DNA of 64,000 nt from an uncultured Granulosicoccaceae bacterium (lineage in GTDB: Bacteria > Pseudomonadota > Gammaproteobacteria > Granulosicoccales > Granulosicoccaceae): positions 62,001 to 126,000 of the forward strand of contig CALAJN010000011.1 in NCBI GenBank assembly GCA_937922675.1. The letters are read 5' to 3'. Of the stretch, positions 1 to 64,000 are shown one piece after another. Below the pieces are notes generated by a model. That model was not told where the DNA came from. It did no database searches and was given only the letters and a program-made list of their open reading frames with translations. Each line of letters starts with the position of its first letter. The first letter of the stretch is position 1. The position numbers and the translations under genes are program-made.

Positions 1-22
1 CGGGCGGCCCGCATTGGGCGGT

Positions 23-949
23 CTAGTTCTCCGAGACTACAGGCTCGCGCTCCCAGGGGGCATTGGGTGTGAACTTTTCGACCATGAAGTCCGTAAATGC
101 CCGAACCTTGTTGCTCAAGTGGCGTCTGTGCGGGTAAACCAACTGGATGCTGGAACTGTCATGGGCGTGATCCACCAGAATCGGTTTTACCAGACCTTGA
201 GCCAGCGACGGCTGCACCACATAGGTAGCCAGTCTTGCAATACCCAATCCGGCCTTGACAGCCTCGTGCAAGGCTGACGCGCTGTTCGTGTGGAAGTTGC
301 CCTTGACGCGCTGCGCCCGTACACCATCGGGAGTGTTGAACTCCCAATCGTTGAAGTGGCTGATCGATGAGTGTGTCAGGCAATTATGGGATAGCAGATC
401 ATCCGGTGTCGTCGGTGTACCGTGCTTTTTCAGGTATTCGGGCGATGCGCAGATGACGCGTTGATTCACCGCCAGACGACGCGCGACCAGAGACTCGTCA
501 GTCAGCCCGTCGGACAAGACAAGGGCGGCATCAACGCCTTCACCGACCAGGTCGACCTGGCGTTCACTGAGTTCCAGCTCCACCCGCAACTCTGGATAGA
601 GCGCCATGAATTCAGGCATGAGCTTGACCATGTGAATCCGTGCAAAGGCAGAGATCGTGGTGATGCGCAGCGTGCCACTGACACGATCGTGCAGGGCCAT
701 CACGGCATCTTCAGCCTGTCGGATCTCGTCCAGAATCGAGCCGCAACGATCGTTGAAGGCATTGCCCTCTGCCGTCAGGCTGAGCTTGCGCGTTGTACGC
801 TGAAACAATCGCGCGCCCAGACGATCCTCAAGCCGCGTGATCAACTTACTGACAGCTGAGGGGGTTAGATCCAGTTCACGCGCTGCTGCCGAGAAGCTGC
901 CGAGGTCGGCTGCTTTCGAAAACACGAGCATTTCGGTGTACTTGTCCAT
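23..949 (-). CDS. LysR-family transcriptional regulator
   Basis: This is a 308-residue LysR-type DNA-binding regulator acting in the cytoplasm. Residues about 4-62 form the winged helix-turn-helix with the family pattern GSFSAAARELDLTPSAVS, and residues about 90-295 form the effector-binding domain. The overall type (short, DKYTEM start, RTTRKLSLT after the helix) is the large CrgA/DmlR-like group, whose effectors vary, so no target can be named from sequence. It is divergent from the ABC exporter starting at 1107, and the 157-bp gap holds a 17-bp inverted repeat with T-N11-A, which suggests it controls that exporter and itself. The ATG at 949 begins the usual LysR N-terminus. Confidence 0.93.
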   Translation of the reverse strand: MDKYTEMLVFSKAADLGSFSAAARELDLTPSAVSKLITRLEDRLGARLFQRTTRKLSLTAEGNAFNDRCGSILDEIRQAEDAVMALHDRVSGTLRITTISAFARIHMVKLMPEFMALYPELRVELELSERQVDLVGEGVDAALVLSDGLTDESLVARRLAVNQRVICASPEYLKKHGTPTTPDDLLSHNCLTHSSISHFNDWEFNTPDGVRAQRVKGNFHTNSASALHEAVKAGLGIARLATYVVQPSLAQGLVKPILVDHAHDSSSIQLVYPHRRHLSNKVRAFTDFMVEKFTPNAPWEREPVVSEN

Positions 950-1045
950 GCGCTGGGCGTTGCTCCCGCAAGGTTGGTGAATCCCTATGATACGTCGGAT
1001 TGTCGCCCAAACTGGACGCCAGTATCTGTTGCACAGGGTGAACTA

Positions 1046-1062
1046 CATCGCAATGCGCGATG
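1046..1062. promoter_or_regulatory. Candidate LysR operator (inverted repeat)
   Basis: CATCGC-aatgc-GCGATG is a perfect 6-5-6 inverted repeat between divergent genes. It contains T-N11-A (T1048, A1060), the core pattern of LysR-type binding sites. It lies about 45 bp before the exporter start. The role as operator is inference from position and symmetry. Confidence 0.45.
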
Positions 1063-1106
1063 GGGCAGATAAGGCTAACCTGTAACACCAACCGGAAGTG
1101 CGTGCT

Positions 1107-2972
1107 GTGTATGCCTTTTTTGAGCGCCTGATAGACCCGCTGGCGTCGTACTGGACAGCTGAGCGGCCGCCTCGGCGCACGGCCGCCTTCTTCGGTTACT
1201 TCCTGAAACCGGTGTCAGGTGTCCTGGTTGCAGCTCTGGCACTCGGTGCGATTGCAGCTATCTCGGAGCTGTATCTCTATGTCTACCTTGGCCGCCTGTT
1301 GGACTGGATGGCGGCCTATCCAGCTGAGGTGGGGCGAGACGCCTTTATCTCCGAGTACGCCGGCGAGCTTGTCATCATGATTCTCGTGGTTGGTCTTGTA
1401 AGGCCTGCTGCGATGCTCGGTTCTCGAGCGATTATCAATCTGGCGATAGCACCAGGACTTGCCAATGCCACGCGCTGGCAGAACCACCGCTACGTCCTGC
1501 GCCAGAGCTTGTCATTCTTCCAGAATGACTTTGCTGGCCGGATCTCCCAAAAAGTGCTTTCAACCGGTCATGCCCTGCGTGAGTCGATAATCAATGTGCT
1601 CGATGGCGCGTCGCTGTTGCTGATTTATGTGATCGGCATCGTGGTCATGTTCAGCGGCATGGCGCCAGCACTCTTGTGGCCGGTGTTTGTCTGGTCCTTG
1701 GCCTATGTCGCTGTCGTGATGACACAGGTCCCCCCGGTTCGTGCTCGCTCAGCCACCCTGTCTGAAGCCAACAGCGGCCTGACCGGTCGGATTGTGGACA
1801 GCTACACCAACATACAGTCGGTAAAGCTGTTCGCGCACGCGGCTCTCGAAGAAGAGTTTGCGGCCACCGGCATTCGTCGCCATACCGATGCGTTTCGGGC
1901 TCTGATGCATTCGATACTGAACATGACGATCACTCTGACTGTGATCAATACCTTGTTGGTGCTCGCAACCGCCTGGCTATCGATCCATCTGTGGACAGCC
2001 GGCACGATAAGCGTCGGTGAAATCGCTGTAGCCAATGGACTGGTGATACGCCTGAACCAGATGTCAGGGTGGATCTTGAGAACAATCACGTCCTTGTTTG
2101 AAAATATTGGCACGGTACAGAACGGGGTCGAGACGATATCCCAGCCACTCGATGTCATTGACAGGGACGATGCTGCCCCGCTTGCAGTGCCGGCGGGCCG
2201 CGTTGAGTTTCGTGGCGTCTTCTTTGGGTATCGACAGTCAGCCGCGACGGGTGGCAGGCAGGAGCTACCGGTCATCGATGGATGTACTCTGGATATCAAA
2301 CCTGGAGAGAAGATCGGTCTGGTGGGTCGATCAGGTGCCGGCAAATCGACCTTGATCAACCTTCTGATGCGCTTTCATGATGTCGATGAGGGTGTCATCG
2401 AGATCGACGGGCAAGATATTCGCAAGGTGACTCAGGAGAGCCTGCGGGCGTCGATAGCGGTCGTCACGCAGGACACCTCGCTGTTGCATCGGTCTATACG
2501 TGACAACATCCGTTATGGGCGCCGAGGAGCCAACGATGAGCAAGTGCTTGCGGCTGCTGCGCAGGCGGAGGCGCTCGACTTCATCGGCAACCTGACCGAT
2601 CCGCAAGGCCGACAGGGCCTTGATGCCCATGTCGGTGAACGGGGTGTGAAACTGTCTGGCGGTCAACGTCAGCGGATTGCAATTGCTCGTGTGATCCTCA
2701 AGGACGCGCCGATTCTTGTGCTGGACGAGGCAACCAGTGCGCTTGATTCCGAAGTGGAATCAGCCATTCAGCAACAGCTCGATCAGTTGATGGCAGGCAA
2801 GACGGTTCTGGCAGTGGCGCACCGCCTGTCAACCATCGCAGCGCTCGATCGACTGGTGGTACTTGACCAGGGCCGGATTGTGGAAACGGGCAAACACAGC
2901 GTTCTGGTAGCGCAGGGCGGCCTCTACGCGCGCTTGTGGCAGCGCCAATCCGGGGGCTTTATCGGGCGTTGA
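1107..2972 (+). CDS. Fused ABC transporter permease/ATPase (MsbA-like exporter)
   Basis: A 621-residue half-transporter with the permease fused to the ATPase, expected to dimerise in the inner membrane and export a hydrophobic or peptide-like substrate. About six membrane segments lie between residues 30 and 330. The nucleotide-binding domain follows, with Walker A GRSGAGKST near 407-415, signature LSGGQ near 516-520 and Walker B ILVLDEA near 536-542, followed by the usual H-loop AHRLST. I chose GTG 1107 because GGAAG sits 8 bases upstream and family members start with a similar Y-x-F-F-E segment; a GTG at 1098 is the alternative. Substrate is unknown. The divergent LysR gene is the likely regulator. 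Confidence 0.92.
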   Translation: MYAFFERLIDPLASYWTAERPPRRTAAFFGYFLKPVSGVLVAALALGAIAAISELYLYVYLGRLLDWMAAYPAEVGRDAFISEYAGELVIMILVVGLVRPAAMLGSRAIINLAIAPGLANATRWQNHRYVLRQSLSFFQNDFAGRISQKVLSTGHALRESIINVLDGASLLLIYVIGIVVMFSGMAPALLWPVFVWSLAYVAVVMTQVPPVRARSATLSEANSGLTGRIVDSYTNIQSVKLFAHAALEEEFAATGIRRHTDAFRALMHSILNMTITLTVINTLLVLATAWLSIHLWTAGTISVGEIAVANGLVIRLNQMSGWILRTITSLFENIGTVQNGVETISQPLDVIDRDDAAPLAVPAGRVEFRGVFFGYRQSAATGGRQELPVIDGCTLDIKPGEKIGLVGRSGAGKSTLINLLMRFHDVDEGVIEIDGQDIRKVTQESLRASIAVVTQDTSLLHRSIRDNIRYGRRGANDEQVLAAAAQAEALDFIGNLTDPQGRQGLDAHVGERGVKLSGGQRQRIAIARVILKDAPILVLDEATSALDSEVESAIQQQLDQLMAGKTVLAVAHRLSTIAALDRLVVLDQGRIVETGKHSVLVAQGGLYARLWQRQSGGFIGR

Positions 2973-3001
2973 AGCGAGCCAGTTCGAGCCTGGATTAGAG
3001 A

Positions 3002-3015
3002 AGCTTGTACAAGCT
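3002..3015. repeat. Perfect 14-bp palindrome before HNH gene
   Basis: AGCTTGTACAAGCT reads the same on both strands. It lies 29 bp after the exporter stop and 42 bp before the preferred start of the HNH endonuclease gene. It could be an operator or a weak hairpin. No function is shown. Confidence 0.35.
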
Positions 3016-3057
3016 GTGATATACAAAGGTATGCGGATCAACAACACCCGTACGGAC

Positions 3058-3621
3058 ATGAACGTCAAGGTCCTGCGCCTGAACAAGGCGGGTACGCCCA
3101 CTGCGTGGCTCAGTTGGCAAGAAGCTGTAACGCTGTTGTCCCGGGATCAGATCCTGTGGAGTCTTGGTGAAGTCGTCTACCGTGTGCGCGGTGGTTATGA
3201 CCGTCGTGGGCGTCGCTCGGTGCTCGACCTGCCCAGCATCATCGCCTGCGATGGCAAGGTCAACCACGGTTTATTCACACCCGCGCTGAGCAACAGTTTG
3301 TTGTTTGCAAGAGACCAACAAATCTGCCTTTACTGTGGTGTCCAGCATTCGGTGCGTGACCTGTCTCGCGATCATGTCGTGCCGACATCACGTGGCGGCA
3401 AGGACTGCTGGACCAACTGCGTCACTGCATGTCGTCGTTGCAATAACCGCAAGGGCGATCTCACCCCTGAGCGTGCTGGCATGGAGCTACTGGCGATTCC
3501 ATTTGCACCCAACCGTCATGAGTACTTTTATCTGGCCAATCGAGATGTACTGGCAGATCAGATGGATTTTCTCAAGGCACGCTTCAGTGTCAACGGAGGT
3601 TTGTCGAAGCTGCGCTCTTGA
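3058..3621 (+). CDS. HNH endonuclease
   Basis: A 187-residue HNH-type nuclease of the small stand-alone class common in gammaproteobacteria. The zinc-finger/HNH core is complete: CLYC near residues 90-93, the catalytic DH pair near 105-106, and CRRCNNRKGD near 125-134, giving two CxxC zinc pairs around the beta-beta-alpha metal motif. The N-terminal segment (VKVLRLNKAGTP) is typical of the family. ATG 3058 gives the usual N-terminus; ATG 3031 and GTG 3016 are in frame upstream and neither has a clear ribosome site. Its 3' end overlaps the convergent lipoprotein gene by 32 bp. Its physiological target is unknown. Confidence 0.88.
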   Translation: MNVKVLRLNKAGTPTAWLSWQEAVTLLSRDQILWSLGEVVYRVRGGYDRRGRRSVLDLPSIIACDGKVNHGLFTPALSNSLLFARDQQICLYCGVQHSVRDLSRDHVVPTSRGGKDCWTNCVTACRRCNNRKGDLTPERAGMELLAIPFAPNRHEYFYLANRDVLADQMDFLKARFSVNGGLSKLRS

Positions 3622-5107
3622 TGAGTGACCCTGCTGGCTTTGTCAGGCTATCAAGTGCCTTGCTTGCATAATCGTCAAGTAGTGAGGAATCACTATCAAC
3701 GGCGACCAGTTGCAACACGTAGCGTCCGTTGAAGGCGACAAGTGTATTAATGCGCGAATGAGCGCGTCCGCGTTTGATTGTGCGGGTCGTGCGCAACAGA
3801 CGCGTTGCGCCTGCCTCGTCAACACTTTCGGCAGAAACGGCTCTGCGCGACACATTGTTGGACTGCAGGGTGCGGGCAAACAGACTGGCTGTCTCTGCGG
3901 TGATGCCTTCAAGCAGAGTTACCTCGACAGGGGGCTTGTGTTTATCCCGAGTGTCATGAATTTCTACCGCTGCCATGGCTGTCAGGAGCCGAGTGAATCC
4001 GTCAACCGCTGCTGCACGTCGTGCCGGATCTGCACGCAAGTTGACTCCCTTGAGCGGTGATGTCTGCACGTGTCTGAAGCCGGTGCTATTCCAGTGATGC
4101 TGCAGGTCTGCAAGAGCTGCCACAAGCGAGTGATTACGTCGCTCCCTGGCGTTGTTTGGCCAGCTATCCGGGTCGAGGATCTGTATGGGATCTACAGGCG
4201 GGTCGCCCAGCAGCTGCTCGAGTAATTGCGGGCCTCGCTGCCGTGTGGCGAGCGAGCCAATGAAGCGCTCACCCTCGATGTAGGCATACTCGATGACATT
4301 GCGGCTCACGGCCGTGCTGGGTTGAAGTGCCTGATTGGCGCGAGCATCTCCAAACATGAAACGATCCAATCTTTGCAGGCCTTCGACGCAAGCGGCCAGT
4401 GCACACAGTTGACGTGTTTGCCATTGAGCATGCCCTTCGTATACTGCCGATTGTGCAAACGCTGCCCGAAAATCAAGCGTTCTGACTGCATTGATATTGT
4501 GGCGTCGATCATCGGCGGCGTGAACCGCTTCGTGGATCAACAGGGCGAGCACTGCCTCGTGGGCGATGGTCGTGTCATCAATGCCTGCCACAAATCTCTC
4601 AAGCAAGCGTCGACTGGTGAAGATCGCGTTATGACGGGCACTGTAGAGTGCAAGGTAGGTGCCCGACTGCGCTTGCATGACTCGCTCAACAAAATAGTTG
4701 GCATAGTTCGGTGAGTTGAACTGGGCCAGGGCAAGACTACGGGTTTCCTCGCGTACTTCGACATCAATTCTTGCATCACTGACGACATGCAGTGACAGGC
4801 CGTCAAGTGAGGTGCCGGAGTGGGACTCGACCAGTTTGCGCGCGGTCGCAAACACCGACCGCAACCATTGATCCAGGCTCAGTGTCGAGCCTGGAGTCGA
4901 GCGTGGAGTCGAGCTGGCAACGCGGGTGTCGAGGGCTGACTGGGGTACCTGAGCAGGCCCCGGAGTGATCTCTGGGGGGACGTTGCTGCAAGCGCTCAGC
5001 AACGCCAATGCGCAGATCAGTGCGCAGATCAGTGAGTGGGGCCGTAAGCAGACCTGCGAGCAAACTCGCAAGCCTGATCCTGAGACGATTGAATGACGTA
5101 GGCCCAT
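3590..5107 (-). CDS. Lipoprotein with HExxH metallopeptidase-like motif
   Basis: I do not recognise a named family. The 505-residue protein starts with a long signal segment ending in a lipobox (LLSAC, lipidated Cys40), followed by a Pro/Ser/Thr-rich linker to about residue 75. HEAVH at 192-196 matches the zinc-binding HExxH, and a glutamate in an EGHAQ segment at about 224 could be the third ligand 28 residues on, as in gluzincins. A second Glu-rich stretch (EYAYIEGE) follows near 273-280. The protein is probably anchored in the outer membrane, facing the periplasm. Peptidase activity is inferred only from the motif; an M48-like or DUF-type lipoprotein is possible. Confidence 0.75.
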   Translation of the reverse strand: MGLRHSIVSGSGLRVCSQVCLRPHSLICALICALALLSACSNVPPEITPGPAQVPQSALDTRVASSTPRSTPGSTLSLDQWLRSVFATARKLVESHSGTSLDGLSLHVVSDARIDVEVREETRSLALAQFNSPNYANYFVERVMQAQSGTYLALYSARHNAIFTSRRLLERFVAGIDDTTIAHEAVLALLIHEAVHAADDRRHNINAVRTLDFRAAFAQSAVYEGHAQWQTRQLCALAACVEGLQRLDRFMFGDARANQALQPSTAVSRNVIEYAYIEGERFIGSLATRQRGPQLLEQLLGDPPVDPIQILDPDSWPNNARERRNHSLVAALADLQHHWNSTGFRHVQTSPLKGVNLRADPARRAAAVDGFTRLLTAMAAVEIHDTRDKHKPPVEVTLLEGITAETASLFARTLQSNNVSRRAVSAESVDEAGATRLLRTTRTIKRGRAHSRINTLVAFNGRYVLQLVAVDSDSSLLDDYASKALDSLTKPAGSLIKSAASTNLR

Positions 5108-5245
5108 CAGAGCGTGAAGTACGCGAAGAGGGCTTCAGTCTACCTTCGCAAGCGTAGCCTGCTTGTCAGCAGTGTCACATTGTGACTGTGATCCATCTGG
5201 CGGATCAGCGCCGGGCGGCGCCGATCCGGCTCGTGCATCAGTGCC

Positions 5246-6664
5246 TTATCGCTGGTACGCGCGGATGTAGTCGATGCTGAATCGCGACGGTGAAGGTGTG
5301 TTGCCATCGGCGTTACCACCCCATGCGCCACCGACCGCGAGATTGACCAACAGGTACATCTCTTCCCAGGAAACGTTGCCGTCTTCAAAGCGATTGGTCT
5401 CCTGACCATCCACGTACCAGACAATGCGGCCTGGCTCCCACTTCATGCCATAGGTGTGAAAATCCGAGGCGTAATTGGTGTTGTTGACTTCAAAAGACGG
5501 TGTGGAGCGCAGTGTCCAGTTGTCGTAGTAGTGATAGGTCTGATACACCGTGTTCGGGTTCCCGCCGAGCATCTCCACTACGTCGATCTCGGGACGACGA
5601 TCGTGATCGTGTTGGTGCAGTAGCCAGAAGGCGGGCCACAGGCCCTGACCTGCGGGCAGTCTGGCGCGCATCTCGACATAGCCATAGCGCATCTTGAACT
5701 TGCCGAAGGTGGTCAGTGCGCCAGACAGCCAGGGTTGCGAATTGGCACTGCCCCACAGATGCCCTGGTGTGCGGATCGCATTGATCGTCATGTTGTTACC
5801 GTCAAACTCAAACGGCGAGTGACCAAAGCCCGGGTTGCCCAGTGAGTCGACGTAGTATTGCTGCTCGTTGTTGATCACCCAGTTGGGCCCCCAGCGATAG
5901 CGGGTGTTCCACTTGTTTGAATCAATCGAGCCGCCGTTGAATTCATCAGAGAACACCAGCGAGTAGCCAGCCGGCACGCTGCCGCCGCTGGCAGGAGATG
6001 GATCATCGTTGCGAATAGTCTGTGCACCACCGCCCGCGTTGAAAGTCAGTGCAGCTGACTTGGTAGAGAAGCGCGAGTCGGAGCTGAACGAGACGACCTG
6101 GTAGCTGTAGTTGCGATTGGCGTCTACGCCAGCGTCGGTGTAGCTAGTCGTGCCTCTGACCGTGCCGCGGTAGCTGTTGTCACGGTAGATGTTGTATCCG
6201 GCTACATTGCCGCTGCCAGCATTCCATGACACTTGCACGTTGCCGCCGCCCAGTGCCTGGGCACTCAATCCTCCGGGGACACCGGGGGTGCCATCAGTGG
6301 GTGCTGCCCCCTGAGGCGCAGCTTGGGGGGCGCCGCCAGTGGATGCCGACGTTTCCGCAGAGCGAACCGAGAAGTTTCGGGCTGCATCGAAAGCAACAAT
6401 GCTGTAGTTGTGGTTGCGCCCTGATTCAGCCCCGTAGTCCACATAGTTGGTGGCAAAGACCGTGGTGCGGTAGTTGCCGTCTCGATAGACGTTGTAGCCG
6501 TCTACGCCTATGTCGTCCCAGGGCTGATTCCAACTGACGCGGATCGAGGTCGAGGTCAGCGATGAGGCCTGAACGTTGTCAGGAGCTGAGGGCTGTTGCG
6601 TGTCGGCAGTTGCCAATCCGGTTCCAGCAGCGAGTACCAAAAGACAGAAGATCCTTGCAAACAT
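5246..6664 (-). CDS. Secreted GH16 endoglucanase with two Fn3-like repeats
   Basis: A 472-residue exported enzyme of glycoside hydrolase family 16, which cleaves beta-1,3(4)-glucans, agarans or related polysaccharides. A signal peptide covers the first about 20 residues. Two Fn3-like repeats lie near 25-108 and 129-209, each with a Y-N-[VI]-Y-R-D motif. The GH16 jelly roll spans 234-472; the catalytic ExDxxE motif is EIDVVE at 359-364 and the W-rich YVEMRARLPAGQGLWPAFW strand precedes it. The sequence is closest in feel to laminarinases, by inference. ATG 6664 is preferred over an in-frame TTG at 6682 because it gives a compact signal peptide. Confidence 0.93.
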   Translation of the reverse strand: MFARIFCLLVLAAGTGLATADTQQPSAPDNVQASSLTSTSIRVSWNQPWDDIGVDGYNVYRDGNYRTTVFATNYVDYGAESGRNHNYSIVAFDAARNFSVRSAETSASTGGAPQAAPQGAAPTDGTPGVPGGLSAQALGGGNVQVSWNAGSGNVAGYNIYRDNSYRGTVRGTTSYTDAGVDANRNYSYQVVSFSSDSRFSTKSAALTFNAGGGAQTIRNDDPSPASGGSVPAGYSLVFSDEFNGGSIDSNKWNTRYRWGPNWVINNEQQYYVDSLGNPGFGHSPFEFDGNNMTINAIRTPGHLWGSANSQPWLSGALTTFGKFKMRYGYVEMRARLPAGQGLWPAFWLLHQHDHDRRPEIDVVEMLGGNPNTVYQTYHYYDNWTLRSTPSFEVNNTNYASDFHTYGMKWEPGRIVWYVDGQETNRFEDGNVSWEEMYLLVNLAVGGAWGGNADGNTPSPSRFSIDYIRAYQR

Positions 6665-7022
6665 AAAAAGCGAAGTTCTCAATTAAATGTTGCGATAGAA
6701 GGGGTCGCATAAGCCACCGCACACCTGCCTGCTCTCAGAAACTCATGCGAGAAACGCGAGGCAAAAAAGGCCTGCTGAACAGAAAAACGTTATGGGCGTG
6801 CAGGCAACGTCAGCACCGCTGTCATGAGACAGCGTGGAGAGAATAGACACAATTTTTTGCACTCGCCCACAACAACACGCCTTGCATCATGGCGGTTTGT
6901 TAATGAACCCATATCGCGGCGGTGCGTGGCCGCGGTTGGTTGTTTTGTGCCGGCTTTAAGTAACGAGCCTGTAACTGATGTGATCGTCGAACAGGCTGAT
7001 TTCAGGAGGCCCTGTTGTGCTG
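6665..7022. other. Intergenic region upstream of GH16 gene
   Basis: No convincing gene in this 358-bp stretch. It should hold the promoter of the GH16 gene. The clearest structure is CGCTGTC-ATGA-GACAGCG at 6817-6834, a perfect 7-4-7 inverted repeat. The short open frame starting at 6824 on the plus strand lacks a ribosome site and any recognisable domain. Confidence 0.5.
6817..6834. repeat. 7-4-7 inverted repeat upstream of GH16 gene
   Basis: CGCTGTC and GACAGCG flank ATGA. It lies about 150 bp upstream of the GH16 start and could be an operator. It has no T-run, so it is not a good terminator for the acuI gene side. Confidence 0.35.
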
Positions 7023-8015
7023 TCAGTGAGGATTGATGACCACTCGTCCGCGCACCTGTCCGGCCAGGATGGACTTGCCAAGCTCAGGCAGATCCTGCAG
7101 CCTGGCTTCGACAATGGCATCGTTCAGTACCGCTGCAGGTAGTTCGCTTGCGAGCCGCTGCCAGGCGGTCGTTCGCTTGTCCAGCGGACACATCACCGAA
7201 TCAATGCCGAGTAGCTTGACCCCGCGTAGCAGGAAGGGAATCACGGTTGTATCCAGACTTGCGCCGCCCGCCAGGCCAATAGCCGCCACCGCGCCGTTGT
7301 AGCGCAGTCGGCTCAGAACGTTCGCGAGTGTGCTACCGCCGACAGCGTCAATACAGGCCGCCCAGTGTTCGCTCTCCAGTGGCTTGCCGGTCGGTGTGTC
7401 GATGTCGCCGCGATCAATGATGCGGGCAACGCCGAGGCTGCGCAGATAGTCGTGTGTGTCAGCTCGCCCCGTGGACCCTTCGACATCGTAGCCGTTGGCC
7501 GCGAGCAAGGCCGAGGCAATGGAGCCCACGCCACCAGCGGCGCCTGTGACCAGCACTGGCCCTGAGTCCTTGGTGATGCCCGACTCCTCCAGTGCCATCA
7601 GGCCAAGCATGGCTGTCAGGCCAGCGGTTCCGATCGCCATCGCCGTGCGCAAGTTCAGACCCTCGGGTGCAGGTACCAGCCAATCCCCCTTGACGCGCGC
7701 TCGTTGTGCGTGGCCACCCCAACGAATCTCACCCACGCGCCATCCGGTGTGGATGACCTGGTCTCCGACAGCGAAGTTCGGGTGAGTGCTGGCACTGACG
7801 GTACCGGCGAAATCAATCCCGGATACATGCGGCCACTCGCGAACAAGCCCCCCCAAGCCGTTCAAGACCAGGCCGTCCTTGTAGTTGAGCGTGGACCAGG
7901 CAATATCGACGGTGACATCGCCGTCAGGTAGTTGCGAGTCTTGCAGTTCAACGATCTCATGGCTGACACTCTTGTCCGAGTGTCGTGTGCTCTGCAGTGC
8001 CTTGAAGGTTGTCAT
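7023..8015 (-). CDS. acuI: Acryloyl-CoA reductase (NADPH), YhdH/AcuI type
   Basis: A 330-residue zinc-free medium-chain reductase of the YhdH/AcuI family, which reduces acryloyl-CoA to propionyl-CoA with NADPH and protects against acrylate from DMSP breakdown. Family signs are the STLNYKDGL segment near residue 41, SGIDFAGTV, GWRVGEIRWGG near 92-102, and the nucleotide loop VTGAAGGVGS near 155-164; the structural zinc cysteines of other MDR enzymes are absent. It is the last gene of a minus-strand run after the DUF6164 gene, 42 bp downstream. No DMSP lyase gene is in the window, so the DMSP link rests on the family alone. Confidence 0.88.
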   Translation of the reverse strand: MTTFKALQSTRHSDKSVSHEIVELQDSQLPDGDVTVDIAWSTLNYKDGLVLNGLGGLVREWPHVSGIDFAGTVSASTHPNFAVGDQVIHTGWRVGEIRWGGHAQRARVKGDWLVPAPEGLNLRTAMAIGTAGLTAMLGLMALEESGITKDSGPVLVTGAAGGVGSIASALLAANGYDVEGSTGRADTHDYLRSLGVARIIDRGDIDTPTGKPLESEHWAACIDAVGGSTLANVLSRLRYNGAVAAIGLAGGASLDTTVIPFLLRGVKLLGIDSVMCPLDKRTTAWQRLASELPAAVLNDAIVEARLQDLPELGKSILAGQVRGRVVINPH

Positions 8016-8057
8016 GGTCGTCTTGGATCGTTAACGAGTTGTGATGGCGGGTGAGCT

Positions 8058-8435
8058 TCAGTGGTTGCCGGGCAAGGCCAGACGAACGAAGGGCCACAGG
8101 GTGACATACAGAAGAAAAGCGCAGAAAGCGAAGATACCGAGACAGGCAAAGGGCCTCTCCACCAGTCGATCAACAAGGCGCGGCTGCAGCCCGGCGGCTG
8201 TGTTGTGCTCAAGCTCTTCACGCAGCCTCAGACGGCGGGCTTGTTGGTACTGGTCAATCAGTGCTCTTGCACGCGCCACATCGCAGGAGTGAGTCAGCCA
8301 CAGTGCCGGCATGGCGATACCCCAGTTACCAGCCGTTGTTTCAAACCACTCAAGCTGATTTTCATCCAGTAAGTCGCGAATATCCTGCGCCTCGTCATCA
8401 GGAACATTGCGAAGGCGGAAGACGAGAGCAGACAT
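8058..8435 (-). CDS. DUF6164 family protein
   Basis: A 125-residue protein of unknown function matching the DUF6164 pattern: an N-terminal alpha/beta domain starting ALVFRLRNVPDDEA, which resembles a small signal-transducing or ferredoxin-like fold, then a charged helix (residues about 60-85) and one hydrophobic segment near 100-118, so a membrane anchor close to the C-terminus. I chose ATG 8435; frames upstream run into the glycosyltransferase gene. It lies 25 bp downstream of the GT2 gene and 42 bp before acuI, so it is probably cotranscribed. Confidence 0.8.
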   Translation of the reverse strand: MSALVFRLRNVPDDEAQDIRDLLDENQLEWFETTAGNWGIAMPALWLTHSCDVARARALIDQYQQARRLRLREELEHNTAAGLQPRLVDRLVERPFACLGIFAFCAFLLYVTLWPFVRLALPGNH

Positions 8436-8460
8436 GCGTAGATAATAACCCCGCACCGAT

Positions 8461-9372
8461 TCAATCGATGGTTTCCGGGCATGGCGATAGATTTTTCCTG
8501 GCGTCCTCTGGCATGGATAGCCGCTGCGCCAGTCGTTCCTGTTGGGCGTCGCGTGTCGCGACCTCCTGATGCCGATCACGCCGGACCGCGCCTTGTCGAT
8601 ACACACGATATTTGTCGCGGTAGGTGGCAAAGGCCTGTAAGGCTTGATCCTGTGTGAGGCGATTGCCTTCGATCAGCCACGCCAGAGCGTCCAGCCGGAA
8701 GCCATCCATGGCCGGGAAGCGCCTGGAGAGCTGGTCTGGGTGCCCGCCGTGTTTTTCGAGCAAGGGTTCGTCAACCAGCAAAACGGGCTCGCGCGCGGTG
8801 ATGGCTAGCCACAGCGCGTAGTCCTCACAGGCTGGTAGACGCTCGTCAAAGCCACCGAGCTCCAACAGCAGGGTGCGCTCGATCAGAGCGGAGGAGGGGG
8901 AGATTGCGCACAGCGGCAGACTCGCGGCGAAGGCGTCGCCGTTGGGTTTGGCGTGCCGTTTGCCCGGATTCACACGTCGGCCATTGCGTATCCAGTGCTC
9001 GTCGGTATGGCAGAACCTGTGCCCTGGCTGAGCCTGCAGCGCCTGGCATTGGCGGTCAAGTTTTTCTGGATACCAGCGATCATCCGAATCCAGCAAGGCA
9101 ATCCAGTGCCCGCTAGCTTTCTGAATACCGGCATTACGCGCCGCCGAAATTCCCCGGTTGTCCTGACGAATGACACGTACTTCTGGCCAATTTTTCATCA
9201 CATGCTCCGCGGTGCCGTCGGTGGACCCGTCATCGATGACGATCACCTCTTCGGGCATCCGCGTCTGCGCAAATATCGACGCAAGAGCGTGGTCCAGGTA
9301 CTCACGGCGTTGCCAGGTCGGCACCAGGGCTGTGATTGTTGTTGCCGTGTTCTGTGTGGATTGCTCGATCAG
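8461..9372 (-). CDS. Glycosyltransferase family 2
   Basis: A GT-A glycosyltransferase that transfers a sugar from a nucleotide donor, acting at the cytoplasmic face. It has the family start ITALVPTWQRR, then VIVIDDGSTDGT, the DRGIS-AARNAG acceptor loop (here DNRGISAARNAG), the metal-binding DSDD, and a downstream ED in CEDYALW. The first strand (ITALVPTW) lies upstream of the only GTG (9324); no ATG, GTG or TTG precedes it before the in-frame stop at 9385-9387. CTG at 9372 (or ATC at 9369) overlaps the TGA of the preceding gene and would give a full-length 303-residue protein. A start at 9324 would lose the first beta strand. Confidence 0.88.
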   Translation of the reverse strand: MIEQSTQNTATTITALVPTWQRREYLDHALASIFAQTRMPEEVIVIDDGSTDGTAEHVMKNWPEVRVIRQDNRGISAARNAGIQKASGHWIALLDSDDRWYPEKLDRQCQALQAQPGHRFCHTDEHWIRNGRRVNPGKRHAKPNGDAFAASLPLCAISPSSALIERTLLLELGGFDERLPACEDYALWLAITAREPVLLVDEPLLEKHGGHPDQLSRRFPAMDGFRLDALAWLIEGNRLTQDQALQAFATYRDKYRVYRQGAVRRDRHQEVATRDAQQERLAQRLSMPEDARKNLSPCPETID

Positions 9373-10376
9373 CCTTGAATCTCGTCAGCGAGCAAGGCAA
9401 TGCCTTCGCCCGGGGCGACGATGTTGCCACGTCTGCAGGCCATGACGACTCCGTCGCGAGGCACTTGTATGGGCCGTGGTGCGCGCCAGGGCTCACGTGG
9501 ATCGACGATCTGTGCCAAAAGATCGCCTCGATACACCTCCTTGCCGGGACTGCTGAGCATCTGCAAGGCACCTGATGCTGGAGACAGGACCGAGTCTCGT
9601 TGCGTCTGACACCGGAACAGACGTGACGCGCGTAGCGTAAAATCCCTGTTCAACACCTTGCAAGCGACCAGCACGTTGCGGCAGCCGATACGTAGCATGT
9701 CCTGGCGCTCGGTTGCCGAGACGCTTGTGCCAACGCATACGGACAGATGCGCGATGCCGCGCAAACGACAGGCTGTTGCCAATGATGCTGGACTGTCCAT
9801 GGATCGCATCAATGGATGAAGGGGGGGGGCTTCTTCGAGATTGATGTCTGGACAAGAGCAGTTGTCGCTCTGATCGCTTATCTTCAGGGACATCGGCGCT
9901 CCAAACGCTACGCGCGCCTCTTCTGCCAATGCGGCCTTGTTGCGTTGCTTGCTTGAATGGTGGGTTATCGCTGCGCCGCACCAGTCCCAATCGTTTGGCT
10001 GATTGCCTAATTCGATGACCAGGTCAGCACCCGCTATGGCGGTTTCGTTGATGGCCCGCTGCACTTTGTTGTCTTCTTTGCATGCAAGCGATGGATCGAG
10101 CGTACTGATCAGACGAACGCATCCGTCTATATCGTGTGTACGTAGCTCGCGCATCAACTCTGCGATGACCAACACAGCATCAAGGTCATCGGGGCGCGTG
10201 TGACCAACGATGACGATCGTGCGGCCGTGACCCTGTGCGATCTGGGCGTAGGGCAGCGCGCGGGTAGAGCAGACGGGCAGCCCGGACCCTGAACTCAAGC
10301 CAGCACCGAGACCAACACTCAGCGCCCCCAGTTGGCGTCCTGCTGCCTGAGGGTCAACCAGTGCCGAGCTGTTCAT
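9369..10376 (-). CDS. Degenerate aspartoacylase/succinylglutamate desuccinylase-like protein
   Basis: A 335-residue member of the AstE/AspA (M14-like) family by overall layout: an N-terminal alpha/beta domain (about 50-250) and a C-terminal barrel-sandwich (about 270-335: ASGALQML, GDLLAQIVDP, APGEGIALLADE). The catalytic signatures appear lost: the zinc site HGDE reads HTRPDD, the DLNRxFPG block is missing, and the IDLH histidine reads IELG. It is therefore probably not an active hydrolase. A run of nine Cs (9821-9829 as Gs on the plus strand) lies at codon about 183. The gene follows the OmpA lipoprotein by 42 bp and overlaps the glycosyltransferase start. Confidence 0.7.
   Translation of the reverse strand: MNSSALVDPQAAGRQLGALSVGLGAGLSSGSGLPVCSTRALPYAQIAQGHGRTIVIVGHTRPDDLDAVLVIAELMRELRTHDIDGCVRLISTLDPSLACKEDNKVQRAINETAIAGADLVIELGNQPNDWDWCGAAITHHSSKQRNKAALAEEARVAFGAPMSLKISDQSDNCSCPDINLEEAPPLHPLMRSMDSPASLATACRLRGIAHLSVCVGTSVSATERQDMLRIGCRNVLVACKVLNRDFTLRASRLFRCQTQRDSVLSPASGALQMLSSPGKEVYRGDLLAQIVDPREPWRAPRPIQVPRDGVVMACRRGNIVAPGEGIALLADEIQG
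9821..9829. repeat. C9/G9 homopolymer inside a coding region
   Basis: Nine consecutive Gs on the plus strand read as GCC-CCC-CCC-CTT in the minus-strand gene. With eight Cs the frame would hit TGA within about seven codons. Runs of this length are slippage-prone in many bacteria. Confidence 0.85.
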
Positions 10377-10418
10377 GGCGATGAACTGGCGCGATGCATG
10401 TAAGAGCCTGATCCTTGC

Positions 10419-11102
10419 TCAGGACGGTGTGCGAAAGGCGTCGCTTTCACGGCCTTCCACAATGCTCCTGAGGTAGACCTCCACGCGTCGATTTTGAGTC
10501 CTTCCAGCTTTACTTGCGTTGCTGGCGAGTGGTCGTGCTTCCCCGTAACCAACGGTACGCAATCGTGAATTGCCCACGCCGCTAACAGCGAGTGCACGCG
10601 ACACGGCAACCGCGCGTTCCTCGGAAAGTTTCTGGTTGTAGCTCTCTGTGCCTGTGGAATCGGTATGGCCGAGCAGGTGAACCGCGGTCTTGTCGTATTG
10701 CTCGACAACTGCTGCGAGCTTGTTGAGACTCGCCCTGAATGTGGACTTGACCGCCGCGCTATTGATGTCAAACGTTGCCTCTGAGCTCAAGTCGAGCTTC
10801 AGGGTTTCCTTGTCGATACGCGAGACCTTTATGGCATTGGCGCCGAGTTCGCGCGCAAGCGCATTCTCGAGGGCCCGCTGTTGCTTGTCCATGTAGTTAC
10901 CCACGGCCGCACCGGTCAGCGCACCAACCGCTGCTCCTACAAAACGTCCGTTCTCGTCGTGCACCTGGTGCCCGACGACTGCTCCGGCAACGGCGCCGAT
11001 AGCGGCACCTGCCTTGGCTCGCTGATTGGGGTCATCAGTGACACAGGCGCTGGTGAGAACGGCGACGACTGATAGCAGAGTAGCGGTATGACGTAATTTC
11101 AT
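10419..11102 (-). CDS. OmpA-family lipoprotein with glycine zipper
   Basis: A 227-residue outer-membrane lipoprotein of the YiaD type. The signal peptide ends in a lipobox (LTSAC, Cys20). Residues about 30-70 form a glycine-zipper stretch (GAAIGAVAGAVVG, GAAVGALTGAAVG). The OmpA C-terminal peptidoglycan-binding domain spans about 105-215, with GHTDSTG, the NQKLSEERA helix and the NRRVEV end. It should tie the outer membrane to the cell wall. It is the first gene of a minus-strand run; the aspartoacylase-like gene starts 42 bp downstream. Confidence 0.92.
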   Translation of the reverse strand: MKLRHTATLLSVVAVLTSACVTDDPNQRAKAGAAIGAVAGAVVGHQVHDENGRFVGAAVGALTGAAVGNYMDKQQRALENALARELGANAIKVSRIDKETLKLDLSSEATFDINSAAVKSTFRASLNKLAAVVEQYDKTAVHLLGHTDSTGTESYNQKLSEERAVAVSRALAVSGVGNSRLRTVGYGEARPLASNASKAGRTQNRRVEVYLRSIVEGRESDAFRTPS

Positions 11103-11341
11103 GCAATTCTCCCGGATGAGCTTCGCGCACTAACGGCGCGTTTACCGGCAGATATCGGCGGCAGGCACAATCGGTCGAGTGTTGAGCTTGTCGCATGCTC
11201 AAAACTGCGGACCATGCCTCAGGCGATGATGTCGACCATGACACCGGAGTGGCTACCTTCGCTTGAAATTGTCGACCTGGTGCGATGGTGAACATTCCAG
11301 GCGTTACCATGAGCGCGAGGTATAGCGTTAATGGCCACACA

Positions 11342-11728
11342 ATGAGCAAGACAACTGAAACTGCCGGAAACGACGTCAATACAGACGTCAATGCCAGGAT
11401 TTCCTGGAGCGATTTCGAGCGGGTTGAACTCCGGGCCGGCACCGTTCTTGACGTAGAAACCTTCCCTGAGGCGCGTCAACCAGCCTGGAAGCTCAGCATA
11501 GATTTTGGCACCGCGATAGGCGTGCTCAAGTCGAGTGCGCAGATCACGACTCTCTACGACCAGCAAAAACTTGTTGGTCGTCAGGTGCTTGCAGTCGTCA
11601 ATTTTCCGCGCAAGCAGATCGGGCCCTTCATGTCCGAGTGTCTTGTGACAGGTTTTGCTCGCGAAGACGGTGCGATTGTGCTGGTCGGACCAGACGAGCC
11701 TGTACCCAACGGAGCCCGATTGGGCTGA
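11342..11728 (+). CDS. csaA: CsaA-type tRNA-binding protein
   Basis: A 128-residue OB-fold protein of the CsaA family, related to the tRNA-binding domain at the end of methionyl-tRNA synthetase and described as a chaperone or tRNA-binding factor. Seen motifs: DFERVELRAGTV near 24-35, ARQPAWKLSIDFG, LKSSAQITTLY, and AVVNFPRKQIGPFMSE, which form the OB barrel and the dimer surface. ATG 11342 gives the usual short tail before the domain; an in-frame upstream start at 11285 would add 19 residues of no family resemblance. It is convergent with the next gene, 33 bp away. Confidence 0.88.
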   Translation: MSKTTETAGNDVNTDVNARISWSDFERVELRAGTVLDVETFPEARQPAWKLSIDFGTAIGVLKSSAQITTLYDQQKLVGRQVLAVVNFPRKQIGPFMSECLVTGFAREDGAIVLVGPDEPVPNGARLG

Positions 11729-11761
11729 CGGCCCGCCAGGTGAGGCAAGGTCAGTGGGCGC

Positions 11762-12580
11762 TCACGGACGTGTGTTGTCCTCGTCGCAACTGTAGCGATG
11801 CGGTGTCAGCGGTGCCAGACCGCCGTTGTCGTCCACTGAAAAGTGCTGCTCACCGCGACAGGCCGGGGTGTCCTCGGCGCTCTCGCCAGGGTTCTGCACA
11901 ATGGTCTCAACCGTGAGCGCCCCCGTGGTGTCGATCTGGTCGATCAGCGCACGTTGCACGGTTGTATCGACATCACCGATGACGCTAGTCAGATCATTGA
12001 TCTCGGCAAGCGTTTGCCATTGCGCAACCTCACGCTGTGTCGCGGCATTGTCGTCCCGAAAAACGCTCAGACTGTCGGCAGTTGATTCCTCGTAGATCCA
12101 TTGCACGGCAATCAGTGACTTTCCCTCGGCATCTGGTGGCCCCGTCACAACGCGCACTGCCGCCGGTCGACTGTCTGATGCAGCGTGCCGCTTGCGAAGA
12201 TCCTCATCCAGGCGTCGACGCTGCGCTTCGTTGAGGGAAAGCAGGTCGTCGTCTACCGGCCAGGCATCACAATCAAAACCCCATTGGCTGACGTACTTGT
12301 TGACCAGCTCGTCGGCCTTTGCCGAGCAAAACAATGTGTCGTTGTTTGCGTACCAGAGTACTTTGCGCTCGCCAGATTCGTGTGTGACGCTGACCTCGCA
12401 GAGATGCTCCTGCCCTGGAATGTCCAGTCTCAGATGCCTCTCGTCGCCAGGCACGATGCAGCGAAAATCGGCAGCCTGCACCTGCGCAATGTGGGCAAGC
12501 GGTGCGAGGAGCACGAGCAACATCAGTTGCGAGAGCTTGTGAAGGATGGATGCGGCGAGGCCTGTGCTCAGGCGATTCAC
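11762..12580 (-). CDS. Unknown exported protein
   Basis: I do not recognise the family. The 272-residue protein has a signal peptide of about 36 residues (hydrophobic LMLLVLLAPLAHIA, cleavage near VQA-AD) and is probably periplasmic. Six cysteines (residues about 41, 61, 84, 104 and two in the last 35) could form disulfides. The region 45-75 looks like a beta-rich domain seen in small secreted proteins, and the C-terminal half is acidic. GTG 12580 is the start used here. It lies 10 bp upstream of the next gene's stop on the same strand side, so both could be separately expressed; no role can be given. Confidence 0.7.
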   Translation of the reverse strand: MNRLSTGLAASILHKLSQLMLLVLLAPLAHIAQVQAADFRCIVPGDERHLRLDIPGQEHLCEVSVTHESGERKVLWYANNDTLFCSAKADELVNKYVSQWGFDCDAWPVDDDLLSLNEAQRRRLDEDLRKRHAASDSRPAAVRVVTGPPDAEGKSLIAVQWIYEESTADSLSVFRDDNAATQREVAQWQTLAEINDLTSVIGDVDTTVQRALIDQIDTTGALTVETIVQNPGESAEDTPACRGEQHFSVDDNGGLAPLTPHRYSCDEDNTRP

Positions 12581-12590
12581 GGGATGGTCT

Positions 12591-13586
12591 CTAGGAGTGG
12601 GGTAGCAGCACTATTTTGGCAGCTTTGGCGTCTCCGTTGGCAAGAGAGTCAAAGCTCTCGGCTCCTTCGTCAAGCGAACGCGTCTCGACCCAGTCGAGCG
12701 AGCCTAACGCACCGCGCGCGAGCAAATCCAGAGCAACCGACAAATCTCGTGGCGTATAGGTGTAATTACCAGCAAAGATAATTTCGGCAAGCGTCAGGCG
12801 GCGTGTGTCCAGGCCATCCTCGCCGCTTTGCAGCCCAATGTGCGAGATGACGCCACCTGCACGACAGCAGCGGCTGGAATCGGCTCGGGTGGCACCGCTA
12901 CCGACCGCATCGACCACGAGGTCAAAGCGATCAGAGTCTGGTGGGGTATCCAGTGGATTGATGATCGAGGCGATACCGAGGGAGGCAAGCATCTGACGAC
13001 GAGGTGCTGCTGTTTCCGCGATTACCATGTCGGGTACACCCTTGTTGGCAAGCACGAGTGCTGCAAGCACACCGATTGCACCACCACCGATCACCAAGGT
13101 GGCCGATTCAGAGACGGGTCGGCGCGCGAGGCGTTCAGCCAGAGCGACAGCATGTACGGCAACTGCGGTTGGCTCCATCAAACTCGCGGTGACAGCATCA
13201 AGACCATCGGGCATCGGCAGTAGATTGGCAGTAGGCGCTGCCACCAGTTCAGCAAAGCCTCCGGCACGACCGAGCCCCAACAAGTCGCGTGCAGAACAAA
13301 TATTCGGCTCGCCTTCCAGGCAGTCACGACAGTGGCCACAGCCGACCAACGGATTGATAGCGACGCGGTGGCCTTGCCTAGGGCCTTCTGCGATCGTGCC
13401 TGCCAGCTCGTGGCCGAGTATCAGAGGCGGAACACGGCGCGCATCATGGCCGTGCCAGGCGTGCAGATCCGAGCCGCAGATGCCGGCCGCATCCACGCGA
13501 ACAAGCGTCTCGTCAGGACGCGCGACAGGACGTGCCTCCTCACGGATCTCCAGCGTGTGCGCGCCGGTGTAGACAAGAGCCTTCAT
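12591..13586 (-). CDS. Zinc-dependent medium-chain alcohol/polyol dehydrogenase
   Basis: A 331-residue zinc MDR dehydrogenase of the threonine/sorbitol/galactitol-phosphate dehydrogenase branch, oxidising a secondary alcohol with NAD(P). The catalytic zinc site is seen as AGICGSDLHAW (Cys near 37) and GHELAG (His near 59). The four structural-zinc cysteines are in CGHCRDCLEGEPNIC near 83-97. The cofactor loop is VIGGGAIGV near 166-174. It starts 16 bp downstream of the TRAP large permease on the same strand, so it probably acts on the transported compound or its reduced form. The exact substrate cannot be read from sequence. Confidence 0.88.
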   Translation of the reverse strand: MKALVYTGAHTLEIREEARPVARPDETLVRVDAAGICGSDLHAWHGHDARRVPPLILGHELAGTIAEGPRQGHRVAINPLVGCGHCRDCLEGEPNICSARDLLGLGRAGGFAELVAAPTANLLPMPDGLDAVTASLMEPTAVAVHAVALAERLARRPVSESATLVIGGGAIGVLAALVLANKGVPDMVIAETAAPRRQMLASLGIASIINPLDTPPDSDRFDLVVDAVGSGATRADSSRCCRAGGVISHIGLQSGEDGLDTRRLTLAEIIFAGNYTYTPRDLSVALDLLARGALGSLDWVETRSLDEGAESFDSLANGDAKAAKIVLLPHS

Positions 13587-13602
13587 CGTTTTGAAAGTGC
13601 GT

Positions 13603-14964
13603 TCAGTCCGATCTTGAATCCAGCCATCCGGGCAACCACAGCGCGATCTCCGGAATAGCGATGATCAGCACCAGGCCAACCAGTTGCAGCACCATGAACT
13701 GCATCATGCCGAAGTAGATGTCCTTGAGGTCCCACTCGGGCACAACGCCTTTGAGAAAGTAGGCTGACAGGGCTACAGGTGGACTGAGCCAGGCGGTTTG
13801 TAGATTGACGGCCACCAGTATCCCGAACCAGATGAGCCTTTGCGTTGGATCCTCAAGTATCCCGGTGAAAGGCAGGCTCTCTACCAGTGGCAGAACGATC
13901 GGCACGATGATCAACACGATCGGCACCCATTCCAGCGGCCAGCCAAGCAGAAAGATCAGCGCCATGATGATCAACAGGATGGTGTACGGGGGCAGATCCA
14001 GTGTCAGCAGGTAATCGGTGAGCATGCCTGGCGTACCCAGCTTGGAGAACACCGCGCCAAAGAAGTTACTGGCGGCCACCAGAAACAGGATCAAGACAGA
14101 GATTTCAAGGGTCTTGAGCAGGGCGTCCTTGAAGCCCTTCCAGGTCAGACGACGGTAGGCCATCGTCAACAGGAATGAGCCGAAGGCGCCCATGGCAGCA
14201 CCCTCTGTTGGAGTGGCAAAGCCGAACAATATGCTACCCAAGGCAAAGCCTACCAATGCAGCAGGCGGGAACAGACCGAGCGAGAATTCCCGCACGATTA
14301 TCCACATGGAGGAGGCACGCAGCTCTTCTGGCAGCGCCGGCCCCAGATTGGGGTTCAAGTTGCAGCGGACCAGCGCATAGCCGACATACAACAGCGCCAT
14401 CATGACGCCTGGGATGATCGCCGCAGCAAACAGGCTTGTTACAGGGACTTCCAATATGGGGCCCATGACCAGCAACATGATGCTGGGTGGAATCAATATG
14501 CCAAGTGTGCCGCCTGCAGTGATGGCCCCTGCTGACAAGCGCACATCGTAGCCCGAGCGGTTCATGGTCTTGGCGGCCATGATGCCGAGGATGGTCACCG
14601 ATGCACCGACGATGCCTGTGGCCGCTGCGAAGATGGTGGAGACGAACAGCACCGCGATGTACAGCGAGCCGCGTACCCGCGAGAGCATCAACTGTACAGC
14701 TGTGAACAAGCGCTCCATCAGCTGCGCCTGCTCCATCAGTATGCCCATCAATATGAACAAGGGAACAGCCGATAGGGTCTGCTCCATCATGGCGCCCGAG
14801 AACTGCAAGGTCTCGAGATAAAAGGTCAGCTCCCAGCGTGGCCACAGGCCCCAGACACCGAATACGGTGCCGAGAAAAATCAGCGTAAAACTGATGGGAA
14901 AGCCAACGAAGATCGCGAACAACATGGCCGCGATCATCCACATGCCGATAATTTCAGGGCTCAT
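13603..14964 (-). CDS. dctM: TRAP transporter large permease (DctM type)
   Basis: The 453-residue large membrane subunit of a TRAP transporter, with about 12 membrane segments, which couples Na+ entry to solute uptake. Typical features are the GFPISFTLIFLG start, LSAVPLFILMGILMEQ, GIVGASVTILGIMA, GILIPPSIMLLVMG and FATPTEGAAMGAFG segments. The ATG at 14964 overlaps the dctQ stop (ATGA), the usual coupling in these operons; an in-frame GTG at 14973 would add three residues. The dehydrogenase gene follows 16 bp downstream. Confidence 0.93.
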   Translation of the reverse strand: MSPEIIGMWMIAAMLFAIFVGFPISFTLIFLGTVFGVWGLWPRWELTFYLETLQFSGAMMEQTLSAVPLFILMGILMEQAQLMERLFTAVQLMLSRVRGSLYIAVLFVSTIFAAATGIVGASVTILGIMAAKTMNRSGYDVRLSAGAITAGGTLGILIPPSIMLLVMGPILEVPVTSLFAAAIIPGVMMALLYVGYALVRCNLNPNLGPALPEELRASSMWIIVREFSLGLFPPAALVGFALGSILFGFATPTEGAAMGAFGSFLLTMAYRRLTWKGFKDALLKTLEISVLILFLVAASNFFGAVFSKLGTPGMLTDYLLTLDLPPYTILLIIMALIFLLGWPLEWVPIVLIIVPIVLPLVESLPFTGILEDPTQRLIWFGILVAVNLQTAWLSPPVALSAYFLKGVVPEWDLKDIYFGMMQFMVLQLVGLVLIIAIPEIALWLPGWLDSRSD

Positions 14965-15647
14965 ACCGGCCACCTCCCGCGAGTTACCGCGTACCAGGAT
15001 TTAAGAATTTCAGATACGCCTTGCAGTATCAACAAGCCCACGCCTATGGGGATGGCGCTACGAACCGGCCCCAGCAGTGGCATCCAGGCCGTATCCATGG
15101 CGCGCTGGCCGCGTGACCAGGCGCTCCAGGCGTATTCAGCACCGTAGTAGAACAACGCGAGCATGCCGGTCATGAACAGGGTGCAGTACAGAAACAGATC
15201 AACCAGTCCCTGAGTGCGGTCAGACCAGTTGCGGTAAATAAAGTCAGCGCGGATATGTACACCGCGTGATAGTGCATAGGCCGCGCCGAGCATGAACATC
15301 GAGCCGTACAGCATGCGGCTGACATCGTAGGCCCATAAAGTGGGGCTGGGAGATACAAGACTCTCGGCTTCCGGATTGGTCATCATGCGCCACATTTCCG
15401 GACCCCATAGCGTCAGGTCCAATCCGAACTTGCGCACCATGACCTCGTAGACCATTGCAAGGCACAGAGGTACAACAAACCAGGAGACAATCTTTCCGAC
15501 CCACGTGTTGAGCGTGTCAATGGAGCCTATGATCTTGCGATGCGAGGCTCGCATATCGTCTGGAAGCTCACCCGGGGCTGCGCTGCGTCGCTCGGCGATC
15601 AGTTCGTCGGCGATTTCCAGCTTCGTTGGGTCGACATCTTCTGCCAT
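14961..15647 (-). CDS. dctQ: TRAP transporter small permease (DctQ type)
   Basis: A 228-residue small TRAP subunit with four membrane segments and a long cytoplasmic N-terminus (about 45 residues, acidic). The DctQ hallmark region with conserved charged and aromatic residues is seen as FGLDLTLWGPEMWRM and ALSRGVHIRADFIYRNW. Its larger size relative to canonical DctQ is typical of the 2-oxoacid (TakP) type systems. It overlaps dctM by 4 bp and lies 191 bp after dctP, with a hairpin between. Confidence 0.9.
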   Translation of the reverse strand: MAEDVDPTKLEIADELIAERRSAAPGELPDDMRASHRKIIGSIDTLNTWVGKIVSWFVVPLCLAMVYEVMVRKFGLDLTLWGPEMWRMMTNPEAESLVSPSPTLWAYDVSRMLYGSMFMLGAAYALSRGVHIRADFIYRNWSDRTQGLVDLFLYCTLFMTGMLALFYYGAEYAWSAWSRGQRAMDTAWMPLLGPVRSAIPIGVGLLILQGVSEILKSWYAVTRGRWPV

Positions 15648-15741
15648 GTCTTGAATCCTGTGGGCGAGCTCAACCTGTCTCGGGCTGGATGGTCAGCCGA
15701 GAGGCGGGAGTGTATGTGGGGGCGACCGATGGTCGAACAGT

Positions 15742-15763
15742 GCAGGCGCATCCTTTCGCCTGC
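15742..15763 (-). repeat. Inverted repeat between dctP and dctQ
   Basis: GCAGGCG-8-CGCCTGC, a perfect 7-bp stem, in the 191-bp gap between the binding-protein gene and the permease genes. Such hairpins often stabilise the abundant binding-protein transcript or attenuate readthrough. No T-run follows. The role is inference. Confidence 0.4.
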
Positions 15764-15838
15764 TTGCCAGCAGGAGGTTCTCGCTTGGCGAGGCCTTCCT
15801 GCGGCGGTCCTGGCTAACTGAACGTTACTTGACCGACC

Positions 15839-16951
15839 TTACTTCACCGAATTGGCGTAAGCCGCGCCCAGCGCTGCGTTGGAGGTCTGCGCACCGGCCC
15901 AGAACGGGACGGCAATATCGGCGAATTCCTTCATGGAATCCCAGACCTCTGCAAAGAACTCATTGTCAGCAGCGTTCTTCTCGAGTGTGGCATTGGCGGC
16001 TGCCATGTACTCGGTGAAGTAGTCGGCTGGTGTGTCGTGCAGAATGACACCCTCGTTTTCGGTCAGGTTCTTGAGCGCCTTGCCATTTTCGTAGATGCGG
16101 TAGCTCATGGAACGTGACAGAGATGCGTCTGCGGCGACTTCCATTGCACGTTGTTGTGTCGGTGTCAGTGAGTCCCAGATGTCGCCATTGATGTACATGT
16201 CGGCGTTGACGACAACCTGGTGCAAGCCCTGCAGGTAGTAGTGCTTGAGTACCTTTTGGAAGCCGAACACGCTGTCAGGCTTGGGGCAGCACCACTCGGC
16301 CGCGTCAATCGTGCCTTTCTCGAGGGCCGGAAGTATGTCTGGCCCACCCATGGCAACAGCGGCTACACCGATGTCGTTGTAGGTCTGGCCAGGGATGCCC
16401 GGAGGCGCACGAAAACGCAGCTTGCGAAAATCGTCCATGGTGTTGATCGGCTCGCTGAACCACCCCAGTGCTTCCGGGCCTACCGGCTGTAGCATCAGAC
16501 CCTTGACGTTCACGCCCATCTCATCCCACAGGCGGTCGTACAGCTCACGGCCACCGCCGTACTGGAACCAGGACAGAAAGGCGATGTTGTCGATGCCTAC
16601 ACCGGCACCCGCAACGGGCGATCCAAAAAGCATGGCTGCCGGGTGTTGACCCGACCAGTAATGGGTCCAGGCAAAGCCGCCATCAAGCAGGCCCTTGTCA
16701 ACCGCATCGATGATCTCGGTGTTGGGCACAACCGAACCACCTGGCAGTACTTCGATGATGACTTCACCGTCGGTCAGATCGGAGACCGCCTGCGCGTACT
16801 CCTTGACCATGACGATCTCATCGGACTTGTCCGAGAGTACTGATTGAATCTGAATGGTGGTGGCTGCAATCGCGTCCGTACCAGCAAACGAGGCTGTCAT
16901 GGCGAGCGCTCCGGCAATGACCGACAGCCGCCCTTGGCGTGCTTTGAGCAT
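15839..16951 (-). CDS. dctP: TRAP transporter substrate-binding protein (DctP, TakP-like)
   Basis: A 370-residue periplasmic solute receptor of the TRAP family with a signal peptide to about residue 29. It carries the family helix and arginine stretch (FRKLRFRAPPG near 176-186), expected to hold a carboxylate. The segments DAAEWCCPKPDSVFGFQKV and HYYLQGLHQ resemble the 2-oxoacid receptors such as TakP (EW...G-F-x-K...YY). A 2-oxoacid or similar carboxylate is therefore the likely ligand, by inference. It heads the minus-strand operon dctP-dctQ-dctM-dehydrogenase. Confidence 0.92.
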   Translation of the reverse strand: MLKARQGRLSVIAGALAMTASFAGTDAIAATTIQIQSVLSDKSDEIVMVKEYAQAVSDLTDGEVIIEVLPGGSVVPNTEIIDAVDKGLLDGGFAWTHYWSGQHPAAMLFGSPVAGAGVGIDNIAFLSWFQYGGGRELYDRLWDEMGVNVKGLMLQPVGPEALGWFSEPINTMDDFRKLRFRAPPGIPGQTYNDIGVAAVAMGGPDILPALEKGTIDAAEWCCPKPDSVFGFQKVLKHYYLQGLHQVVVNADMYINGDIWDSLTPTQQRAMEVAADASLSRSMSYRIYENGKALKNLTENEGVILHDTPADYFTEYMAAANATLEKNAADNEFFAEVWDSMKEFADIAVPFWAGAQTSNAALGAAYANSVK

Positions 16952-17219
16952 GTTTGGATCTCCAAGTGGTTCACACGCCAGTGGACATGGCGTTGTGGGA
17001 AGTGACCACCGGAATCAGAGCGTTGCCCTGCGCCGGTGATCTGATCTCGTGGCCCGGTCAAGGACACACGACCCTCAAAGCGTCGCACTCAGAGGCCTGC
17101 CATGTCAATCATGCAGGCACAGGTTTGGTTAGCTCACGGCACAAATTTAGTTTGGGTCCAATCGACAGCGCTTGGCTTTCGACGTGGGGCGAGAGCCGGT
17201 AGTCATCGCTGGAATGTGA

Positions 17220-18635
17220 TCAGCTTCTCATAAATCCCAGGTTGCGAGAGCTGAAGTTGCCCAGGGTCGGCAAGACCGTGTCAATCCGCTGGTCATCGAG
17301 TCCGAGCCAATCCAAAAGTGTGGCGGCGTATTGGGTGGCGGCCAGTGAGGGTAAAACACGACCGTTTTGTACCGAATCCTGACCATCGATGTCCATCACC
17401 GGCAGGCTGCCGTAGATCTCGCCGCCTTGCACCGCACCGCCCATCGCGAGCATATGGTTACCCCAACCGTGGTCGGTGCCGTCTCCGTTGCTTGTCAGTG
17501 TGCGACCAAAGTCGGATGCGGTAAATGTGGTGACGTTTTCTGCGAGTCCGTACTGGTCCATGGCGCTCTGAAATCCCGCCAGGGCGCTGGTGAGTGACGC
17601 GATCAGTTCCGGCATTTCCTTGTTCTGGTTGTCGTGGACATCAAATCCACCCATGCCGACATAAAAGATCTGGCGGCTCATGCCGAGCTCGGCGTGCACC
17701 GAAATGAGCTTTGCCACCATGTTCAATCGAGCGGCCAGCGTGTCCTCAGAAGGATCATGCGGTACCGGCTCGTTTGTACCCTCGCCAAAGCGTGCCGCCA
17801 ACAGGGCGCCGAGTTCGGTGGTGTTCTCACGAGCGCGGGATTGCAGGTCTACATACGCCCGCTCAAACACGTGTCGCCGTTCGAGTCCCATCACGCGATC
17901 AAAAGCGTCGGCACGCGGGCGCTGCCAGTTTGATGACAGATCCAGGCCGTTGTGCGTCAGCACGCCGCTCTCACGCACGGTAAACGGTTGTTGTCCAATA
18001 CCGCTCTGCCAGTAGTTGGCGCCGGCGACCGAAATAGAGGTCAGGTAGTCGCGTGATTGGCCAGGAGCGAGATAGTCCGCTGCCAACGCACCCCAACCGC
18101 TGCGCGCGCGATCAGAGCCCTGCAGTTGCTGCCATTGAATGGCCTGGTCTGAATGAGAAAACAATTGCGCAGGCAAGTTGACCGCACCCGCCTCATAGGC
18201 GTCCCGTGTTGTCGGCTCCACCAGATTGCCGACATTGGCAATCATGGCGAGGCGTCCTTCATCGAACAAGGGGCTCAGTGGCGAGGCTGCACTGTGTAGC
18301 CCCGCGCTATCACCGTTGCCCAGACCCGAGCCAGAACGTGGCACCAGATCAAGAAGTTGGGATCGCGGCACGGCCAGGGTTCCGCGGGAGCGTTGATAGG
18401 CTGCGTATTCAGCGGTGCCCGTGGGTACCATCAAGCTGAAGCCGTCCATGCCGCCTTGCAAGAACACGCAGACCAATGCGCGGTAGTCACCCGCGCCGCC
18501 AGTGTCGATACTGCCGTCTTGGGCATGCGCCAGCGTTAGTAGCGGATTGGCACCTAATGCAAGTCCAGCCCCTGTGATTGTCTGGGCGCCGAGACCGAGA
18601 AAACGTCGTCGTTGTCGGTTATTCATGGTTGTCAT
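17220..18635 (-). CDS. DUF1501 domain protein, Tat-exported
   Basis: A 471-residue DUF1501 protein; this family lies in the alkaline-phosphatase/sulfatase-like superfamily and its activity is not established. It starts with a Tat signal (NNRQRRRFLGLG, then a hydrophobic stretch), so it is probably exported folded by the Tat system. Family signs: FLQGGMDGFSLMVP near 58-71, GGFDVHDNQ near 320, TASDFGRTL and DHGWGNHMLAMGG in the C-terminal half. ATG 18635 gives a clean twin-arginine leader; a frame open to 18761 would run into the DUF1800 gene. The DUF1800 gene lies 34 bp upstream on the same strand. Confidence 0.92.
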   Translation of the reverse strand: MTTMNNRQRRRFLGLGAQTITGAGLALGANPLLTLAHAQDGSIDTGGAGDYRALVCVFLQGGMDGFSLMVPTGTAEYAAYQRSRGTLAVPRSQLLDLVPRSGSGLGNGDSAGLHSAASPLSPLFDEGRLAMIANVGNLVEPTTRDAYEAGAVNLPAQLFSHSDQAIQWQQLQGSDRARSGWGALAADYLAPGQSRDYLTSISVAGANYWQSGIGQQPFTVRESGVLTHNGLDLSSNWQRPRADAFDRVMGLERRHVFERAYVDLQSRARENTTELGALLAARFGEGTNEPVPHDPSEDTLAARLNMVAKLISVHAELGMSRQIFYVGMGGFDVHDNQNKEMPELIASLTSALAGFQSAMDQYGLAENVTTFTASDFGRTLTSNGDGTDHGWGNHMLAMGGAVQGGEIYGSLPVMDIDGQDSVQNGRVLPSLAATQYAATLLDWLGLDDQRIDTVLPTLGNFSSRNLGFMRS

Positions 18636-18669
18636 TGGTTTGCAGCGACGGAGGTATTCGTTGCTCGCC

Positions 18670-20361
18670 TCACTTTTGAACGGCGGCTTCGGCTGAAGAG
18701 AGGATGAGAAAAATGGCTTCTGTGACGCGCAGTGAGGCTTTGTCGCCACCACTCCGTGCATTCATCAGAGTGCGTACTTCGGCACGTAAATCGTCGCTCA
18801 TGGCGCCGCCGAGCAGAAGTAGGTCGAGGTGATCGATCAAGGCCTCAAGCTCGGACTCGATCTGCATTTCCCGGGTGATATCAATAGCGATATTTTGCCC
18901 ATTGAGGTCAGCTTTGTAGTTGTGTCCCCAGATGCTGTTGTTGAGCATGCGATTGGTGAGCATCACGATGGATGATTCGTTCATGATCTCAAACTCCGGC
19001 GACACGAGTTCTGCCTCTGCAATCTCCCCGGGCTGACTGAAGTCCGGTCGGAAAAAATTGAACACACTGGGTGAGGCAAGTGGAGCTTGAGAGAGCTCAT
19101 TGGCTACCCAGGCATAGTTAAAATTCGTGCCGATATTATCTGGCTGGAAGGCTCGCCACAGTTGGGTTATTCGCAAAAGAGGTTCTTTCAATTTGCCAAA
19201 GGTTTCAGGCGATGTGAGATACCCCTCTCGGGCCTCTGAATGCATCAAGATTGCCTTGATGACGCTGCCAAGATTGCCTCGTTCACCATTGATGTTCTGA
19301 TCAAATACTGCCGCAACATCCTCTACGTACTGTGTCGATGGATTGCTGGTAACCAATCGCTGAATCAGCTGCTTGGAAATGAAGGGCCCAACGTTCGAGT
19401 GGTTGAATATATTGTCGAGCGCCATGCCGAGATCGGCACGCGCGCTTTGGCCTGCAGGTACCGTGAAACCATTCAAGAGCTGCTTGCTGCCCTTGTCGTG
19501 AAAATCTTCCCAAGGCTGCATCGGACTAAGGTAGTCCTCGTTTTTCGGCCACCTGAAGTGATCAGCATTGGCAAAGTGCCAGCCTGTAAATACGTGAGCA
19601 AATCCTTCGACGGTTTCCTGGGTGTAGGTAGGAATGGGCATGCCGTCATCACCTATCTGCACTGTGCCGTCCGGGTTCAACATCACCAGGCCAATGCTGA
19701 ACAGCTGCAACACCTCGCGCGCATAGTTTTCATCGGGTCGGATGTTCTCTTCGATGTCGGGCTTGTGATTGCCTTTCATGCTCAGGTACTCGCCCATGAC
19801 AGGGTTCAAGGTCAAGTCTTCGAGCAGTGTTCGGTAGTTGCCGAAGGCGTTGCGCAGGTAGATGTCATAGACATTGGCCAAGCCGTCCTGGTGGTTAGCC
19901 AAACCGTTGCGGCCAGAGACCACAAAGATCTCGGATAACGCAAACGCGACTCGCTGGCGCAATTGATCATCTGCTTCGATGGCGTGACGCCACCAGATGT
20001 TGACGTACTCGTTCCATTGACCGTTTCGGTTACTGCTTCGAAGAGCAGGCAGCATCCAGGTGACAGGCATCTGCATCTGCCGATCGATCCAGGCGTTTGC
20101 ACCCTCACCAGCCAGATCAATGTCTTCTAGCCGCGGGCCATACGTCGTCTGCTCTACCAGACGAAACGCATCGCGGCTTGTCAGTAGGCCAGGCTCTATC
20201 GCATTGTTGACTTCAGTCTCTGGCAGAGCTGCACCGAGGCCTGGCACGCTGGATCCACTTGCTCCTGCTACCGGATAGACCGTCTGCTCTGTGCCCACGC
20301 CACACCCCACCAGCGTGGTTGTGAGAAGCGCAATTGTCGCCGTGCGGGTCAAACGGATCAT
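18670..20361 (-). CDS. DUF1800 lipoprotein
   Basis: A 563-residue DUF1800 protein with a lipobox (LVGC, Cys20), so it should be lipid-anchored. The DUF1800 core runs from about residue 60 to 555, with LRQRVAFALSEIFVVS, ENYAREVLQLFSIGL, GFAHVFTGW and SPSVFNFFRPDFS. DUF1800 and DUF1501 genes are commonly paired; they are thought to be surface or cell-wall associated but no reaction is known. Here it precedes the DUF1501 gene by 34 bp, so the two are likely one transcript. Confidence 0.92.
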   Translation of the reverse strand: MIRLTRTATIALLTTTLVGCGVGTEQTVYPVAGASGSSVPGLGAALPETEVNNAIEPGLLTSRDAFRLVEQTTYGPRLEDIDLAGEGANAWIDRQMQMPVTWMLPALRSSNRNGQWNEYVNIWWRHAIEADDQLRQRVAFALSEIFVVSGRNGLANHQDGLANVYDIYLRNAFGNYRTLLEDLTLNPVMGEYLSMKGNHKPDIEENIRPDENYAREVLQLFSIGLVMLNPDGTVQIGDDGMPIPTYTQETVEGFAHVFTGWHFANADHFRWPKNEDYLSPMQPWEDFHDKGSKQLLNGFTVPAGQSARADLGMALDNIFNHSNVGPFISKQLIQRLVTSNPSTQYVEDVAAVFDQNINGERGNLGSVIKAILMHSEAREGYLTSPETFGKLKEPLLRITQLWRAFQPDNIGTNFNYAWVANELSQAPLASPSVFNFFRPDFSQPGEIAEAELVSPEFEIMNESSIVMLTNRMLNNSIWGHNYKADLNGQNIAIDITREMQIESELEALIDHLDLLLLGGAMSDDLRAEVRTLMNARSGGDKASLRVTEAIFLILSSAEAAVQK

Positions 20362-20484
20362 CTAAGGCCGAGCAAGTGTTTCCGACAGCGGGTATAACGG
20401 CCGGAAAAACGTGATCAGCTGTGACGCTTGATTACCCTGTGACGGGTTTCCCTCGTGTATGTCGAGTGCTGTGGTGCGCTGTGA

Positions 20485-20503
20485 GCGGAGTCACGCTCCG
20501 CTG
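20485..20503 (-). repeat. Hairpin downstream of the DsbA-like gene
   Basis: AGCGGAG-tcacg-CTCCGCT is a perfect 7-bp stem, 25 bp after the stop of the minus-strand DsbA-like gene. There is no clear T-run, so at best it is a weak terminator or RNA-end stabiliser. Confidence 0.35.
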
Positions 20504-20527
20504 CGAGCAGACTCGGTGAGCCAATGG

Positions 20528-21160
20528 CTACAGATGAGCTCGTATTGCGTTCAGGGTGGAGGCGGCACTGTTGTAGTCGAGGGGCAAGGGTATGGCGGCG
20601 CGGCCCTGTTCGAACAAGAACAGGCTTGGAAAGCCGCGCGCTCCAAGCGCTTGTCCTGTCGCAAAGTCCTCTTGCAGGGCGGCTTCTGTTGACGCCGAGG
20701 CGAGCTCTTGAGCAAACCTGCTCTCATCAAGTCCCAGCTCACCCGCCAGGTCGATCAGAACCTCGGCATCCGATGGATTGCGCGCTTGCAGGTAATACGC
20801 GGTCTGGATGGCGTGGGTGATCTGTTGCCCGAGCCCAGCCATGGACTCGGCGACCAGTACAGCCCGGCAGGCGGGCCAGGTTGAACGCCGTGGCACAGTG
20901 CGGGTCCAGAAGTCGAAATTGAACTCGGTGCCCGGCACCACCGATTGGATACGACGCCAGATGCCTTGAAGGTGTTCAGCCAGGTCAGCAGACATAGGTA
21001 CATCGCTGTCCGGTGCAAGTCCACCAACCAGATGTTTAACCTCCAGCGATTCAAACGGGGGTTCTTGTAGCGATACGAGCAGATCCTTGAGCACCGGCCG
21101 GTAGGCCCAGCACCAACTGCACATCGGATCGTGGACATGAAAAACCGTGAGGCGTGTCAT
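20528..21160 (-). CDS. DsbA-family protein (FrnE/HCCA-isomerase like)
   Basis: A 210-residue thioredoxin-fold protein of the DsbA superfamily without a signal peptide. The active-site pair CSWC is at residues 14-17 (PMCSWCWAYRP), and the cis-proline loop is RGFPSLFLF near 175-183, so a redox or isomerase role is expected in the cytoplasm. The long helical insert in the middle is normal for the FrnE-like class. It lies 21 bp downstream of the coiled-coil gene in a minus-strand run. Confidence 0.88.
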   Translation of the reverse strand: MTRLTVFHVHDPMCSWCWAYRPVLKDLLVSLQEPPFESLEVKHLVGGLAPDSDVPMSADLAEHLQGIWRRIQSVVPGTEFNFDFWTRTVPRRSTWPACRAVLVAESMAGLGQQITHAIQTAYYLQARNPSDAEVLIDLAGELGLDESRFAQELASASTEAALQEDFATGQALGARGFPSLFLFEQGRAAIPLPLDYNSAASTLNAIRAHL

Positions 21161-21181
21161 CGCAGTTGACGACCCGTGCTG

Positions 21182-21946
21182 CTATCGAAGATTTCTCGCG
21201 CGAGCCAATGCTTCTTCATCAAGTGCCAGCGTGGCATCCTCGTAGCCATCGATGCTGTCGTCGAGCATGCTTTCACTCAGTGGATCAGTCGGCAGTTCAG
21301 GTGGGCTGATCTCGGTCGCGTCGAAAGTGTCTCCCAGGAGCGCGTCCTTGTCGAGCATCACTGTCGCGTCAAAGTCGTCTTCAAGTTCGTCTTCAAGTTC
21401 GTTGGATTCGTGTGCCGTCACGCCCCCACCTTCTGTGTGCAGCTGACGACCGCTACGGGTTGAAATCTGATCGATATAAGCCTCTTGCTCTGCCACGGGT
21501 GCCGCTACTTGCTGTGGTGCGTCGACCACGTCGCTCCTGTGTTCAGTCGGTGACAACTTGCTGCGCAAAGCTTCGATTTCGCGTTCGCGTTCGCGAATTG
21601 TGCGGTGCAGCCGGTCAGTCAGGGCATTTTGCTTGTGGTTGAGTTCGATCGCATCGCTGCGCGCCTGGTCAGCTCCCGTGCCGCTCTGCCTCAATTGAGA
21701 TTCAAGGCTGCGTTTTTGTTCTGTCAGCTGGCGCACGTCCTCTCCAGTTGACTGCAATCTTGCCTCAAGCTCATCCACATCAGCCGCGTGCTTTTTTTCA
21801 ACCTCGGCGTTCTTGCGAGCCCACGTTGTCTTGGCTTGCTGCAGGAGGCGCCTGGAGCGTGCAGCGCTGATCATCCAACCGACGAATAGACCGATCAAGG
21901 CGGCAGCAAGAATGCTGACGATGACCTCTGCATACAATGTCGTCAT
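21182..21946 (-). CDS. Membrane-anchored coiled-coil protein
   Basis: I do not recognise a named family. The 254-residue protein has one N-terminal membrane segment (about residues 8-27), a basic stop-transfer stretch, and a long coiled coil (about 35-130) rich in Glu, Arg, Gln and Leu. The C-terminal 90 residues are acidic and carry two copies of a D-A-T-[VL]-[ML]-[LD]-[DK] type stretch, which resembles phosphothreonine-like (DATxxL) tails. It is 11 bp downstream of the BON/OmpA gene, so the two are probably coexpressed and may work together at the inner membrane. Confidence 0.7.
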   Translation of the reverse strand: MTTLYAEVIVSILAAALIGLFVGWMISAARSRRLLQQAKTTWARKNAEVEKKHAADVDELEARLQSTGEDVRQLTEQKRSLESQLRQSGTGADQARSDAIELNHKQNALTDRLHRTIREREREIEALRSKLSPTEHRSDVVDAPQQVAAPVAEQEAYIDQISTRSGRQLHTEGGGVTAHESNELEDELEDDFDATVMLDKDALLGDTFDATEISPPELPTDPLSESMLDDSIDGYEDATLALDEEALARARNLR

Positions 21947-21957
21947 GGCGTGTGTCC

Positions 21958-23508
21958 TCAGAAGCCGTTTGTCGGAAACCGGAACTCGATGCGCCGGTTG
22001 CGCGCCCTTCCTTCGGGCGTTGCATTGTCAACGATGGGAACGCCCTCACCGTAGCCATAAGCGACCAAACGGCTCCCATCGATACCACGTTCGATCAGGG
22101 CTTGTCGTACAGTGGCCGCTCTTTGCTGACTCAGGCGCATGTTGGCGTCCGCGTCGCCTGATGTATCCGTGTGGCCTTCAATTTCAATCTTTACATCAGG
22201 AAAGCGCTTGAACAGCTCGGCGATCGTGTCCAGCCTCTTGTCGCTATCGTCCACTAGCGTTACAGAACTGGGCGCAAATAGAATGCGCCGGTCTTCGAGT
22301 GCTTCGAAGGCATCAAAAATCGCCAGGGTTGGATTCTTGCTGGAGGTGTCGGTCGTGATCTCGCTCATGCTTTCAGCGGAGGTGTCAGCGGAGGTGTCAG
22401 CGGACCTCTCGGATGGCTTGTCAGCGTCGGCTGATGCAACATCAATTCGCTCAACCAGTGAGTAGTCACTGAGTTCCGCCAGCGCAGCGCTGATGATGGC
22501 GTCGTGGATATCGCGCGATTCTGCGGTGCCAGAGAGCGTGATCTGGCGGTCGGTGATATCAATGCTCGGTGAGGACAGTTCGCTGATTTGTGGAAGCAAA
22601 CCGGCAAGTGGCTGCAGCCAATCCGCATCTGAAGTTGCAGTCGATGTGTCGATCAGGTTGGTCAGATAGCTGGGGTTGAAGGCCTCGAGTGCTGGCTTGA
22701 TCAAGCGTGTCATGTCAACCGACGGATCCATGCTTCCCTCCAGCGTCAGCGCGTTGTTGCTCACGCTTATCGACAGGCTGGGTGCGGCGAGTTCGGCAGG
22801 TGAGGGAGTTGCGGCTTCGTCGGAGGTCAGATCAGCAGTTGCGAGCGATGTATCCGGCCGAGTCGGCTCGTCAGGCACCGGTGTGCCCCCTGTCGGTGCA
22901 TCTGATTCATACGCGAGGGTGTCCTGTGCTTGTTCCGGCTCTGGTGCCATCGCCGGTTCCTCATCCGCCGACGCACGTTCGATGGAGCTGCTCCCCATGG
23001 TGGGTGTTGGGGGCGGCACCTCACCAGCTGCGGCCCCGGACGCGTCTTGGGAGGCGTCGATGGGTGCTCCTCGTGTGGCCGATGTCAGTGACAGCCTGTC
23101 CACAACCTCGCTCACACCTGGGCTTTGTTCAATAGCCGTGATCAAAGCGAGACGCTCATCTTCACTGGCGGCATCACCGGTGATCGTGGTGGTCCGGCCG
23201 TGCACGGAAACCATGACGGGCGACGTCACGATCGGGCTGATCGCTCTCTGTACGCCACTGAGAATCCTGCGCTCTATCCCCGGCACCACGTCAAGCACAG
23301 CCCATGCGAGTACGGCGCCCAGACCCACGAGTCCGAGAGCACCCCAGCGGAGTTCCGCTGTACTGATTCTGGAGTTACGTGATCGTTTGCTTCCCACGAG
23401 AGTCTTCCGCAGTGTGTACGTCTTGCGCGATACGTCGCTGGACTCGGCATGATACAGCCCGTGGAGGGCTAATTTTCGCGGTGGTTTTACGTCACCAGTT
23501 GCGGGCAC
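21958..23508 (-). CDS. BON-like/OmpA fusion, inner-membrane anchored
   Basis: A 516-residue protein with no signal peptide but one membrane segment (about 53-73) after a basic N-terminus. BON-like beta-alpha repeats follow: about 95-145 (VSVHGRTTTITGDA, GVSEVVDRL) and at least one more in 245-370 (LTLEGSMD; ITLSGTAESR). Between them is an acidic Pro/Ser/Thr linker (about 145-245). The OmpA peptidoglycan-binding domain is 395-516 (GHTDTSGDADANMRLSQ, NRRIEF). The architecture resembles mycobacterial ArfA. GTG 23508 is the start used; the real start could be further in. A wall-tethered envelope role is inference. Confidence 0.8.
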   Translation of the reverse strand: MPATGDVKPPRKLALHGLYHAESSDVSRKTYTLRKTLVGSKRSRNSRISTAELRWGALGLVGLGAVLAWAVLDVVPGIERRILSGVQRAISPIVTSPVMVSVHGRTTTITGDAASEDERLALITAIEQSPGVSEVVDRLSLTSATRGAPIDASQDASGAAAGEVPPPTPTMGSSSIERASADEEPAMAPEPEQAQDTLAYESDAPTGGTPVPDEPTRPDTSLATADLTSDEAATPSPAELAAPSLSISVSNNALTLEGSMDPSVDMTRLIKPALEAFNPSYLTNLIDTSTATSDADWLQPLAGLLPQISELSSPSIDITDRQITLSGTAESRDIHDAIISAALAELSDYSLVERIDVASADADKPSERSADTSADTSAESMSEITTDTSSKNPTLAIFDAFEALEDRRILFAPSSVTLVDDSDKRLDTIAELFKRFPDVKIEIEGHTDTSGDADANMRLSQQRAATVRQALIERGIDGSRLVAYGYGEGVPIVDNATPEGRARNRRIEFRFPTNGF

Positions 23509-23537
23509 GGCCTCCTGTGTGATTGGTAGGATGGGGG

Positions 23538-24935
23538 ATGCTCAATGTTCTTCCCATCATCTGGCAACGCCAGATCGCCCTTGCTGCGTGTTTGGCGGCG
23601 CTCATCCTGCCTGCACACAAGGTCTTTGCACAGCAACGCGATGTGCTGAGCGAGTGCATGGCCTTGTCGACGCAGGATGATGATATCCACGTGTGTCTGG
23701 ACAATTTTCTCGACGCCATGGACGACAGCCTGATGGATGTCACCGACTACATCAGGGATGAATTCTCTGGCGAGTCGCTGGCTGCCTTTGAGCGCTCACA
23801 GGCCGCGTTTGAGACTTTTCGACGTGAAAACTGTTTGTGGTATGTCGAATTCAGCTCACCCAGGTCCGCAGCTGAACAGATTGGCAAGAACTGCCTGGCT
23901 CGCTCTTCCTCAGAACGCTTTGAAGAGTTGCAGCAGCTGTTGACTCGCGGTCAGACACCGGCTCCGGTGCTTGCCGGATTCTATGTCTATGGCGCGACTC
24001 GCAACAGCTTCCAGCCCTGTGGAAGTGAGTCGCGTTATCTGGTCGTCGGCGATGCGAACATGGTTGGTGACCTGCAGCTTCGCTATAGCGCCTTGGCATC
24101 GGTGGATCTGCAAATCTTGTTTGCCAGCGTGACCGGCGTCATCGACGAGTCGGTGGATGGGGGGGCTGACCACGCCGGTGTTGTCAATGTGGACTCTGTG
24201 GTGGATGTGCGTATGCCGAGCGAATCGGACTGCACACGACCCTTTGCGTCAACGGCTTCGAGCGAGTCCGTTCAGATGCGCAGTGCGGCTGACACAAGCC
24301 TTGCGACGCGTGTTGCCGAGGCCGCACGACGTGAAGGCCTGGAAGTGGACGACGCCAGTGCAGAGGATTCCTTGCAAGCGGTACAGCGCGTCAATCCGGT
24401 TGCAGATCCGAGTTCATCGATTATCGTTGCCGAGCAGGCCGGCGCCGCTACAACGGGGATTGTCGACACTCAAGTTGGCGGGGATCGCTTGACCGCCTAT
24501 TTCGGTGCCTGGCTCGCTGACTGCTCGGTATTCGATGGCGTGCGCCAGTGCCTGCTGGTGGTCGACATGGATGGTAGTGACCTGACACCGAAGCTGCTTG
24601 TCTATCAAGTCCAGGATGGACCGACCACGGTTGAGCTCAGGCTGCCAGACAGAGAGCTTGCGTCGGCCGATCAGATTCTCTGGGGTATTGATGGTTACTT
24701 GCTTGGCGGGGTAACAGGATCCGAGCTGGTGGTCACTGATCAACTGACGCTGCAGCGCATCAGCGACCGTCGGTTTGTGAACGAAGAGTTGTTGCCCTTG
24801 ATGCGCAAGGGCACAGATCTGCGCGTCGAGATCGGTAGTGCTGCCGATGGTGGGGCGGGGCAGTACCGCGCAACCTTGCTTGGTCTGACGCGCGCGCTCA
24901 ATTTTGCCAGTGATTTTCTGGAGGGGGGCAGCTGA
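23538..24935 (+). CDS. Exported LprI-like / IalB-like fusion protein
   Basis: A 465-residue exported protein, signal peptide about 1-30. Residues about 33-125 match the LprI (DUF1311) lysozyme-inhibitor-like domain: paired Cys (ECMAL, HVCLD), AFERSQAAFETFRRENC and KNCLARSSSERFEEL. A middle beta domain contains a G-x-Y-x-x-G ... F-Q-P-C pattern seen in NlpE/HslJ-type envelope proteins. The last 145 residues resemble IalB (GAWLADC, CLLVV, then LLPLMRKGTDLRVEIG). ATG 23538 has AGGA nine bases upstream; a TTG at 23523 is in frame. Divergent from the BON/OmpA gene and overlapping thiN by four bases. Confidence 0.78.
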   Translation: MLNVLPIIWQRQIALAACLAALILPAHKVFAQQRDVLSECMALSTQDDDIHVCLDNFLDAMDDSLMDVTDYIRDEFSGESLAAFERSQAAFETFRRENCLWYVEFSSPRSAAEQIGKNCLARSSSERFEELQQLLTRGQTPAPVLAGFYVYGATRNSFQPCGSESRYLVVGDANMVGDLQLRYSALASVDLQILFASVTGVIDESVDGGADHAGVVNVDSVVDVRMPSESDCTRPFASTASSESVQMRSAADTSLATRVAEAARREGLEVDDASAEDSLQAVQRVNPVADPSSSIIVAEQAGAATTGIVDTQVGGDRLTAYFGAWLADCSVFDGVRQCLLVVDMDGSDLTPKLLVYQVQDGPTTVELRLPDRELASADQILWGIDGYLLGGVTGSELVVTDQLTLQRISDRRFVNEELLPLMRKGTDLRVEIGSAADGGAGQYRATLLGLTRALNFASDFLEGGS

Positions 24936-25597
24936 GCCAGCTTGCGTCATTGGTATTTGCCGCGGGTGAGTCGCCACCCGATTTGACCAGATTGCTCGAT
25001 GCTGCGACGCTCGCCTCCGCTCGGGTGATCTGCGCTGACGGTGGTTTGTCCAACTGTCTGGGTGCGGGTTTTGTGCCGGATTGTGTGATTGGAGATTTTG
25101 ACAGCATCGATGTGCGGCATCTCGATCAGGCAGCCTTGCGAACAGTCCAGCGTATTGCCCATCCCAAGCGTAAGAACGCAAGCGATCTTGAGCTTGCGCT
25201 CGAGCACCTTGCCAGCGAGTCGCCGGTGCCGGATGTCGTGGTTGTTGTCGGCGTGAGCGGTGGACGTAGTGATCACCACCTGTTCAACTGGTTGCTGCCA
25301 ATGATCGGTTCGTGGCCATTTAATCTACGGCTCATTGATCGCACAGTTGATGCTCATCTGATAACAGGTGAGCGTCCATGCAAGATTCCCTGTCGCGTCG
25401 GTGACACGGTCAGTCTTTTGCCACTGGGCGATGTGCAGGGCGTATCGACAGACGGTCTTGAATACTCCCTGGCCAACGAAGATCTGATGGCCGGGCGTAC
25501 GCTTGGGTTGTCCAATGTCGCAACGACGTCGCAACCATGCATTGAGGTATGCCGTGGGCAGTTACTCGCTATGCGTGTGTTGGATCAAGTTCCATAG
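24932..25597 (+). CDS. thiN: Thiamine pyrophosphokinase
   Basis: Thiamine diphosphokinase makes thiamine diphosphate from thiamine and ATP in the cytoplasm. Domain signs: LVFAAGE (strand 1), ICADGGLSN near 34-42, DCVIGDFDSI near 50-59, KNASDLELAL near 83-92 and GVSGGRSDHHLFN near 108-120, all of the TPK catalytic domain; the C-terminal thiamine-binding beta domain has VGDTVSLLPLG and EYSLANEDL. The only canonical start codon is TTG 24950, which lies inside the first strand. CTG 24932, overlapping the previous TGA, has GGAGG seven bases upstream and gives the full 221-residue protein. Confidence 0.9.
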   Translation: MSQLASLVFAAGESPPDLTRLLDAATLASARVICADGGLSNCLGAGFVPDCVIGDFDSIDVRHLDQAALRTVQRIAHPKRKNASDLELALEHLASESPVPDVVVVVGVSGGRSDHHLFNWLLPMIGSWPFNLRLIDRTVDAHLITGERPCKIPCRVGDTVSLLPLGDVQGVSTDGLEYSLANEDLMAGRTLGLSNVATTSQPCIEVCRGQLLAMRVLDQVP

Positions 25598-25637
25598 GAC
25601 GTCTACTTTCTAACCACAATCCAGCGACTCTTTACTT

Positions 25638-26651
25638 GTGATTGATCTACGCAGCGACACCGTAACGCGTCCCACACCAGCCATGCGCGAGGCGATGGCG
25701 GTCGCCGAGGTGGGTGATGATGTGTGGGGTGACGACCCGTCAGTCAATCATCTTGAATCGGTGTCTGCCACTCGACTTGGGCATGAGGCGGCTGTGTTTT
25801 GCCCGAGTGGGACACAGGCCAACCTCATTGCCTTGCTCACGCATTGCGGGCGCGGGGATGAATACATCGTTGGTGACGATGCCCACACCTACAAGTGGGA
25901 GGGTGGTGGCGCCGCCGTGTTGGGAGGCATCCAGCCACAAACATTGCCATTTTCAGAAAACGGATTGCTGCCTCTTGATGCAGTGGCAAAGCTCATCAAG
26001 CCTGATGATTCGCACTATGCACGTACACGCTTGTTGTGCCTTGAGAACACGCAGCACGGAAGAGTGCAGTCTCTCGAAAGCATGCAAGCAGCAAGAGCGT
26101 TTGTTGACAAACACGGCTTGGGTTTGCACCTGGATGGAGCGCGTGCAGCGAATGCAGCCGTGGCGCTGGGTGTATCGCTTGCGGATATTGGCAGCTGCTT
26201 TGACAGCGTGTCCCTGTGCTTGTCAAAAGGCCTTGGTGCGCCGGTGGGGTCGGTACTTGCGGGCTCGCAAGCCTTTATCAAGGAGGCTCGGCGTTGGCGC
26301 AAGGTCACAGGTGGAGGCATGCGTCAGGCAGGTGTGCTGGCAGCGGCTGGCTTGCTGGCGCTCGATGAGGGGTTTGATCGATTACACGAGGATCACGCCA
26401 ATGCAGCCACCCTGGCAACAAGACTTGCCGACATTGGTGGCTTGAATGTCAGAGAAGCGTGGACTCAGACCAATATGGTGTGGCTCGACCTCGATGACGA
26501 TACCGGTGATGCGCTAGCCCGCTTCGCGCGTGAGCACGAGGTGTTACTCGCTGCCAGCGGGTATGGAGCGCGCCTGGTATTGCATCGTGATGTGCCTGCG
26601 AGTAGTCTCGACCAGGTCGTCGAGGTGATCACAGAATTTTTTGCTCGCTGA
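25638..26651 (+). CDS. ltaE: Low-specificity L-threonine aldolase
   Basis: A 337-residue PLP enzyme that splits L-threonine or L-allo-threonine into glycine and acetaldehyde. The family start [12 protein letters not shown] is present, then [23 protein letters not shown] (stacking region), [11 protein letters not shown] and the PLP lysine in [12 protein letters not shown] near residue 198. GTG 25638 is used as the start: it gives exactly the family N-terminus, although the ribosome site is weak. It stands between thiN and a VOC protein, all on the plus strand. Confidence 0.94.
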
Positions 26652-26740
26652 CTATTTGCCCGCTCGGTGTTTGTTCGCTTACCAACGGACGTCCCCAGGG
26701 CTTGCACTGATTTCTGGTTTTCAGACTGTTCGCTATCACG

Positions 26741-27172
26741 ATGCCTGACCTTCGCCCGTTTCATATTGCGTTTCCTGTGGACGACCTGGACGCTGCACGT
26801 CGTTTCTATGGAGCGGTCCTTGGCTGTAGTCAGGGGCGTGAGCAACCGGGCGTGTGGATTGACTACAATCTTTACGGGCACCAGATCGTGGCGCACCGTG
26901 ACCCGACCCACAAGCGGCCAGTGCGGACCGAGAATGCCGTGGACGGGGATGCTGTGCCGGTACCGCACTTTGGTGTTGTGTTGACCTTCGAGCAGTTCGA
27001 TGAGCTCGCTTCTCGTCTGCAGGCGGATGATCAAACACGTTGGGTGATTGAGCCGCGTACGCGCTTTGCCGGTGAACCTGGAGAACAACGCACCATGTTC
27101 TTCCTCGACCCGGCCGGCAATGCCCTGGAATTCAAGGCCTTTGCAGACGACTCCGCCATCTTTGCAGTTTGA
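26741..27172 (+). CDS. VOC-family (glyoxalase-like) protein
   Basis: A 143-residue vicinal-oxygen-chelate protein with the two beta-alpha-beta3 repeats: [22 protein letters not shown] at 7-28 and [19 protein letters not shown] at 74-92, closing with [15 protein letters not shown]. The metal-site positions (H8 in the first repeat, H76, E130) are present, so metal binding is plausible. Substrate is unknown; members act as dioxygenases, glyoxalases or fosfomycin-like enzymes. Convergent with thiQ, 9 bp apart. Confidence 0.85.
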
Positions 27173-27181
27173 TTACGGTTT

Positions 27182-27817
27182 TCAGAATTGCAAGCGCCCG
27201 TCGACAACGCGCAGCTCGTTAGCACCGATGGCAGTGACGTCGTCTTCATCGTGCGTGACCATCAATACGCAAGGTGCGTGATGGGCGATCAGCTCACGTG
27301 TCAGCGCCAGCATATCTGCACGTGTTCGACCATCGAGTGCACCAAAGGGCTCATCCAGTAGCAGCACGGGTCGCGCTCTGAGTAGACAGCGAGCCAACCC
27401 CACTCGCTGGCGCTCACCACCTGACAGAGACGTCGGTTTGCGTCTGCCAAAGCCTGCCAGCCCCACGTTTTCAAGCACGTCTTCGACTGCCGCATGCTGT
27501 TCGGGATCAAGTCGGAGTCGAGGGTCGAGTCCCAAGGCGATATTGTTTGCAACACTCATGTGTGCAAAGAGGTTGTCGCTCTGGAACAGCGTGGTGACCG
27601 GTCGCTTGTGCGGAGCTTGCCCGTCGAGGGTGTTGTTGTTCCAGATCACATGGCCGGATGTCTGTTCGGTATAACCGCCAATGACGTTGAGCAGGGTGCT
27701 TTTGCCAGAGCCACTAGCACCTAGTACGGCATGTATTGCATGCGTTGGAAACTGCCCATCGAACACCCACCGACGGTTGCCAAGAGACACTGCGACCTGG
27801 TCAAGTTGCAGGCTCAT
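27182..27817 (-). CDS. thiQ: Thiamine ABC transporter ATPase
   Basis: A 211-residue ATP-binding subunit of the thiamine/thiamine-diphosphate importer ThiBPQ. Walker A GASGSGKSTLLN near 32-43, the Q-loop LFQSDNLFAHM near 78-88, signature LSGGERQRVGLAR near 128-140, Walker B VLLLDEPFGALD near 147-158 and H-loop VTHDEDD near 187 are all seen. Its ATG overlaps the thiP stop by four bases (ATGA), so translation is coupled. Expression follows the TPP riboswitch at 30.6 kb. Confidence 0.94.
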   Translation of the reverse strand: MSLQLDQVAVSLGNRRWVFDGQFPTHAIHAVLGASGSGKSTLLNVIGGYTEQTSGHVIWNNNTLDGQAPHKRPVTTLFQSDNLFAHMSVANNIALGLDPRLRLDPEQHAAVEDVLENVGLAGFGRRKPTSLSGGERQRVGLARCLLRARPVLLLDEPFGALDGRTRADMLALTRELIAHHAPCVLMVTHDEDDVTAIGANELRVVDGRLQF

Positions 27818-29454
27818 GACGTGGGCCGCGTGCTGCCACCAACAACGCGGACGATTATCAGATAAATGATCAGGCAGGTCGCTATCAGCAAGCTGGCTGT
27901 CGCTGCAGCCTCATCCAGTCGGTGGCTACCCAGGCGCGTATGCAATAACAGGGGGAGCGTCTGCATACGTTCCGAGCCAAACAAGGCGATGGCACCGAGA
28001 TCACCTGCAGCCAGAGTGGCGGCGATGGCTGAGGCTTGAGCAATGGGTCGTCGTAGCAGAGGCAGATCGACATGCCTCCAACGTGTCCAGCGCGGCATGC
28101 CAATCGAGTTTGCGAGGCGGTCACGTGCGACTGCGCCATCCAGAACAGGACCAGACAGCAAGCGCAAGGCAAAGGGCAGCCCCATCAAGGCATTGACCAG
28201 AATGACCAGTAGCAAGGCAAGCGCAAACACGTTGACGTGATTGCGTAATAGCAGGAATAAACCAGTACCCAGTACGACAGGAGGCAGTATCAATATCGCG
28301 TTGCCAATCATCTGTAGCACATTGCCAGTTCGAGCCAGGCGAAGACGCACGTGCAGGTGGCGTACACCCGATAGAAGGCACAGTGCGAGAATGAGCGCAA
28401 GACTTGCAGCTGCCAGTGCCGCAATCACGGTGTTGGCAAGCGCTGCAAGAGTTGTGCTGTCGGTGAGTACAGATAGCAGTCGCGCGTTGAACCCGGAGAC
28501 CATCAGCGCAACGATAGGCGGTACCACCAAAGCGATCATGCCTGCGATAAGTAGTCGATCCATCCATCGATGGTGCGATGTTCGGCCATTGTGTGGGTGC
28601 CACTGGGGCCAGTGGTTATGCTGTACATCATCTCCGGCTAGACCCAGGCCGGTATCGTTGCCTTTGCCGAATAATCCGCCAGTCAGTGTCAGTGCCAGAC
28701 AGACCGAAAGCTGAACCATCGCTAGTGCCACGGCCAGCGGCAGATCAAAATCGAAGCGCAGGGCCTGATAGATCGCAACCTCCAGGGTTGTGGCACGAGG
28801 CCCACCACCCAAAGCCAACACGACGGCAAAGCTGGTAAAGCACAAGGTGAACACAAGGCTTGCAAGACCCGGTAAATGCCGGGCAATCACAGGCCATTCG
28901 AGTTGCCAAAAACGTGTGCTGGCTGGCAGGCCAAGTTGTGCGGCGAGGCGCCACTCGGTGTGCGGTATGTCATCCAGAGCCTGTAGCAACACACGTGTTA
29001 TCAACGGCGCATTGAAGAACACGTGCGCTAGCAGAATACCGAACAGACCGTAGAGCACCGGTACGCGCAGTGACAAGCCGGCTGCGTCGAGCAGCTGATT
29101 GATCCATCCGGCACTTCCCCAGACAGCGATCAGCCCGAAAACGGCAGCGATCGAAGGTAGTACCAGGGATAAGCCAAACAAGGTTGTCAACACATGGCGA
29201 CCGGGAAAGCACCTTTCATGGTGAAGCGCGGTGGCGACCGGTATCGCCATCGCAAGGGCGAGTACTGTGGACAAAGCCGCTTGCGCAAGGCTGAAGCGCA
29301 GCACACGCAACAGCCATGGGTCCTGCACAAGCGTGAGCCAAGGTAGTGCGCCCGCCTCGCTGATCAGCCGTAGCGCTGGAGCGCCGACCAATGCGATGAC
29401 CGTCGTGGTGGCAAAGGTTGGCCCCAGCCACCACGGAAGGCTGTCCAGTCTCAT
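27814..29454 (-). CDS. thiP: Thiamine ABC transporter permease
   Basis: A 546-residue permease with the two-domain layout of ThiP: about 12 membrane segments and two binding-protein-dependent permease (EAA) loops, seen near ALDDIPHTEWRLAAQLGLPAS and near LANSIGMPRWTRWRHVDLP. It carries thiamine compounds across the inner membrane with ThiB and ThiQ. It follows thiB by 27 bp and overlaps thiQ by 4 bp. Confidence 0.94.
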   Translation of the reverse strand: MRLDSLPWWLGPTFATTTVIALVGAPALRLISEAGALPWLTLVQDPWLLRVLRFSLAQAALSTVLALAMAIPVATALHHERCFPGRHVLTTLFGLSLVLPSIAAVFGLIAVWGSAGWINQLLDAAGLSLRVPVLYGLFGILLAHVFFNAPLITRVLLQALDDIPHTEWRLAAQLGLPASTRFWQLEWPVIARHLPGLASLVFTLCFTSFAVVLALGGGPRATTLEVAIYQALRFDFDLPLAVALAMVQLSVCLALTLTGGLFGKGNDTGLGLAGDDVQHNHWPQWHPHNGRTSHHRWMDRLLIAGMIALVVPPIVALMVSGFNARLLSVLTDSTTLAALANTVIAALAAASLALILALCLLSGVRHLHVRLRLARTGNVLQMIGNAILILPPVVLGTGLFLLLRNHVNVFALALLLVILVNALMGLPFALRLLSGPVLDGAVARDRLANSIGMPRWTRWRHVDLPLLRRPIAQASAIAATLAAGDLGAIALFGSERMQTLPLLLHTRLGSHRLDEAAATASLLIATCLIIYLIIVRVVGGSTRPTS

Positions 29455-29481
29455 GCCTGTGCGTCACACCTGCGCTTTGAA

Positions 29482-30504
29482 TCAGCGTGTTGAAGCTTCG
29501 AGCCATTCATCGACCCAGGCCTTGCGCTGATCACGCACTTCTGCCGGATCAAACAGCAGTGTCTCATTCGGCTCAATCAAGCGAGAAAAGGCGTCCGGAA
29601 GCGCATCGCCCAGATCCGCCACTGGATACATCACGTTGCCAAGCGGAATGGAGGCCTGTGCCTGCGGTGACACCAGAAACGCCAGAAACTCTGCCGCGAG
29701 TTCTGGCTCATCACTGGCGGCAAGGCGTGCGGCGACCTCCACCTGCAGGTAGTGCCCTTCCTCGAAGGCGGCCGCCTGATAGCGCTCCGTCCCGTCGACT
29801 TCGATGTGATAGGCAGGGGAGGTGGAGTACGACAAAACCAGGGGTGCCTCTTCATTGAGGAACATACTGAAGTAGGCCTCGCTCCACCCCTTGGTCGTTG
29901 CCAGTATGCGTGGTTGCAGATCCGCCCAGCGCTCTTTCGCTTCATCACCAAATACGTATTTCATCCATAACAGGAATCCCAATCCCGGTGTACTGGAACG
30001 AGGGTCCTGCAAGATGATCTTGGGTCCGTCCGGGTCTGCGACCAGTTCAGCCAGGCTGGCAGGCGGTGTGTCGAGTTTTTCCGTGTCGTAGACAAAGGCG
30101 AAGTAGCCATAGTCGTAGGGCACGAAAGTGTCTGATGCCCATTCGATCGGCAGCGTCAAGCCGCTGGTGTCCACACCGGACGGTGCAAGTAGCCCGGTGT
30201 CCTCGGCAATAGCCATGAGATTGGTATCAAGCCCAAGCACGACGTCAGCGTCGCTGCTGTCACCTTCCAACTGCACACGATTGAGGATGCCGGCGGAGCT
30301 GTCTAGTGCCACGAATTCAATATCGCAGTCGTCGCACGTGGCTTCAAAGGCCTTTTCAATAGCGGGGCCCGGGCCCCATTCGGCAACAAAGGACTCGTAG
30401 GTGTAGATCGTGAGTCTGCGGGTTTCAGCGTGTGCGCCGACACTGGTAGCAAGCAGCACGAGCGTGCTGGCCGCAAGAGGCAGGGGGCGAGTGAGGAGGG
30501 TCAT
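29482..30504 (-). CDS. thiB: Thiamine-binding periplasmic protein
   Basis: A 340-residue periplasmic receptor for thiamine and its phosphates, with a signal peptide to about residue 26 (LPLAASTLVLLATSVGAHA). Typical ThiB segments: LTIYTYESF, WGPGPAIEKAFE, ADVVLGLDTNL, FVPYDYGYFAFVYD, and PGLGFLLWM. ATG 30504 is chosen: AGGA is about eight bases upstream and the signal peptide follows directly; a longer frame to 30594 would run through the riboswitch terminator. Controlled by the upstream TPP riboswitch. Confidence 0.94.
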   Translation of the reverse strand: MTLLTRPLPLAASTLVLLATSVGAHAETRRLTIYTYESFVAEWGPGPAIEKAFEATCDDCDIEFVALDSSAGILNRVQLEGDSSDADVVLGLDTNLMAIAEDTGLLAPSGVDTSGLTLPIEWASDTFVPYDYGYFAFVYDTEKLDTPPASLAELVADPDGPKIILQDPRSSTPGLGFLLWMKYVFGDEAKERWADLQPRILATTKGWSEAYFSMFLNEEAPLVLSYSTSPAYHIEVDGTERYQAAAFEEGHYLQVEVAARLAASDEPELAAEFLAFLVSPQAQASIPLGNVMYPVADLGDALPDAFSRLIEPNETLLFDPAEVRDQRKAWVDEWLEASTR

Positions 30505-30528
30505 CCGGATGTTCCTGTGGTTGGTCGG

Positions 30529-30590
30529 AAAACGCTGAGCGCCGCGCAGGCGGACGCTCGCACAGGGATGACCGCGCGGGGCGCTCAGGC
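30529..30590 (-). terminator. Putative riboswitch terminator hairpin
   Basis: In the minus-strand direction, TGAGCGCCCCGCGC pairs with the near-complementary GCGCGGCGCTCA about 25 bases later, then GCGTTTTCC follows. It lies between the TPP aptamer and thiB, where an expression-platform terminator would be. The T-run is only four long, so efficiency is uncertain. Confidence 0.55.
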
Positions 30591-30591
30591 T

Positions 30592-30690
30592 CAATTCCTA
30601 CGCCGGTGCTAACCGGATCAGGTTCGCGGGTTGTCGCAGCGCAGGTGATCTGCGGCGACTCTCAGCCCGGTAGTCGGGCACCCCGTTGAG
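30592..30690 (-). promoter_or_regulatory. TPP riboswitch (THI element)
   Basis: Read on the minus strand, the aptamer shows the fixed blocks ACGGGGTGCC, GCTGAGA, ACCC (variable stem before it), then GAACCTGATCCGGTTA and GCACCGGCGTAGGAA. These are the conserved thi-box sequences that bind thiamine diphosphate. It precedes thiBPQ, so uptake falls when thiamine diphosphate is plentiful. Confidence 0.95.
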
Positions 30691-30809
30691 TCATCCATAA
30701 TTGGCGATCAGGGAAGATCACCACTGACCCTATGGTGACGCTGGCAGCGCACAAGTGCAAGTGCCTTGCAGTTGTTCCAGTTGCGACCGTGTGGTGCGCC
30801 GGTATGTGT

Positions 30810-31685
30810 TCAATAGGGGCGTCTGCCGCCGGCCGGCAATTCACGAAAGCGGCGATAGCTCCACAGATACTGCGCAGGCGCCAATGACACACAGCGCTCT
30901 ACAGCTTCATTGACCGCCGTAGCCGCGATTACCGGATCAGGATCCGAGATACGTTCATCAGGGTGTATGGCATGACTTTGCCAACCGTTATGGGTACGCG
31001 TAACCACGATAAAGACGACATCGGCACCGGTTTTTCTGGCCAAGCGGGTGAGCAGCGTCATGGTCAATGCCGGTGTGCCAAAGAACGGGGCAAACACACC
31101 GCCGTCGCGATCTGGTTCCTGATCAGGCAGCAGGCCCACTACACCGCCGTTGCGCAGCCGTTTTATGGCTTCGCGGATGCCACCGGCATCGAGTCGCAGA
31201 GCTATGCCACCCAGATTGGCGCGACCGTCGATGAGGATGGGCTCCAATGACAGGTTACGGGGCGGGCGATAAAAGTAGGCGATGTTTTCATCGCGACCGA
31301 TGACCGCTGGCATGGTCGCCTCCCACGAACCTGTATGCGGCGTGACCAGCAGGATGCCTCGACCGGTGACGCGCGCTTGATCAATGATGTGGATCGTTTG
31401 TTCATTGCGCAGACGCGACACGGTGTCAGCCAACGGTCTGCGCCATACCCAGGCCGTCTCTGTCATGGTGCGGCCGCTGGCGATCAACGAACGACGGGCC
31501 AGGGCCGTGCGTTCGTCATCGGGCATAGCCGGGAAGGCGAGTGAGAGATTGGTCTCGGTAAATCGACGTGCGCGCAGGCGAAGTGCCCACGCGAGCCATC
31601 CAGATGTGGCCCCGATGAGACGGTTGACCTGTAGTGGAAGGCTCGCGAGCGCTGTTATCAGCCACTGCGCCAGGACAGACTTCAT
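30810..31685 (-). CDS. Lipid A lauroyl/myristoyl acyltransferase family protein
   Basis: A 291-residue LpxL/HtrB-family acyltransferase of the inner membrane that adds secondary acyl chains to lipid A or related lipids. One N-terminal membrane segment is followed by the catalytic HxxxxE seen as PHTGSWE near 129-135 and the GGVVGLLPDQEPDRDGG acyl-donor region near 186-202, with VFAPFFGTPA next. ATG 31685 gives the usual short N-terminus; an in-frame start at 31742 adds 19 residues. It lies upstream of the thi riboswitch on the same strand, but the two look independent. Confidence 0.9.
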   Translation of the reverse strand: MKSVLAQWLITALASLPLQVNRLIGATSGWLAWALRLRARRFTETNLSLAFPAMPDDERTALARRSLIASGRTMTETAWVWRRPLADTVSRLRNEQTIHIIDQARVTGRGILLVTPHTGSWEATMPAVIGRDENIAYFYRPPRNLSLEPILIDGRANLGGIALRLDAGGIREAIKRLRNGGVVGLLPDQEPDRDGGVFAPFFGTPALTMTLLTRLARKTGADVVFIVVTRTHNGWQSHAIHPDERISDPDPVIAATAVNEAVERCVSLAPAQYLWSYRRFRELPAGGRRPY

Positions 31686-32140
31686 TGGATGGACATCGAA
31701 CAGAGCGGGTGCCAGTGATGGGTGCGCCGATGCGCAGCTCACATTATTGTGGCACTACCGCCGGGATCAGCAAGCTCACCGGCTTGATGCGCGGACCCTG
31801 GGCGCCCGAGCTGGGCTCCAGGTGCTCTTGTGCATGAGGACATGGTCTTTTGGGAGTGGCCCCAGCCTGTCCCTGGCCGGGGTGAACCTTCCATTGGTTC
31901 CTCGAACTGTTGTGGTCGCGATGACAACGGTACCGTCATTGGTACGCGTGACTCCGTGTTACCGACAAACCTTTCCTTTGCAATTAAGCTGGGCCTGCGG
32001 CGCGAGGCTTCCGTGTCTCCGCTGTCTCCCGAACACAGGCAGAGTGTGTGACGAATGATTGACCAAGACTATCGGAGCCACTCGGCGTGTTCGTTGGGAA
32101 ATCGAGTCTTTTCAGCTCAGAAAATTCTGACACAGCGCTG
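31686..32140. other. Divergent intergenic region, acyltransferase / dtd
   Basis: A 455-bp gap between a minus-strand acyltransferase and plus-strand dtd. It must hold promoters for both. Short open frames cross it on both strands, but none has a ribosome site, signal peptide or domain. I see no tRNA, repeat or clear terminator. Confidence 0.5.
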
Positions 32141-32605
32141 ATGATCGGACTTGTGCAACGCGTGCTCGAAGCCAGTGTCTCGGTTGTTGAGAATGGCGAC
32201 CTCCGTCGTGTGGCCGACATCGGCGCTGGCTTGCTGGTGCTGGTGGGGGTGCAGCGCGAGGATTCCGAGCGCGAGGCCGAGGAGCTGGCGCGCCGTCTCT
32301 TGAATTTCCGGCTCTTCGATGATGCCGATGGCCGCATGAATCTCGATGTCGGACAGGCAGCAGGTTCGCTGTTGGTGGTTTCCCAATTCACGCTCGCTGC
32401 AGATACGCGCAAGGGGCGGCGTCCGGGATTTTCAACAGCCGCCCCTCCGGAGCTGGCAAAACCGCTGTTTGAAAGTGTGGTCGCGAACGTGCGCCAGACC
32501 CACCCGGATGTGCAAACCGGTTGCTTCGGCGCGCACATGCGCGTCGCTCTCGTCAACGACGGTCCGGTCACGTTTCTACTGGATGTCGCGCCTGGCGAGG
32601 GCTGA
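32141..32605 (+). CDS. dtd: D-aminoacyl-tRNA deacylase
   Basis: A 154-residue DTD enzyme that hydrolyses D-amino acids from mischarged tRNA. The start [12 protein letters not shown], the [15 protein letters not shown] segment (with the catalytic SQF) near 80-94 and the [10 protein letters not shown] end near 138-147, which carries the GP cis motif, are diagnostic. ATG 32141 is chosen; an in-frame ATG at 32087 adds 18 residues without family resemblance. It is the first gene of a plus-strand run into hisB. Confidence 0.94.
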
Positions 32606-32679
32606 GGCTGTATTCTTGCAATCTGCCCGGGACACGGCCAGTCCCCGGATTCACCAAGCCACCAGCAGGAGTGCCTGAA

Positions 32680-33273
32680 GTGTCAGCGCGCAAGGCGGAA
32701 GTCACCCGCCGTACCAATGAGACTGATGTCACGGTTTCCATCGATCTCGATGGCAGCGGTCATGGGCGTTTCGCAACCGGGGTGCCCTTTCTTGAGCACA
32801 TGCTCGATCAGGTTGCACGACACGGGCTGTTCGATCTGAGCGTCGAGTGCAAGGGCGATATCGAGATCGACGACCATCACAGCGTCGAGGACATCGGCAT
32901 CACGCTCGGGCAGGCCTTCGCAGAGGCTCTGGGTGAGCGTACGGGTATTCGCCGCTACGGGCATGCCTACGTTCCGCTGGACGAAAGTCTGTCGCGCGTT
33001 GTCATTGATTTCTCTGGAAGGCCGGGCTTGTATTTGAACGCAGAGTTTTCTCGTGATCGAGTAGGCACCTTTGACGTGGATTTGGCCTCCGAGTTCTTTC
33101 AGGGTTTTGCCAACCACGCCAGGGCGACCTTGCATGCCGACAATCTGCGTGGCCACAATGATCACCACAAGCTTGAGACGCTGTTCAAGGCCTTTGGGCG
33201 AGCCTTGCGTGATGCTGTAGAGATTGACTCACGCGCTCCCACCGCTGTTCCATCGACCAAGGGTTCTTTGTAA
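32680..33273 (+). CDS. hisB: Imidazoleglycerol-phosphate dehydratase
   Basis: The 197-residue single-function HisB that dehydrates imidazoleglycerol phosphate to imidazole acetol phosphate in histidine synthesis. Seen: [30 protein letters not shown], the [11 protein letters not shown] manganese motif near 66-77, and [10 protein letters not shown] near the end; both HHxxE-type sites are intact. GTG 32680 is chosen because AGGAG lies eight bases upstream. The fused phosphatase of E. coli HisB is absent. Heads the his cluster hisB-hisH-hisA-hisF. Confidence 0.96.
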
Positions 33274-33280
33274 CGCTCTC

Positions 33281-33931
33281 ATGACTCGCCAACGCGTGGC
33301 CGTGATCGACTACGGCATGGGCAATCTGCGATCGGTTTCCAAGGCCATCGAACATGTGGCCCCCGATGTTGATGTTCTTGTCAGCGATGACGCTGATGCC
33401 ATCCTGTCGTCGGACCGTATCGTGTGTCCAGGCCAGGGTGCCGCTCGCGACTGCATGGCAGCGCTCGTTCGCAGTGGCCTTGACAAGGCGGTGGTCGATG
33501 GGCTGGCCACGCGACCCTTTCTGGGCATATGCATGGGCTTCCAGGTGCTGTTGAGTCGCAGCGAAGAAAACGAAGGCGTAGCGTGTCTGGATGTGGTGCC
33601 AGGTGAGGCGCGCCGGTTTGAGTCACCCTTGCTCGATAGCCATGGCACTCGCCTCAAGGTCCCTCACATGGGATGGAGCGAAGTAGAGCAAACACGCGAA
33701 CACCCGTTGTGGCACCGTATCGAGAACCGTGCGCGCTTCTATTTTGCGCACAGTTACTACTGTGACGTGGAAGAGACAGAGTCCATCGCTGGACGAGCGA
33801 CCTATGGTGTGAACATCCCGGTGGCTGCGAGTGGTGAAGGTTGGTTTGCCTGTCAGTTTCATCCTGAGAAAAGCGCGCAGGATGGATTGCAATTGTTGAA
33901 AAATTTTGTGAGCTGGAACGGTACATGCTGA
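33281..33931 (+). CDS. hisH: Imidazole glycerol phosphate synthase, glutaminase subunit
   Basis: A 216-residue class I glutamine amidotransferase that supplies ammonia to HisF. The nucleophile is in [10 protein letters not shown] near 84 and the catalytic His-Glu pair in FHPEKS near 196-200; YGMGNLRSV is the usual start. The ATG at 33281 follows hisB by 7 bp. Overlaps hisA by 7 bp, indicating coupling. Confidence 0.96.
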
Positions 33932-34665
33932 TCATCCCCGCCATTGATATGAAGGAAGGGCGCTGTGTTCGCTTGCGCCAGGGTCGCATGGACGACGATA
34001 CGGTCTTCGACGAGGACCCTGTTGCTGTTGCGCGTCGATGGCTTGATCAAGGCGCGCGCCGTTTGCATCTGGTGGATCTCGATGGCGCCTTTGCCGGGGT
34101 GCCTGTCAATGGGGAGCTTGTTGCAGCCATTGTGGCGGCGGCAGGTGAGGTCCCTGTGCAGATAGGCGGTGGTATTCGAACACACGAGATCGCCGATGCC
34201 TATATCGAGCGTGGTGTGCGTTGGCTCATCATTGGCACTCAAGCGGTCAAGGAGCCGGAGTTTGTGAGCGCTCTGTGCAAGCGCCACCCGGGTCATGTCA
34301 TTGTTGGTCTGGATGCGCGTGATGGCGATGTGGCGACTGAAGGATGGGCCGAGGCTTCAGGTTTGCCGGTTATCGATGTGGCGCGTCGTTTCGAGCGGGC
34401 CGGGGTTGCATCCATTGTTTACACCGATATCGGTCGTGATGGCATGATGAAAGGGGTCAATGTGGAGGCAACTGCAGCGCTTGCTCGCGAGATTGATCTG
34501 CCGGTTATTGCCTCAGGTGGCGTGACGAATATCGATGACATCCACGCACTTTGCGCTGCGGCTGATAGCGGCATTTGTGGCGTGATCGCAGGGCGTGCCT
34601 TGTACGAAGGCTCGCTTGATCTGCCAGAGGCGCAAGCGGTCGGCGACGCACAGGCTGCTAACTGA
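33925..34665 (+). CDS. hisA: ProFAR isomerase
   Basis: A 246-residue (beta/alpha)8 isomerase that opens the ribose of ProFAR to PRFAR in the histidine pathway. Both catalytic aspartates of the family are seen: [17 protein letters not shown] at the start (Asp8) and [14 protein letters not shown] near 127-140. The phosphate-binding loops ASGGV and IAGRALYEG are intact. It overlaps hisH by 7 bp and is followed by hisF after 1 bp. Confidence 0.96.
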
Positions 34666-34666
34666 G

Positions 34667-35428
34667 ATGGGGCTCGCACGGCGCATTATTCCGTGTCTTG
34701 ACGTCGACGACGGACGTGTCGTCAAGGGTGTGCAGTTTGTGGACATCCGAGATGCCGGAGATCCTGTTGAAGTGGCGCGTCGATACGACCGTGAGGGGGC
34801 AGACGAGATCTGTTTTCTGGATATCACTGCAAGCTCGGGCGAGCGAGAAACGATCATCCACGTGGTCGAGGCCGTGGCCTCCGAGGTGTTCATCCCGCTG
34901 ACCGTCGGTGGGGGAGTACGTCAGGTAGCCGATGTGAGGCGACTGTTGAATGCTGGCGCTGACAAGGTCGGCATCAACACCGCGGCGGTCTTTGAACCCG
35001 AACTCGTGGCGCGTGCGTCCGATGCCGTGGGAGCGCAGTGCATTGTGGTGGCTATCGACGCCAAACGCGATGACCGAGGTGGTTGGGAGGTATTCACTCA
35101 CGGGGGGCGCAAACCGACAGGTCTTGACGCTATCGAGTGGGCCAAGCTAATGCAGAAAATGGGAGCAGGTGAAATTCTGTTGACCAGCATGGATCGTGAT
35201 GGAACACGATCAGGTTTTGATCTCGCCTTGACGCGCGGTGTGAGTGACGCTGTGCAAATACCGGTGATCGCGTCAGGTGGTGTTGGCTCTCTTGATGATC
35301 TGGCCGACGGCGTGACTGAGGGAGGTGCGGATGCCGTGTTGGCAGCCAGTATCTTTCATTTTGGCCAACACACGGTGGGAGAAGCCAAGCAGCGCATGGC
35401 AGCCCGTGGAGTCGAAATCCGCTGGTAA
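34667..35428 (+). CDS. hisF: Imidazole glycerol phosphate synthase, cyclase subunit
   Basis: The 253-residue HisF that joins ammonia from HisH to PRFAR, giving imidazole glycerol phosphate and AICAR. Start [18 protein letters not shown] with catalytic Asp11, [10 protein letters not shown] near 126-135 with Asp130, LTSMDRDGT and [10 protein letters not shown] all present. ATG 34667 is chosen; the frame is open upstream to 34595 but gives no HisF-like residues. After it, the expected next gene hisI is delayed by the antisense secreted-protein gene. Confidence 0.96.
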
Positions 35429-35459
35429 CTCAAGCGTGACCACGGCCTGACTCAAGGCC

Positions 35460-35500
35460 GCAGCCCACGAGCGCAACGCCGGGTCGCGACCGTGGGCTGC
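35460..35500. terminator. Inverted repeat between convergent hisF and Fn3-protein gene
   Basis: GCAGCCCACG and CGTGGGCTGC form a perfect 10-bp stem with a 21-bp loop in the 83-bp gap between two convergent genes. No T-run follows in either direction. A bidirectional terminator is plausible from position only. Confidence 0.5.
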
Positions 35501-35511
35501 AATAGCGTGTG

Positions 35512-36762
35512 TCAGAGATCTGTTGAGCGTTGTTCTGAAGTAGCCCCGCTACTGTCTGTCGCAATCACGGTATACGTGTAGGAACTGCCTGGGGAGCGCG
35601 TGTCGTCGTAGAAGCTGTTGCCAGGTGTGCTGCCGATGTACACGCCATCGCGCAAAACGTCGCTTGATACGATCCCGGGCGCACGGTCCCAGAACAATTC
35701 TGCTGCTGTGTCCGAGTACCTTGACCCCATGAGGTTGCTCGGCGCCTGTGGCGCGCCGGCGATCGGCGCGCTACTGCTACTGGTGCCTCCGGCACGCACA
35801 GATGCCGGAGCAGAGCGTTCACCTGACGCGCTGACGGCAACGACGGAGAAGGTGTTCGCAGCAAGCGTGTTGACTGATCCGAAGAAGTAGCTGACCCCGT
35901 CGGTTGTGTCCACATAGGAGCCATCTCTGAGCACATCGTAGCTGGCACCGGTCTCGGATGTTCTGTCCCAGAACAGCTCCAGCGCGGAGCTTGAGTACAC
36001 GCTGGCGCGCAAGTTCGCGGGTGCGGACAGGGTGTTGGCCACCGGCACTGGAGCGGGGGTAGCTGCAGGAGCAGGCGCCGGCGGAGCCACCCGGGTAGGC
36101 TCTGGCTCAGGTGCCGGTTGGGGCTCGCTTATCGGTCCGACGGGCTGGCTACCTGCAGTGGCAGACTGCGCGAGTCGCTCAAAGCGATCAGCCGAGAAGG
36201 AGTTGCTGGCGTAGTGATAAAGAGCGATGCGATCAATGGCGTGTCCGCGTGAGCGTCCGGAGATCTCCATGACATGCTCACCCGCAGTGAAGAACTGCCG
36301 CACTCGTCGGCCTGCGTTGTCGACCGTTCTGGCGTTCCAGGACCAGTCATTGATGACGTTCATGTACACCTTGGTCCAGCCGTTCAGAGGCTGTTCGCCA
36401 GCGACGTTCCGACCTGTCGGAAAACGTACCCAGGAGTCGTTTGCCTCTGTGCGGCTATTGCCCTCGGCGATGCGCGAGCGCCAACTCAGTTCATAGTTGC
36501 CCGAGCGGGCAATGCGGAATCGGTAGCGCAGGGTGCCCTGACCTGCGCCACTGACACCAAACCGGTTTTCCCCTCGCCAGACGTAGTAGGCGCTGCCCTT
36601 GAAGCCGCCAATAGACCGCTCACGGCGCCAGCCGCCCGTAGCGGGTGTCGATTCAACATCCATCACGACAAAGCCGTCGCTTTCGACAAACGTTTGAGCT
36701 GAAGTAATACCCGAGCCCAATGCACTCGAGGCAATGGCAAGGCAGAAGAGCATTCGATACAT
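35512..36762 (-). CDS. Secreted CBM-like protein with two Fn3-like repeats
   Basis: A 416-residue exported protein, signal peptide about 1-22. Residues about 25-190 form a beta-sandwich that looks like a carbohydrate-binding or GH115-tail-like module (YVWRGENRFGV, YRFRIARSGNYELSWRSRI, AIDRIALYHY). A Pro/Ala-rich linker (205-245) leads to two Fn3-like repeats near 248-325 and 340-410, each with a D-V-L-R-D-G-x-Y motif shared with the GH16 and esterase genes. No catalytic motif is seen. The gene sits antisense inside the his-tat cluster between hisF and hisI, which suggests insertion of a secreted-polysaccharide function there. Confidence 0.8.
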   Translation of the reverse strand: MYRMLFCLAIASSALGSGITSAQTFVESDGFVVMDVESTPATGGWRRERSIGGFKGSAYYVWRGENRFGVSGAGQGTLRYRFRIARSGNYELSWRSRIAEGNSRTEANDSWVRFPTGRNVAGEQPLNGWTKVYMNVINDWSWNARTVDNAGRRVRQFFTAGEHVMEISGRSRGHAIDRIALYHYASNSFSADRFERLAQSATAGSQPVGPISEPQPAPEPEPTRVAPPAPAPAATPAPVPVANTLSAPANLRASVYSSSALELFWDRTSETGASYDVLRDGSYVDTTDGVSYFFGSVNTLAANTFSVVAVSASGERSAPASVRAGGTSSSSAPIAGAPQAPSNLMGSRYSDTAAELFWDRAPGIVSSDVLRDGVYIGSTPGNSFYDDTRSPGSSYTYTVIATDSSGATSEQRSTDL

Positions 36763-37065
36763 GGAAAAGTCGCCGCTTGAAAATTGGACCGCCGGGAGCG
36801 GCCCTGAGAACCGCGCAGACTAGCTATTCGTCAACAACATAGTCAATATTCCGGCGCGTTACCGTCTGGAGGGAATCCTGCAGCAAGCCGCGTTTGAGGG
36901 CGGATTTTGGCGCCTCACGTGTACTCCTTCATCACCTCTGGCGACTACAGCAAGGAGGTTTCGGGGTTCATCCTGGCAGGCTTGTCCGGCTTGATTACGC
37001 ATCGTGGAAGCCAAACCTGCGAGCGGGCCGTGATAATCTTTCGGGCCACCTTCGCGTTATCCAGC
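36763..37065. other. Intergenic region upstream of hisI
   Basis: A 303-bp gap between the antisense secreted gene and hisI. It must hold the promoters of both, and would have to restart the hisI-hisE-tatABC transcript. The hisI frame stays open upstream for 53 codons, but those residues have no HisI similarity. No clear -35/-10 pair was fixed by eye. Confidence 0.5.
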
Positions 37066-37455
37066 ATGCTCGATTCAGTCGTATTCAACGAGGCGGGTCT
37101 TGTCCCGGCCATCGCTCAGGATGCGGCCTCAGGCGAGGTATTGATGGTTGCCTGGATGAACCGCGAGGCACTGGCAGAGACCGCCAGCACCGGCCATGCT
37201 GTGTATTTTTCCCGGTCACGGCAGCGCCTGTGGCGCAAAGGCGAGTCCTCGGGGCACGTGCAGAAGGTGCGTGAGATGCGCCTGGACTGTGACGGGGACG
37301 CCATTTTGATCAAGGTTGAGCAACGCGGCGGTATTGCCTGTCACACCGGACGGCGCCACTGTTTCTGGCGCGAGCTGAACGACGGGGTCTGGGAGACGGT
37401 GGAGCCCATGCTCAAATCCCCTTCCGAAATCTACGGCGACAAGAAAATGTCATGA
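37066..37455 (+). CDS. hisI: Phosphoribosyl-AMP cyclohydrolase
   Basis: A 129-residue HisI that opens the adenine ring of phosphoribosyl-AMP. Typical blocks: [13 protein letters not shown] near 25-37, [20 protein letters not shown] near 45-64, and the zinc cysteines in [13 protein letters not shown] and [17 protein letters not shown] 37066 starts the canonical N-terminus. Overlaps hisE by 4 bp (ATGA). HisE is separate, not fused. Confidence 0.96.
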
Positions 37456-37781
37456 GTCGGTCGAATGACACTCTTGAGCGGCTGGAAGCCACTCTGGAAG
37501 CCCGGCGCAGTGCGGATGCGGACTCTTCTTACGTGGCGAGCTTGTTTGCGCGAGGTGAAGACGCCATATTGCAGAAAGTAGGGGAGGAAGCAACCGAGTT
37601 CCTGCTGGCCTCCAAATCAGGTGACGCAGTTCACCTGACCAAGGAAGCTGCGGATGTGTGGTTTCACATGCTGGTTCTGATGAAGCACAAAGGACTGGGT
37701 ATGGCTGACATACTTGGGGAACTTGAAAAACGCGAGGGGCTCTCTGGTCTGGATGAGAAAGCGTCCCGTACCGCGGACTGA
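37452..37781 (+). CDS. hisE: Phosphoribosyl-ATP pyrophosphatase
   Basis: A 109-residue MazG-type HisE that cuts phosphoribosyl-ATP to phosphoribosyl-AMP. The metal helices are seen as [13 protein letters not shown] near 41-53 and [16 protein letters not shown] near 63-78. It completes the second and third steps of the pathway with hisI, with which it overlaps. Confidence 0.95.
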
Positions 37782-37827
37782 TAACTGGCCGGTGCTTGAG
37801 TGCCGAGCAAAACAGGAGTGACTATTT

Positions 37828-38070
37828 ATGATGCCGAGTGTCCCGCAACTGCTGATCGTTCTCGTGATCGTCGTGCTCATCTTTGGCGCCAAACGCCTGA
37901 AGAATCTGGGTGGCGATCTCGGAGGCGCTGTCAAGGGTTTCAAGGAAGCCGTCAAGGAGGAAGACAAGGACGAGGAAGCCGCGCGAATTGCCGATCAGGA
38001 TGCCGCTGAAGCTGCGCCTGAGGCAGACTCGACGGTCGTTCGCAAGACCGACGATCAAAACGCCGCCTGA
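37828..38070 (+). CDS. tatA: Sec-independent translocase TatA
   Basis: An 80-residue TatA/E subunit with one N-terminal membrane helix (about 7-20), the [21 protein letters not shown] amphipathic helix entry with its Gly hinge, and a charged tail. It forms the pore-like assembly for folded Tat substrates such as the DUF1501 protein in this window. AGGAG lies upstream of ATG 37828. Follows hisE by 46 bp. Confidence 0.94.
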
Positions 38071-38126
38071 TCTCGCCGCCAGCAGTTTTTTGCTACAGGC
38101 CTTGTTGAAAGGCACGAGGAGATCCC

Positions 38127-38636
38127 GTGTTCGACGTCGGATTCACAGAGATCATGCTGATTGGTGTGGTCGCTCTGGTGGTCATTGGCCCGGAGCGATT
38201 GCCCGATGTCGCACGTACTGTCGGTGGGTACATCGGTAAGATGCAGCGCTTTGTCACGGGTGTGAAGCGTGATTTCAAGAAGGAACTTGAGGCGGGGGAG
38301 CTGAAGAAGCTGATCGGTGATCAGAAAGATCAAATCGATGAGCTGCGCAAGATGGTCGATACCACTCGCAAGGACTTCGAGAAGAGCGCTACCGAAGTCA
38401 CAGGTGATGCGAAGCAACGCTTTGCAGAGATCCAGGCAGCGGCCGGGCATGGTGCTAAAGAGACGCCAGTAGACGCTACCGCGGCGGACAACAAATGGAC
38501 TTCGGACAAGCAATCCGACACCAGCGAGGCGAGCGGTCCCGGGTCAGACAGCCGCTCGTCAGACCAGGCCAATCGAGATTCAGTCAGTAGCGATGGCGCG
38601 ACCAAACGCGTCGCAGGCGCCGACGATGGAAACTGA
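38127..38636 (+). CDS. tatB: Sec-independent translocase TatB
   Basis: A 169-residue Tat[26 protein letters not shown] at the start with the GPERLP hinge, then a long amphipathic helix and a Ser/Asp-rich tail (about 110-169). It works with TatC as the twin-arginine signal receptor. The tail is longer and more acidic than in E. coli. Overlaps tatC by 11 bp. Confidence 0.94.
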
Positions 38637-39510
38637 CGTGGCCGCCCAGGACAACGAGGTTGCTGAGGAGCAAGGCTTTCTTTCACACCTGGTCGAGCTG
38701 CGCGATCGTCTGCTGAAAGCGATATTCGCGGTAGCGGCTTTGTTTCTGTGTTTGTTCTGGTTCTCAGACCAGATCTACACGGCCTTGGCTGCGCCTCTGT
38801 TGGCGCACTTGCCCAACAGCAACATGATAGCCATCGATGTTGCAGCCCCCTTCTTCATACCGTTCAAGCTCACCTTGATGGTGTGCATCTTCATAGCCAT
38901 TCCGTGGATTCTCTACCAGGTCTGGGCCTTCGTCGCCCCTGGCTTGTACACGCACGAGAAGCGCCTGGTGTTTCCGATGCTCGTATCGAGCACGGTGTTG
39001 TTCTATCTCGGAGTAGCGTTTGCGTATTTCGTGGTCTTCCCGCTGGTGTTCGGCTTCTTTACCAGCGTTGCACCCGAGGGTGTGGAGGTGAGTACCGATA
39101 TCGGGCGCTACCTCGATTTTGTGATCACTCTGTTTTTTGCCTTCGGTATCGCTTTTGAAGTGCCCGTCGCTACCGTGCTCGTCGTCGCGATGGGCATCAC
39201 CACGCCAGACCAGTTGCGGAAGGTCCGCCCCTATGTGTTTGTCGCTGCCTTCATCGTCGGGATGTTCCTGACGCCACCGGATATCATCAGCCAGACCTTG
39301 TTGGCGGTACCGATGTGGCTGCTATATGAGATCGGTATACTCTTTGCCGGTGCTTATCAGCGCCGTATTGCAGAGGCAGGATCAGCACGCGACAAGCTGC
39401 TCGATGCCGACGTCGGTTCTCCGGATGAAGAGCGAGCACGGGAGCGCGGCTTGAAAAACGATGCCACCAAGGCGCTGTCAACTGATCACCCGGAACAACA
39501 CGGACCGTGA
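38626..39510 (+). CDS. tatC: Sec-independent translocase TatC
   Basis: The 294-residue six-helix TatC that recognises the twin-arginine signal. The start [15 protein letters not shown] (with the key E of the first cytoplasmic loop), [17 protein letters not shown] and the [20 protein letters not shown] last helix are all family signatures. ATG 38626 is chosen; an in-frame ATG at 38593 lies deeper in tatB. It ends with a GTGA overlap into gpmI. Confidence 0.96.
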
Positions 39511-41033
39511 GTATCTTGCCGCCGCGGCGCAAGGCCTTGTTGATCATCATGGATGGTGTTGGACACAACCCGTCAAAACTCGATAACGCGGTGGCGCTGG
39601 CAAGTACACCGAATCTTGATCGCATATACGCCAGCACGCCGACCACAGTGATCGAGGCCTCCGGACGGGCAGTGGGTCTGCCCGACGGTCAGATGGGTAA
39701 TTCTGAAGTGGGGCATCTGACACTGGGGGCTGGACGCGTGTTGAAGCAGGATCTGGTCAAGATCAGTGACGCCATTGACGATGGCAGCTTCTTCGACAAC
39801 GAGGCCCTGGTCGCGGCTGTCAAATCGGCGCGTGATGCCTCAGGCCGCTTGCATCTGATAGGTCTGGTCTCGGATGGTGGCGTACACTCGCACGTCGAGC
39901 ACGCCTTGGCGTGCATTGATCTATGTGCTCGGTACGATGTGAAACCGCTGTTGCACATGATCACTGATGGGCGCGATACGGCCCCCGCCATAGCGGCAAC
40001 CTATCTCGATGCTGTTGAGTCAGCGCTGGCAACGGCGGGTGGCGCCATTGTCTCGGTATCCGGGCGCTACTATGCGCTTGATCGTGACCGACGTTGGGAC
40101 CGCGTGGAGAAGGCCTGGCGGGCCATTGTGCTGGGGCAAGGCGCTCGTGCCGACGATGCGCGTTCTGCTATTGCTGCTGCACACGCGGCCGACGTTACCG
40201 ATGAGTTCATTGAGCCGACAGTGCTTGCAGCGCATCAGCCGATCGTGGCTGCCGATGTCGCGTTGTTCTTCAACTTTCGCAACGATCGGCCGCGTGAACT
40301 TGCCGAAGCTCTGGCATCCGATGATTTCGACGGTTTCGATCGGGCTGATGCTGCGCGTCCATCGCTTACAACAATGACGCGCTACCACGCTGATTACCCC
40401 TACCCATTCGCTTTCTCACGTGATCGTCCCGAGGCGACACTCGGGCAGATAGTCAGTGAGGCGGGTATTCGACAATTGCGCTCTGCCGAAACCGAGAAGT
40501 ACCCTCATGTCACCTTCTTTTTCAACGGTGGTCAGGACGCACCCTTCAAAGGTGAAGAGCGACGTCTCGTCGATTCACCCAAGGTCGCCACCTATGACCT
40601 CGCACCCGAGATGAGCGCCAGAGGTATTACCGACGGTGTACTCGATGGTTTGCGCAGCCAGCAATTTGGCCTTGTCGTGGTCAACCTCGCCAACGGCGAC
40701 ATGGTTGGGCACACGGGTGTGCGCGAAGCGGTCGTATCGGCAATCGAGACTGTCGATGCCATGGTCGGTGAACTGTGGGATGCGGCGCTCGCAAACGACT
40801 ATTCGGTGGTACTCACAGCAGACCACGGCAATGCCGATATGTTGCTAGATCCAGTGACAGGCTCACCGCATACGCAACACACGACTTTTCCTGTGGCCTG
40901 CGCCGTGCACGACGAGGTGCCGCATACACTCGGTACCGGACATGCCTTGACCTCGATTGCACCGACCCTGCTTGAATTGATGGGTCTCAAGGCGCCTGCT
41001 GGCATGAGTGGAAAATCGCTGCTGCTCGATTAA
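39507..41033 (+). CDS. gpmI: Phosphoglycerate mutase, cofactor-independent
   Basis: A 508-residue GpmI that interconverts 3- and 2-phosphoglycerate with two manganese ions. The phosphoserine loop is GNSEVGH near 61-67, preceded by [10 protein letters not shown] and followed by [18 protein letters not shown] and the metal end [14 protein letters not shown]. Starts at GTG 39507, overlapping tatC by 4 bp. It ends 3 bp before a convergent gene. Confidence 0.96.
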
Positions 41034-41036
41034 CGA

Positions 41037-42236
41037 TCAGTTAGCACTCAGTCGGCTCACCAGATCAGTGCCCGTCTCGATGACGCCTTGCATGCGCTCT
41101 TCCAGGCGAGTCATCTCGGCTATCGGCCCTTTCAGGCTCTCCACATCGTCGCCGAGCTCGGCCAGTGCAATATAGATGTGCTCGGAGTTCTTGATCTGCT
41201 CCTCGGCGTTATCGACAACAGCGCGCAAGTCTTCCAGCAGGCGCGCGGTCTCTGGTCCCGCGTTGACCCCCGACAGTGTGCTACTCAGATCAGAAACAGA
41301 GCGTTTCATCGAATCGAACCAAGCATTCGACAAGCGTGGCTCGCGCTTGGCACGAAACATCGCATCACGCTCCAGTGAGCGGGACCTGGATACGACCTGA
41401 TCAATCTGTACGCGAAGGTCACTTTGCACTTGAAGAATATCGTTGTTGACTGTGACTACTCGTGTCAACACGTGCCCAAGCTCATCAATGAGGCGCTCGA
41501 TACGATCCAGAAATACATTCAGATCGCGCGCAAGAACTCCAAATTCATCTGAGGTGCGGATTTCTGCACGTTGCCCCAGGTTTGTGTAGGCCTTGGACAA
41601 GTTGCTTACCACAGAGCGCAGTCGCAGCAGAGGCTCCATGCGCGCACGCAAGATCAGAAACAGCAGAATCGAATGCAATACGATCTTGCCAACTGCGAGT
41701 CCCAGTGTGAGCTTCACGTTCTCCCACCAAAGCTCAAAATCACGCTTGAGGTAGTTGCGCACCGTGATCGTTCCAAGCACGCTCCCGACCGTTGCCTGGG
41801 AATGACAGCTGGTACAGAACTCTTCAGCTTTCACGTCGACGGTGGCGGTCTTGTGTGTGCCGTCAGCCATACTGATGATAGGGATGCCTATCGGCGTGTA
41901 ACCGAAGTTTTTTTCGATGGCCAGCGACGTGTCTACGGATGGCTCTATCGCAATCTCATAACCCAGAGCGCGCCAGTTCTTGTCCAGTATGGGATAGAGC
42001 GCGCTGGCAGCAACTGGTCCACCGGAGTTGCGCATGATCGAGACAACGTTATCCGCCAACTCCTGAGCCACCAACTCGGCCTGAGCGACGCCATTGGTTT
42101 GATAGTCCCACCACACTTTGCCGGCCTTGAGCGCGAACTCAAGAATGGTGACTAGAAGCAAGACCAGAAAAAAGTCCTTGATCATATGGATCAGGAAGGA
42201 CTTGTCAAAGCGCCCGATGGAGGTTTGATCTGGCAT
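41037..42236 (-). CDS. Heme-sensor-like HAMP membrane protein without output domain
   Basis: A 399-residue inner-membrane protein: helix 1 about 17-37, a periplasmic domain (38-175) of the DUF3365/Tll0287 type with a c-type heme site CTSCH at 141-145, helix 2 about 176-198, a HAMP-like linker (about 198-250), and a long coiled coil to the end. The coiled coil lacks the chemoreceptor hairpin and no kinase or cyclase domain follows. It lies 137 bp downstream of the DUF934 gene, next to a siroheme reductase, so sensing of a sulfur or nitrogen compound or redox state is possible but inferred. Confidence 0.78.
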   Translation of the reverse strand: MPDQTSIGRFDKSFLIHMIKDFFLVLLLVTILEFALKAGKVWWDYQTNGVAQAELVAQELADNVVSIMRNSGGPVAASALYPILDKNWRALGYEIAIEPSVDTSLAIEKNFGYTPIGIPIISMADGTHKTATVDVKAEEFCTSCHSQATVGSVLGTITVRNYLKRDFELWWENVKLTLGLAVGKIVLHSILLFLILRARMEPLLRLRSVVSNLSKAYTNLGQRAEIRTSDEFGVLARDLNVFLDRIERLIDELGHVLTRVVTVNNDILQVQSDLRVQIDQVVSRSRSLERDAMFRAKREPRLSNAWFDSMKRSVSDLSSTLSGVNAGPETARLLEDLRAVVDNAEEQIKNSEHIYIALAELGDDVESLKGPIAEMTRLEERMQGVIETGTDLVSRLSAN

Positions 42237-42373
42237 GGAGTATGAGCCTGTGGGGGGCGCTAATCTTGCTACCGGCCCTGCCCGTGTCAGGCCGGCACGG
42301 GTGCTCTGTTTTGTGCTCCCGCTTGGCTCAGACGATACAAGAGCTGAGCCTGGCTGTCAGATGTACCTCATTT

Positions 42374-42838
42374 TTACTGAAATACTGTGTCAGTCAGCAG
42401 AGTGGATACAGAAGGGTACTCAGGCTGATAGCGGTTGTTGTACAGCGCTGACAGGTGACACAACTGCGCGGATGCTATGCCTGTCTCGGTGTCTGCATCA
42501 AAGCACTCAAAGGCATTGATGCCGCAACGAATCATCATTGAAATCTGATCAATGCGGACATCGCCAACAGCGCGTATTTCGCCTGCAAAACCCAGCCTTT
42601 GTCGTAATAGTCTCGCCTGCGAGTGAGCGCGACCATCAGTGTAGGCAGGGTAGGTCACGTCAATGCGAGACAAGGTGCGAATCCAGGGCTGCAGCGCGAG
42701 TGCATTGTCCTCGGGATTCAATCGAACCGCTTGCGCGCTGTGTGGGTGTTGCTCCTGCAATTGCAACAGGCACAGCACGTCATCCTGATCGGTGCACTCG
42801 TGGCTCACCAGTTTGCCGTCACGCAACTTTAACGGCAT
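42374..42838 (-). CDS. DUF934 family protein (sulfite reductase associated)
   Basis: A 154-residue DUF934 protein, a family found next to siroheme sulfite reductases and thought to assist sulfite reduction, though its role is not settled. Signs: LVSHECTDQDDVLCLLQL near the start, IDVTYPAYTDGRAHSQARLLRQRLGF near 72-97, then GEIRAVGDVRIDQI and the MIRCGINAFE stretch. ATG 42838 overlaps the reductase end by 20 bp, so the two are translationally linked. Confidence 0.86.
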   Translation of the reverse strand: MPLKLRDGKLVSHECTDQDDVLCLLQLQEQHPHSAQAVRLNPEDNALALQPWIRTLSRIDVTYPAYTDGRAHSQARLLRQRLGFAGEIRAVGDVRIDQISMMIRCGINAFECFDADTETGIASAQLCHLSALYNNRYQPEYPSVSTLLTDTVFQ

Positions 42839-44480
42839 AGACCACCTCCTGAAATGGGGTGACACCTACACGTCTGACCGTTTGGGCAAAACTCTCTCCA
42901 TGCAAGCGAGTACTCAGGTACACGTTCAACACGGTGTCAATCGCGGGGATCACTTCGTGCTGAGGTAGCGCCTTACCCAGACGTTTGCCCAGTGATGCTG
43001 CATTACCGGCGTGCCCACCAAGCGTCAACTGATACCACTCCTTTCCGTGCTTCTCTACCCCAAGAATTCCGATATCCCCGATATGATGATGCCCGCATGC
43101 GTTCATGCAGCCCGATACCTTGACGGAGATTTCCCCGATGTCGTGCAGGTAGTCGATATCATCGAATCTTGCCTGTACCTGATCATAGAGCGTGAGTGTG
43201 CCAGCGTTGGCAAGAGAACAGAAATCGAGCCCTGGGCAGACAATCATGTCGGTCAAGTGCCCAAGGTTTGGCGTAGCCAGGCCCAATGTCCGAAGCTCAC
43301 GCCAAAGCGCAACCAGGTCAGCGCGCGCGACATGGGCGAACACAAGATTTTGATCATGGGTCGTTCGTAGCTCACCCAGAGCATATCGATCGGCAAGGTC
43401 GGCTATGACATCCATCATGGTGTCGGTCAGGTCACCTGCCGGGCGCTCATCATTCTTGAGTGGCAAGTACACGATGCGTCTACCCGTATCGCGGTGACCA
43501 CGTGTATTGACGCGATACCATTGCCCGAATATCGGGTCTGATTCGAGCCTTGCGTCAAGGTCGCTGGCGTCGAGTGCGGGGCCAGGCACTGGCGGAGGCG
43601 GAGGAAACATTGCGCGCAGCGCGTCTATCGTGGATGCCTGTACTTCAGATACCGTATCGCTTGATGCTTGCCATTCCGCTTCCACTTTTTCACGAAACTG
43701 ATCAATGCCCATTGTTGCTACAAGAATCTTGATGCGTGCCTTGTAGAGATTGTCACGGCGGCCTTCGAGGTTGTAGACACGCAGGATGGCGGACAGATAG
43801 CTGAGAAGGTGTTTGCCAGGTAGATAGTCGCGAATGACCGAGCCGATGTGGGGAGTGCGGCCCAGGCCGCCACCGACCAATACCTCAAAGCCTGACTCAC
43901 TGCCCCGTTTGATCAGGCGTAGTCCAATATCGTGAATCTGTACCGCAGCTCGGTCCGATTCGGCTCCGGTCACAGCAATCTTGAACTTGCGCGGCAACCA
44001 GTTGAACTCAGGGTGCAGCGTTGACCACTGACGTATTAACTCGCACCAGGGTCGAGGATCCTCAACTTCATCCTCAGCAGCACCCGCCAAGGGATCACTG
44101 GTGGTGTTACGTATGCAGTTGCCAGATGTCTGTATGGCATGCATATCCACATCGGCGAGGTAGTCGAGGATGTCAGGTACGTCTGGAATCTCTGGCCAGT
44201 TGTATTGAATGTTCTGGCGAGTCGTGATGTGCCCGTAGCCCTTGTCCCAGGTGCGAGCGACATGAGCCAAGGCGCGCATTTGATCACTTGACAGCTGACC
44301 ATAGGGTATGGCGACGCGCAGCATAGGGGCATGGCGCTGGACATACAGACCGTTGCGCAGGCGCAGCTGTTTGTACTCGTCTTCGTCTATTTCACCTGCC
44401 TGCCAGCGTTCAGTTTGATCTCTGAATTCCGCGACCCGGGATTTGAGAAAGCCACGATCGTGTTCGGTGTAGCGATACAT
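42819..44480 (-). CDS. cysI: Siroheme/4Fe-4S sulfite (or nitrite) reductase
   Basis: A 553-residue siroheme reductase. The first half carries HITTRQNIQYNW and SGNCIRNTTSDPLAG; the second half carries the cluster ligands CPGLDFC (near 416-422) and GCMNACGHH (near 457-465), the C-x5-C ... C-x3-C pattern. It is the type annotated as nitrite/sulfite reductase in proteobacteria; linkage to DUF934 and to sulfur transport genes favours sulfite, by inference. ATG 44480 has GAGG nine bases upstream; a GTG at 44495 is in frame. Confidence 0.9.
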   Translation of the reverse strand: MYRYTEHDRGFLKSRVAEFRDQTERWQAGEIDEDEYKQLRLRNGLYVQRHAPMLRVAIPYGQLSSDQMRALAHVARTWDKGYGHITTRQNIQYNWPEIPDVPDILDYLADVDMHAIQTSGNCIRNTTSDPLAGAAEDEVEDPRPWCELIRQWSTLHPEFNWLPRKFKIAVTGAESDRAAVQIHDIGLRLIKRGSESGFEVLVGGGLGRTPHIGSVIRDYLPGKHLLSYLSAILRVYNLEGRRDNLYKARIKILVATMGIDQFREKVEAEWQASSDTVSEVQASTIDALRAMFPPPPPVPGPALDASDLDARLESDPIFGQWYRVNTRGHRDTGRRIVYLPLKNDERPAGDLTDTMMDVIADLADRYALGELRTTHDQNLVFAHVARADLVALWRELRTLGLATPNLGHLTDMIVCPGLDFCSLANAGTLTLYDQVQARFDDIDYLHDIGEISVKVSGCMNACGHHHIGDIGILGVEKHGKEWYQLTLGGHAGNAASLGKRLGKALPQHEVIPAIDTVLNVYLSTRLHGESFAQTVRRVGVTPFQEVVYAVKVA

Positions 44481-44936
44481 GTCGGCGGGCCTCACACAGC
44501 TTGACAGGCAGCTCGAGCGGCACCGGCATCGGTGTGGACGACGGCTGGGGGGGCTGAACTCATGGGAGAAAGGATCAAGCCTCGTGAGGACGTCTGATTA
44601 AACCAGCAGCGAGACAATCGTGGTGAGACGTTTTTTGAATGAGCTTATGCCTGCACGTGTGTATCCGCACGGGACCTGAGTGTGGTCGTCGCGTGACCTT
44701 GATGGCTTCCCTTGATGGCAGCTCTGGCCACAGTTGGCGCTCGGTTCGCCATGCACCATCATCTGCCGCGATTGAGTCCACATACCGGTAGATCTTGACC
44801 GGTACGTCTGGGTCTTCCACTACGACCACTACTGGTGTTCGGGTCTTTTGTCCGTTTTGCGGTGGTGTGACTTTGTCACCGAGGTCGCGCCAACTATTGG
44901 ATAGTGTTCCCCCCTTTCTCGTGTTGCACAGCTGCC
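44481..44936. other. Divergent intergenic region, sulfite reductase / YeeE
   Basis: A 456-bp stretch between the reductase (minus) and the YeeE-like gene (plus), so it holds promoters for both. One minus-strand frame (44575-44949) encodes up to 124 residues that look somewhat protein-like in the middle, but its codon choice is unlike neighbours (many CCA, CGA, ACA) and it overlaps the YeeE start. I do not call it a gene. A G7 run sits at 44547-44553. Confidence 0.45.
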
Positions 44937-45365
44937 ATGGAAACATCATTTACACCCATTGCCTCACTGGTTGGTGGAGCGCTCATAGGTCTTGCTGCGC
45001 TGCTCATGATGGCAAGTGTCGGGCGCATTGCGGGTGTCAGTGGCATCGTGTCACGTCTTCTGCCACCTCGGCCCGAGATGAGTGGCATGCCTACAGGCAT
45101 CGCCTTTGTACTGGGTCTGTTGCTGGCCGCGCCACTGACGGTGTTGGCAACGGGCTACGTGCCTGAGGTGAACGTGTCCAGTAACCTGAGTGTGCTTGTG
45201 CTCGCGGGTGTACTTGTGGGCTTTGGCTCAGTACTTGGAAGTGGCTGCACCAGTGGTCATGGCGTCTGTGGCATGTCGCGCCTTTCGGTGCGCTCGATTG
45301 CGGCCACGCTGACCTTCATGGCAACGGGTGTCGGTGTTGTTTATCTCATGCGACACGTACTCTGA
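44937..45365 (+). CDS. Half-size YeeE/YedE family membrane protein
   Basis: A 142-residue membrane protein of the YeeE/YedE family (thiosulfate or sulfur uptake), half the size of full-length members. It has about four membrane segments and the hallmark LGSGCTSGHGVCGMSRLS near 101-118 with its conserved cysteines. Fused family members carry a second copy; here the second half is the next gene, 2 bp later. ATG 44937 gives the standard N-terminus. Confidence 0.88.
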   Translation: METSFTPIASLVGGALIGLAALLMMASVGRIAGVSGIVSRLLPPRPEMSGMPTGIAFVLGLLLAAPLTVLATGYVPEVNVSSNLSVLVLAGVLVGFGSVLGSGCTSGHGVCGMSRLSVRSIAATLTFMATGVGVVYLMRHVL

Positions 45366-45367
45366 AG

Positions 45368-45781
45368 ATGAATATCAAGGCATTAGCCGCAGCCCTTCTT
45401 ACCGGCCTGTTATTCGGTGTGGGTCTGATTGTGTCCGGTATGACCAACCCTGCCAAGGTCCAGAACTTTCTCGACATATCCGGAAGCTGGGATCCCAGCC
45501 TCGCCTTTGTGATGGGCGGGGCAATAGCTGTCACCCTGCCAGGCTATATCTGGCTAGGTCGTCGTCAAGGGCCGTGGTTTGCGAGCGCATTCCAGTGGCC
45601 GACCGCCAGCGATCTTGATGTCCGTTTGCTCGGAGGTGCTGCGGTGTTCGGTGCGGGTTGGGGCCTTGGTGGTTTCTGCCCTGGACCTGTACTGGCGTCC
45701 GTATCTTTGGGAGCTGTTGGTACGATGGTGTTTGTTGCGGCAATGTGCACAGGCTTTGTGCTAGCCAAACTCGCCCGCTGA
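45368..45781 (+). CDS. YeeE/YedE second half (DUF6691 type)
   Basis: A 137-residue four-helix membrane protein that pairs with the preceding YeeE half. It has the GLIVSGMTNPAKVQNFLD segment near 20-37, WDPSLAFVMGGAIA, and GLGGFCPGPVLAS near 99-111 with the single conserved Cys. The two halves likely combine into one channel for a sulfur compound, consistent with the neighbouring siroheme reductase. It is a separate gene with its own ATG, not a frameshifted fragment. Confidence 0.87.
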   Translation: MNIKALAAALLTGLLFGVGLIVSGMTNPAKVQNFLDISGSWDPSLAFVMGGAIAVTLPGYIWLGRRQGPWFASAFQWPTASDLDVRLLGGAAVFGAGWGLGGFCPGPVLASVSLGAVGTMVFVAAMCTGFVLAKLAR

Positions 45782-45784
45782 GCA

Positions 45785-47656
45785 CTACGGCGACAATTGC
45801 CCTGCCGCTTGAACAACGCGTCTGAGTGCAGCATCAAAGCGGCGACCTGTCTCACGGGATGCAGCCGCTCCAAAATGCACACACGAGTTTGACCCGCAAG
45901 GGTAGGTGGGCGGTACCAGATCGTCGTTGTTGACAAAGTCGCTGTACGGCAGCAACGACGCTACACCACGATGTACAGCATCAACGCGCTGCTTGCCCGT
46001 GCCCCAGATCGAGAAGTTTGCACGCGAGTCGGCGCCACGCGATTGAGTGGCGACGAGAAAGGGAATAGCGGCTTGTGGCCCGCGTGCGCCAGCACCTCGT
46101 GCATCGGGTCTTGCCTGGCTGCGCAGGTGTTCTACCAGCAACTTCAGATTGTCTGCATAGGTATCGGCGCAACGCGCATCGTTGGCATCGGCTCCACCCT
46201 GATGCCACAGGATGCCACGCAATATGCCTCCGGTTTCCCTCAACGCAAGGTTGAGTCGTGTGAGTGCGCGTTCAGCCAATAGTGTGCCGCCGAGGCCGGC
46301 CATCCGATAAGGTGTCACGTTCCAGGCGATGTCACCCATGGCATTGGCACAGAAACCCGTAGCGCTCCAGGCAGCAGGCACCAGATAGATCTTTCGAGAC
46401 GTGCGTGACAGGGCAGACCTGGCAAAGCTGAGCGCAGGTCCCACAACGCTGCCCTCTTTGCCGGGCAAGCCGGCATTGCGTGGTTCGTGTACGGGGTCTT
46501 CTGCCACAACAAAGCGCGGTCCAGCCAGATTGAACTCGGCATCACGAAAAAGAGCGCTGCGCGAGAATACCGATGTACTGTTGGGTTTGACGTTCAGTTG
46601 CCGAATGCGCTCGTCCGGGGCGTCGATCTGCCCAGGGCCTGCCTGCTTGGCGCCTTGTTCACTGTAGCCCTCCATATTGCTTTGGCCAATCAGCAGATAG
46701 ACATCGTCTGAGGCAACGGGCTCGATGCTCAACGTCAACTCCGCTTCATAGCGTTTATCGCCCTCAATGGCCTGTACAACGACTCGACGCTCATGCCGGA
46801 GTATCGGGGCGATATCGATATCCAGCTTCAGAAGCAATCGAGCGCTGTTACTGCCGCGCGCTATGACGGGCGGTTGGAAGTCTGCGCCCAGTTGGCGCAA
46901 GGCGCCGGCGCTGGCTTCAGAAATTGCAAGGCGCGTGTCCTGTGATGCGGATCTGCCGTCTGGAAGACGCACATCCACGCTAACACTACTGGTATTGCCT
47001 TCCTGCAGGCGAAGAGTGTTACTCGATAAAGACAGGGCAGATCCGCTCATTGCCGTGAGAGTCTGTGAGCCTACCGTGATGCTGCTGGATCGAGTGCCAT
47101 CGCGTGACACTGCAGTCACGGTATACTGCGGATCTGTGATGCTTGCATTGAGTGTGTTGTCAAACCAACTGCGACCATCGGTGCGCGCCATAAACATGCC
47201 GTCACGATGTACCTCGTAGCCTGATAGCCTGGAATGGTCTGAAGATACGTTCCAGAAAACCTCGGCAGCCTGCGTCGAGTAGCGTGACAAGCGTAGGTTG
47301 CTGGCTGGCTGTAGTGCACCTTGCGGCCGCTCGCTGGCAGATGACACACGATGTGGGTTGCTACAGGTACTGAAGACGACCGTTGAGGCGGCTCGTTCAA
47401 AGGCGACCAGGCAGTACATCCCATCAGCGCCATTGAGCTCAAAGCGATTGCTACCAGGGGTGATAGTTGATTGGTAGACACCGTCCCGATACACGTTATA
47501 CCCGTCTGCAAGCTGATCATCGAGCACTACGACTTCGATACGATCGCCATCGGTGCGTGTCAGTTGCACCGAAGGGGCATCCAGAGCGAATGCCAAATTC
47601 GACATAAGCAAAAGGCCATATGCGGTTCGCGGAGACAGCAGGTGACAAACACGCAT
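45785..47656 (-). CDS. Secreted SGNH (sialate O-acetylesterase-like) enzyme with Fn3-like repeats
   Basis: A 623-residue exported carbohydrate esterase. Signal peptide about 1-24, then two Fn3-like repeats with motifs YNVYRDG (53-59) and YEVHRDG (147-153), a beta linker (200-310), and a catalytic SGNH domain of the CE6/sialate-O-acetylesterase type: GQSNMEG (324-330, nucleophile Ser326), ILWHQGGADAND in the middle, and VHFGAAASRETGRRF near the end for the His. It should deacetylate polysaccharides or sialic-like sugars outside the cell. Confidence 0.86.
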   Translation of the reverse strand: MRVCHLLSPRTAYGLLLMSNLAFALDAPSVQLTRTDGDRIEVVVLDDQLADGYNVYRDGVYQSTITPGSNRFELNGADGMYCLVAFERAASTVVFSTCSNPHRVSSASERPQGALQPASNLRLSRYSTQAAEVFWNVSSDHSRLSGYEVHRDGMFMARTDGRSWFDNTLNASITDPQYTVTAVSRDGTRSSSITVGSQTLTAMSGSALSLSSNTLRLQEGNTSSVSVDVRLPDGRSASQDTRLAISEASAGALRQLGADFQPPVIARGSNSARLLLKLDIDIAPILRHERRVVVQAIEGDKRYEAELTLSIEPVASDDVYLLIGQSNMEGYSEQGAKQAGPGQIDAPDERIRQLNVKPNSTSVFSRSALFRDAEFNLAGPRFVVAEDPVHEPRNAGLPGKEGSVVGPALSFARSALSRTSRKIYLVPAAWSATGFCANAMGDIAWNVTPYRMAGLGGTLLAERALTRLNLALRETGGILRGILWHQGGADANDARCADTYADNLKLLVEHLRSQARPDARGAGARGPQAAIPFLVATQSRGADSRANFSIWGTGKQRVDAVHRGVASLLPYSDFVNNDDLVPPTYPCGSNSCVHFGAAASRETGRRFDAALRRVVQAAGQLSP

Positions 47657-47862
47657 AGAACAGCTTCTTCCGTTGAAGTGACGGTGAGCCGCGCAAAGAC
47701 GACTCCAACGGTATAGACGCCGTTGACTGGCCCTGCCAGTCCATGCAAATTACAGATTTGGCAGCTGGTGTCCGTAGCTCAGGTCAGTCGCTCGTTACGC
47801 GATACTGATGTCACCGTAGCCAAGCACAAGGTTTGGTACAGCCTGTGGGCTTTGGTGGTGTG

Positions 47863-49794
47863 TCAATTGCCACCAGCCAGCGATTCAAGTTCATCCCAGC
47901 GCGCGTACAGCCGCTCCAGTTCAGCCTGAACAAGCTTGCTTTTTTCAAGTGTTGCCGCTGATACTTTTTCATTGTCAAAAAAGCCATCGGCATTGATAGC
48001 GTCGTTGATTTCTGCCTGTTCACTCTCACACTTCGCTATGTCTTCGGGCAACTGTTCAAGTTCACGAGCCAGCTTGTAACTGAGTTTGTTGCCTGTTGCG
48101 AGCGGTTGTGTCGCCGCGCTTTTGCTCGTTCCCTGTTGCCGTTTGGAGTCGCTTTCAGTGCTGCTCGCTGGCAGGTCTGTAAAGGGGTCGTTTAAAGTGG
48201 GGTTGGACTGACGTTCTCTTGTAAAGTCTTCCCATCCTCCAGCTACTTCAATAAAGCGTCCCTGACCTTGATAGACAAGACTCCGAGTCACGCTGTTCTC
48301 CAACAAGGCTCGGTCGTGACTGATCAGGATGACGGTGCCCGGATACTCGCCAATCATGTGTTCGAGTAGCTCCAGCGTTTCGATATCAAGATCGTTGCTG
48401 GGCTCATCGAGTATCAGTACATTGGATGGCTTGGCAAACAGGCGAGCCAGCACCAGACGTCCAAGCTCACCGCCGGACAGGGCCGTGATCGGGCCACGTG
48501 CACGGGCAGGCTGAAACAGGAAATCCTGCAGGTAACTCATGATGTGGCGTTCGCCGCCATTGAGGGTGACCATGTCACGCCCACCGCTGACGTTGTCTGC
48601 AGCACTCTTGCGAGGGTCCAGCACATCGCGGTGCTGATCAAGGTAGGCCACTTGTAATTCGGTACCTTCCTTGACGCTGCCGTGAGTCGGTGTCAGCTCA
48701 CCCAGCAGAAGTTTGACGAGTGTTGACTTGCCACAACCGTTCGGCCCAATCAAGCCAATTCGGTCCCCACGTTGTACCAGTAGATCTAGTGGGGCAACGA
48801 TAGTCTTGCCATCTGCCTCAAAGCCTATTGCCTCCGCTTCGAGCACCCGCTTGCCGGATTTGTTGGCGATGTTCGCGGTGAGTCTGGCGGTGCCTTGTGC
48901 ATCGCGTCGGGATTTGCGTACCTCGCGCAGTTTTTCAAGCGCTCGTACGCGCCCTTCATTGCGGGTGCGGCGGGCCTTGATGCCTTGCCGTATCCAGACC
49001 TCTTCACGCGCGAGTTCCTTGTCAGCCTCTGCAAAGGCTGTGGCCTCGGCTTCAAGTGCCTCGCGTTTGAGCTCACGATAACGTGCATAGTCACCCGGCC
49101 ATTCAGAGACTCGTCCACGATCGATCTCGATAATGCGTGTAGCAACACGATCGAGAAAGGCTCTGTCATGTGTCACGAGGAGCACTGCGCAAGACAGGCT
49201 TGCAATGGTTTCTTCAAGTTCGGAAACAGCGCCAATGTCCAGGTGGTTGGTTGGCTCATCGAGCAGCAGGATGTCTGGATTGGCGACAAGTGCGCGTGCC
49301 AGTAGTACGCGCCTTTTCATGCCGCCAGACAGCGGCGCAACCTGCGTATCCGCGTTCAGACCGAGTCTGGTCAATGTTCGATCAACTTCGTTGGCAAGGG
49401 ACCAACCGTCCACGGCATCGATGCGGTCTTGCAGTCGGCCGAGATGGTCTGCGACATCCTTGCCTGCCACAAGATCTGCGGTTGTCGCGTGATAGTCGGC
49501 GAGCAATTTGCCGGTGTCATCGAGGCCATTGGCCACAACCGAGTACACATCGCCGTGCAGATCTCGTGGCACCGCTTGTGGCATCGCAGCGACGCTTAGT
49601 CCGTTGCTGCGCACGATCTCGCCGCTGTCCGGTTGCAGGCTTCCAGCAACGAGTTTGAGCAGCGTTGACTTGCCCTCGCCATTGCGGCCAACCAGCGCCG
49701 CGCGATCACCACGTTCGATGGAGACGTTAGCGCCGTCGAGAAGAGGGGTCGCACCGAAGGCAATGCGAACGTTACTGAGCCGAATGAGGCTGAT
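47863..49794 (-). CDS. uup: ABC-F ATPase Uup
   Basis: A 643-residue ABC-F protein with two ATPase domains that acts on DNA or ribosomes, not as a transporter. First domain: LIRLSNVRIAFG start, Walker A GRNGEGKSTLLK, LSGGMKRRVLLAR, LLLDEPTNHLD. Second domain: GPNGCGKSTLVK, LSGGELGRLVLAR, LILDEPSNDLD. The tail carries the coiled coil typical of Uup. Only GTG 49614 is canonical, and it would delete the first Walker A. The frame is open upstream to TGA 49813-49815, and ATC 49794 aligns with the usual start, with GGAG ten bases upstream. Confidence 0.9.
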   Translation of the reverse strand: MSLIRLSNVRIAFGATPLLDGANVSIERGDRAALVGRNGEGKSTLLKLVAGSLQPDSGEIVRSNGLSVAAMPQAVPRDLHGDVYSVVANGLDDTGKLLADYHATTADLVAGKDVADHLGRLQDRIDAVDGWSLANEVDRTLTRLGLNADTQVAPLSGGMKRRVLLARALVANPDILLLDEPTNHLDIGAVSELEETIASLSCAVLLVTHDRAFLDRVATRIIEIDRGRVSEWPGDYARYRELKREALEAEATAFAEADKELAREEVWIRQGIKARRTRNEGRVRALEKLREVRKSRRDAQGTARLTANIANKSGKRVLEAEAIGFEADGKTIVAPLDLLVQRGDRIGLIGPNGCGKSTLVKLLLGELTPTHGSVKEGTELQVAYLDQHRDVLDPRKSAADNVSGGRDMVTLNGGERHIMSYLQDFLFQPARARGPITALSGGELGRLVLARLFAKPSNVLILDEPSNDLDIETLELLEHMIGEYPGTVILISHDRALLENSVTRSLVYQGQGRFIEVAGGWEDFTRERQSNPTLNDPFTDLPASSTESDSKRQQGTSKSAATQPLATGNKLSYKLARELEQLPEDIAKCESEQAEINDAINADGFFDNEKVSAATLEKSKLVQAELERLYARWDELESLAGGN

Positions 49795-49845
49795 GGGACA
49801 AGTGCTCCGGTATCAAGGGCGAGGGTAGGGGGCGAGCCGAATCTG

Positions 49846-51339
49846 TTAACGGGAGCGAGATCCGAGTACGCCGCGTAGTACACGAGTTGCCAGCTTTGTG
49901 CTCAGAGAGCGCACGAAGGTCTTGGCGGCAGCCTCTGCCAGCGTCTGTCGCCCGCGCCCTCGCGGTTTTGCAGCTCGCTCGGCTGCCTTCTGATCCTTCT
50001 GGCGTTGCTTTTCTGCAGCGGCCATCATCTCTTGCATCTGCGTTTGTTGGGCCTGTTGATCAATACGCTTCTCGAGCAACTCATAGGCTGATTCGCGATC
50101 CACTGCTTCTTCATAGCGACCAGCTACCGGGCTGGATTGCTGGATGCGGGCTCGTTCCTCTTCAGTTGCAGGTCCGATTCTGGAGCTTGGAGGACTCATC
50201 AGTGTTCTCTCCACGATGCTAGGCGTGCCGTCCTCTTGCAGCACCGACACGAGGGCCTCACCCACACCGAGTTGTGTGATGACTTCCTGGGTATCGAAAG
50301 AGTCATTTTTCCTAAGTGTTTGTGCTGCAACCTTGACAGCCTTCTGATCTCGTGGCGTGAAGGCACGCAGAGCGTGCTGGATGCGATTACCCAGTTGTCC
50401 CAGTACCGAGTCGGGTACATCAAGGGGATTCTGGCTGATGAAATAGACACCCACTCCCTTTGAGCGGATCAGCTTGACGACCGTTTCGATCTTCTCGACC
50501 AATGCCTTGGGTGCATCGTCAAAGAGCAGGTGCGCCTCATCAAAGAAGAACACGAACTTCGGTTTGTCCTGGTCGCCGACTTCTGGCAACTCCTCGAACA
50601 GCTCGGACAGTAGCCACAACAAAAACGTGGCATACAGACGCGGTTGCGTCATCAGCTTGCGAGCATCGAGCACGTTGACAAATCCGCGACCGTCGTAGGT
50701 GGTGCGCATCAGATCGGCGAGTTCCAGGGCGGGCTCTCCGAAGAAGTCATCTGCGCCCTCGTCTTCGAGTACCAGCAAGCGGCGCTGTATGGCGCCGACG
50801 CTTGCCGTAGTCACGTTGCCGTAGTCCTCGGCGATGGTCTTGCGGTTGTCAGCGAGGAACTTGAGCGTCTTGGTCAGATCTTTCAGGTCAAGCATCAGCA
50901 TGCCTTCATCATCGGCAAACCGGAAGGCGATACTCAGAATCCCTTCCTGGGTTTCGTTCAGATCCAGTAGCCGGGACAACAAGGCCGGCCCCATATCAGT
51001 GATCGTTGCGCGAATCGGGTGCCCGGTAATACCCGCAAGGTCCCAGAGGACGGTCGGATTGGCCCCGAAGTTGAAGTTCTCGATGCCGATCTTCTGCACC
51101 CGCTCATCGATCTTGGGGTGCGGGCTACCGGTTTGCGAAATCCCTGAAAGATCCCCCTTCACATCCGCCATGAAGGTTGGTACTCCGATCTTTGACAGCC
51201 CCTCCGCCAGCACCTGCAAGGTGACGGTCTTGCCGGTGCCGGTAGCTCCAGCGATCATGCCGTGGCGATTGGCGTAGCGCGCGAGCAAATTGACCTGCTG
51301 GTCGCCCTTGCCCAGTAGCACGCTTGATTGTTCGGTCAT
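49846..51339 (-). CDS. DUF853/HerA-like ATPase (YjgR family)
   Basis: A 497-residue HerA/FtsK-type ATPase of the DUF853 family. Walker [13 protein letters not shown] near 32-43 follows a short beta strand; Walker B is [15 protein letters not shown] near 264-278; [21 protein letters not shown] near 304-324 carries the sensor and arginine region. The last 90 residues are a coiled-coil, Gln/Lys-rich tail. DNA pumping or processing is the family's expected role. It lies 51 bp upstream of uup on the same strand. Confidence 0.88.
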
Positions 51340-51437
51340 TGCGGTCGGATCCTGCGCCAGTGTAGATCACACGCATGATAACCAAGCCGTGCGACTTGGG
51401 CGGACGATCTCTGTTGCTGTCTGTTGCGCGGAGGGTG

Positions 51438-52358
51438 TCAGCCAAGCTTGGCTTGAGCCTTCAACAGAGGCACTGATGCGTCCTCGGACGAGTCCCGTTC
51501 AAGCCACCACGGCAGTGGAATACGCTCTGACATGTTGTAGTACAAGGTGCTGTACAGCAGGCCAAAATCGTGGGCCTGGTCTTGTCCGAAAAACAGTCTG
51601 AAGCGTATGTCAGTGCGCGCGAGTGTGCGCGGATGGGTCCATAGTCTTGTGGAGGTCAGTGGTCCGCCGCCGAGCAGCAGATGCATGACGTACTGGCCTC
51701 CTGTCGAGTAACCGATACACCGCAGGGCCTCCCCACTGAAATGCGTTAACAAGGTCGAAGTGTGCGGTGTTTCCATGCGGCAGCCGAAGCCTGCAATGGG
51801 CTGTGTGTTGTTGTCCAGCAACTCGAGTAGTGGCTCGTTGGGTAGCAGCACGATGCGCTTCGCCGAGGGTGTTGCATGGGCCGTCATGCTGATCAAGTCA
51901 GGTACGTCGATCAGCGGACTCGTCGGAGCCAGTCTGTGCGGCCGTGACAGCGAGGCGGTGCAGCCGGATAGTCCGGCTTGCCTCATCATCAGCGCCATTC
52001 CAAGCGCCACTTTCGGTCGGTTGAGGTCACGCTGCTCCCGGATCGTGCGAACGTCTGACTGGCGTCGATCCTCGACCATCTCAAAGTTGTTGCGCGCTGC
52101 CAGGACGCCAAGGTAGTGCAAGCCGCGCTCCTGCAAGGTCGCCATCTCAGGCGGCACATAGAGCATGCGGCGCTCGTCGGTTACATGGCAGGAGAGTCTC
52201 GTGCGCAGGGTCGGCGCGCTCTCACCGGTGGTCCGATTGAGTGCTCGATTCACCACCTGAATCCATGAGCTGGCAGCGGTCGGCTCCGGCCCTGGGTTCA
52301 TGGTCACAGAGGAGGCTGCTACAGGGGGCGCCGCCTCACTGTTGTTTGGTTTGGACAT
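51438..52358 (-). CDS. Unknown protein
   Basis: I do not recognise a family. The 306-residue protein has an Ala/Pro/Ser-rich low-complexity N-terminus (about 1-35) and a mixed alpha/beta remainder with no signal peptide or membrane segment. Repeated short motifs are not obvious; there is a histidine- and arginine-rich stretch (SRPHRLAPT) near 147-155 and a C-terminal segment MSERIPLPWWLERD. ATG 52358 follows a weak AG-rich ribosome site; an in-frame start at 52385 adds nine residues. Confidence 0.6.
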   Translation of the reverse strand: MSKPNNSEAAPPVAASSVTMNPGPEPTAASSWIQVVNRALNRTTGESAPTLRTRLSCHVTDERRMLYVPPEMATLQERGLHYLGVLAARNNFEMVEDRRQSDVRTIREQRDLNRPKVALGMALMMRQAGLSGCTASLSRPHRLAPTSPLIDVPDLISMTAHATPSAKRIVLLPNEPLLELLDNNTQPIAGFGCRMETPHTSTLLTHFSGEALRCIGYSTGGQYVMHLLLGGGPLTSTRLWTHPRTLARTDIRFRLFFGQDQAHDFGLLYSTLYYNMSERIPLPWWLERDSSEDASVPLLKAQAKLG

Positions 52359-52565
52359 TGTCTGCTCTTGAACCCGCAACGGCATTTCAGAGAAGACAGG
52401 TCACATCCTGGAGTACCTGGAGCTTACTGCCGTTGCATGGGCTCGAGAGAAGCGATTTTCGGGCCACTGCGGTGGAATGGCAGTGCAGACGAGGGCCGGC
52501 CTGCAACAAGCGCCTAAACGACCCGGAGGGCGTGAGCTCAGCTCCGGTTGCGCCTCAGCGTCTTC

Positions 52566-52805
52566 TCAGCCTTGCTGCTCGGCCTCGGCCGGGGTGTAGG
52601 CCTTGATGGACAGCGCGTGGATCGCACCTGACTTGATGTGCTCGTCCAAGGCGGCATACACCAGCTTGTGTCGCTTGATCGTGGACAGGCCGTCGAAGTG
52701 TTCGCTGACGACACGTGCCTCGAATTTGCTGCCGTCGCCAGTGACATCTGCACGGGCGCCGCCGATCTCCTTTTCAACAAGATCGCTGAAGAAATCCATG
52801 CGCAT
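52566..52805 (-). CDS. ibaG: BolA-family protein (IbaG type)
   Basis: A 79-residue BolA-like protein of the IbaG group, which binds 2Fe-2S clusters with monothiol glutaredoxins. The diagnostic run is VTGDGSKFEARVVSEHFDGL, followed by IHALSIKAYTPAE, the short end that separates IbaG from BolA; the key His (SEHFDG) is present. ATG 52805 is chosen; ATG 52799 is equally possible. A terminator lies just upstream on the same strand for the previous lipoprotein. Confidence 0.9.
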   Translation of the reverse strand: MRMDFFSDLVEKEIGGARADVTGDGSKFEARVVSEHFDGLSTIKRHKLVYAALDEHIKSGAIHALSIKAYTPAEAEQQG

Positions 52806-52864
52806 GAGGTGACAAGACATCGGCAGGCGGGCTGTCAGTATAGCCTTGTCAGACGCTTCAGCCG

Positions 52865-52890
52865 AAAAAAATGGGCCCGCAAGCGGGCCC
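52865..52890 (-). terminator. Rho-independent terminator
   Basis: In the minus direction GGGCCCGC-tt-GCGGGCCC is a perfect 8-bp stem followed by A-T-rich CATTTTTTT. It lies about 115 bp after the stop of the lipoprotein gene at 53007 and ends its transcript before ibaG. Confidence 0.9.
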
Positions 52891-53006
52891 GATATGGGGG
52901 TGAGAACGTGAAGTCATGTCTTTCATCACGCCACGTCAAAGAAGGTAGAAGGTCAGCGCGGCAAGTCAAATGCTAATTCAGTGGTGGTCACCCGCGTGCC
53001 GAACTC

Positions 53007-53372
53007 CTAGTCAGGGCTCTCATAGAAGATGTAGGACGTCGAGTAGTCGCTGAATTCGAAGTAGACCTTCTTTTCACCGTCATCGATCGAGCCGTTCAGG
53101 TTCGTGTCAAGCGTGCCGTAGCCATATCGGTAGGGGCGGTCTGCGCCGTTGTTGGTACCGGAGGCCGTGGTCAACTTGTCGATACCGATGAAGCGCTTGA
53201 CCAGTTTGTCACCGGCGTAGATCTCGATAATGCCGTCAGTGCCGGTCCAGTTTTGTATGGATCGACCGATCTGGTTCTGCGACTCCTGTGTGCAGGCGGT
53301 CAGCAGCAAGGTGGCGGCAAAGGTGGCAGCGGTGCGCGTGTGTCGGCCAAAACTGAATTCAAGCGGTGGCAT
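53007..53372 (-). CDS. Small lipoprotein with EF-hand-like loop
   Basis: A 121-residue lipoprotein of unknown family. The signal peptide ends in LLTAC with the lipid Cys at 27. Near residues 89-100 is a loop D-T-N-L-N-G-S-I-D-D-G-E that fits the EF-hand calcium pattern (positions 1, 3, 5, 7, 9, 12), flanked by beta-like stretches. The terminator at 52865-52890 ends the gene. A calcium-dependent surface or envelope role is inference. Confidence 0.72.
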   Translation of the reverse strand: MPPLEFSFGRHTRTAATFAATLLLTACTQESQNQIGRSIQNWTGTDGIIEIYAGDKLVKRFIGIDKLTTASGTNNGADRPYRYGYGTLDTNLNGSIDDGEKKVYFEFSDYSTSYIFYESPD

Positions 53373-53444
53373 GAGCGTCTCGGAGTCCGTCGAAAAGATG
53401 CGCCCAGATTACACCGGGCTAACCGCTCTTGTTAACCTTGAGAC

Positions 53445-53675
53445 ATGAAATCTTCCACAAGCAGCCCGATTGATCGTCCCTGGGGCATCGCCGTACACAT
53501 GCCAACGGGCGACCCTATGGCTGCAGCGCATTTGCTCGGCGAAGAGTGGGCAAGTCATCGCTGGTACGCCACGCAGGCTGATCGCGATCGGGCGCTCGTG
53601 GATATGCAGGCTCAGCCACCGTGGTACCGGCGTGGTGATACGCCTTCGGTCAGGCTCGAGAAAATAGATCCGTGA
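53445..53675 (+). CDS. Small conserved hypothetical protein
   Basis: A 76-residue protein with a WG-x-A-V-H-M-P-T-G-D start and a LLGEEWASHRWYATQADRDRALVDM core that resembles small gammaproteobacterial proteins of unknown function. No signal peptide or membrane segment. ATG 53445 follows a purine-rich stretch. It is convergent with the SH3 lipoprotein gene. Confidence 0.6.
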   Translation: MKSSTSSPIDRPWGIAVHMPTGDPMAAAHLLGEEWASHRWYATQADRDRALVDMQAQPPWYRRGDTPSVRLEKIDP

Positions 53676-53737
53676 AAATAGCTCCCTGCGTCGGGCGTTG
53701 CCTCTGAGCCGGGCGTGATCTCTGAGCCTCGCCGAGC

Positions 53738-54208
53738 TTACGACACGTCTGCGGCACCGCTGCGCTGGACGCTTCCATCACTGAGGCGTAGGTATCCAGG
53801 ACCATCCGAGGTCATTACCTGATACCAGTTCCGGTACTGGCGCTTCACTTGCAGAAGGGTGCCTGGCGCGATTCGCATCAGTACGCGCGAGCTGGCATCC
53901 GGCTCTGCATAGACACCTTTTGGGAAATAAGTGCCGGTCACCTTGACCTGTCGTTGGTCATCCAACCTCGCGACTTCATCTTCCGGTATCGCAGACAGCT
54001 CAAACCGCCTGTTTGTCCGGACCGGTGTGATCACGACTGCCGGGCTGTCGCCTGATATCGCGGTGTAGAACGCGGTTTCAGGAATCGCGTCAGCGTCGTT
54101 CAGGTTGGAACGAGACGGGCCGTGGCTTGCGCAGGCCGAGAGATACACGACGGTGCAGGCCGCTGCAACAAGACATCCGCGCGACCGCTTCTGATGGGTG
54201 CTTTTCAT
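53738..54208 (-). CDS. SH3-like domain lipoprotein
   Basis: A 156-residue lipoprotein with lipobox LSAC (Cys26) and a C-terminal SH3-like (SH3b) domain near 95-150: VTGTYFPKGVYAEPDASSRVL, then MRIAPGTLLQVK and WYQVMTSDGPGYLR. The domain shares its order with the end of the LysM lipoprotein upstream on the same strand, so the two are paralogues. Likely binds peptidoglycan or peptide targets in the envelope. Confidence 0.8.
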   Translation of the reverse strand: MKSTHQKRSRGCLVAAACTVVYLSACASHGPSRSNLNDADAIPETAFYTAISGDSPAVVITPVRTNRRFELSAIPEDEVARLDDQRQVKVTGTYFPKGVYAEPDASSRVLMRIAPGTLLQVKRQYRNWYQVMTSDGPGYLRLSDGSVQRSGAADVS

Positions 54209-54300
54209 CGCCTGAGACTAAACAGCCGGTCAAGGCTGTGCCGTGAGCTATCCCCGGTTTTAGTGCTCCGCAGCGTTACAGAATCGGCATCTTGCAGACG

Positions 54301-54332
54301 AAAAAAAACCCGGCTCCTCGCGGAACCGGGTT
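54301..54332 (-). terminator. Rho-independent terminator
   Basis: Read on the minus strand: AACCCGGTTCC-gcga-GGAGCCGGGTT with one G-T pair, then eight Ts (54301-54308 as As on the plus strand). It ends the LysM/SH3 gene that stops at 54376 and separates it from the smaller SH3 lipoprotein. Confidence 0.93.
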
Positions 54333-54375
54333 CTCGATCGGGCAGCTCTGGCCGCCCGATTATTGTGACGAAGAT

Positions 54376-55959
54376 CTATTTGACGTCGCGGTGATGCACG
54401 AAACCTGTGCCTTGCTCGGTCTGTACCTGGTACCAGGCGCCATCGACTTTCGAGACAGGCAGTGAGGTTCCGGGAGACACGCGCATCAGCAGACTTGAGG
54501 AGAAGTCGGCATCGTTGTAGACCGCTTTCGGGTAGTAGGTGCCGCTGATCATGATCTCGCTCGTGGCTTGCGCGCCGGTGGCGTCCGTACCGAGGTCTAT
54601 TTCGCTGTCCTGACGGAATGCGGCCTCGACGATGGTGATGTCTTGCTCACCCGCGGGTGCCGATTCAAGACTCTCGTCAAGCACTCCGTTGGTGCCAGCC
54701 AAGACAGCTGCACCGGCCTCAAGTGACTCACGCGATGCGTCGGTGACATCAACATCTGGCTGCTCGGACGGCAGGAGGGCCTCGGCGCTGGCTGGGGTTG
54801 CCGGTGTGTCCAGCGCTGCTACCTGTGTTGCTGCTGCAATGGGCGCCAACTCGGCGCGAACCAGGACATCAGGGACAAACACCTCTTGACCCTCGCGCAC
54901 CGCTGTGGCCTGCGAGTCGGTGAAGCCATTGTGTGCAGCGATGGCCTGCCAGTAGGTCGCGTCCCCTGTGGTGCGCTTGGCAAAGTCCCACAAGGTCTCA
55001 CCTGCTTCGATTTCGAATCCGACCGCATCGTCCATCGGTGCAGCCACAGTATCTGAAACAGAGGAGTCTGCTGCTACAACGATGCGAGCCGGCTCTACCG
55101 CGTCATCGGTAGTGACTTCGGCAACTGCTGGCTGTGTGCTCGGGCTCTGCGGTACGACAAGTCGCTCACTGGCTTCAGCGACGAGCACGTCATCGTTTGT
55201 TGCAGGCGCACCGGCGAGCTCAGGACGCAGCATGTCGGCGGGTATGACCAGTGATTGTCCGGGGAACACGGATGCGTCCGGGGCCAGGTTGTTCATATCA
55301 GCGATGACATGCCAATTGGTGGCGTCGCCAGTGGTTGCTTTGGCGATGTCCCAGAGGGTTTCGCTCTCGCCGACTTCGTGTGTGTAGTCTTCAAGCGCTA
55401 CGGTCTGAAGACCCAGCTCACGCGCAGTGGTTGCGTGCTCGGCGCGCGTGTTGAACGAGTCTTCCAATGATGCCTCCTCAGCTCCAATCATCATGGCCGA
55501 GGGCTGGATTGCCGCGCGCTGATTGTCGCCTCGCAGGTCATAGGTCGGCGCTTCGGCCACCGTGACGGCGGGCGCTGTGATCGCTCTATCGATACGTGCC
55601 GAGGCGTTTTGAATGGAGTCGCTCTGGCGCACGGTGCCAGGCATTACGGCATCCTCTTCCATCAGCGCAAGGTCAATCTCGTCAAGCTCGGAGACAATGC
55701 GTTCGCCTCTTCGCTGATTGTCAGCCAGCTGCTCGTTTGCGCGGGTGCCAGAGCCGTCGTTATCGTGCAGCCCGAGCAGGTAGCTGGTGCGATTCCAGGC
55801 GCGAACGGTAAGGTCTGCCGTGGCCGCGCCGGTACGAACAAGAGTGTCGCCCAAGCCTCCACTGTACGGGTCAGAGCCAGTGCTGGCGCAGCCGGTTGCG
55901 GTGACAATGGCTGCGGCTAGCAGGCTTTTCTTGAAGATGGACAGAGAGCTAGTGGGCAT
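54376..55959 (-). CDS. Lipoprotein with two LysM domains and an SH3-like domain
   Basis: A 527-residue lipoprotein (lipobox TATGC, Cys24). Two LysM-type repeats are seen: EVGESETLWDIAKATTGDA ... PGQSLVIPADML and EIEAGETLWDFAKRTTGDA ... REGQEVFVPDVL. Acidic Ala/Thr/Ser linkers separate them. The last 60 residues form an SH3-like domain (GTYYPKAVYNDADFSSSLLM, VSPGTSLPV, WYQVQTEQGTG). The LysM repeats should bind peptidoglycan. ATG 55959 gives a direct signal peptide; an in-frame start at 56025 adds 22 residues. A strong terminator follows. Confidence 0.85.
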   Translation of the reverse strand: MPTSSLSIFKKSLLAAAIVTATGCASTGSDPYSGGLGDTLVRTGAATADLTVRAWNRTSYLLGLHDNDGSGTRANEQLADNQRRGERIVSELDEIDLALMEEDAVMPGTVRQSDSIQNASARIDRAITAPAVTVAEAPTYDLRGDNQRAAIQPSAMMIGAEEASLEDSFNTRAEHATTARELGLQTVALEDYTHEVGESETLWDIAKATTGDATNWHVIADMNNLAPDASVFPGQSLVIPADMLRPELAGAPATNDDVLVAEASERLVVPQSPSTQPAVAEVTTDDAVEPARIVVAADSSVSDTVAAPMDDAVGFEIEAGETLWDFAKRTTGDATYWQAIAAHNGFTDSQATAVREGQEVFVPDVLVRAELAPIAAATQVAALDTPATPASAEALLPSEQPDVDVTDASRESLEAGAAVLAGTNGVLDESLESAPAGEQDITIVEAAFRQDSEIDLGTDATGAQATSEIMISGTYYPKAVYNDADFSSSLLMRVSPGTSLPVSKVDGAWYQVQTEQGTGFVHHRDVK

Positions 55960-56168
55960 GGGAGTTCTCACCTTGGCGCTGAATACGGGGAGGCTCGCCG
56001 GCAACGCGATACGTCTATCCGTCACTTCACCGGCGAAGATGACACCCTTTAGATAGTCGGCATAAGCCGCTGCGTCAAACCGACTTTTCTATCTGAAACG
56101 CGCGCAGTCACTTTCGCTGCAGTGGCTCCCCGGGCGCCGAATAAATGGCGCTCATTGCACGCGCTTGA

Positions 56169-57845
56169 TCAGCCGCGCGCCCAGGTGTCTCGCAGGCTGA
56201 TAACGCGATTGAAGACAGGTCGGTTGGCCTGATGATCTTTTGAATCGGTAATGAAGTATCCGAGTCGCTCAAACTGCACGGGGGTGTTGCTCTGCATCGT
56301 GGCGAGTGAGGCCTCCACTTGAGCTGCTGGCATGGTCACAAGTGAGTTCGGATTCAGGATGCTGGCAGGATCGTGATCAGGCGACGGATGCGCTTCGCTG
56401 TATAGCCTGTCGTACAGGCGTACTTCGCAGAGCACGCTGTGTGCAGCAGATACCCAGTGAATGACGCCCTTGACCTTGCGGCCCTCCGGCTTCTTGCCCA
56501 GGGTGTCGGGGTCGTGAGTGCAATGCAACTCTGTAACCTTGCCAGTGGCATCACGAATCAGTGACTCGCATTTGATGACATAGCTACCACGCAATCGGAC
56601 TTCACCCCCTTCGACAAGTCGCTGCCATTTCGGCGGTGGCACTTCCGCAAAATCCTCGCGTTCTACCCAGATCTCACGCGTGAAATCCACGGGGCGGCTA
56701 CCACGGGTTTCGTCCTGGGGATGGTTCTGAAACTCCAGAGTTTGATGATGGTCCTCAGGGAGATCGGTTATCACGACCTTCAAGGGATCAAGCACGCCTA
56801 GCCGACGCTCTGCATTGAGGTTGAGTTCGTCGCGCACACATCCCTCCAGCACGCCCATATCGATCCAGGCTTCATTCTTGGTCACGCCAATGAGGTCGCA
56901 AAAGCGGCGTATGGCCGCCGGAGGAAATCCACGCCGGCGAAGTCCGGCCAATGTCGGCATTCGTGGATCATCCCAGCCAGCGACATGAGCGTCGTCAATC
57001 AGCTTTGCAAGATAGCGCTTGGATAACAGTGTGTATTCAAGCAATAGCGGACCAAACTCGATCTGTTGAGGGTGTACTGGCGTCTTCAGGGTGTCCAGCA
57101 CCCAGTCGTACAAGGGGCGGTGATCCTCGAACTCAAGGGTGCATAGGGAATGCGTAATGCCCTCGATCGCATCTGACAAGCAGTGCGTGTAGTCGTACAT
57201 CGGGTAGATGGACCAGGTATCGCCGGTACGTACATGTGACACCTTGCGAATCCGGTACAAGGCGGGGTCACGCAGGTTGATGTTGCCTGAGGCCATATCA
57301 ATTTTTGCACGCAAAACATGTGCTCCCTCGTCAAACTCACCTGCTTTCATGCGGGCGAACAGGTCAAGGTTTTCATCGACACTGCGCTCCCTGTATGGAC
57401 TGGGCGTGCCCGGACTGGTCAGTGTGCCGCGCATCTCTCGCATCTGTTCTGCGGTGCTGGAATCAACGTAGGCATTGCCTCCACGAATCAATTCACAGGC
57501 ATAGTCGTACAACTGGTCAAAGTAGTCGGACGCGTGGCGCAGCTCATCCCACTCAAAGCCCAGCCAGGCTACATCGCGCTGGATGGCGGTTATGAACTCG
57601 GCATCCTCCTTGACCGGGTTGGTGTCATCGAAGCGCAGGTTGCATCGCCCCTTGTAGTCGCGCGCGACGCCGAAGTTCAGGCAAATCGACTTGGCGTGCC
57701 CTATGTGCAGGTAGCCATTGGGCTCAGGCGGAAATCGTGTGGCAACAGCACCTTCGTTCTTGCCAGCAGCAAGATCGGCGTCGATGCGGTTACGAATAAA
57801 GTTCACCGGTGCACTGGTGGCATCGGTCGAGTCTTCGGCTGACAT
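56169..57845 (-). CDS. glnS: Glutaminyl-tRNA synthetase
   Basis: A 558-residue class I synthetase charging tRNA-Gln. [15 protein letters not shown] near 41-55 carries the HIGH motif; the KMSKS-type loop is seen as [10 protein letters not shown]; the acceptor region [21 protein letters not shown] and the C-terminal beta-barrel anticodon domain are complete. The presence of glnS agrees with a gamma/beta-proteobacterial host. ATG 57845. Confidence 0.96.
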
Positions 57846-57893
57846 GTGAAATCGTGTTGGAGCGGTCGACCCGAAGTATACGGACGTGGCGGA

Positions 57894-58517
57894 CTAACGC
57901 AGCGCGGCAATGCGTTTTACGTAGCTTTGTGTCTCCGGGAAGGGCGGAATGCCGCCATATTTGTCCACGTTGCCGGGGCCGGCGTTGTAGGCAGCAAGTG
58001 CGAGCGTCTCGTCGCCGAAGCGTGTCAGCATACGCGCCAGATAGCGGGCTCCACCATCGAGATTGGCGGCGGCATCAAAACTGTCTTTGACCCCCAATGA
58101 TCGAGCGGTGTCTGGCATCAGTTGGGTCAGCCCTCGGGCGCCGGCTCGCGACAAAGCCCTCACATCAAAGCAGGATTCAACACGAACCAGTGCTACCAGC
58201 AGATCCGTCTCCAGTCCATGGCGTTCGGCGGCTAGCGCAATCTGTGGTCGCCAATGGCGAGCTCTCGCCTCAAGGGCCCGATTATTCAGGCCGCTGCAGG
58301 ACGAGGCCGCTATGGGTCGACCGAAGTGGGTGCGATAGACGGCTCGCTGCAGACCGTCGCCGGGGGCAACATCGCTGAATACCACGTTGCCATCGGCGTC
58401 TTTATGCTTGTATACCGCATCGGCTGACGCAGGTCCCTGCAGCACGCTCAGGACTACCAGGCCTGCGAGCAGGCACACAGCTGGAATGGATGTAACGGAC
58501 CTATGCACCAAGGGCAT
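57894..58517 (-). CDS. Lytic murein transglycosylase (SLT) with DUF4124 start
   Basis: A 207-residue exported transglycosylase. A signal peptide covers about 1-33. DUF4124-type VYKHKDADGNVVFSD follows. The SLT domain has VRVESCFDVRA with catalytic Glu near 114, GARGLTQLMPDTARSLGV, and ALAAYNAGPGNVDKYGGIPPFPET. ATG 58517 is chosen: the open frame continues 228 codons upstream but that stretch is antisense to the M61 gene and has no signal peptide at its start. It lies 48 bp downstream of glnS. Confidence 0.92.
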   Translation of the reverse strand: MPLVHRSVTSIPAVCLLAGLVVLSVLQGPASADAVYKHKDADGNVVFSDVAPGDGLQRAVYRTHFGRPIAASSCSGLNNRALEARARHWRPQIALAAERHGLETDLLVALVRVESCFDVRALSRAGARGLTQLMPDTARSLGVKDSFDAAANLDGGARYLARMLTRFGDETLALAAYNAGPGNVDKYGGIPPFPETQSYVKRIAALR

Positions 58518-58634
58518 ATCGACCGATGATGCTGATCGAAGAGGCGTCGAGGTGAAAACAGTGATGCTGTCGACTGTTTTGGTCGCGGTACTATCGCGCG
58601 GTCCCACCTTGTTGATCTGCAGCGTCGGCAACTC

Positions 58635-60443
58635 ATGAGCATCTACTACACGGTAAGTCCGGCACGGCCAGATGCGCATATCTATGAGGTGCTGTTCAGG
58701 CTGGAAGGGCCTCTGGAGGCAGGCGAGCACCTCAGCATGGCTCGCTGGATACCTGGTAGCTACATGCTGCGAAACTTCTCCAGGAGTGTCGTGCGCCTTG
58801 AAGCCAATGTGGATGGTTGCGAAGTGACGCTTGACAAGCGCGATACCAGTACCTGGGTGCTGCCGGCAGTAACGAGCTTCTTGCAAGTGCGTCTGGATGT
58901 GTATGCGCACGAGGCCTCGGTACGTGCTGCCTGGCTGGACCGTCAGAGGGGGTTTTTCAACGGCACCAGCGTTTTTCCCTACGTCCGGTCGAAAATGAAC
59001 GACGAGGTGCGTGTGAGGATCGAGGCGCCGCCTCACCCCGAGGGAGCCGAGTGGGAGGTGGCAACCACCCTCACGGGAGTAGACCTGGACGCAGCGGGCT
59101 TTGGGGAATACCGGGCCTCTGACTGGGACGAATTGATTGACCACCCGGTTGAGATGGGGGCGCTTGAAAAGGTGGCTTTCTCTGCCTGTGGGGTGCCACA
59201 TGAGATGGTGCTTTCAGGCGGTTCGCTATTCGATCAGGCACGCCTTGCAGACGATTTGCGCCGTATTTGCGAGTGGCATATTCGGTTCTTTGGGGAGCCG
59301 GCTCCGGTGTCGCGATATCTTTTCCAGACGGCGCTGGTTGAGTCGGGCTATGGCGGGCTTGAACATCGCGCATCCACAGCCCTGATGGCCACCCGCGACA
59401 GTCTTCCTCTACCAGGGGCGGGCGAAGAGTTGGCAGACGGTTATGTGACATTCCTCGGCTTGTGCAGTCACGAGTATTTTCACACCTGGAACGTCAAGCG
59501 CGTCAAGCCACGGCGATTTCAGCCCTATGCACTCGATCGGGAATCTCCCACGCGACTGTTGTGGTTCTTTGAAGGGATCACGTCCTACTATGACGACCTG
59601 GCACTCGTACGCTGTGGCTTGATCGATCAAAAGCGCTACCTGAGCCTACTCGCCAAGACCATCACCCGTGTGCAGCGGGCGGCTGGCCGACACATGCAAA
59701 GCGTCACTGATTCCAGTCTGGATGCCTGGACCAAGTTCTACCTGCAAGATGAGAATGCGCCCAATGCCATCGTCAGCTACTACGCCAAAGGTGCCTTGAT
59801 TGCACTGTGTCTGGATACGTGGATACGTGAAGCCAGCGATGCTCGCGAGTCGCTCGATACACTGATGCACCGGTTGTGGAAGCGCTGGCTGGATAGTGGT
59901 GTCGGGCTTGCAGAACATGAACCGGAACAGCTTGTAAAAGAGCTTGCTGGCGAAGATGTAGCTCAGCGACTCGCATCAATTCTCGACGCTACAGGCGATC
60001 TTCCCTTGGAGGCGGCGCTTGCCTGTTTCGGTGTTGAGTTGCAGTGGAGATCGCGATCAGGGCAGTTGGATACCGGAGCCAATATCGAGAAGGTCTCTTC
60101 GCCTTCGATTCCCTGGTTGGGGGCGACTACTGCTGCCGCTGAAGGTGGTATTCGTTTGACTCAGGTAATGAGTGCAGGGCCTGCAGAACGTGCCGGGCTT
60201 GCGCCAGGGGATGTGCTGATCGCGCTGGGCGGTTTTCGGGTCACGGAGTCTTCACTGGATGACCTGCTTGCGCGCCATCAACGGCAGCAGTCGGTACCGG
60301 CGCATGCCTTTCGTAACGGCCGATTGGTTGAGATCGAGCTCCCCGTTGTGGTGTCGCCAGCCGATACCGCGGTACTGATTGTCAGCAACGTTGAACGGGT
60401 GGATGCATGGTTGGGTGAGACCGAGACCGAGGGTGCTGCGTGA
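58635..60443 (+). CDS. M61 family metallopeptidase with PDZ domain
   Basis: A 602-residue M61 (glycyl aminopeptidase-like) protein. The zinc site HEYFHTWNVKR is at 279-289 and the third ligand Glu in FFEGIT near 313; both flanking N-terminal and C-terminal sheet domains are present. A PDZ domain lies near 500-590 (GLAPGDVLIALGGF). No signal peptide is obvious, so it is cytoplasmic or uncleaved. Its end overlaps birA by 4 bp (GTGA). Confidence 0.93.
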   Translation: MSIYYTVSPARPDAHIYEVLFRLEGPLEAGEHLSMARWIPGSYMLRNFSRSVVRLEANVDGCEVTLDKRDTSTWVLPAVTSFLQVRLDVYAHEASVRAAWLDRQRGFFNGTSVFPYVRSKMNDEVRVRIEAPPHPEGAEWEVATTLTGVDLDAAGFGEYRASDWDELIDHPVEMGALEKVAFSACGVPHEMVLSGGSLFDQARLADDLRRICEWHIRFFGEPAPVSRYLFQTALVESGYGGLEHRASTALMATRDSLPLPGAGEELADGYVTFLGLCSHEYFHTWNVKRVKPRRFQPYALDRESPTRLLWFFEGITSYYDDLALVRCGLIDQKRYLSLLAKTITRVQRAAGRHMQSVTDSSLDAWTKFYLQDENAPNAIVSYYAKGALIALCLDTWIREASDARESLDTLMHRLWKRWLDSGVGLAEHEPEQLVKELAGEDVAQRLASILDATGDLPLEAALACFGVELQWRSRSGQLDTGANIEKVSSPSIPWLGATTAAAEGGIRLTQVMSAGPAERAGLAPGDVLIALGGFRVTESSLDDLLARHQRQQSVPAHAFRNGRLVEIELPVVVSPADTAVLIVSNVERVDAWLGETETEGAA

Positions 60444-61240
60444 GCCTGCCTGATGCTTCGTATGTCACAGAGCAGTTGGCGTCGGCCGGGCATACGATTC
60501 CGGTGCACGCCTTTGAGGCTCTGGGGTCCACCAACGTCTGGCTCGGGCGAAACGATATGCCGGCTGCGGTATGCATAACCGACCATCAGCAGGCAGGCCA
60601 TGGCAGGCGTGGTCGTACCTGGGAGTCTCTGCCGGGCAACATCACAGTGTCCATCGCACAGACTCTGTCGATGCCGATGCACGCTATCACTGTTATCCCT
60701 CTGGTAACGGGTATCGCCTGCGCCGAGGCACTGCGTGCCAGTACCGCGGTTGATGTGCAGGTGAAGTGGCCCAACGATCTGTTGGTCTCGGGGGCCAAGC
60801 TGGGTGGGCTGTTGCATGAGTCTGCTCAAAGGGAGTCAGGCACCCGGATCATTGGCGGCATCGGTATCAATCTGGTGCACGACCCGCGCCTTGCGGACTT
60901 GGGTATCGGAGGGATATCACTTTCAGACCTGGGGGTTGAGCACTCACGCCGCGACGACCTGGTGGCTGTGATCGTCGCTGCGGTACTGGATGCCTGGCAG
61001 GAATGCGCGACGCAGGGCTGGGCTGCCTTCACGCAGCGTTGGCAAGCGGTAGATGCATTGGTCGATCAGCCTGTTCGCGTGCTCACCGGTGTGTCCTGGC
61101 AGGGGGATCATCATGAACCGTACCGCGAGGGCGTGGCTTGTGGCGTAGATGAATCCGGCGCCTTGCGTGTGCGCGTCAGTCCAGATCACATCATCAGCGT
61201 GCATGCCGGGGACGTGAGCGTGCGCCGTCGCGCTGATTGA
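60440..61240 (+). CDS. birA: Biotin-[acetyl-CoA-carboxylase] ligase, class I
   Basis: A 266-residue BirA that attaches biotin to the carboxylase carrier protein. The biotin site GHGRRGRTWESLPGNI near 52-67 and VKWPNDLL near 105-112 are present. There is no N-terminal winged-helix domain, so this is a class I ligase that should not repress the biotin operon. GTG 60440 overlaps the M61 stop (GTGA). The C-terminal beta domain is present. Precedes coaX. Confidence 0.94.
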   Translation: MSLPDASYVTEQLASAGHTIPVHAFEALGSTNVWLGRNDMPAAVCITDHQQAGHGRRGRTWESLPGNITVSIAQTLSMPMHAITVIPLVTGIACAEALRASTAVDVQVKWPNDLLVSGAKLGGLLHESAQRESGTRIIGGIGINLVHDPRLADLGIGGISLSDLGVEHSRRDDLVAVIVAAVLDAWQECATQGWAAFTQRWQAVDALVDQPVRVLTGVSWQGDHHEPYREGVACGVDESGALRVRVSPDHIISVHAGDVSVRRRAD

Positions 61241-61272
61241 TAATGGGCCTAACCCAAGTACGCGAGCTCTCT

Positions 61273-62022
61273 ATGAGACTGTTGGTCGATATCGGGAATT
61301 CCCGGGTGAAGTCAGCTATCGATGATGGCGCTGAGTTGCGTCCCTTGGAAACCTTCGCATGGCACGGGGTGTTTCTCCACGAGGTGCTCGCACGTCACTG
61401 GATTTCGGTGCTCGAGCACGACACACCGACATCGGTGCATGTGTCAAATGTGGCGGGTGATCGCCTGCTGCCGAACATGAAGGCCTGGTGTGTCAAGCAC
61501 TGGGGGCTGGAGCCTGTGAACCTGGCGCAGGCTGCAGAATTCCAGGGTCTGCTCAATGGCTATGCAGACCCTGTAACCCTGGGTGCAGATCGCTGGGCGG
61601 CCATGATCGGTGCGCGGCAGATCTGCAAGGGCGCCCTGTGTGTTGTGGATTCGGGGACGGCAACAACCGTGGATGTTATCGACGAGGCAGGTCAGCATAT
61701 TGGCGGTGCGATTCTGCCCGGGATTTACACAATGCGGCGCTCGCTGGGCAAGTACACGGCGGCCTTGTTCGCCGCGGACACCGAGATAGGCGCCTTTGCC
61801 GACAACACAGCCAGCGGTATCGCGGGCGGGACGGGATTTGCCTCAGTCGGTGCGGTAGACCGATTTGTACAAGAAGCCGAGCAACGCGTGGGCCCGGTTA
61901 CCACCATTCTGACCGGTGGTGAGTCCGAGATTCTGCAGAGCTTTATGCTGAATCCGACGAGGCGCGATCCTCTGCTGGTATTGCGCGGAATCAAGGCTGT
62001 GGCGGACGCCACGGCTGAATAA
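61273..62022 (+). CDS. coaX: Type III pantothenate kinase
   Basis: A 249-residue CoaX, first step of coenzyme A synthesis. The start LLVDIGNSRVKSA (phosphate loop), GADRWAAMIGARQ, VDSGTATTVDVID near 127-139 and GGAILPGI near 147-154 are typical. ATG 61273 is chosen; an upstream TTG at 61237 overlapping the birA stop adds 12 residues unlike the family. birA-coaX order is common in gammaproteobacteria. Confidence 0.94.
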   Translation: MRLLVDIGNSRVKSAIDDGAELRPLETFAWHGVFLHEVLARHWISVLEHDTPTSVHVSNVAGDRLLPNMKAWCVKHWGLEPVNLAQAAEFQGLLNGYADPVTLGADRWAAMIGARQICKGALCVVDSGTATTVDVIDEAGQHIGGAILPGIYTMRRSLGKYTAALFAADTEIGAFADNTASGIAGGTGFASVGAVDRFVQEAEQRVGPVTTILTGGESEILQSFMLNPTRRDPLLVLRGIKAVADATAE

Positions 62023-62057
62023 AGTGGCCGATGGGCCGGGAACAGCGCCAGATGACG

Positions 62058-62086
62058 TTGCGTGTTGTATGAGCTGCGCCTACAAT
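62058..62086 (+). promoter_or_regulatory. tRNA-Thr promoter
   Basis: TTGCGT (62058-62063), a 17-bp spacer and TACAAT (62081-62086), then a GC-rich discriminator, with the mature tRNA 5' end at 62096. The spacing is ideal for sigma-70. Confidence 0.7.
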
Positions 62087-62095
62087 GCTCCCTGC

Positions 62096-62171
62096 GCCGG
62101 CGTAGCTCAGTTGGTAGAGCAACTGTCTTGTAAACAGTAGGTCCGCGGTTCGATCCCGTGTGCCGGCACCA
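62096..62171 (+). tRNA. tRNA-Thr (anticodon UGU)
   Basis: A 76-nt cloverleaf: acceptor stem GCCGGCG paired with TGCCGGC (one G-T pair), the TA-GCTC D arm, anticodon stem ACTGT/ACAGT around loop CTTGTAA with anticodon TGT reading ACA threonine codons, variable loop, T arm with GGTTCGATCCC, discriminator A and an encoded CCA. It follows coaX and is transcribed from the promoter at 62058-62086. Confidence 0.97.
62145..62170 (+). repeat. Copy 1 of the 26-bp tRNA 3'-end repeat
   Basis: The T arm and acceptor 3' end of tRNA-Thr (positions 62145-62170). A downstream copy is present with 24 of 26 identical bases, at 62562-62587. Confidence 0.8.
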
Positions 62172-62726
62172 TATTCAATGCGGGTTCCGAGCCGTTTCGC
62201 GCTGGTTTCAGGCTCTCGGTACCCTGGCTGTAGTCATAGTCATTTTTCGACAGATAGTGTTTGACGGTAAATTGATGCAATCGGTAGCGTGACCGTCGGT
62301 CGCTCAGCGATGACTACCCAGCTATCGCCAGAGCACGCCGATATCTCTGACGTAAACCAGTAATGCAGAGACCGGGCGGGAAGTCTTCGCGACTGCTGTG
62401 ATACCGAACGATACACGCACGCAACGTGGCGCAAGCCTATCGGGGACAGGAGCGCGCAGCCAGATCCCGAAGCAGTTGCAACCTCTGTATCAGCCAATGA
62501 TGAGCTCATTTTCTACTTGCCCGACGCGTTGGGCTCTGCCGTTGTAGCGGCTTCCACTGGTGCGGTTCGATTCTGTGTGCCGGCACCCTGTTCCCCGCAG
62601 AGTCGGGCGGTGCGTAGCGTCGTAGGAATCTGATCGTGGGCTGATAGACTGCCCAACACGCGCGCCTTGGCGGCTATATGCAGCGCGGTTGACTTCCTTC
62701 CTATCATCACCCGGAAACCCCTCCCC
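62172..62726. other. Intergenic region between tRNA-Thr and fadB
   Basis: A 555-bp stretch without a convincing gene. It contains the partial tRNA-like repeat at 62538-62587 and presumably the fadB promoter. A minus-strand frame at 62240-62509 has no ribosome site or domain. The region between the repeats (about 390 bp) carries no integrase. Confidence 0.55.
62538..62587 (+). pseudogene. Truncated tRNA-Thr-like remnant or att-like repeat
   Basis: 62562-62587 matches the tRNA-Thr 3' end at 24 of 26 positions, changes C to T at two. The 11 bases at 62538-62548 also match the tRNA 5' end at 9 of 11, so it may be a decayed tRNA copy with a 26-nt internal deletion, or an attachment-site duplicate left by an integration event. 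Confidence 0.5.

Positions 62727-64000
<1,274 letters not shown>

Follow-up and report, generated by a model that had tools for sequence, protein, structure and literature searches.

A CUG codon in a stop-start overlap as the probable translation start of thiN in an uncultured Granulosicoccaceae bacterium

The gene thiN of an uncultured Granulosicoccaceae bacterium is, with high probability, translated from CUG 24932 by coupled reinitiation, the initiator tRNA reading CUG as methionine. This reading is based on the anatomy of the start region, on the start position conserved in relatives and on the poor fit of the first canonical codon of the frame, TTG 24950. A CTG start of thiN had been proposed in a preliminary description of the sequence, and the relatives' starts, the position of the first beta strand and the ribosome site agree with it. 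All positions refer to the window, i.e. the whole stretch of 64,000 nucleotides analysed, unless a locus (L) is given; the window belongs to a genome of 3.63 Mb (20 contigs, 100% complete).

The ORF ending at 25597 was identified as thiN with TIGR01378 (126.8 bits, curated cut-off 76.4), and the catalytic and thiamine-binding domains are present (PF04263, 69.8 bits; PF04265, 39.1 bits; both above cut-off). It is the single thiN match in the genome. Kinase activity on thiamine is suggested by the family and by a neighbourhood containing thiBPQ and a TPP riboswitch (Table 1). For thiL, neither this genome nor any of the 27 genus genomes gave a match above cut-off, and thiC and thiE gave no match in this genome. 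Of 14 control genomes, 9, 13 and 11 exceeded the cut-off in the thiL, thiC and thiE searches, respectively. With these three genes apparently missing, thiN is expected to account for all TPP made inside the cell and is probably needed. Judged by its gene content, the genome looks like that of a thiamine importer that depends on ThiN for its TPP; uptake of ready-made TPP may be an alternative supply. The apparent thiamine auxotrophy would be served by thiBPQ and thiN, and the lack of a thiL match above cut-off is common to the genus (27/27 genomes).

The thiN frame is closed upstream by an in-frame TGA at 24911, and its codons from 24914 onwards read TTT TCT GGA GGG GGG CAG CTG AGC CAG CTT GCG TCA TTG. 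CTG 24932-24934 is the sole NTG codon of this frame between the stop and TTG 24950, and no AUG, GUG or UUG is found in frame before the conserved N-terminus. The CTG shares four bases with the preceding ORF, whose TGA occupies 24933-24935, and follows the GGAGG after a spacer of 7 nt, the G run extending to 24928. The preliminary description had named the stop, the lone CTG, the four-base overlap and a strong ribosome site seven bases upstream, all of which were recovered by reading the codons and by the duplex energy given below.

Table 1. Features of the thiN start region, the thiamine import locus and two further genes with proposed near-cognate starts in the window
Feature	Position	Strand	Evidence or remark
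Family 2 glycosyltransferase, proposed CTG start 9372-9370 in CTGA overlap	8461..9372	-	overlap conserved in G003
Preceding LprI-like gene (putative start)	23523..24935	+	PF07007, 27.3 bits
TGA closing the thiN frame upstream	24911..24913	+	
Shine-Dalgarno core GGAGG, 7 nt before CTG	24920..24924	+	
CTGA, thiN CTG start over TGA of preceding gene	24932..24935	+	GTGA at the same place in G015 (L021)
thiN CDS from CTG, 221 codons plus TAG	24932..25597	+	TIGR01378, PF04263, PF04265
TTG, first canonical codon of the thiN frame, rejected as main start	24950..24952	+	in the middle of strand 1, no ribosome site
thiQ-like, importer ATPase	27182..27817	-	best NCBIfam match TIGR01277, 204.9 bits, below cut-off 245.05
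thiP, importer permease	27814..29454	-	TIGR01253, 426 bits, cut-off 395.1
thiB, importer thiamine-binding protein (putative start)	29482..30504	-	TIGR01276, 385.5 bits, above cut-off
TPP riboswitch preceding thiBPQ	30578..30695	-	RF00059, 67.2 bits, gathering threshold 54.3
uup-type ABC-F gene, proposed ATC start 49794-49792	47863..49794	-	

Using an assumed anti-Shine-Dalgarno sequence (16S 3' end assumed), the duplex energy at CTG 24932 was -11.7 kcal/mol, which is stronger than at all 165 confident ATG starts sampled in the genome; of the internal in-frame CTG codons in the sample (n = 3449), 0.29% attain this value. For TTG 24950 the value was -1.9 kcal/mol, equalled or beaten by 70% of the 165 ATG starts. 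If translation nevertheless began at this TTG, the protein would start with MVFAAG and be a few residues shorter than in relatives. The codon is canonical and the first such codon in the thiN frame, and the TIGR01378 model begins approximately at its residue (the Phe encoded two codons after the TTG corresponds to model position 3), so that this form would lose little of the model coverage. The six codons from CTG to TTG are without coding bias (score -0.9, home-made hexamer script), which likewise speaks for TTG and against CTG. However, besides the weak ribosome site, the structure disagrees: in the AlphaFold2 model of ThiN (mean pLDDT 94.5), strand 1 comprises residues 5-9 counted from CTG and TTG 24950 encodes residue 7, i.e. 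it lies within the first strand, as had been supposed, and strand 1 would lose two of its five residues.

Of 56 other genomes searched, 35 gave a ThiN match; the loci of 29 of these were read and six were left out. The most downstream ATG, GTG or TTG before the residue aligned with TTG 24950 was taken as the start. In all 29 relatives a canonical start lies 4 to 21 residues before this residue, thus at least four upstream, and none begins inside the LVFAAG strand, the observation that the preliminary description had set against its own proposal. The relatives carry Leu, Trp, Val or Ile as a strand residue at the TTG position; at the preceding position, at least 90% of the aligned sequences have Ala, and this genome has Ser. 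A start at TTG 24950 is therefore considered unlikely. For CTG 24932, a canonical start exactly at this codon, which had been anticipated for relatives, was found in five of them (GTG in L019, L021, L023 and L026; ATG in L020). In G015 (L021), GTGAGC takes the place of CTGAGC, the same upstream gene is overlapped and the same six codons lead to the strand. The LprI-like C-terminal motif adjoins thiN in 22 of the 29 relatives. In G003, the nearest relative with 56% identity, the overlap reads TTGA and the N-terminus of ThiN is longer by six codons. The closest named ThiN matches are MAGs titled uncultured Granulosicoccaceae and Granulosicoccus.

A sequence G-GGG-GGC (24920-24929) is located six bases before the stop-overlap codon of the upstream gene and was judged not functional. 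A -1 slippage at this place before the stop would produce an LprI-like::ThiN fusion with no separate start of thiN; read in the upstream frame, the six G plus C do form a heptamer of the type X-XXY-YYZ, from which a -1 shift would lead into the thiN frame. This explanation is hardly credible, as the upstream protein begins with an apparent secretion signal (by eye) and a cytoplasmic kinase would be exported as part of the fusion. In addition, the relatives have canonical starts and have not kept the G run, and the other CUGA genes are without such a heptamer before their stop (by eye).

Conserved genes lacking ATG, GTG and TTG before their N-terminal motif were searched by coding bias and by relatives among 683 ORFs, called with the home-made hexamer script in a sample of 864 kb (24% of the genome); the homology screen was low-powered, with 184 own, 190 G003 and 52 G023 comparable ORFs. 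Besides thiN, six such genes were found in this sample: uup, nadD, truA, gluQ, rlmL and the glycosyltransferase, and three of them (truA, gluQ and the glycosyltransferase) have a CTGA overlap as in thiN. A prfB-like ORF of G003 was flagged, as is to be expected for a gene with the +1 frameshift of prfB, and this indicates that the screen is functional. A HAD-like and a LysM-like ORF also picked up by the coding screen were not convincing and were left out.

The ATC of uup corresponds to M1 of E. coli Uup and to position 1 of PRK11147. In 23 genus loci holding the N-terminus this codon is ATG (18), GTG (3) or ATC (this genome and G003), and in G003 an additional ATG precedes the ATC of uup by 16 codons. 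In nadD (L057, 7909-7911, + strand), an ATC is found 7 nt after a perfect GGAGGT and before the catalytic motif GGTFDPIHFGH; G003 has ATG, and G020 (L173) is likewise without a canonical start before the motif. The truA gene shares a CTGA with the preceding frame (fimV-like by eye); the same CTGA occurs in G003, and neither genome has a canonical start before the conserved domain. In rlmL (L069, open frame from 18279, - strand), no canonical start precedes the ARGLE motif, and CTG, ATC or ATT are possible starts. Near-cognate starts of infC are classic, and infC of this genome, fetched separately, has ATC after GGAGG. In the G003 sample (945 ORFs), truA, the glycosyltransferase and a candidate response regulator are start-less; in the response-regulator-like ORF (L224, - strand, open frame at strand coordinates 1306-2062), VLLVEDEE is not preceded by a canonical start. 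The G023 sample (290 ORFs) gave no convincing start-less gene. An ABC permease ORF of G023 (L089, - strand, open frame 17162-17921 in strand coordinates), in which the N-terminal part is missing, is probably a broken gene and not a case of an unusual start.

These genes also bear on the explanation that the C at 24932 arose in sequencing or assembly and that the true codon is GTG, ATG or TTG. Six consecutive G precede the site and G015 has GTG at that place, both of which would suit an error. Yet a substitution three bases past a G run is not the usual type of error, the start-less uup with its ATC and the CTGA of truA and of the glycosyltransferase recur in the separately assembled G003, and isolated errors would not cluster at start codons. 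We regard an error as very improbable.

CTGA overlaps were counted in 43 of the 683 called ORFs, and in the first sample of 464 kb TGA was most often preceded by C (115 of 248 TGA-ending ORFs). Because these overlaps are common by chance, a point against the CTG start of thiN, their bare count was not used as evidence. Fifteen own CTGA overlaps had no upstream canonical codon and a distance of at least 5 codons to the first downstream one. Four were accepted; for the other 11, judged from translations and mostly without a homologue, downstream starts were plausible or undecided. The four CTGA cases among seven start-less genes correspond to p = 0.0005, thiN being included though chosen for its CTGA; without thiN, CTGA is present in 3 of 6 genes (p about 0.004, hand arithmetic). 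A genome-wide count of GGAGG-spacer-CTGA (76 + 67 sites on the two strands; reversed control 34 + 27) was uninformative on starts and was discarded.

For gluQ, which overlaps dksA by CTGA, the 21 codons before the GRFAP motif were inspected in 25 genomes having this motif. Five genomes (this genome, G003, G024, G018 and G009) have no canonical codon within this range, and in G021 the only one is a GTG directly before GRFAP; gluQ of G003 and G024 also has canonical codons further upstream, inside dksA. An in-frame CTGA from the dksA TGA is present in all six genomes without a usable canonical start. Among the other 19, in 2 of which the dksA end was unrecognised, the dksA CTGA lies within 21 codons in three (G012, G023 and G014). 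For the association of CTGA with the start-less state, Fisher's exact test gave p = 0.0005 (not corrected for kinship). G012, G023 and G014 have TTG, ATG and GTG, respectively, at one shared codon, which is CTG in G024. From their sequences, these six start-less genomes look like two or three lineages (this genome/G003, G018/G024 and G009/G021), and a CTGA start seems to be needed for gluQ in 6 of the 25 genus genomes.

For the Granulosicoccaceae lineage as a whole, we tentatively propose, at somewhat below even chances, that CUGA is a regular stop-start word, that CUG is the sole start of thiN, truA, gluQ and the glycosyltransferase and AUC that of uup and nadD, and that about 1% of the genes are without a canonical start and are cut short by standard annotation; this rate of about 1% refers to genomes sampled within one family. 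If this is true, Uup, NadD and TruA would be annotated too short in Granulosicoccaceae genomes and their catalytic motifs lost. The widely used gene finder Prodigal is described as considering only ATG, GTG and TTG, so that CTG starts are excluded by design (PMC2848648). Alone, thiN would be a new example of a known rarity; CUGA and AUC starts recurring in conserved genes of one lineage are the more interesting result. If a probably needed enzyme has only a CUG start and CUGA recurs in the genus, stop-start coupling may lift the discrimination against CUG.

For thiN, we infer CUG initiation, coupling and methionine as first residue by the following mechanism. For a ribosome ending the LprI-like gene at UGA 24933-24935, the upstream GGAGG would act as an anchor that keeps the overlapping CUG in or beside the P site, and the ribosome would reinitiate in the -1 frame. 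CUG 24932, read as methionine by the initiator tRNA, would yield M-SQLAS-LVFAAG. Direct initiation by fresh 30S subunits at the strong site of thiN may occur as well. The duplex energies of the accepted CUGA cases other than thiN are -3.0 (glycosyltransferase), -2.2 (gluQ) and -0.7 kcal/mol (truA). Because the CUGA cases, thiN with its -11.7 kcal/mol included, share the overlap and not the ribosome site, reinitiation by the terminating ribosome is favoured over independent initiation. By this reading, thiN would use both coupling and independent initiation, and truA, gluQ and the glycosyltransferase, having no strong ribosome site, would depend on coupling alone. The AUC genes form a second class, with a strong ribosome site in nadD (-10.7) and a moderate one in uup (-5.8). 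An altered initiation apparatus was sought and none was found: inspected by eye, IF3 looks normal, and the three G-C pairs and the anticodon CAT are present in the initiator tRNA (L114:9023-9099). Ordinary IF3 and initiator tRNA, i.e. no visible relaxed-start machinery, speak against a CTG start. Reinitiation is reported to be inhibited by excess IF3, less so with a Shine-Dalgarno sequence present (PMC2268962).

A CTG start also has to be weighed against the poor performance of CUG where it was measured. In a mycobacterial reporter selection, CUG made up 0.03% and was not enriched, whereas ATT was (PMC4633059). An N-terminal study of E. coli lists 628 ATG, 50 GTG, 10 TTG and no CUG among 688 annotated starts, and one ATC among upstream sites (PMC13245402). 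E. coli tRNA-fMet is described as inefficient at CUG starts (PMC11497404). Among the top-ranked literature matches, a scope mostly outside subscription papers, CUGA stop-start coupling was not treated as a class in any title or abstract.

Compared with known systems, ThiN is like the thiamine diphosphokinase family TIGR01378 in family score and conserved motifs, and only the start codon differs. The AUU of infC is a near-cognate bacterial start. The essential Borrelia enzyme PncA is reported to start at AUU (PMC13398362), and in Salmonella CUG accounts for 4 of 26 new N-terminal proteoforms (PMC11005335). With all three, thiN has in common that a functional gene is without an AUG, GUG or UUG start; the likeness to Borrelia pncA extends to an essential metabolic enzyme with a database entry cut short (PMC13398362). 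Unlike the Salmonella CUG cases, described as alternative proteoforms, the thiN CUG is the only plausible start of the main protein and is part of a stop-start overlap. ATGA/GTGA is described as the commonest short overlap in prokaryotes, and termination-reinitiation is established there (PMC10666635); the main text of that paper has no occurrence of CTG, CUG or TTGA. Like these NUGA overlaps (trpBA type), thiN shows a four-base stop/start overlap of tandem genes in the -1 frame, but its start is CUG and not AUG, GUG or UUG, so that it would work like the class and be a variant of it.
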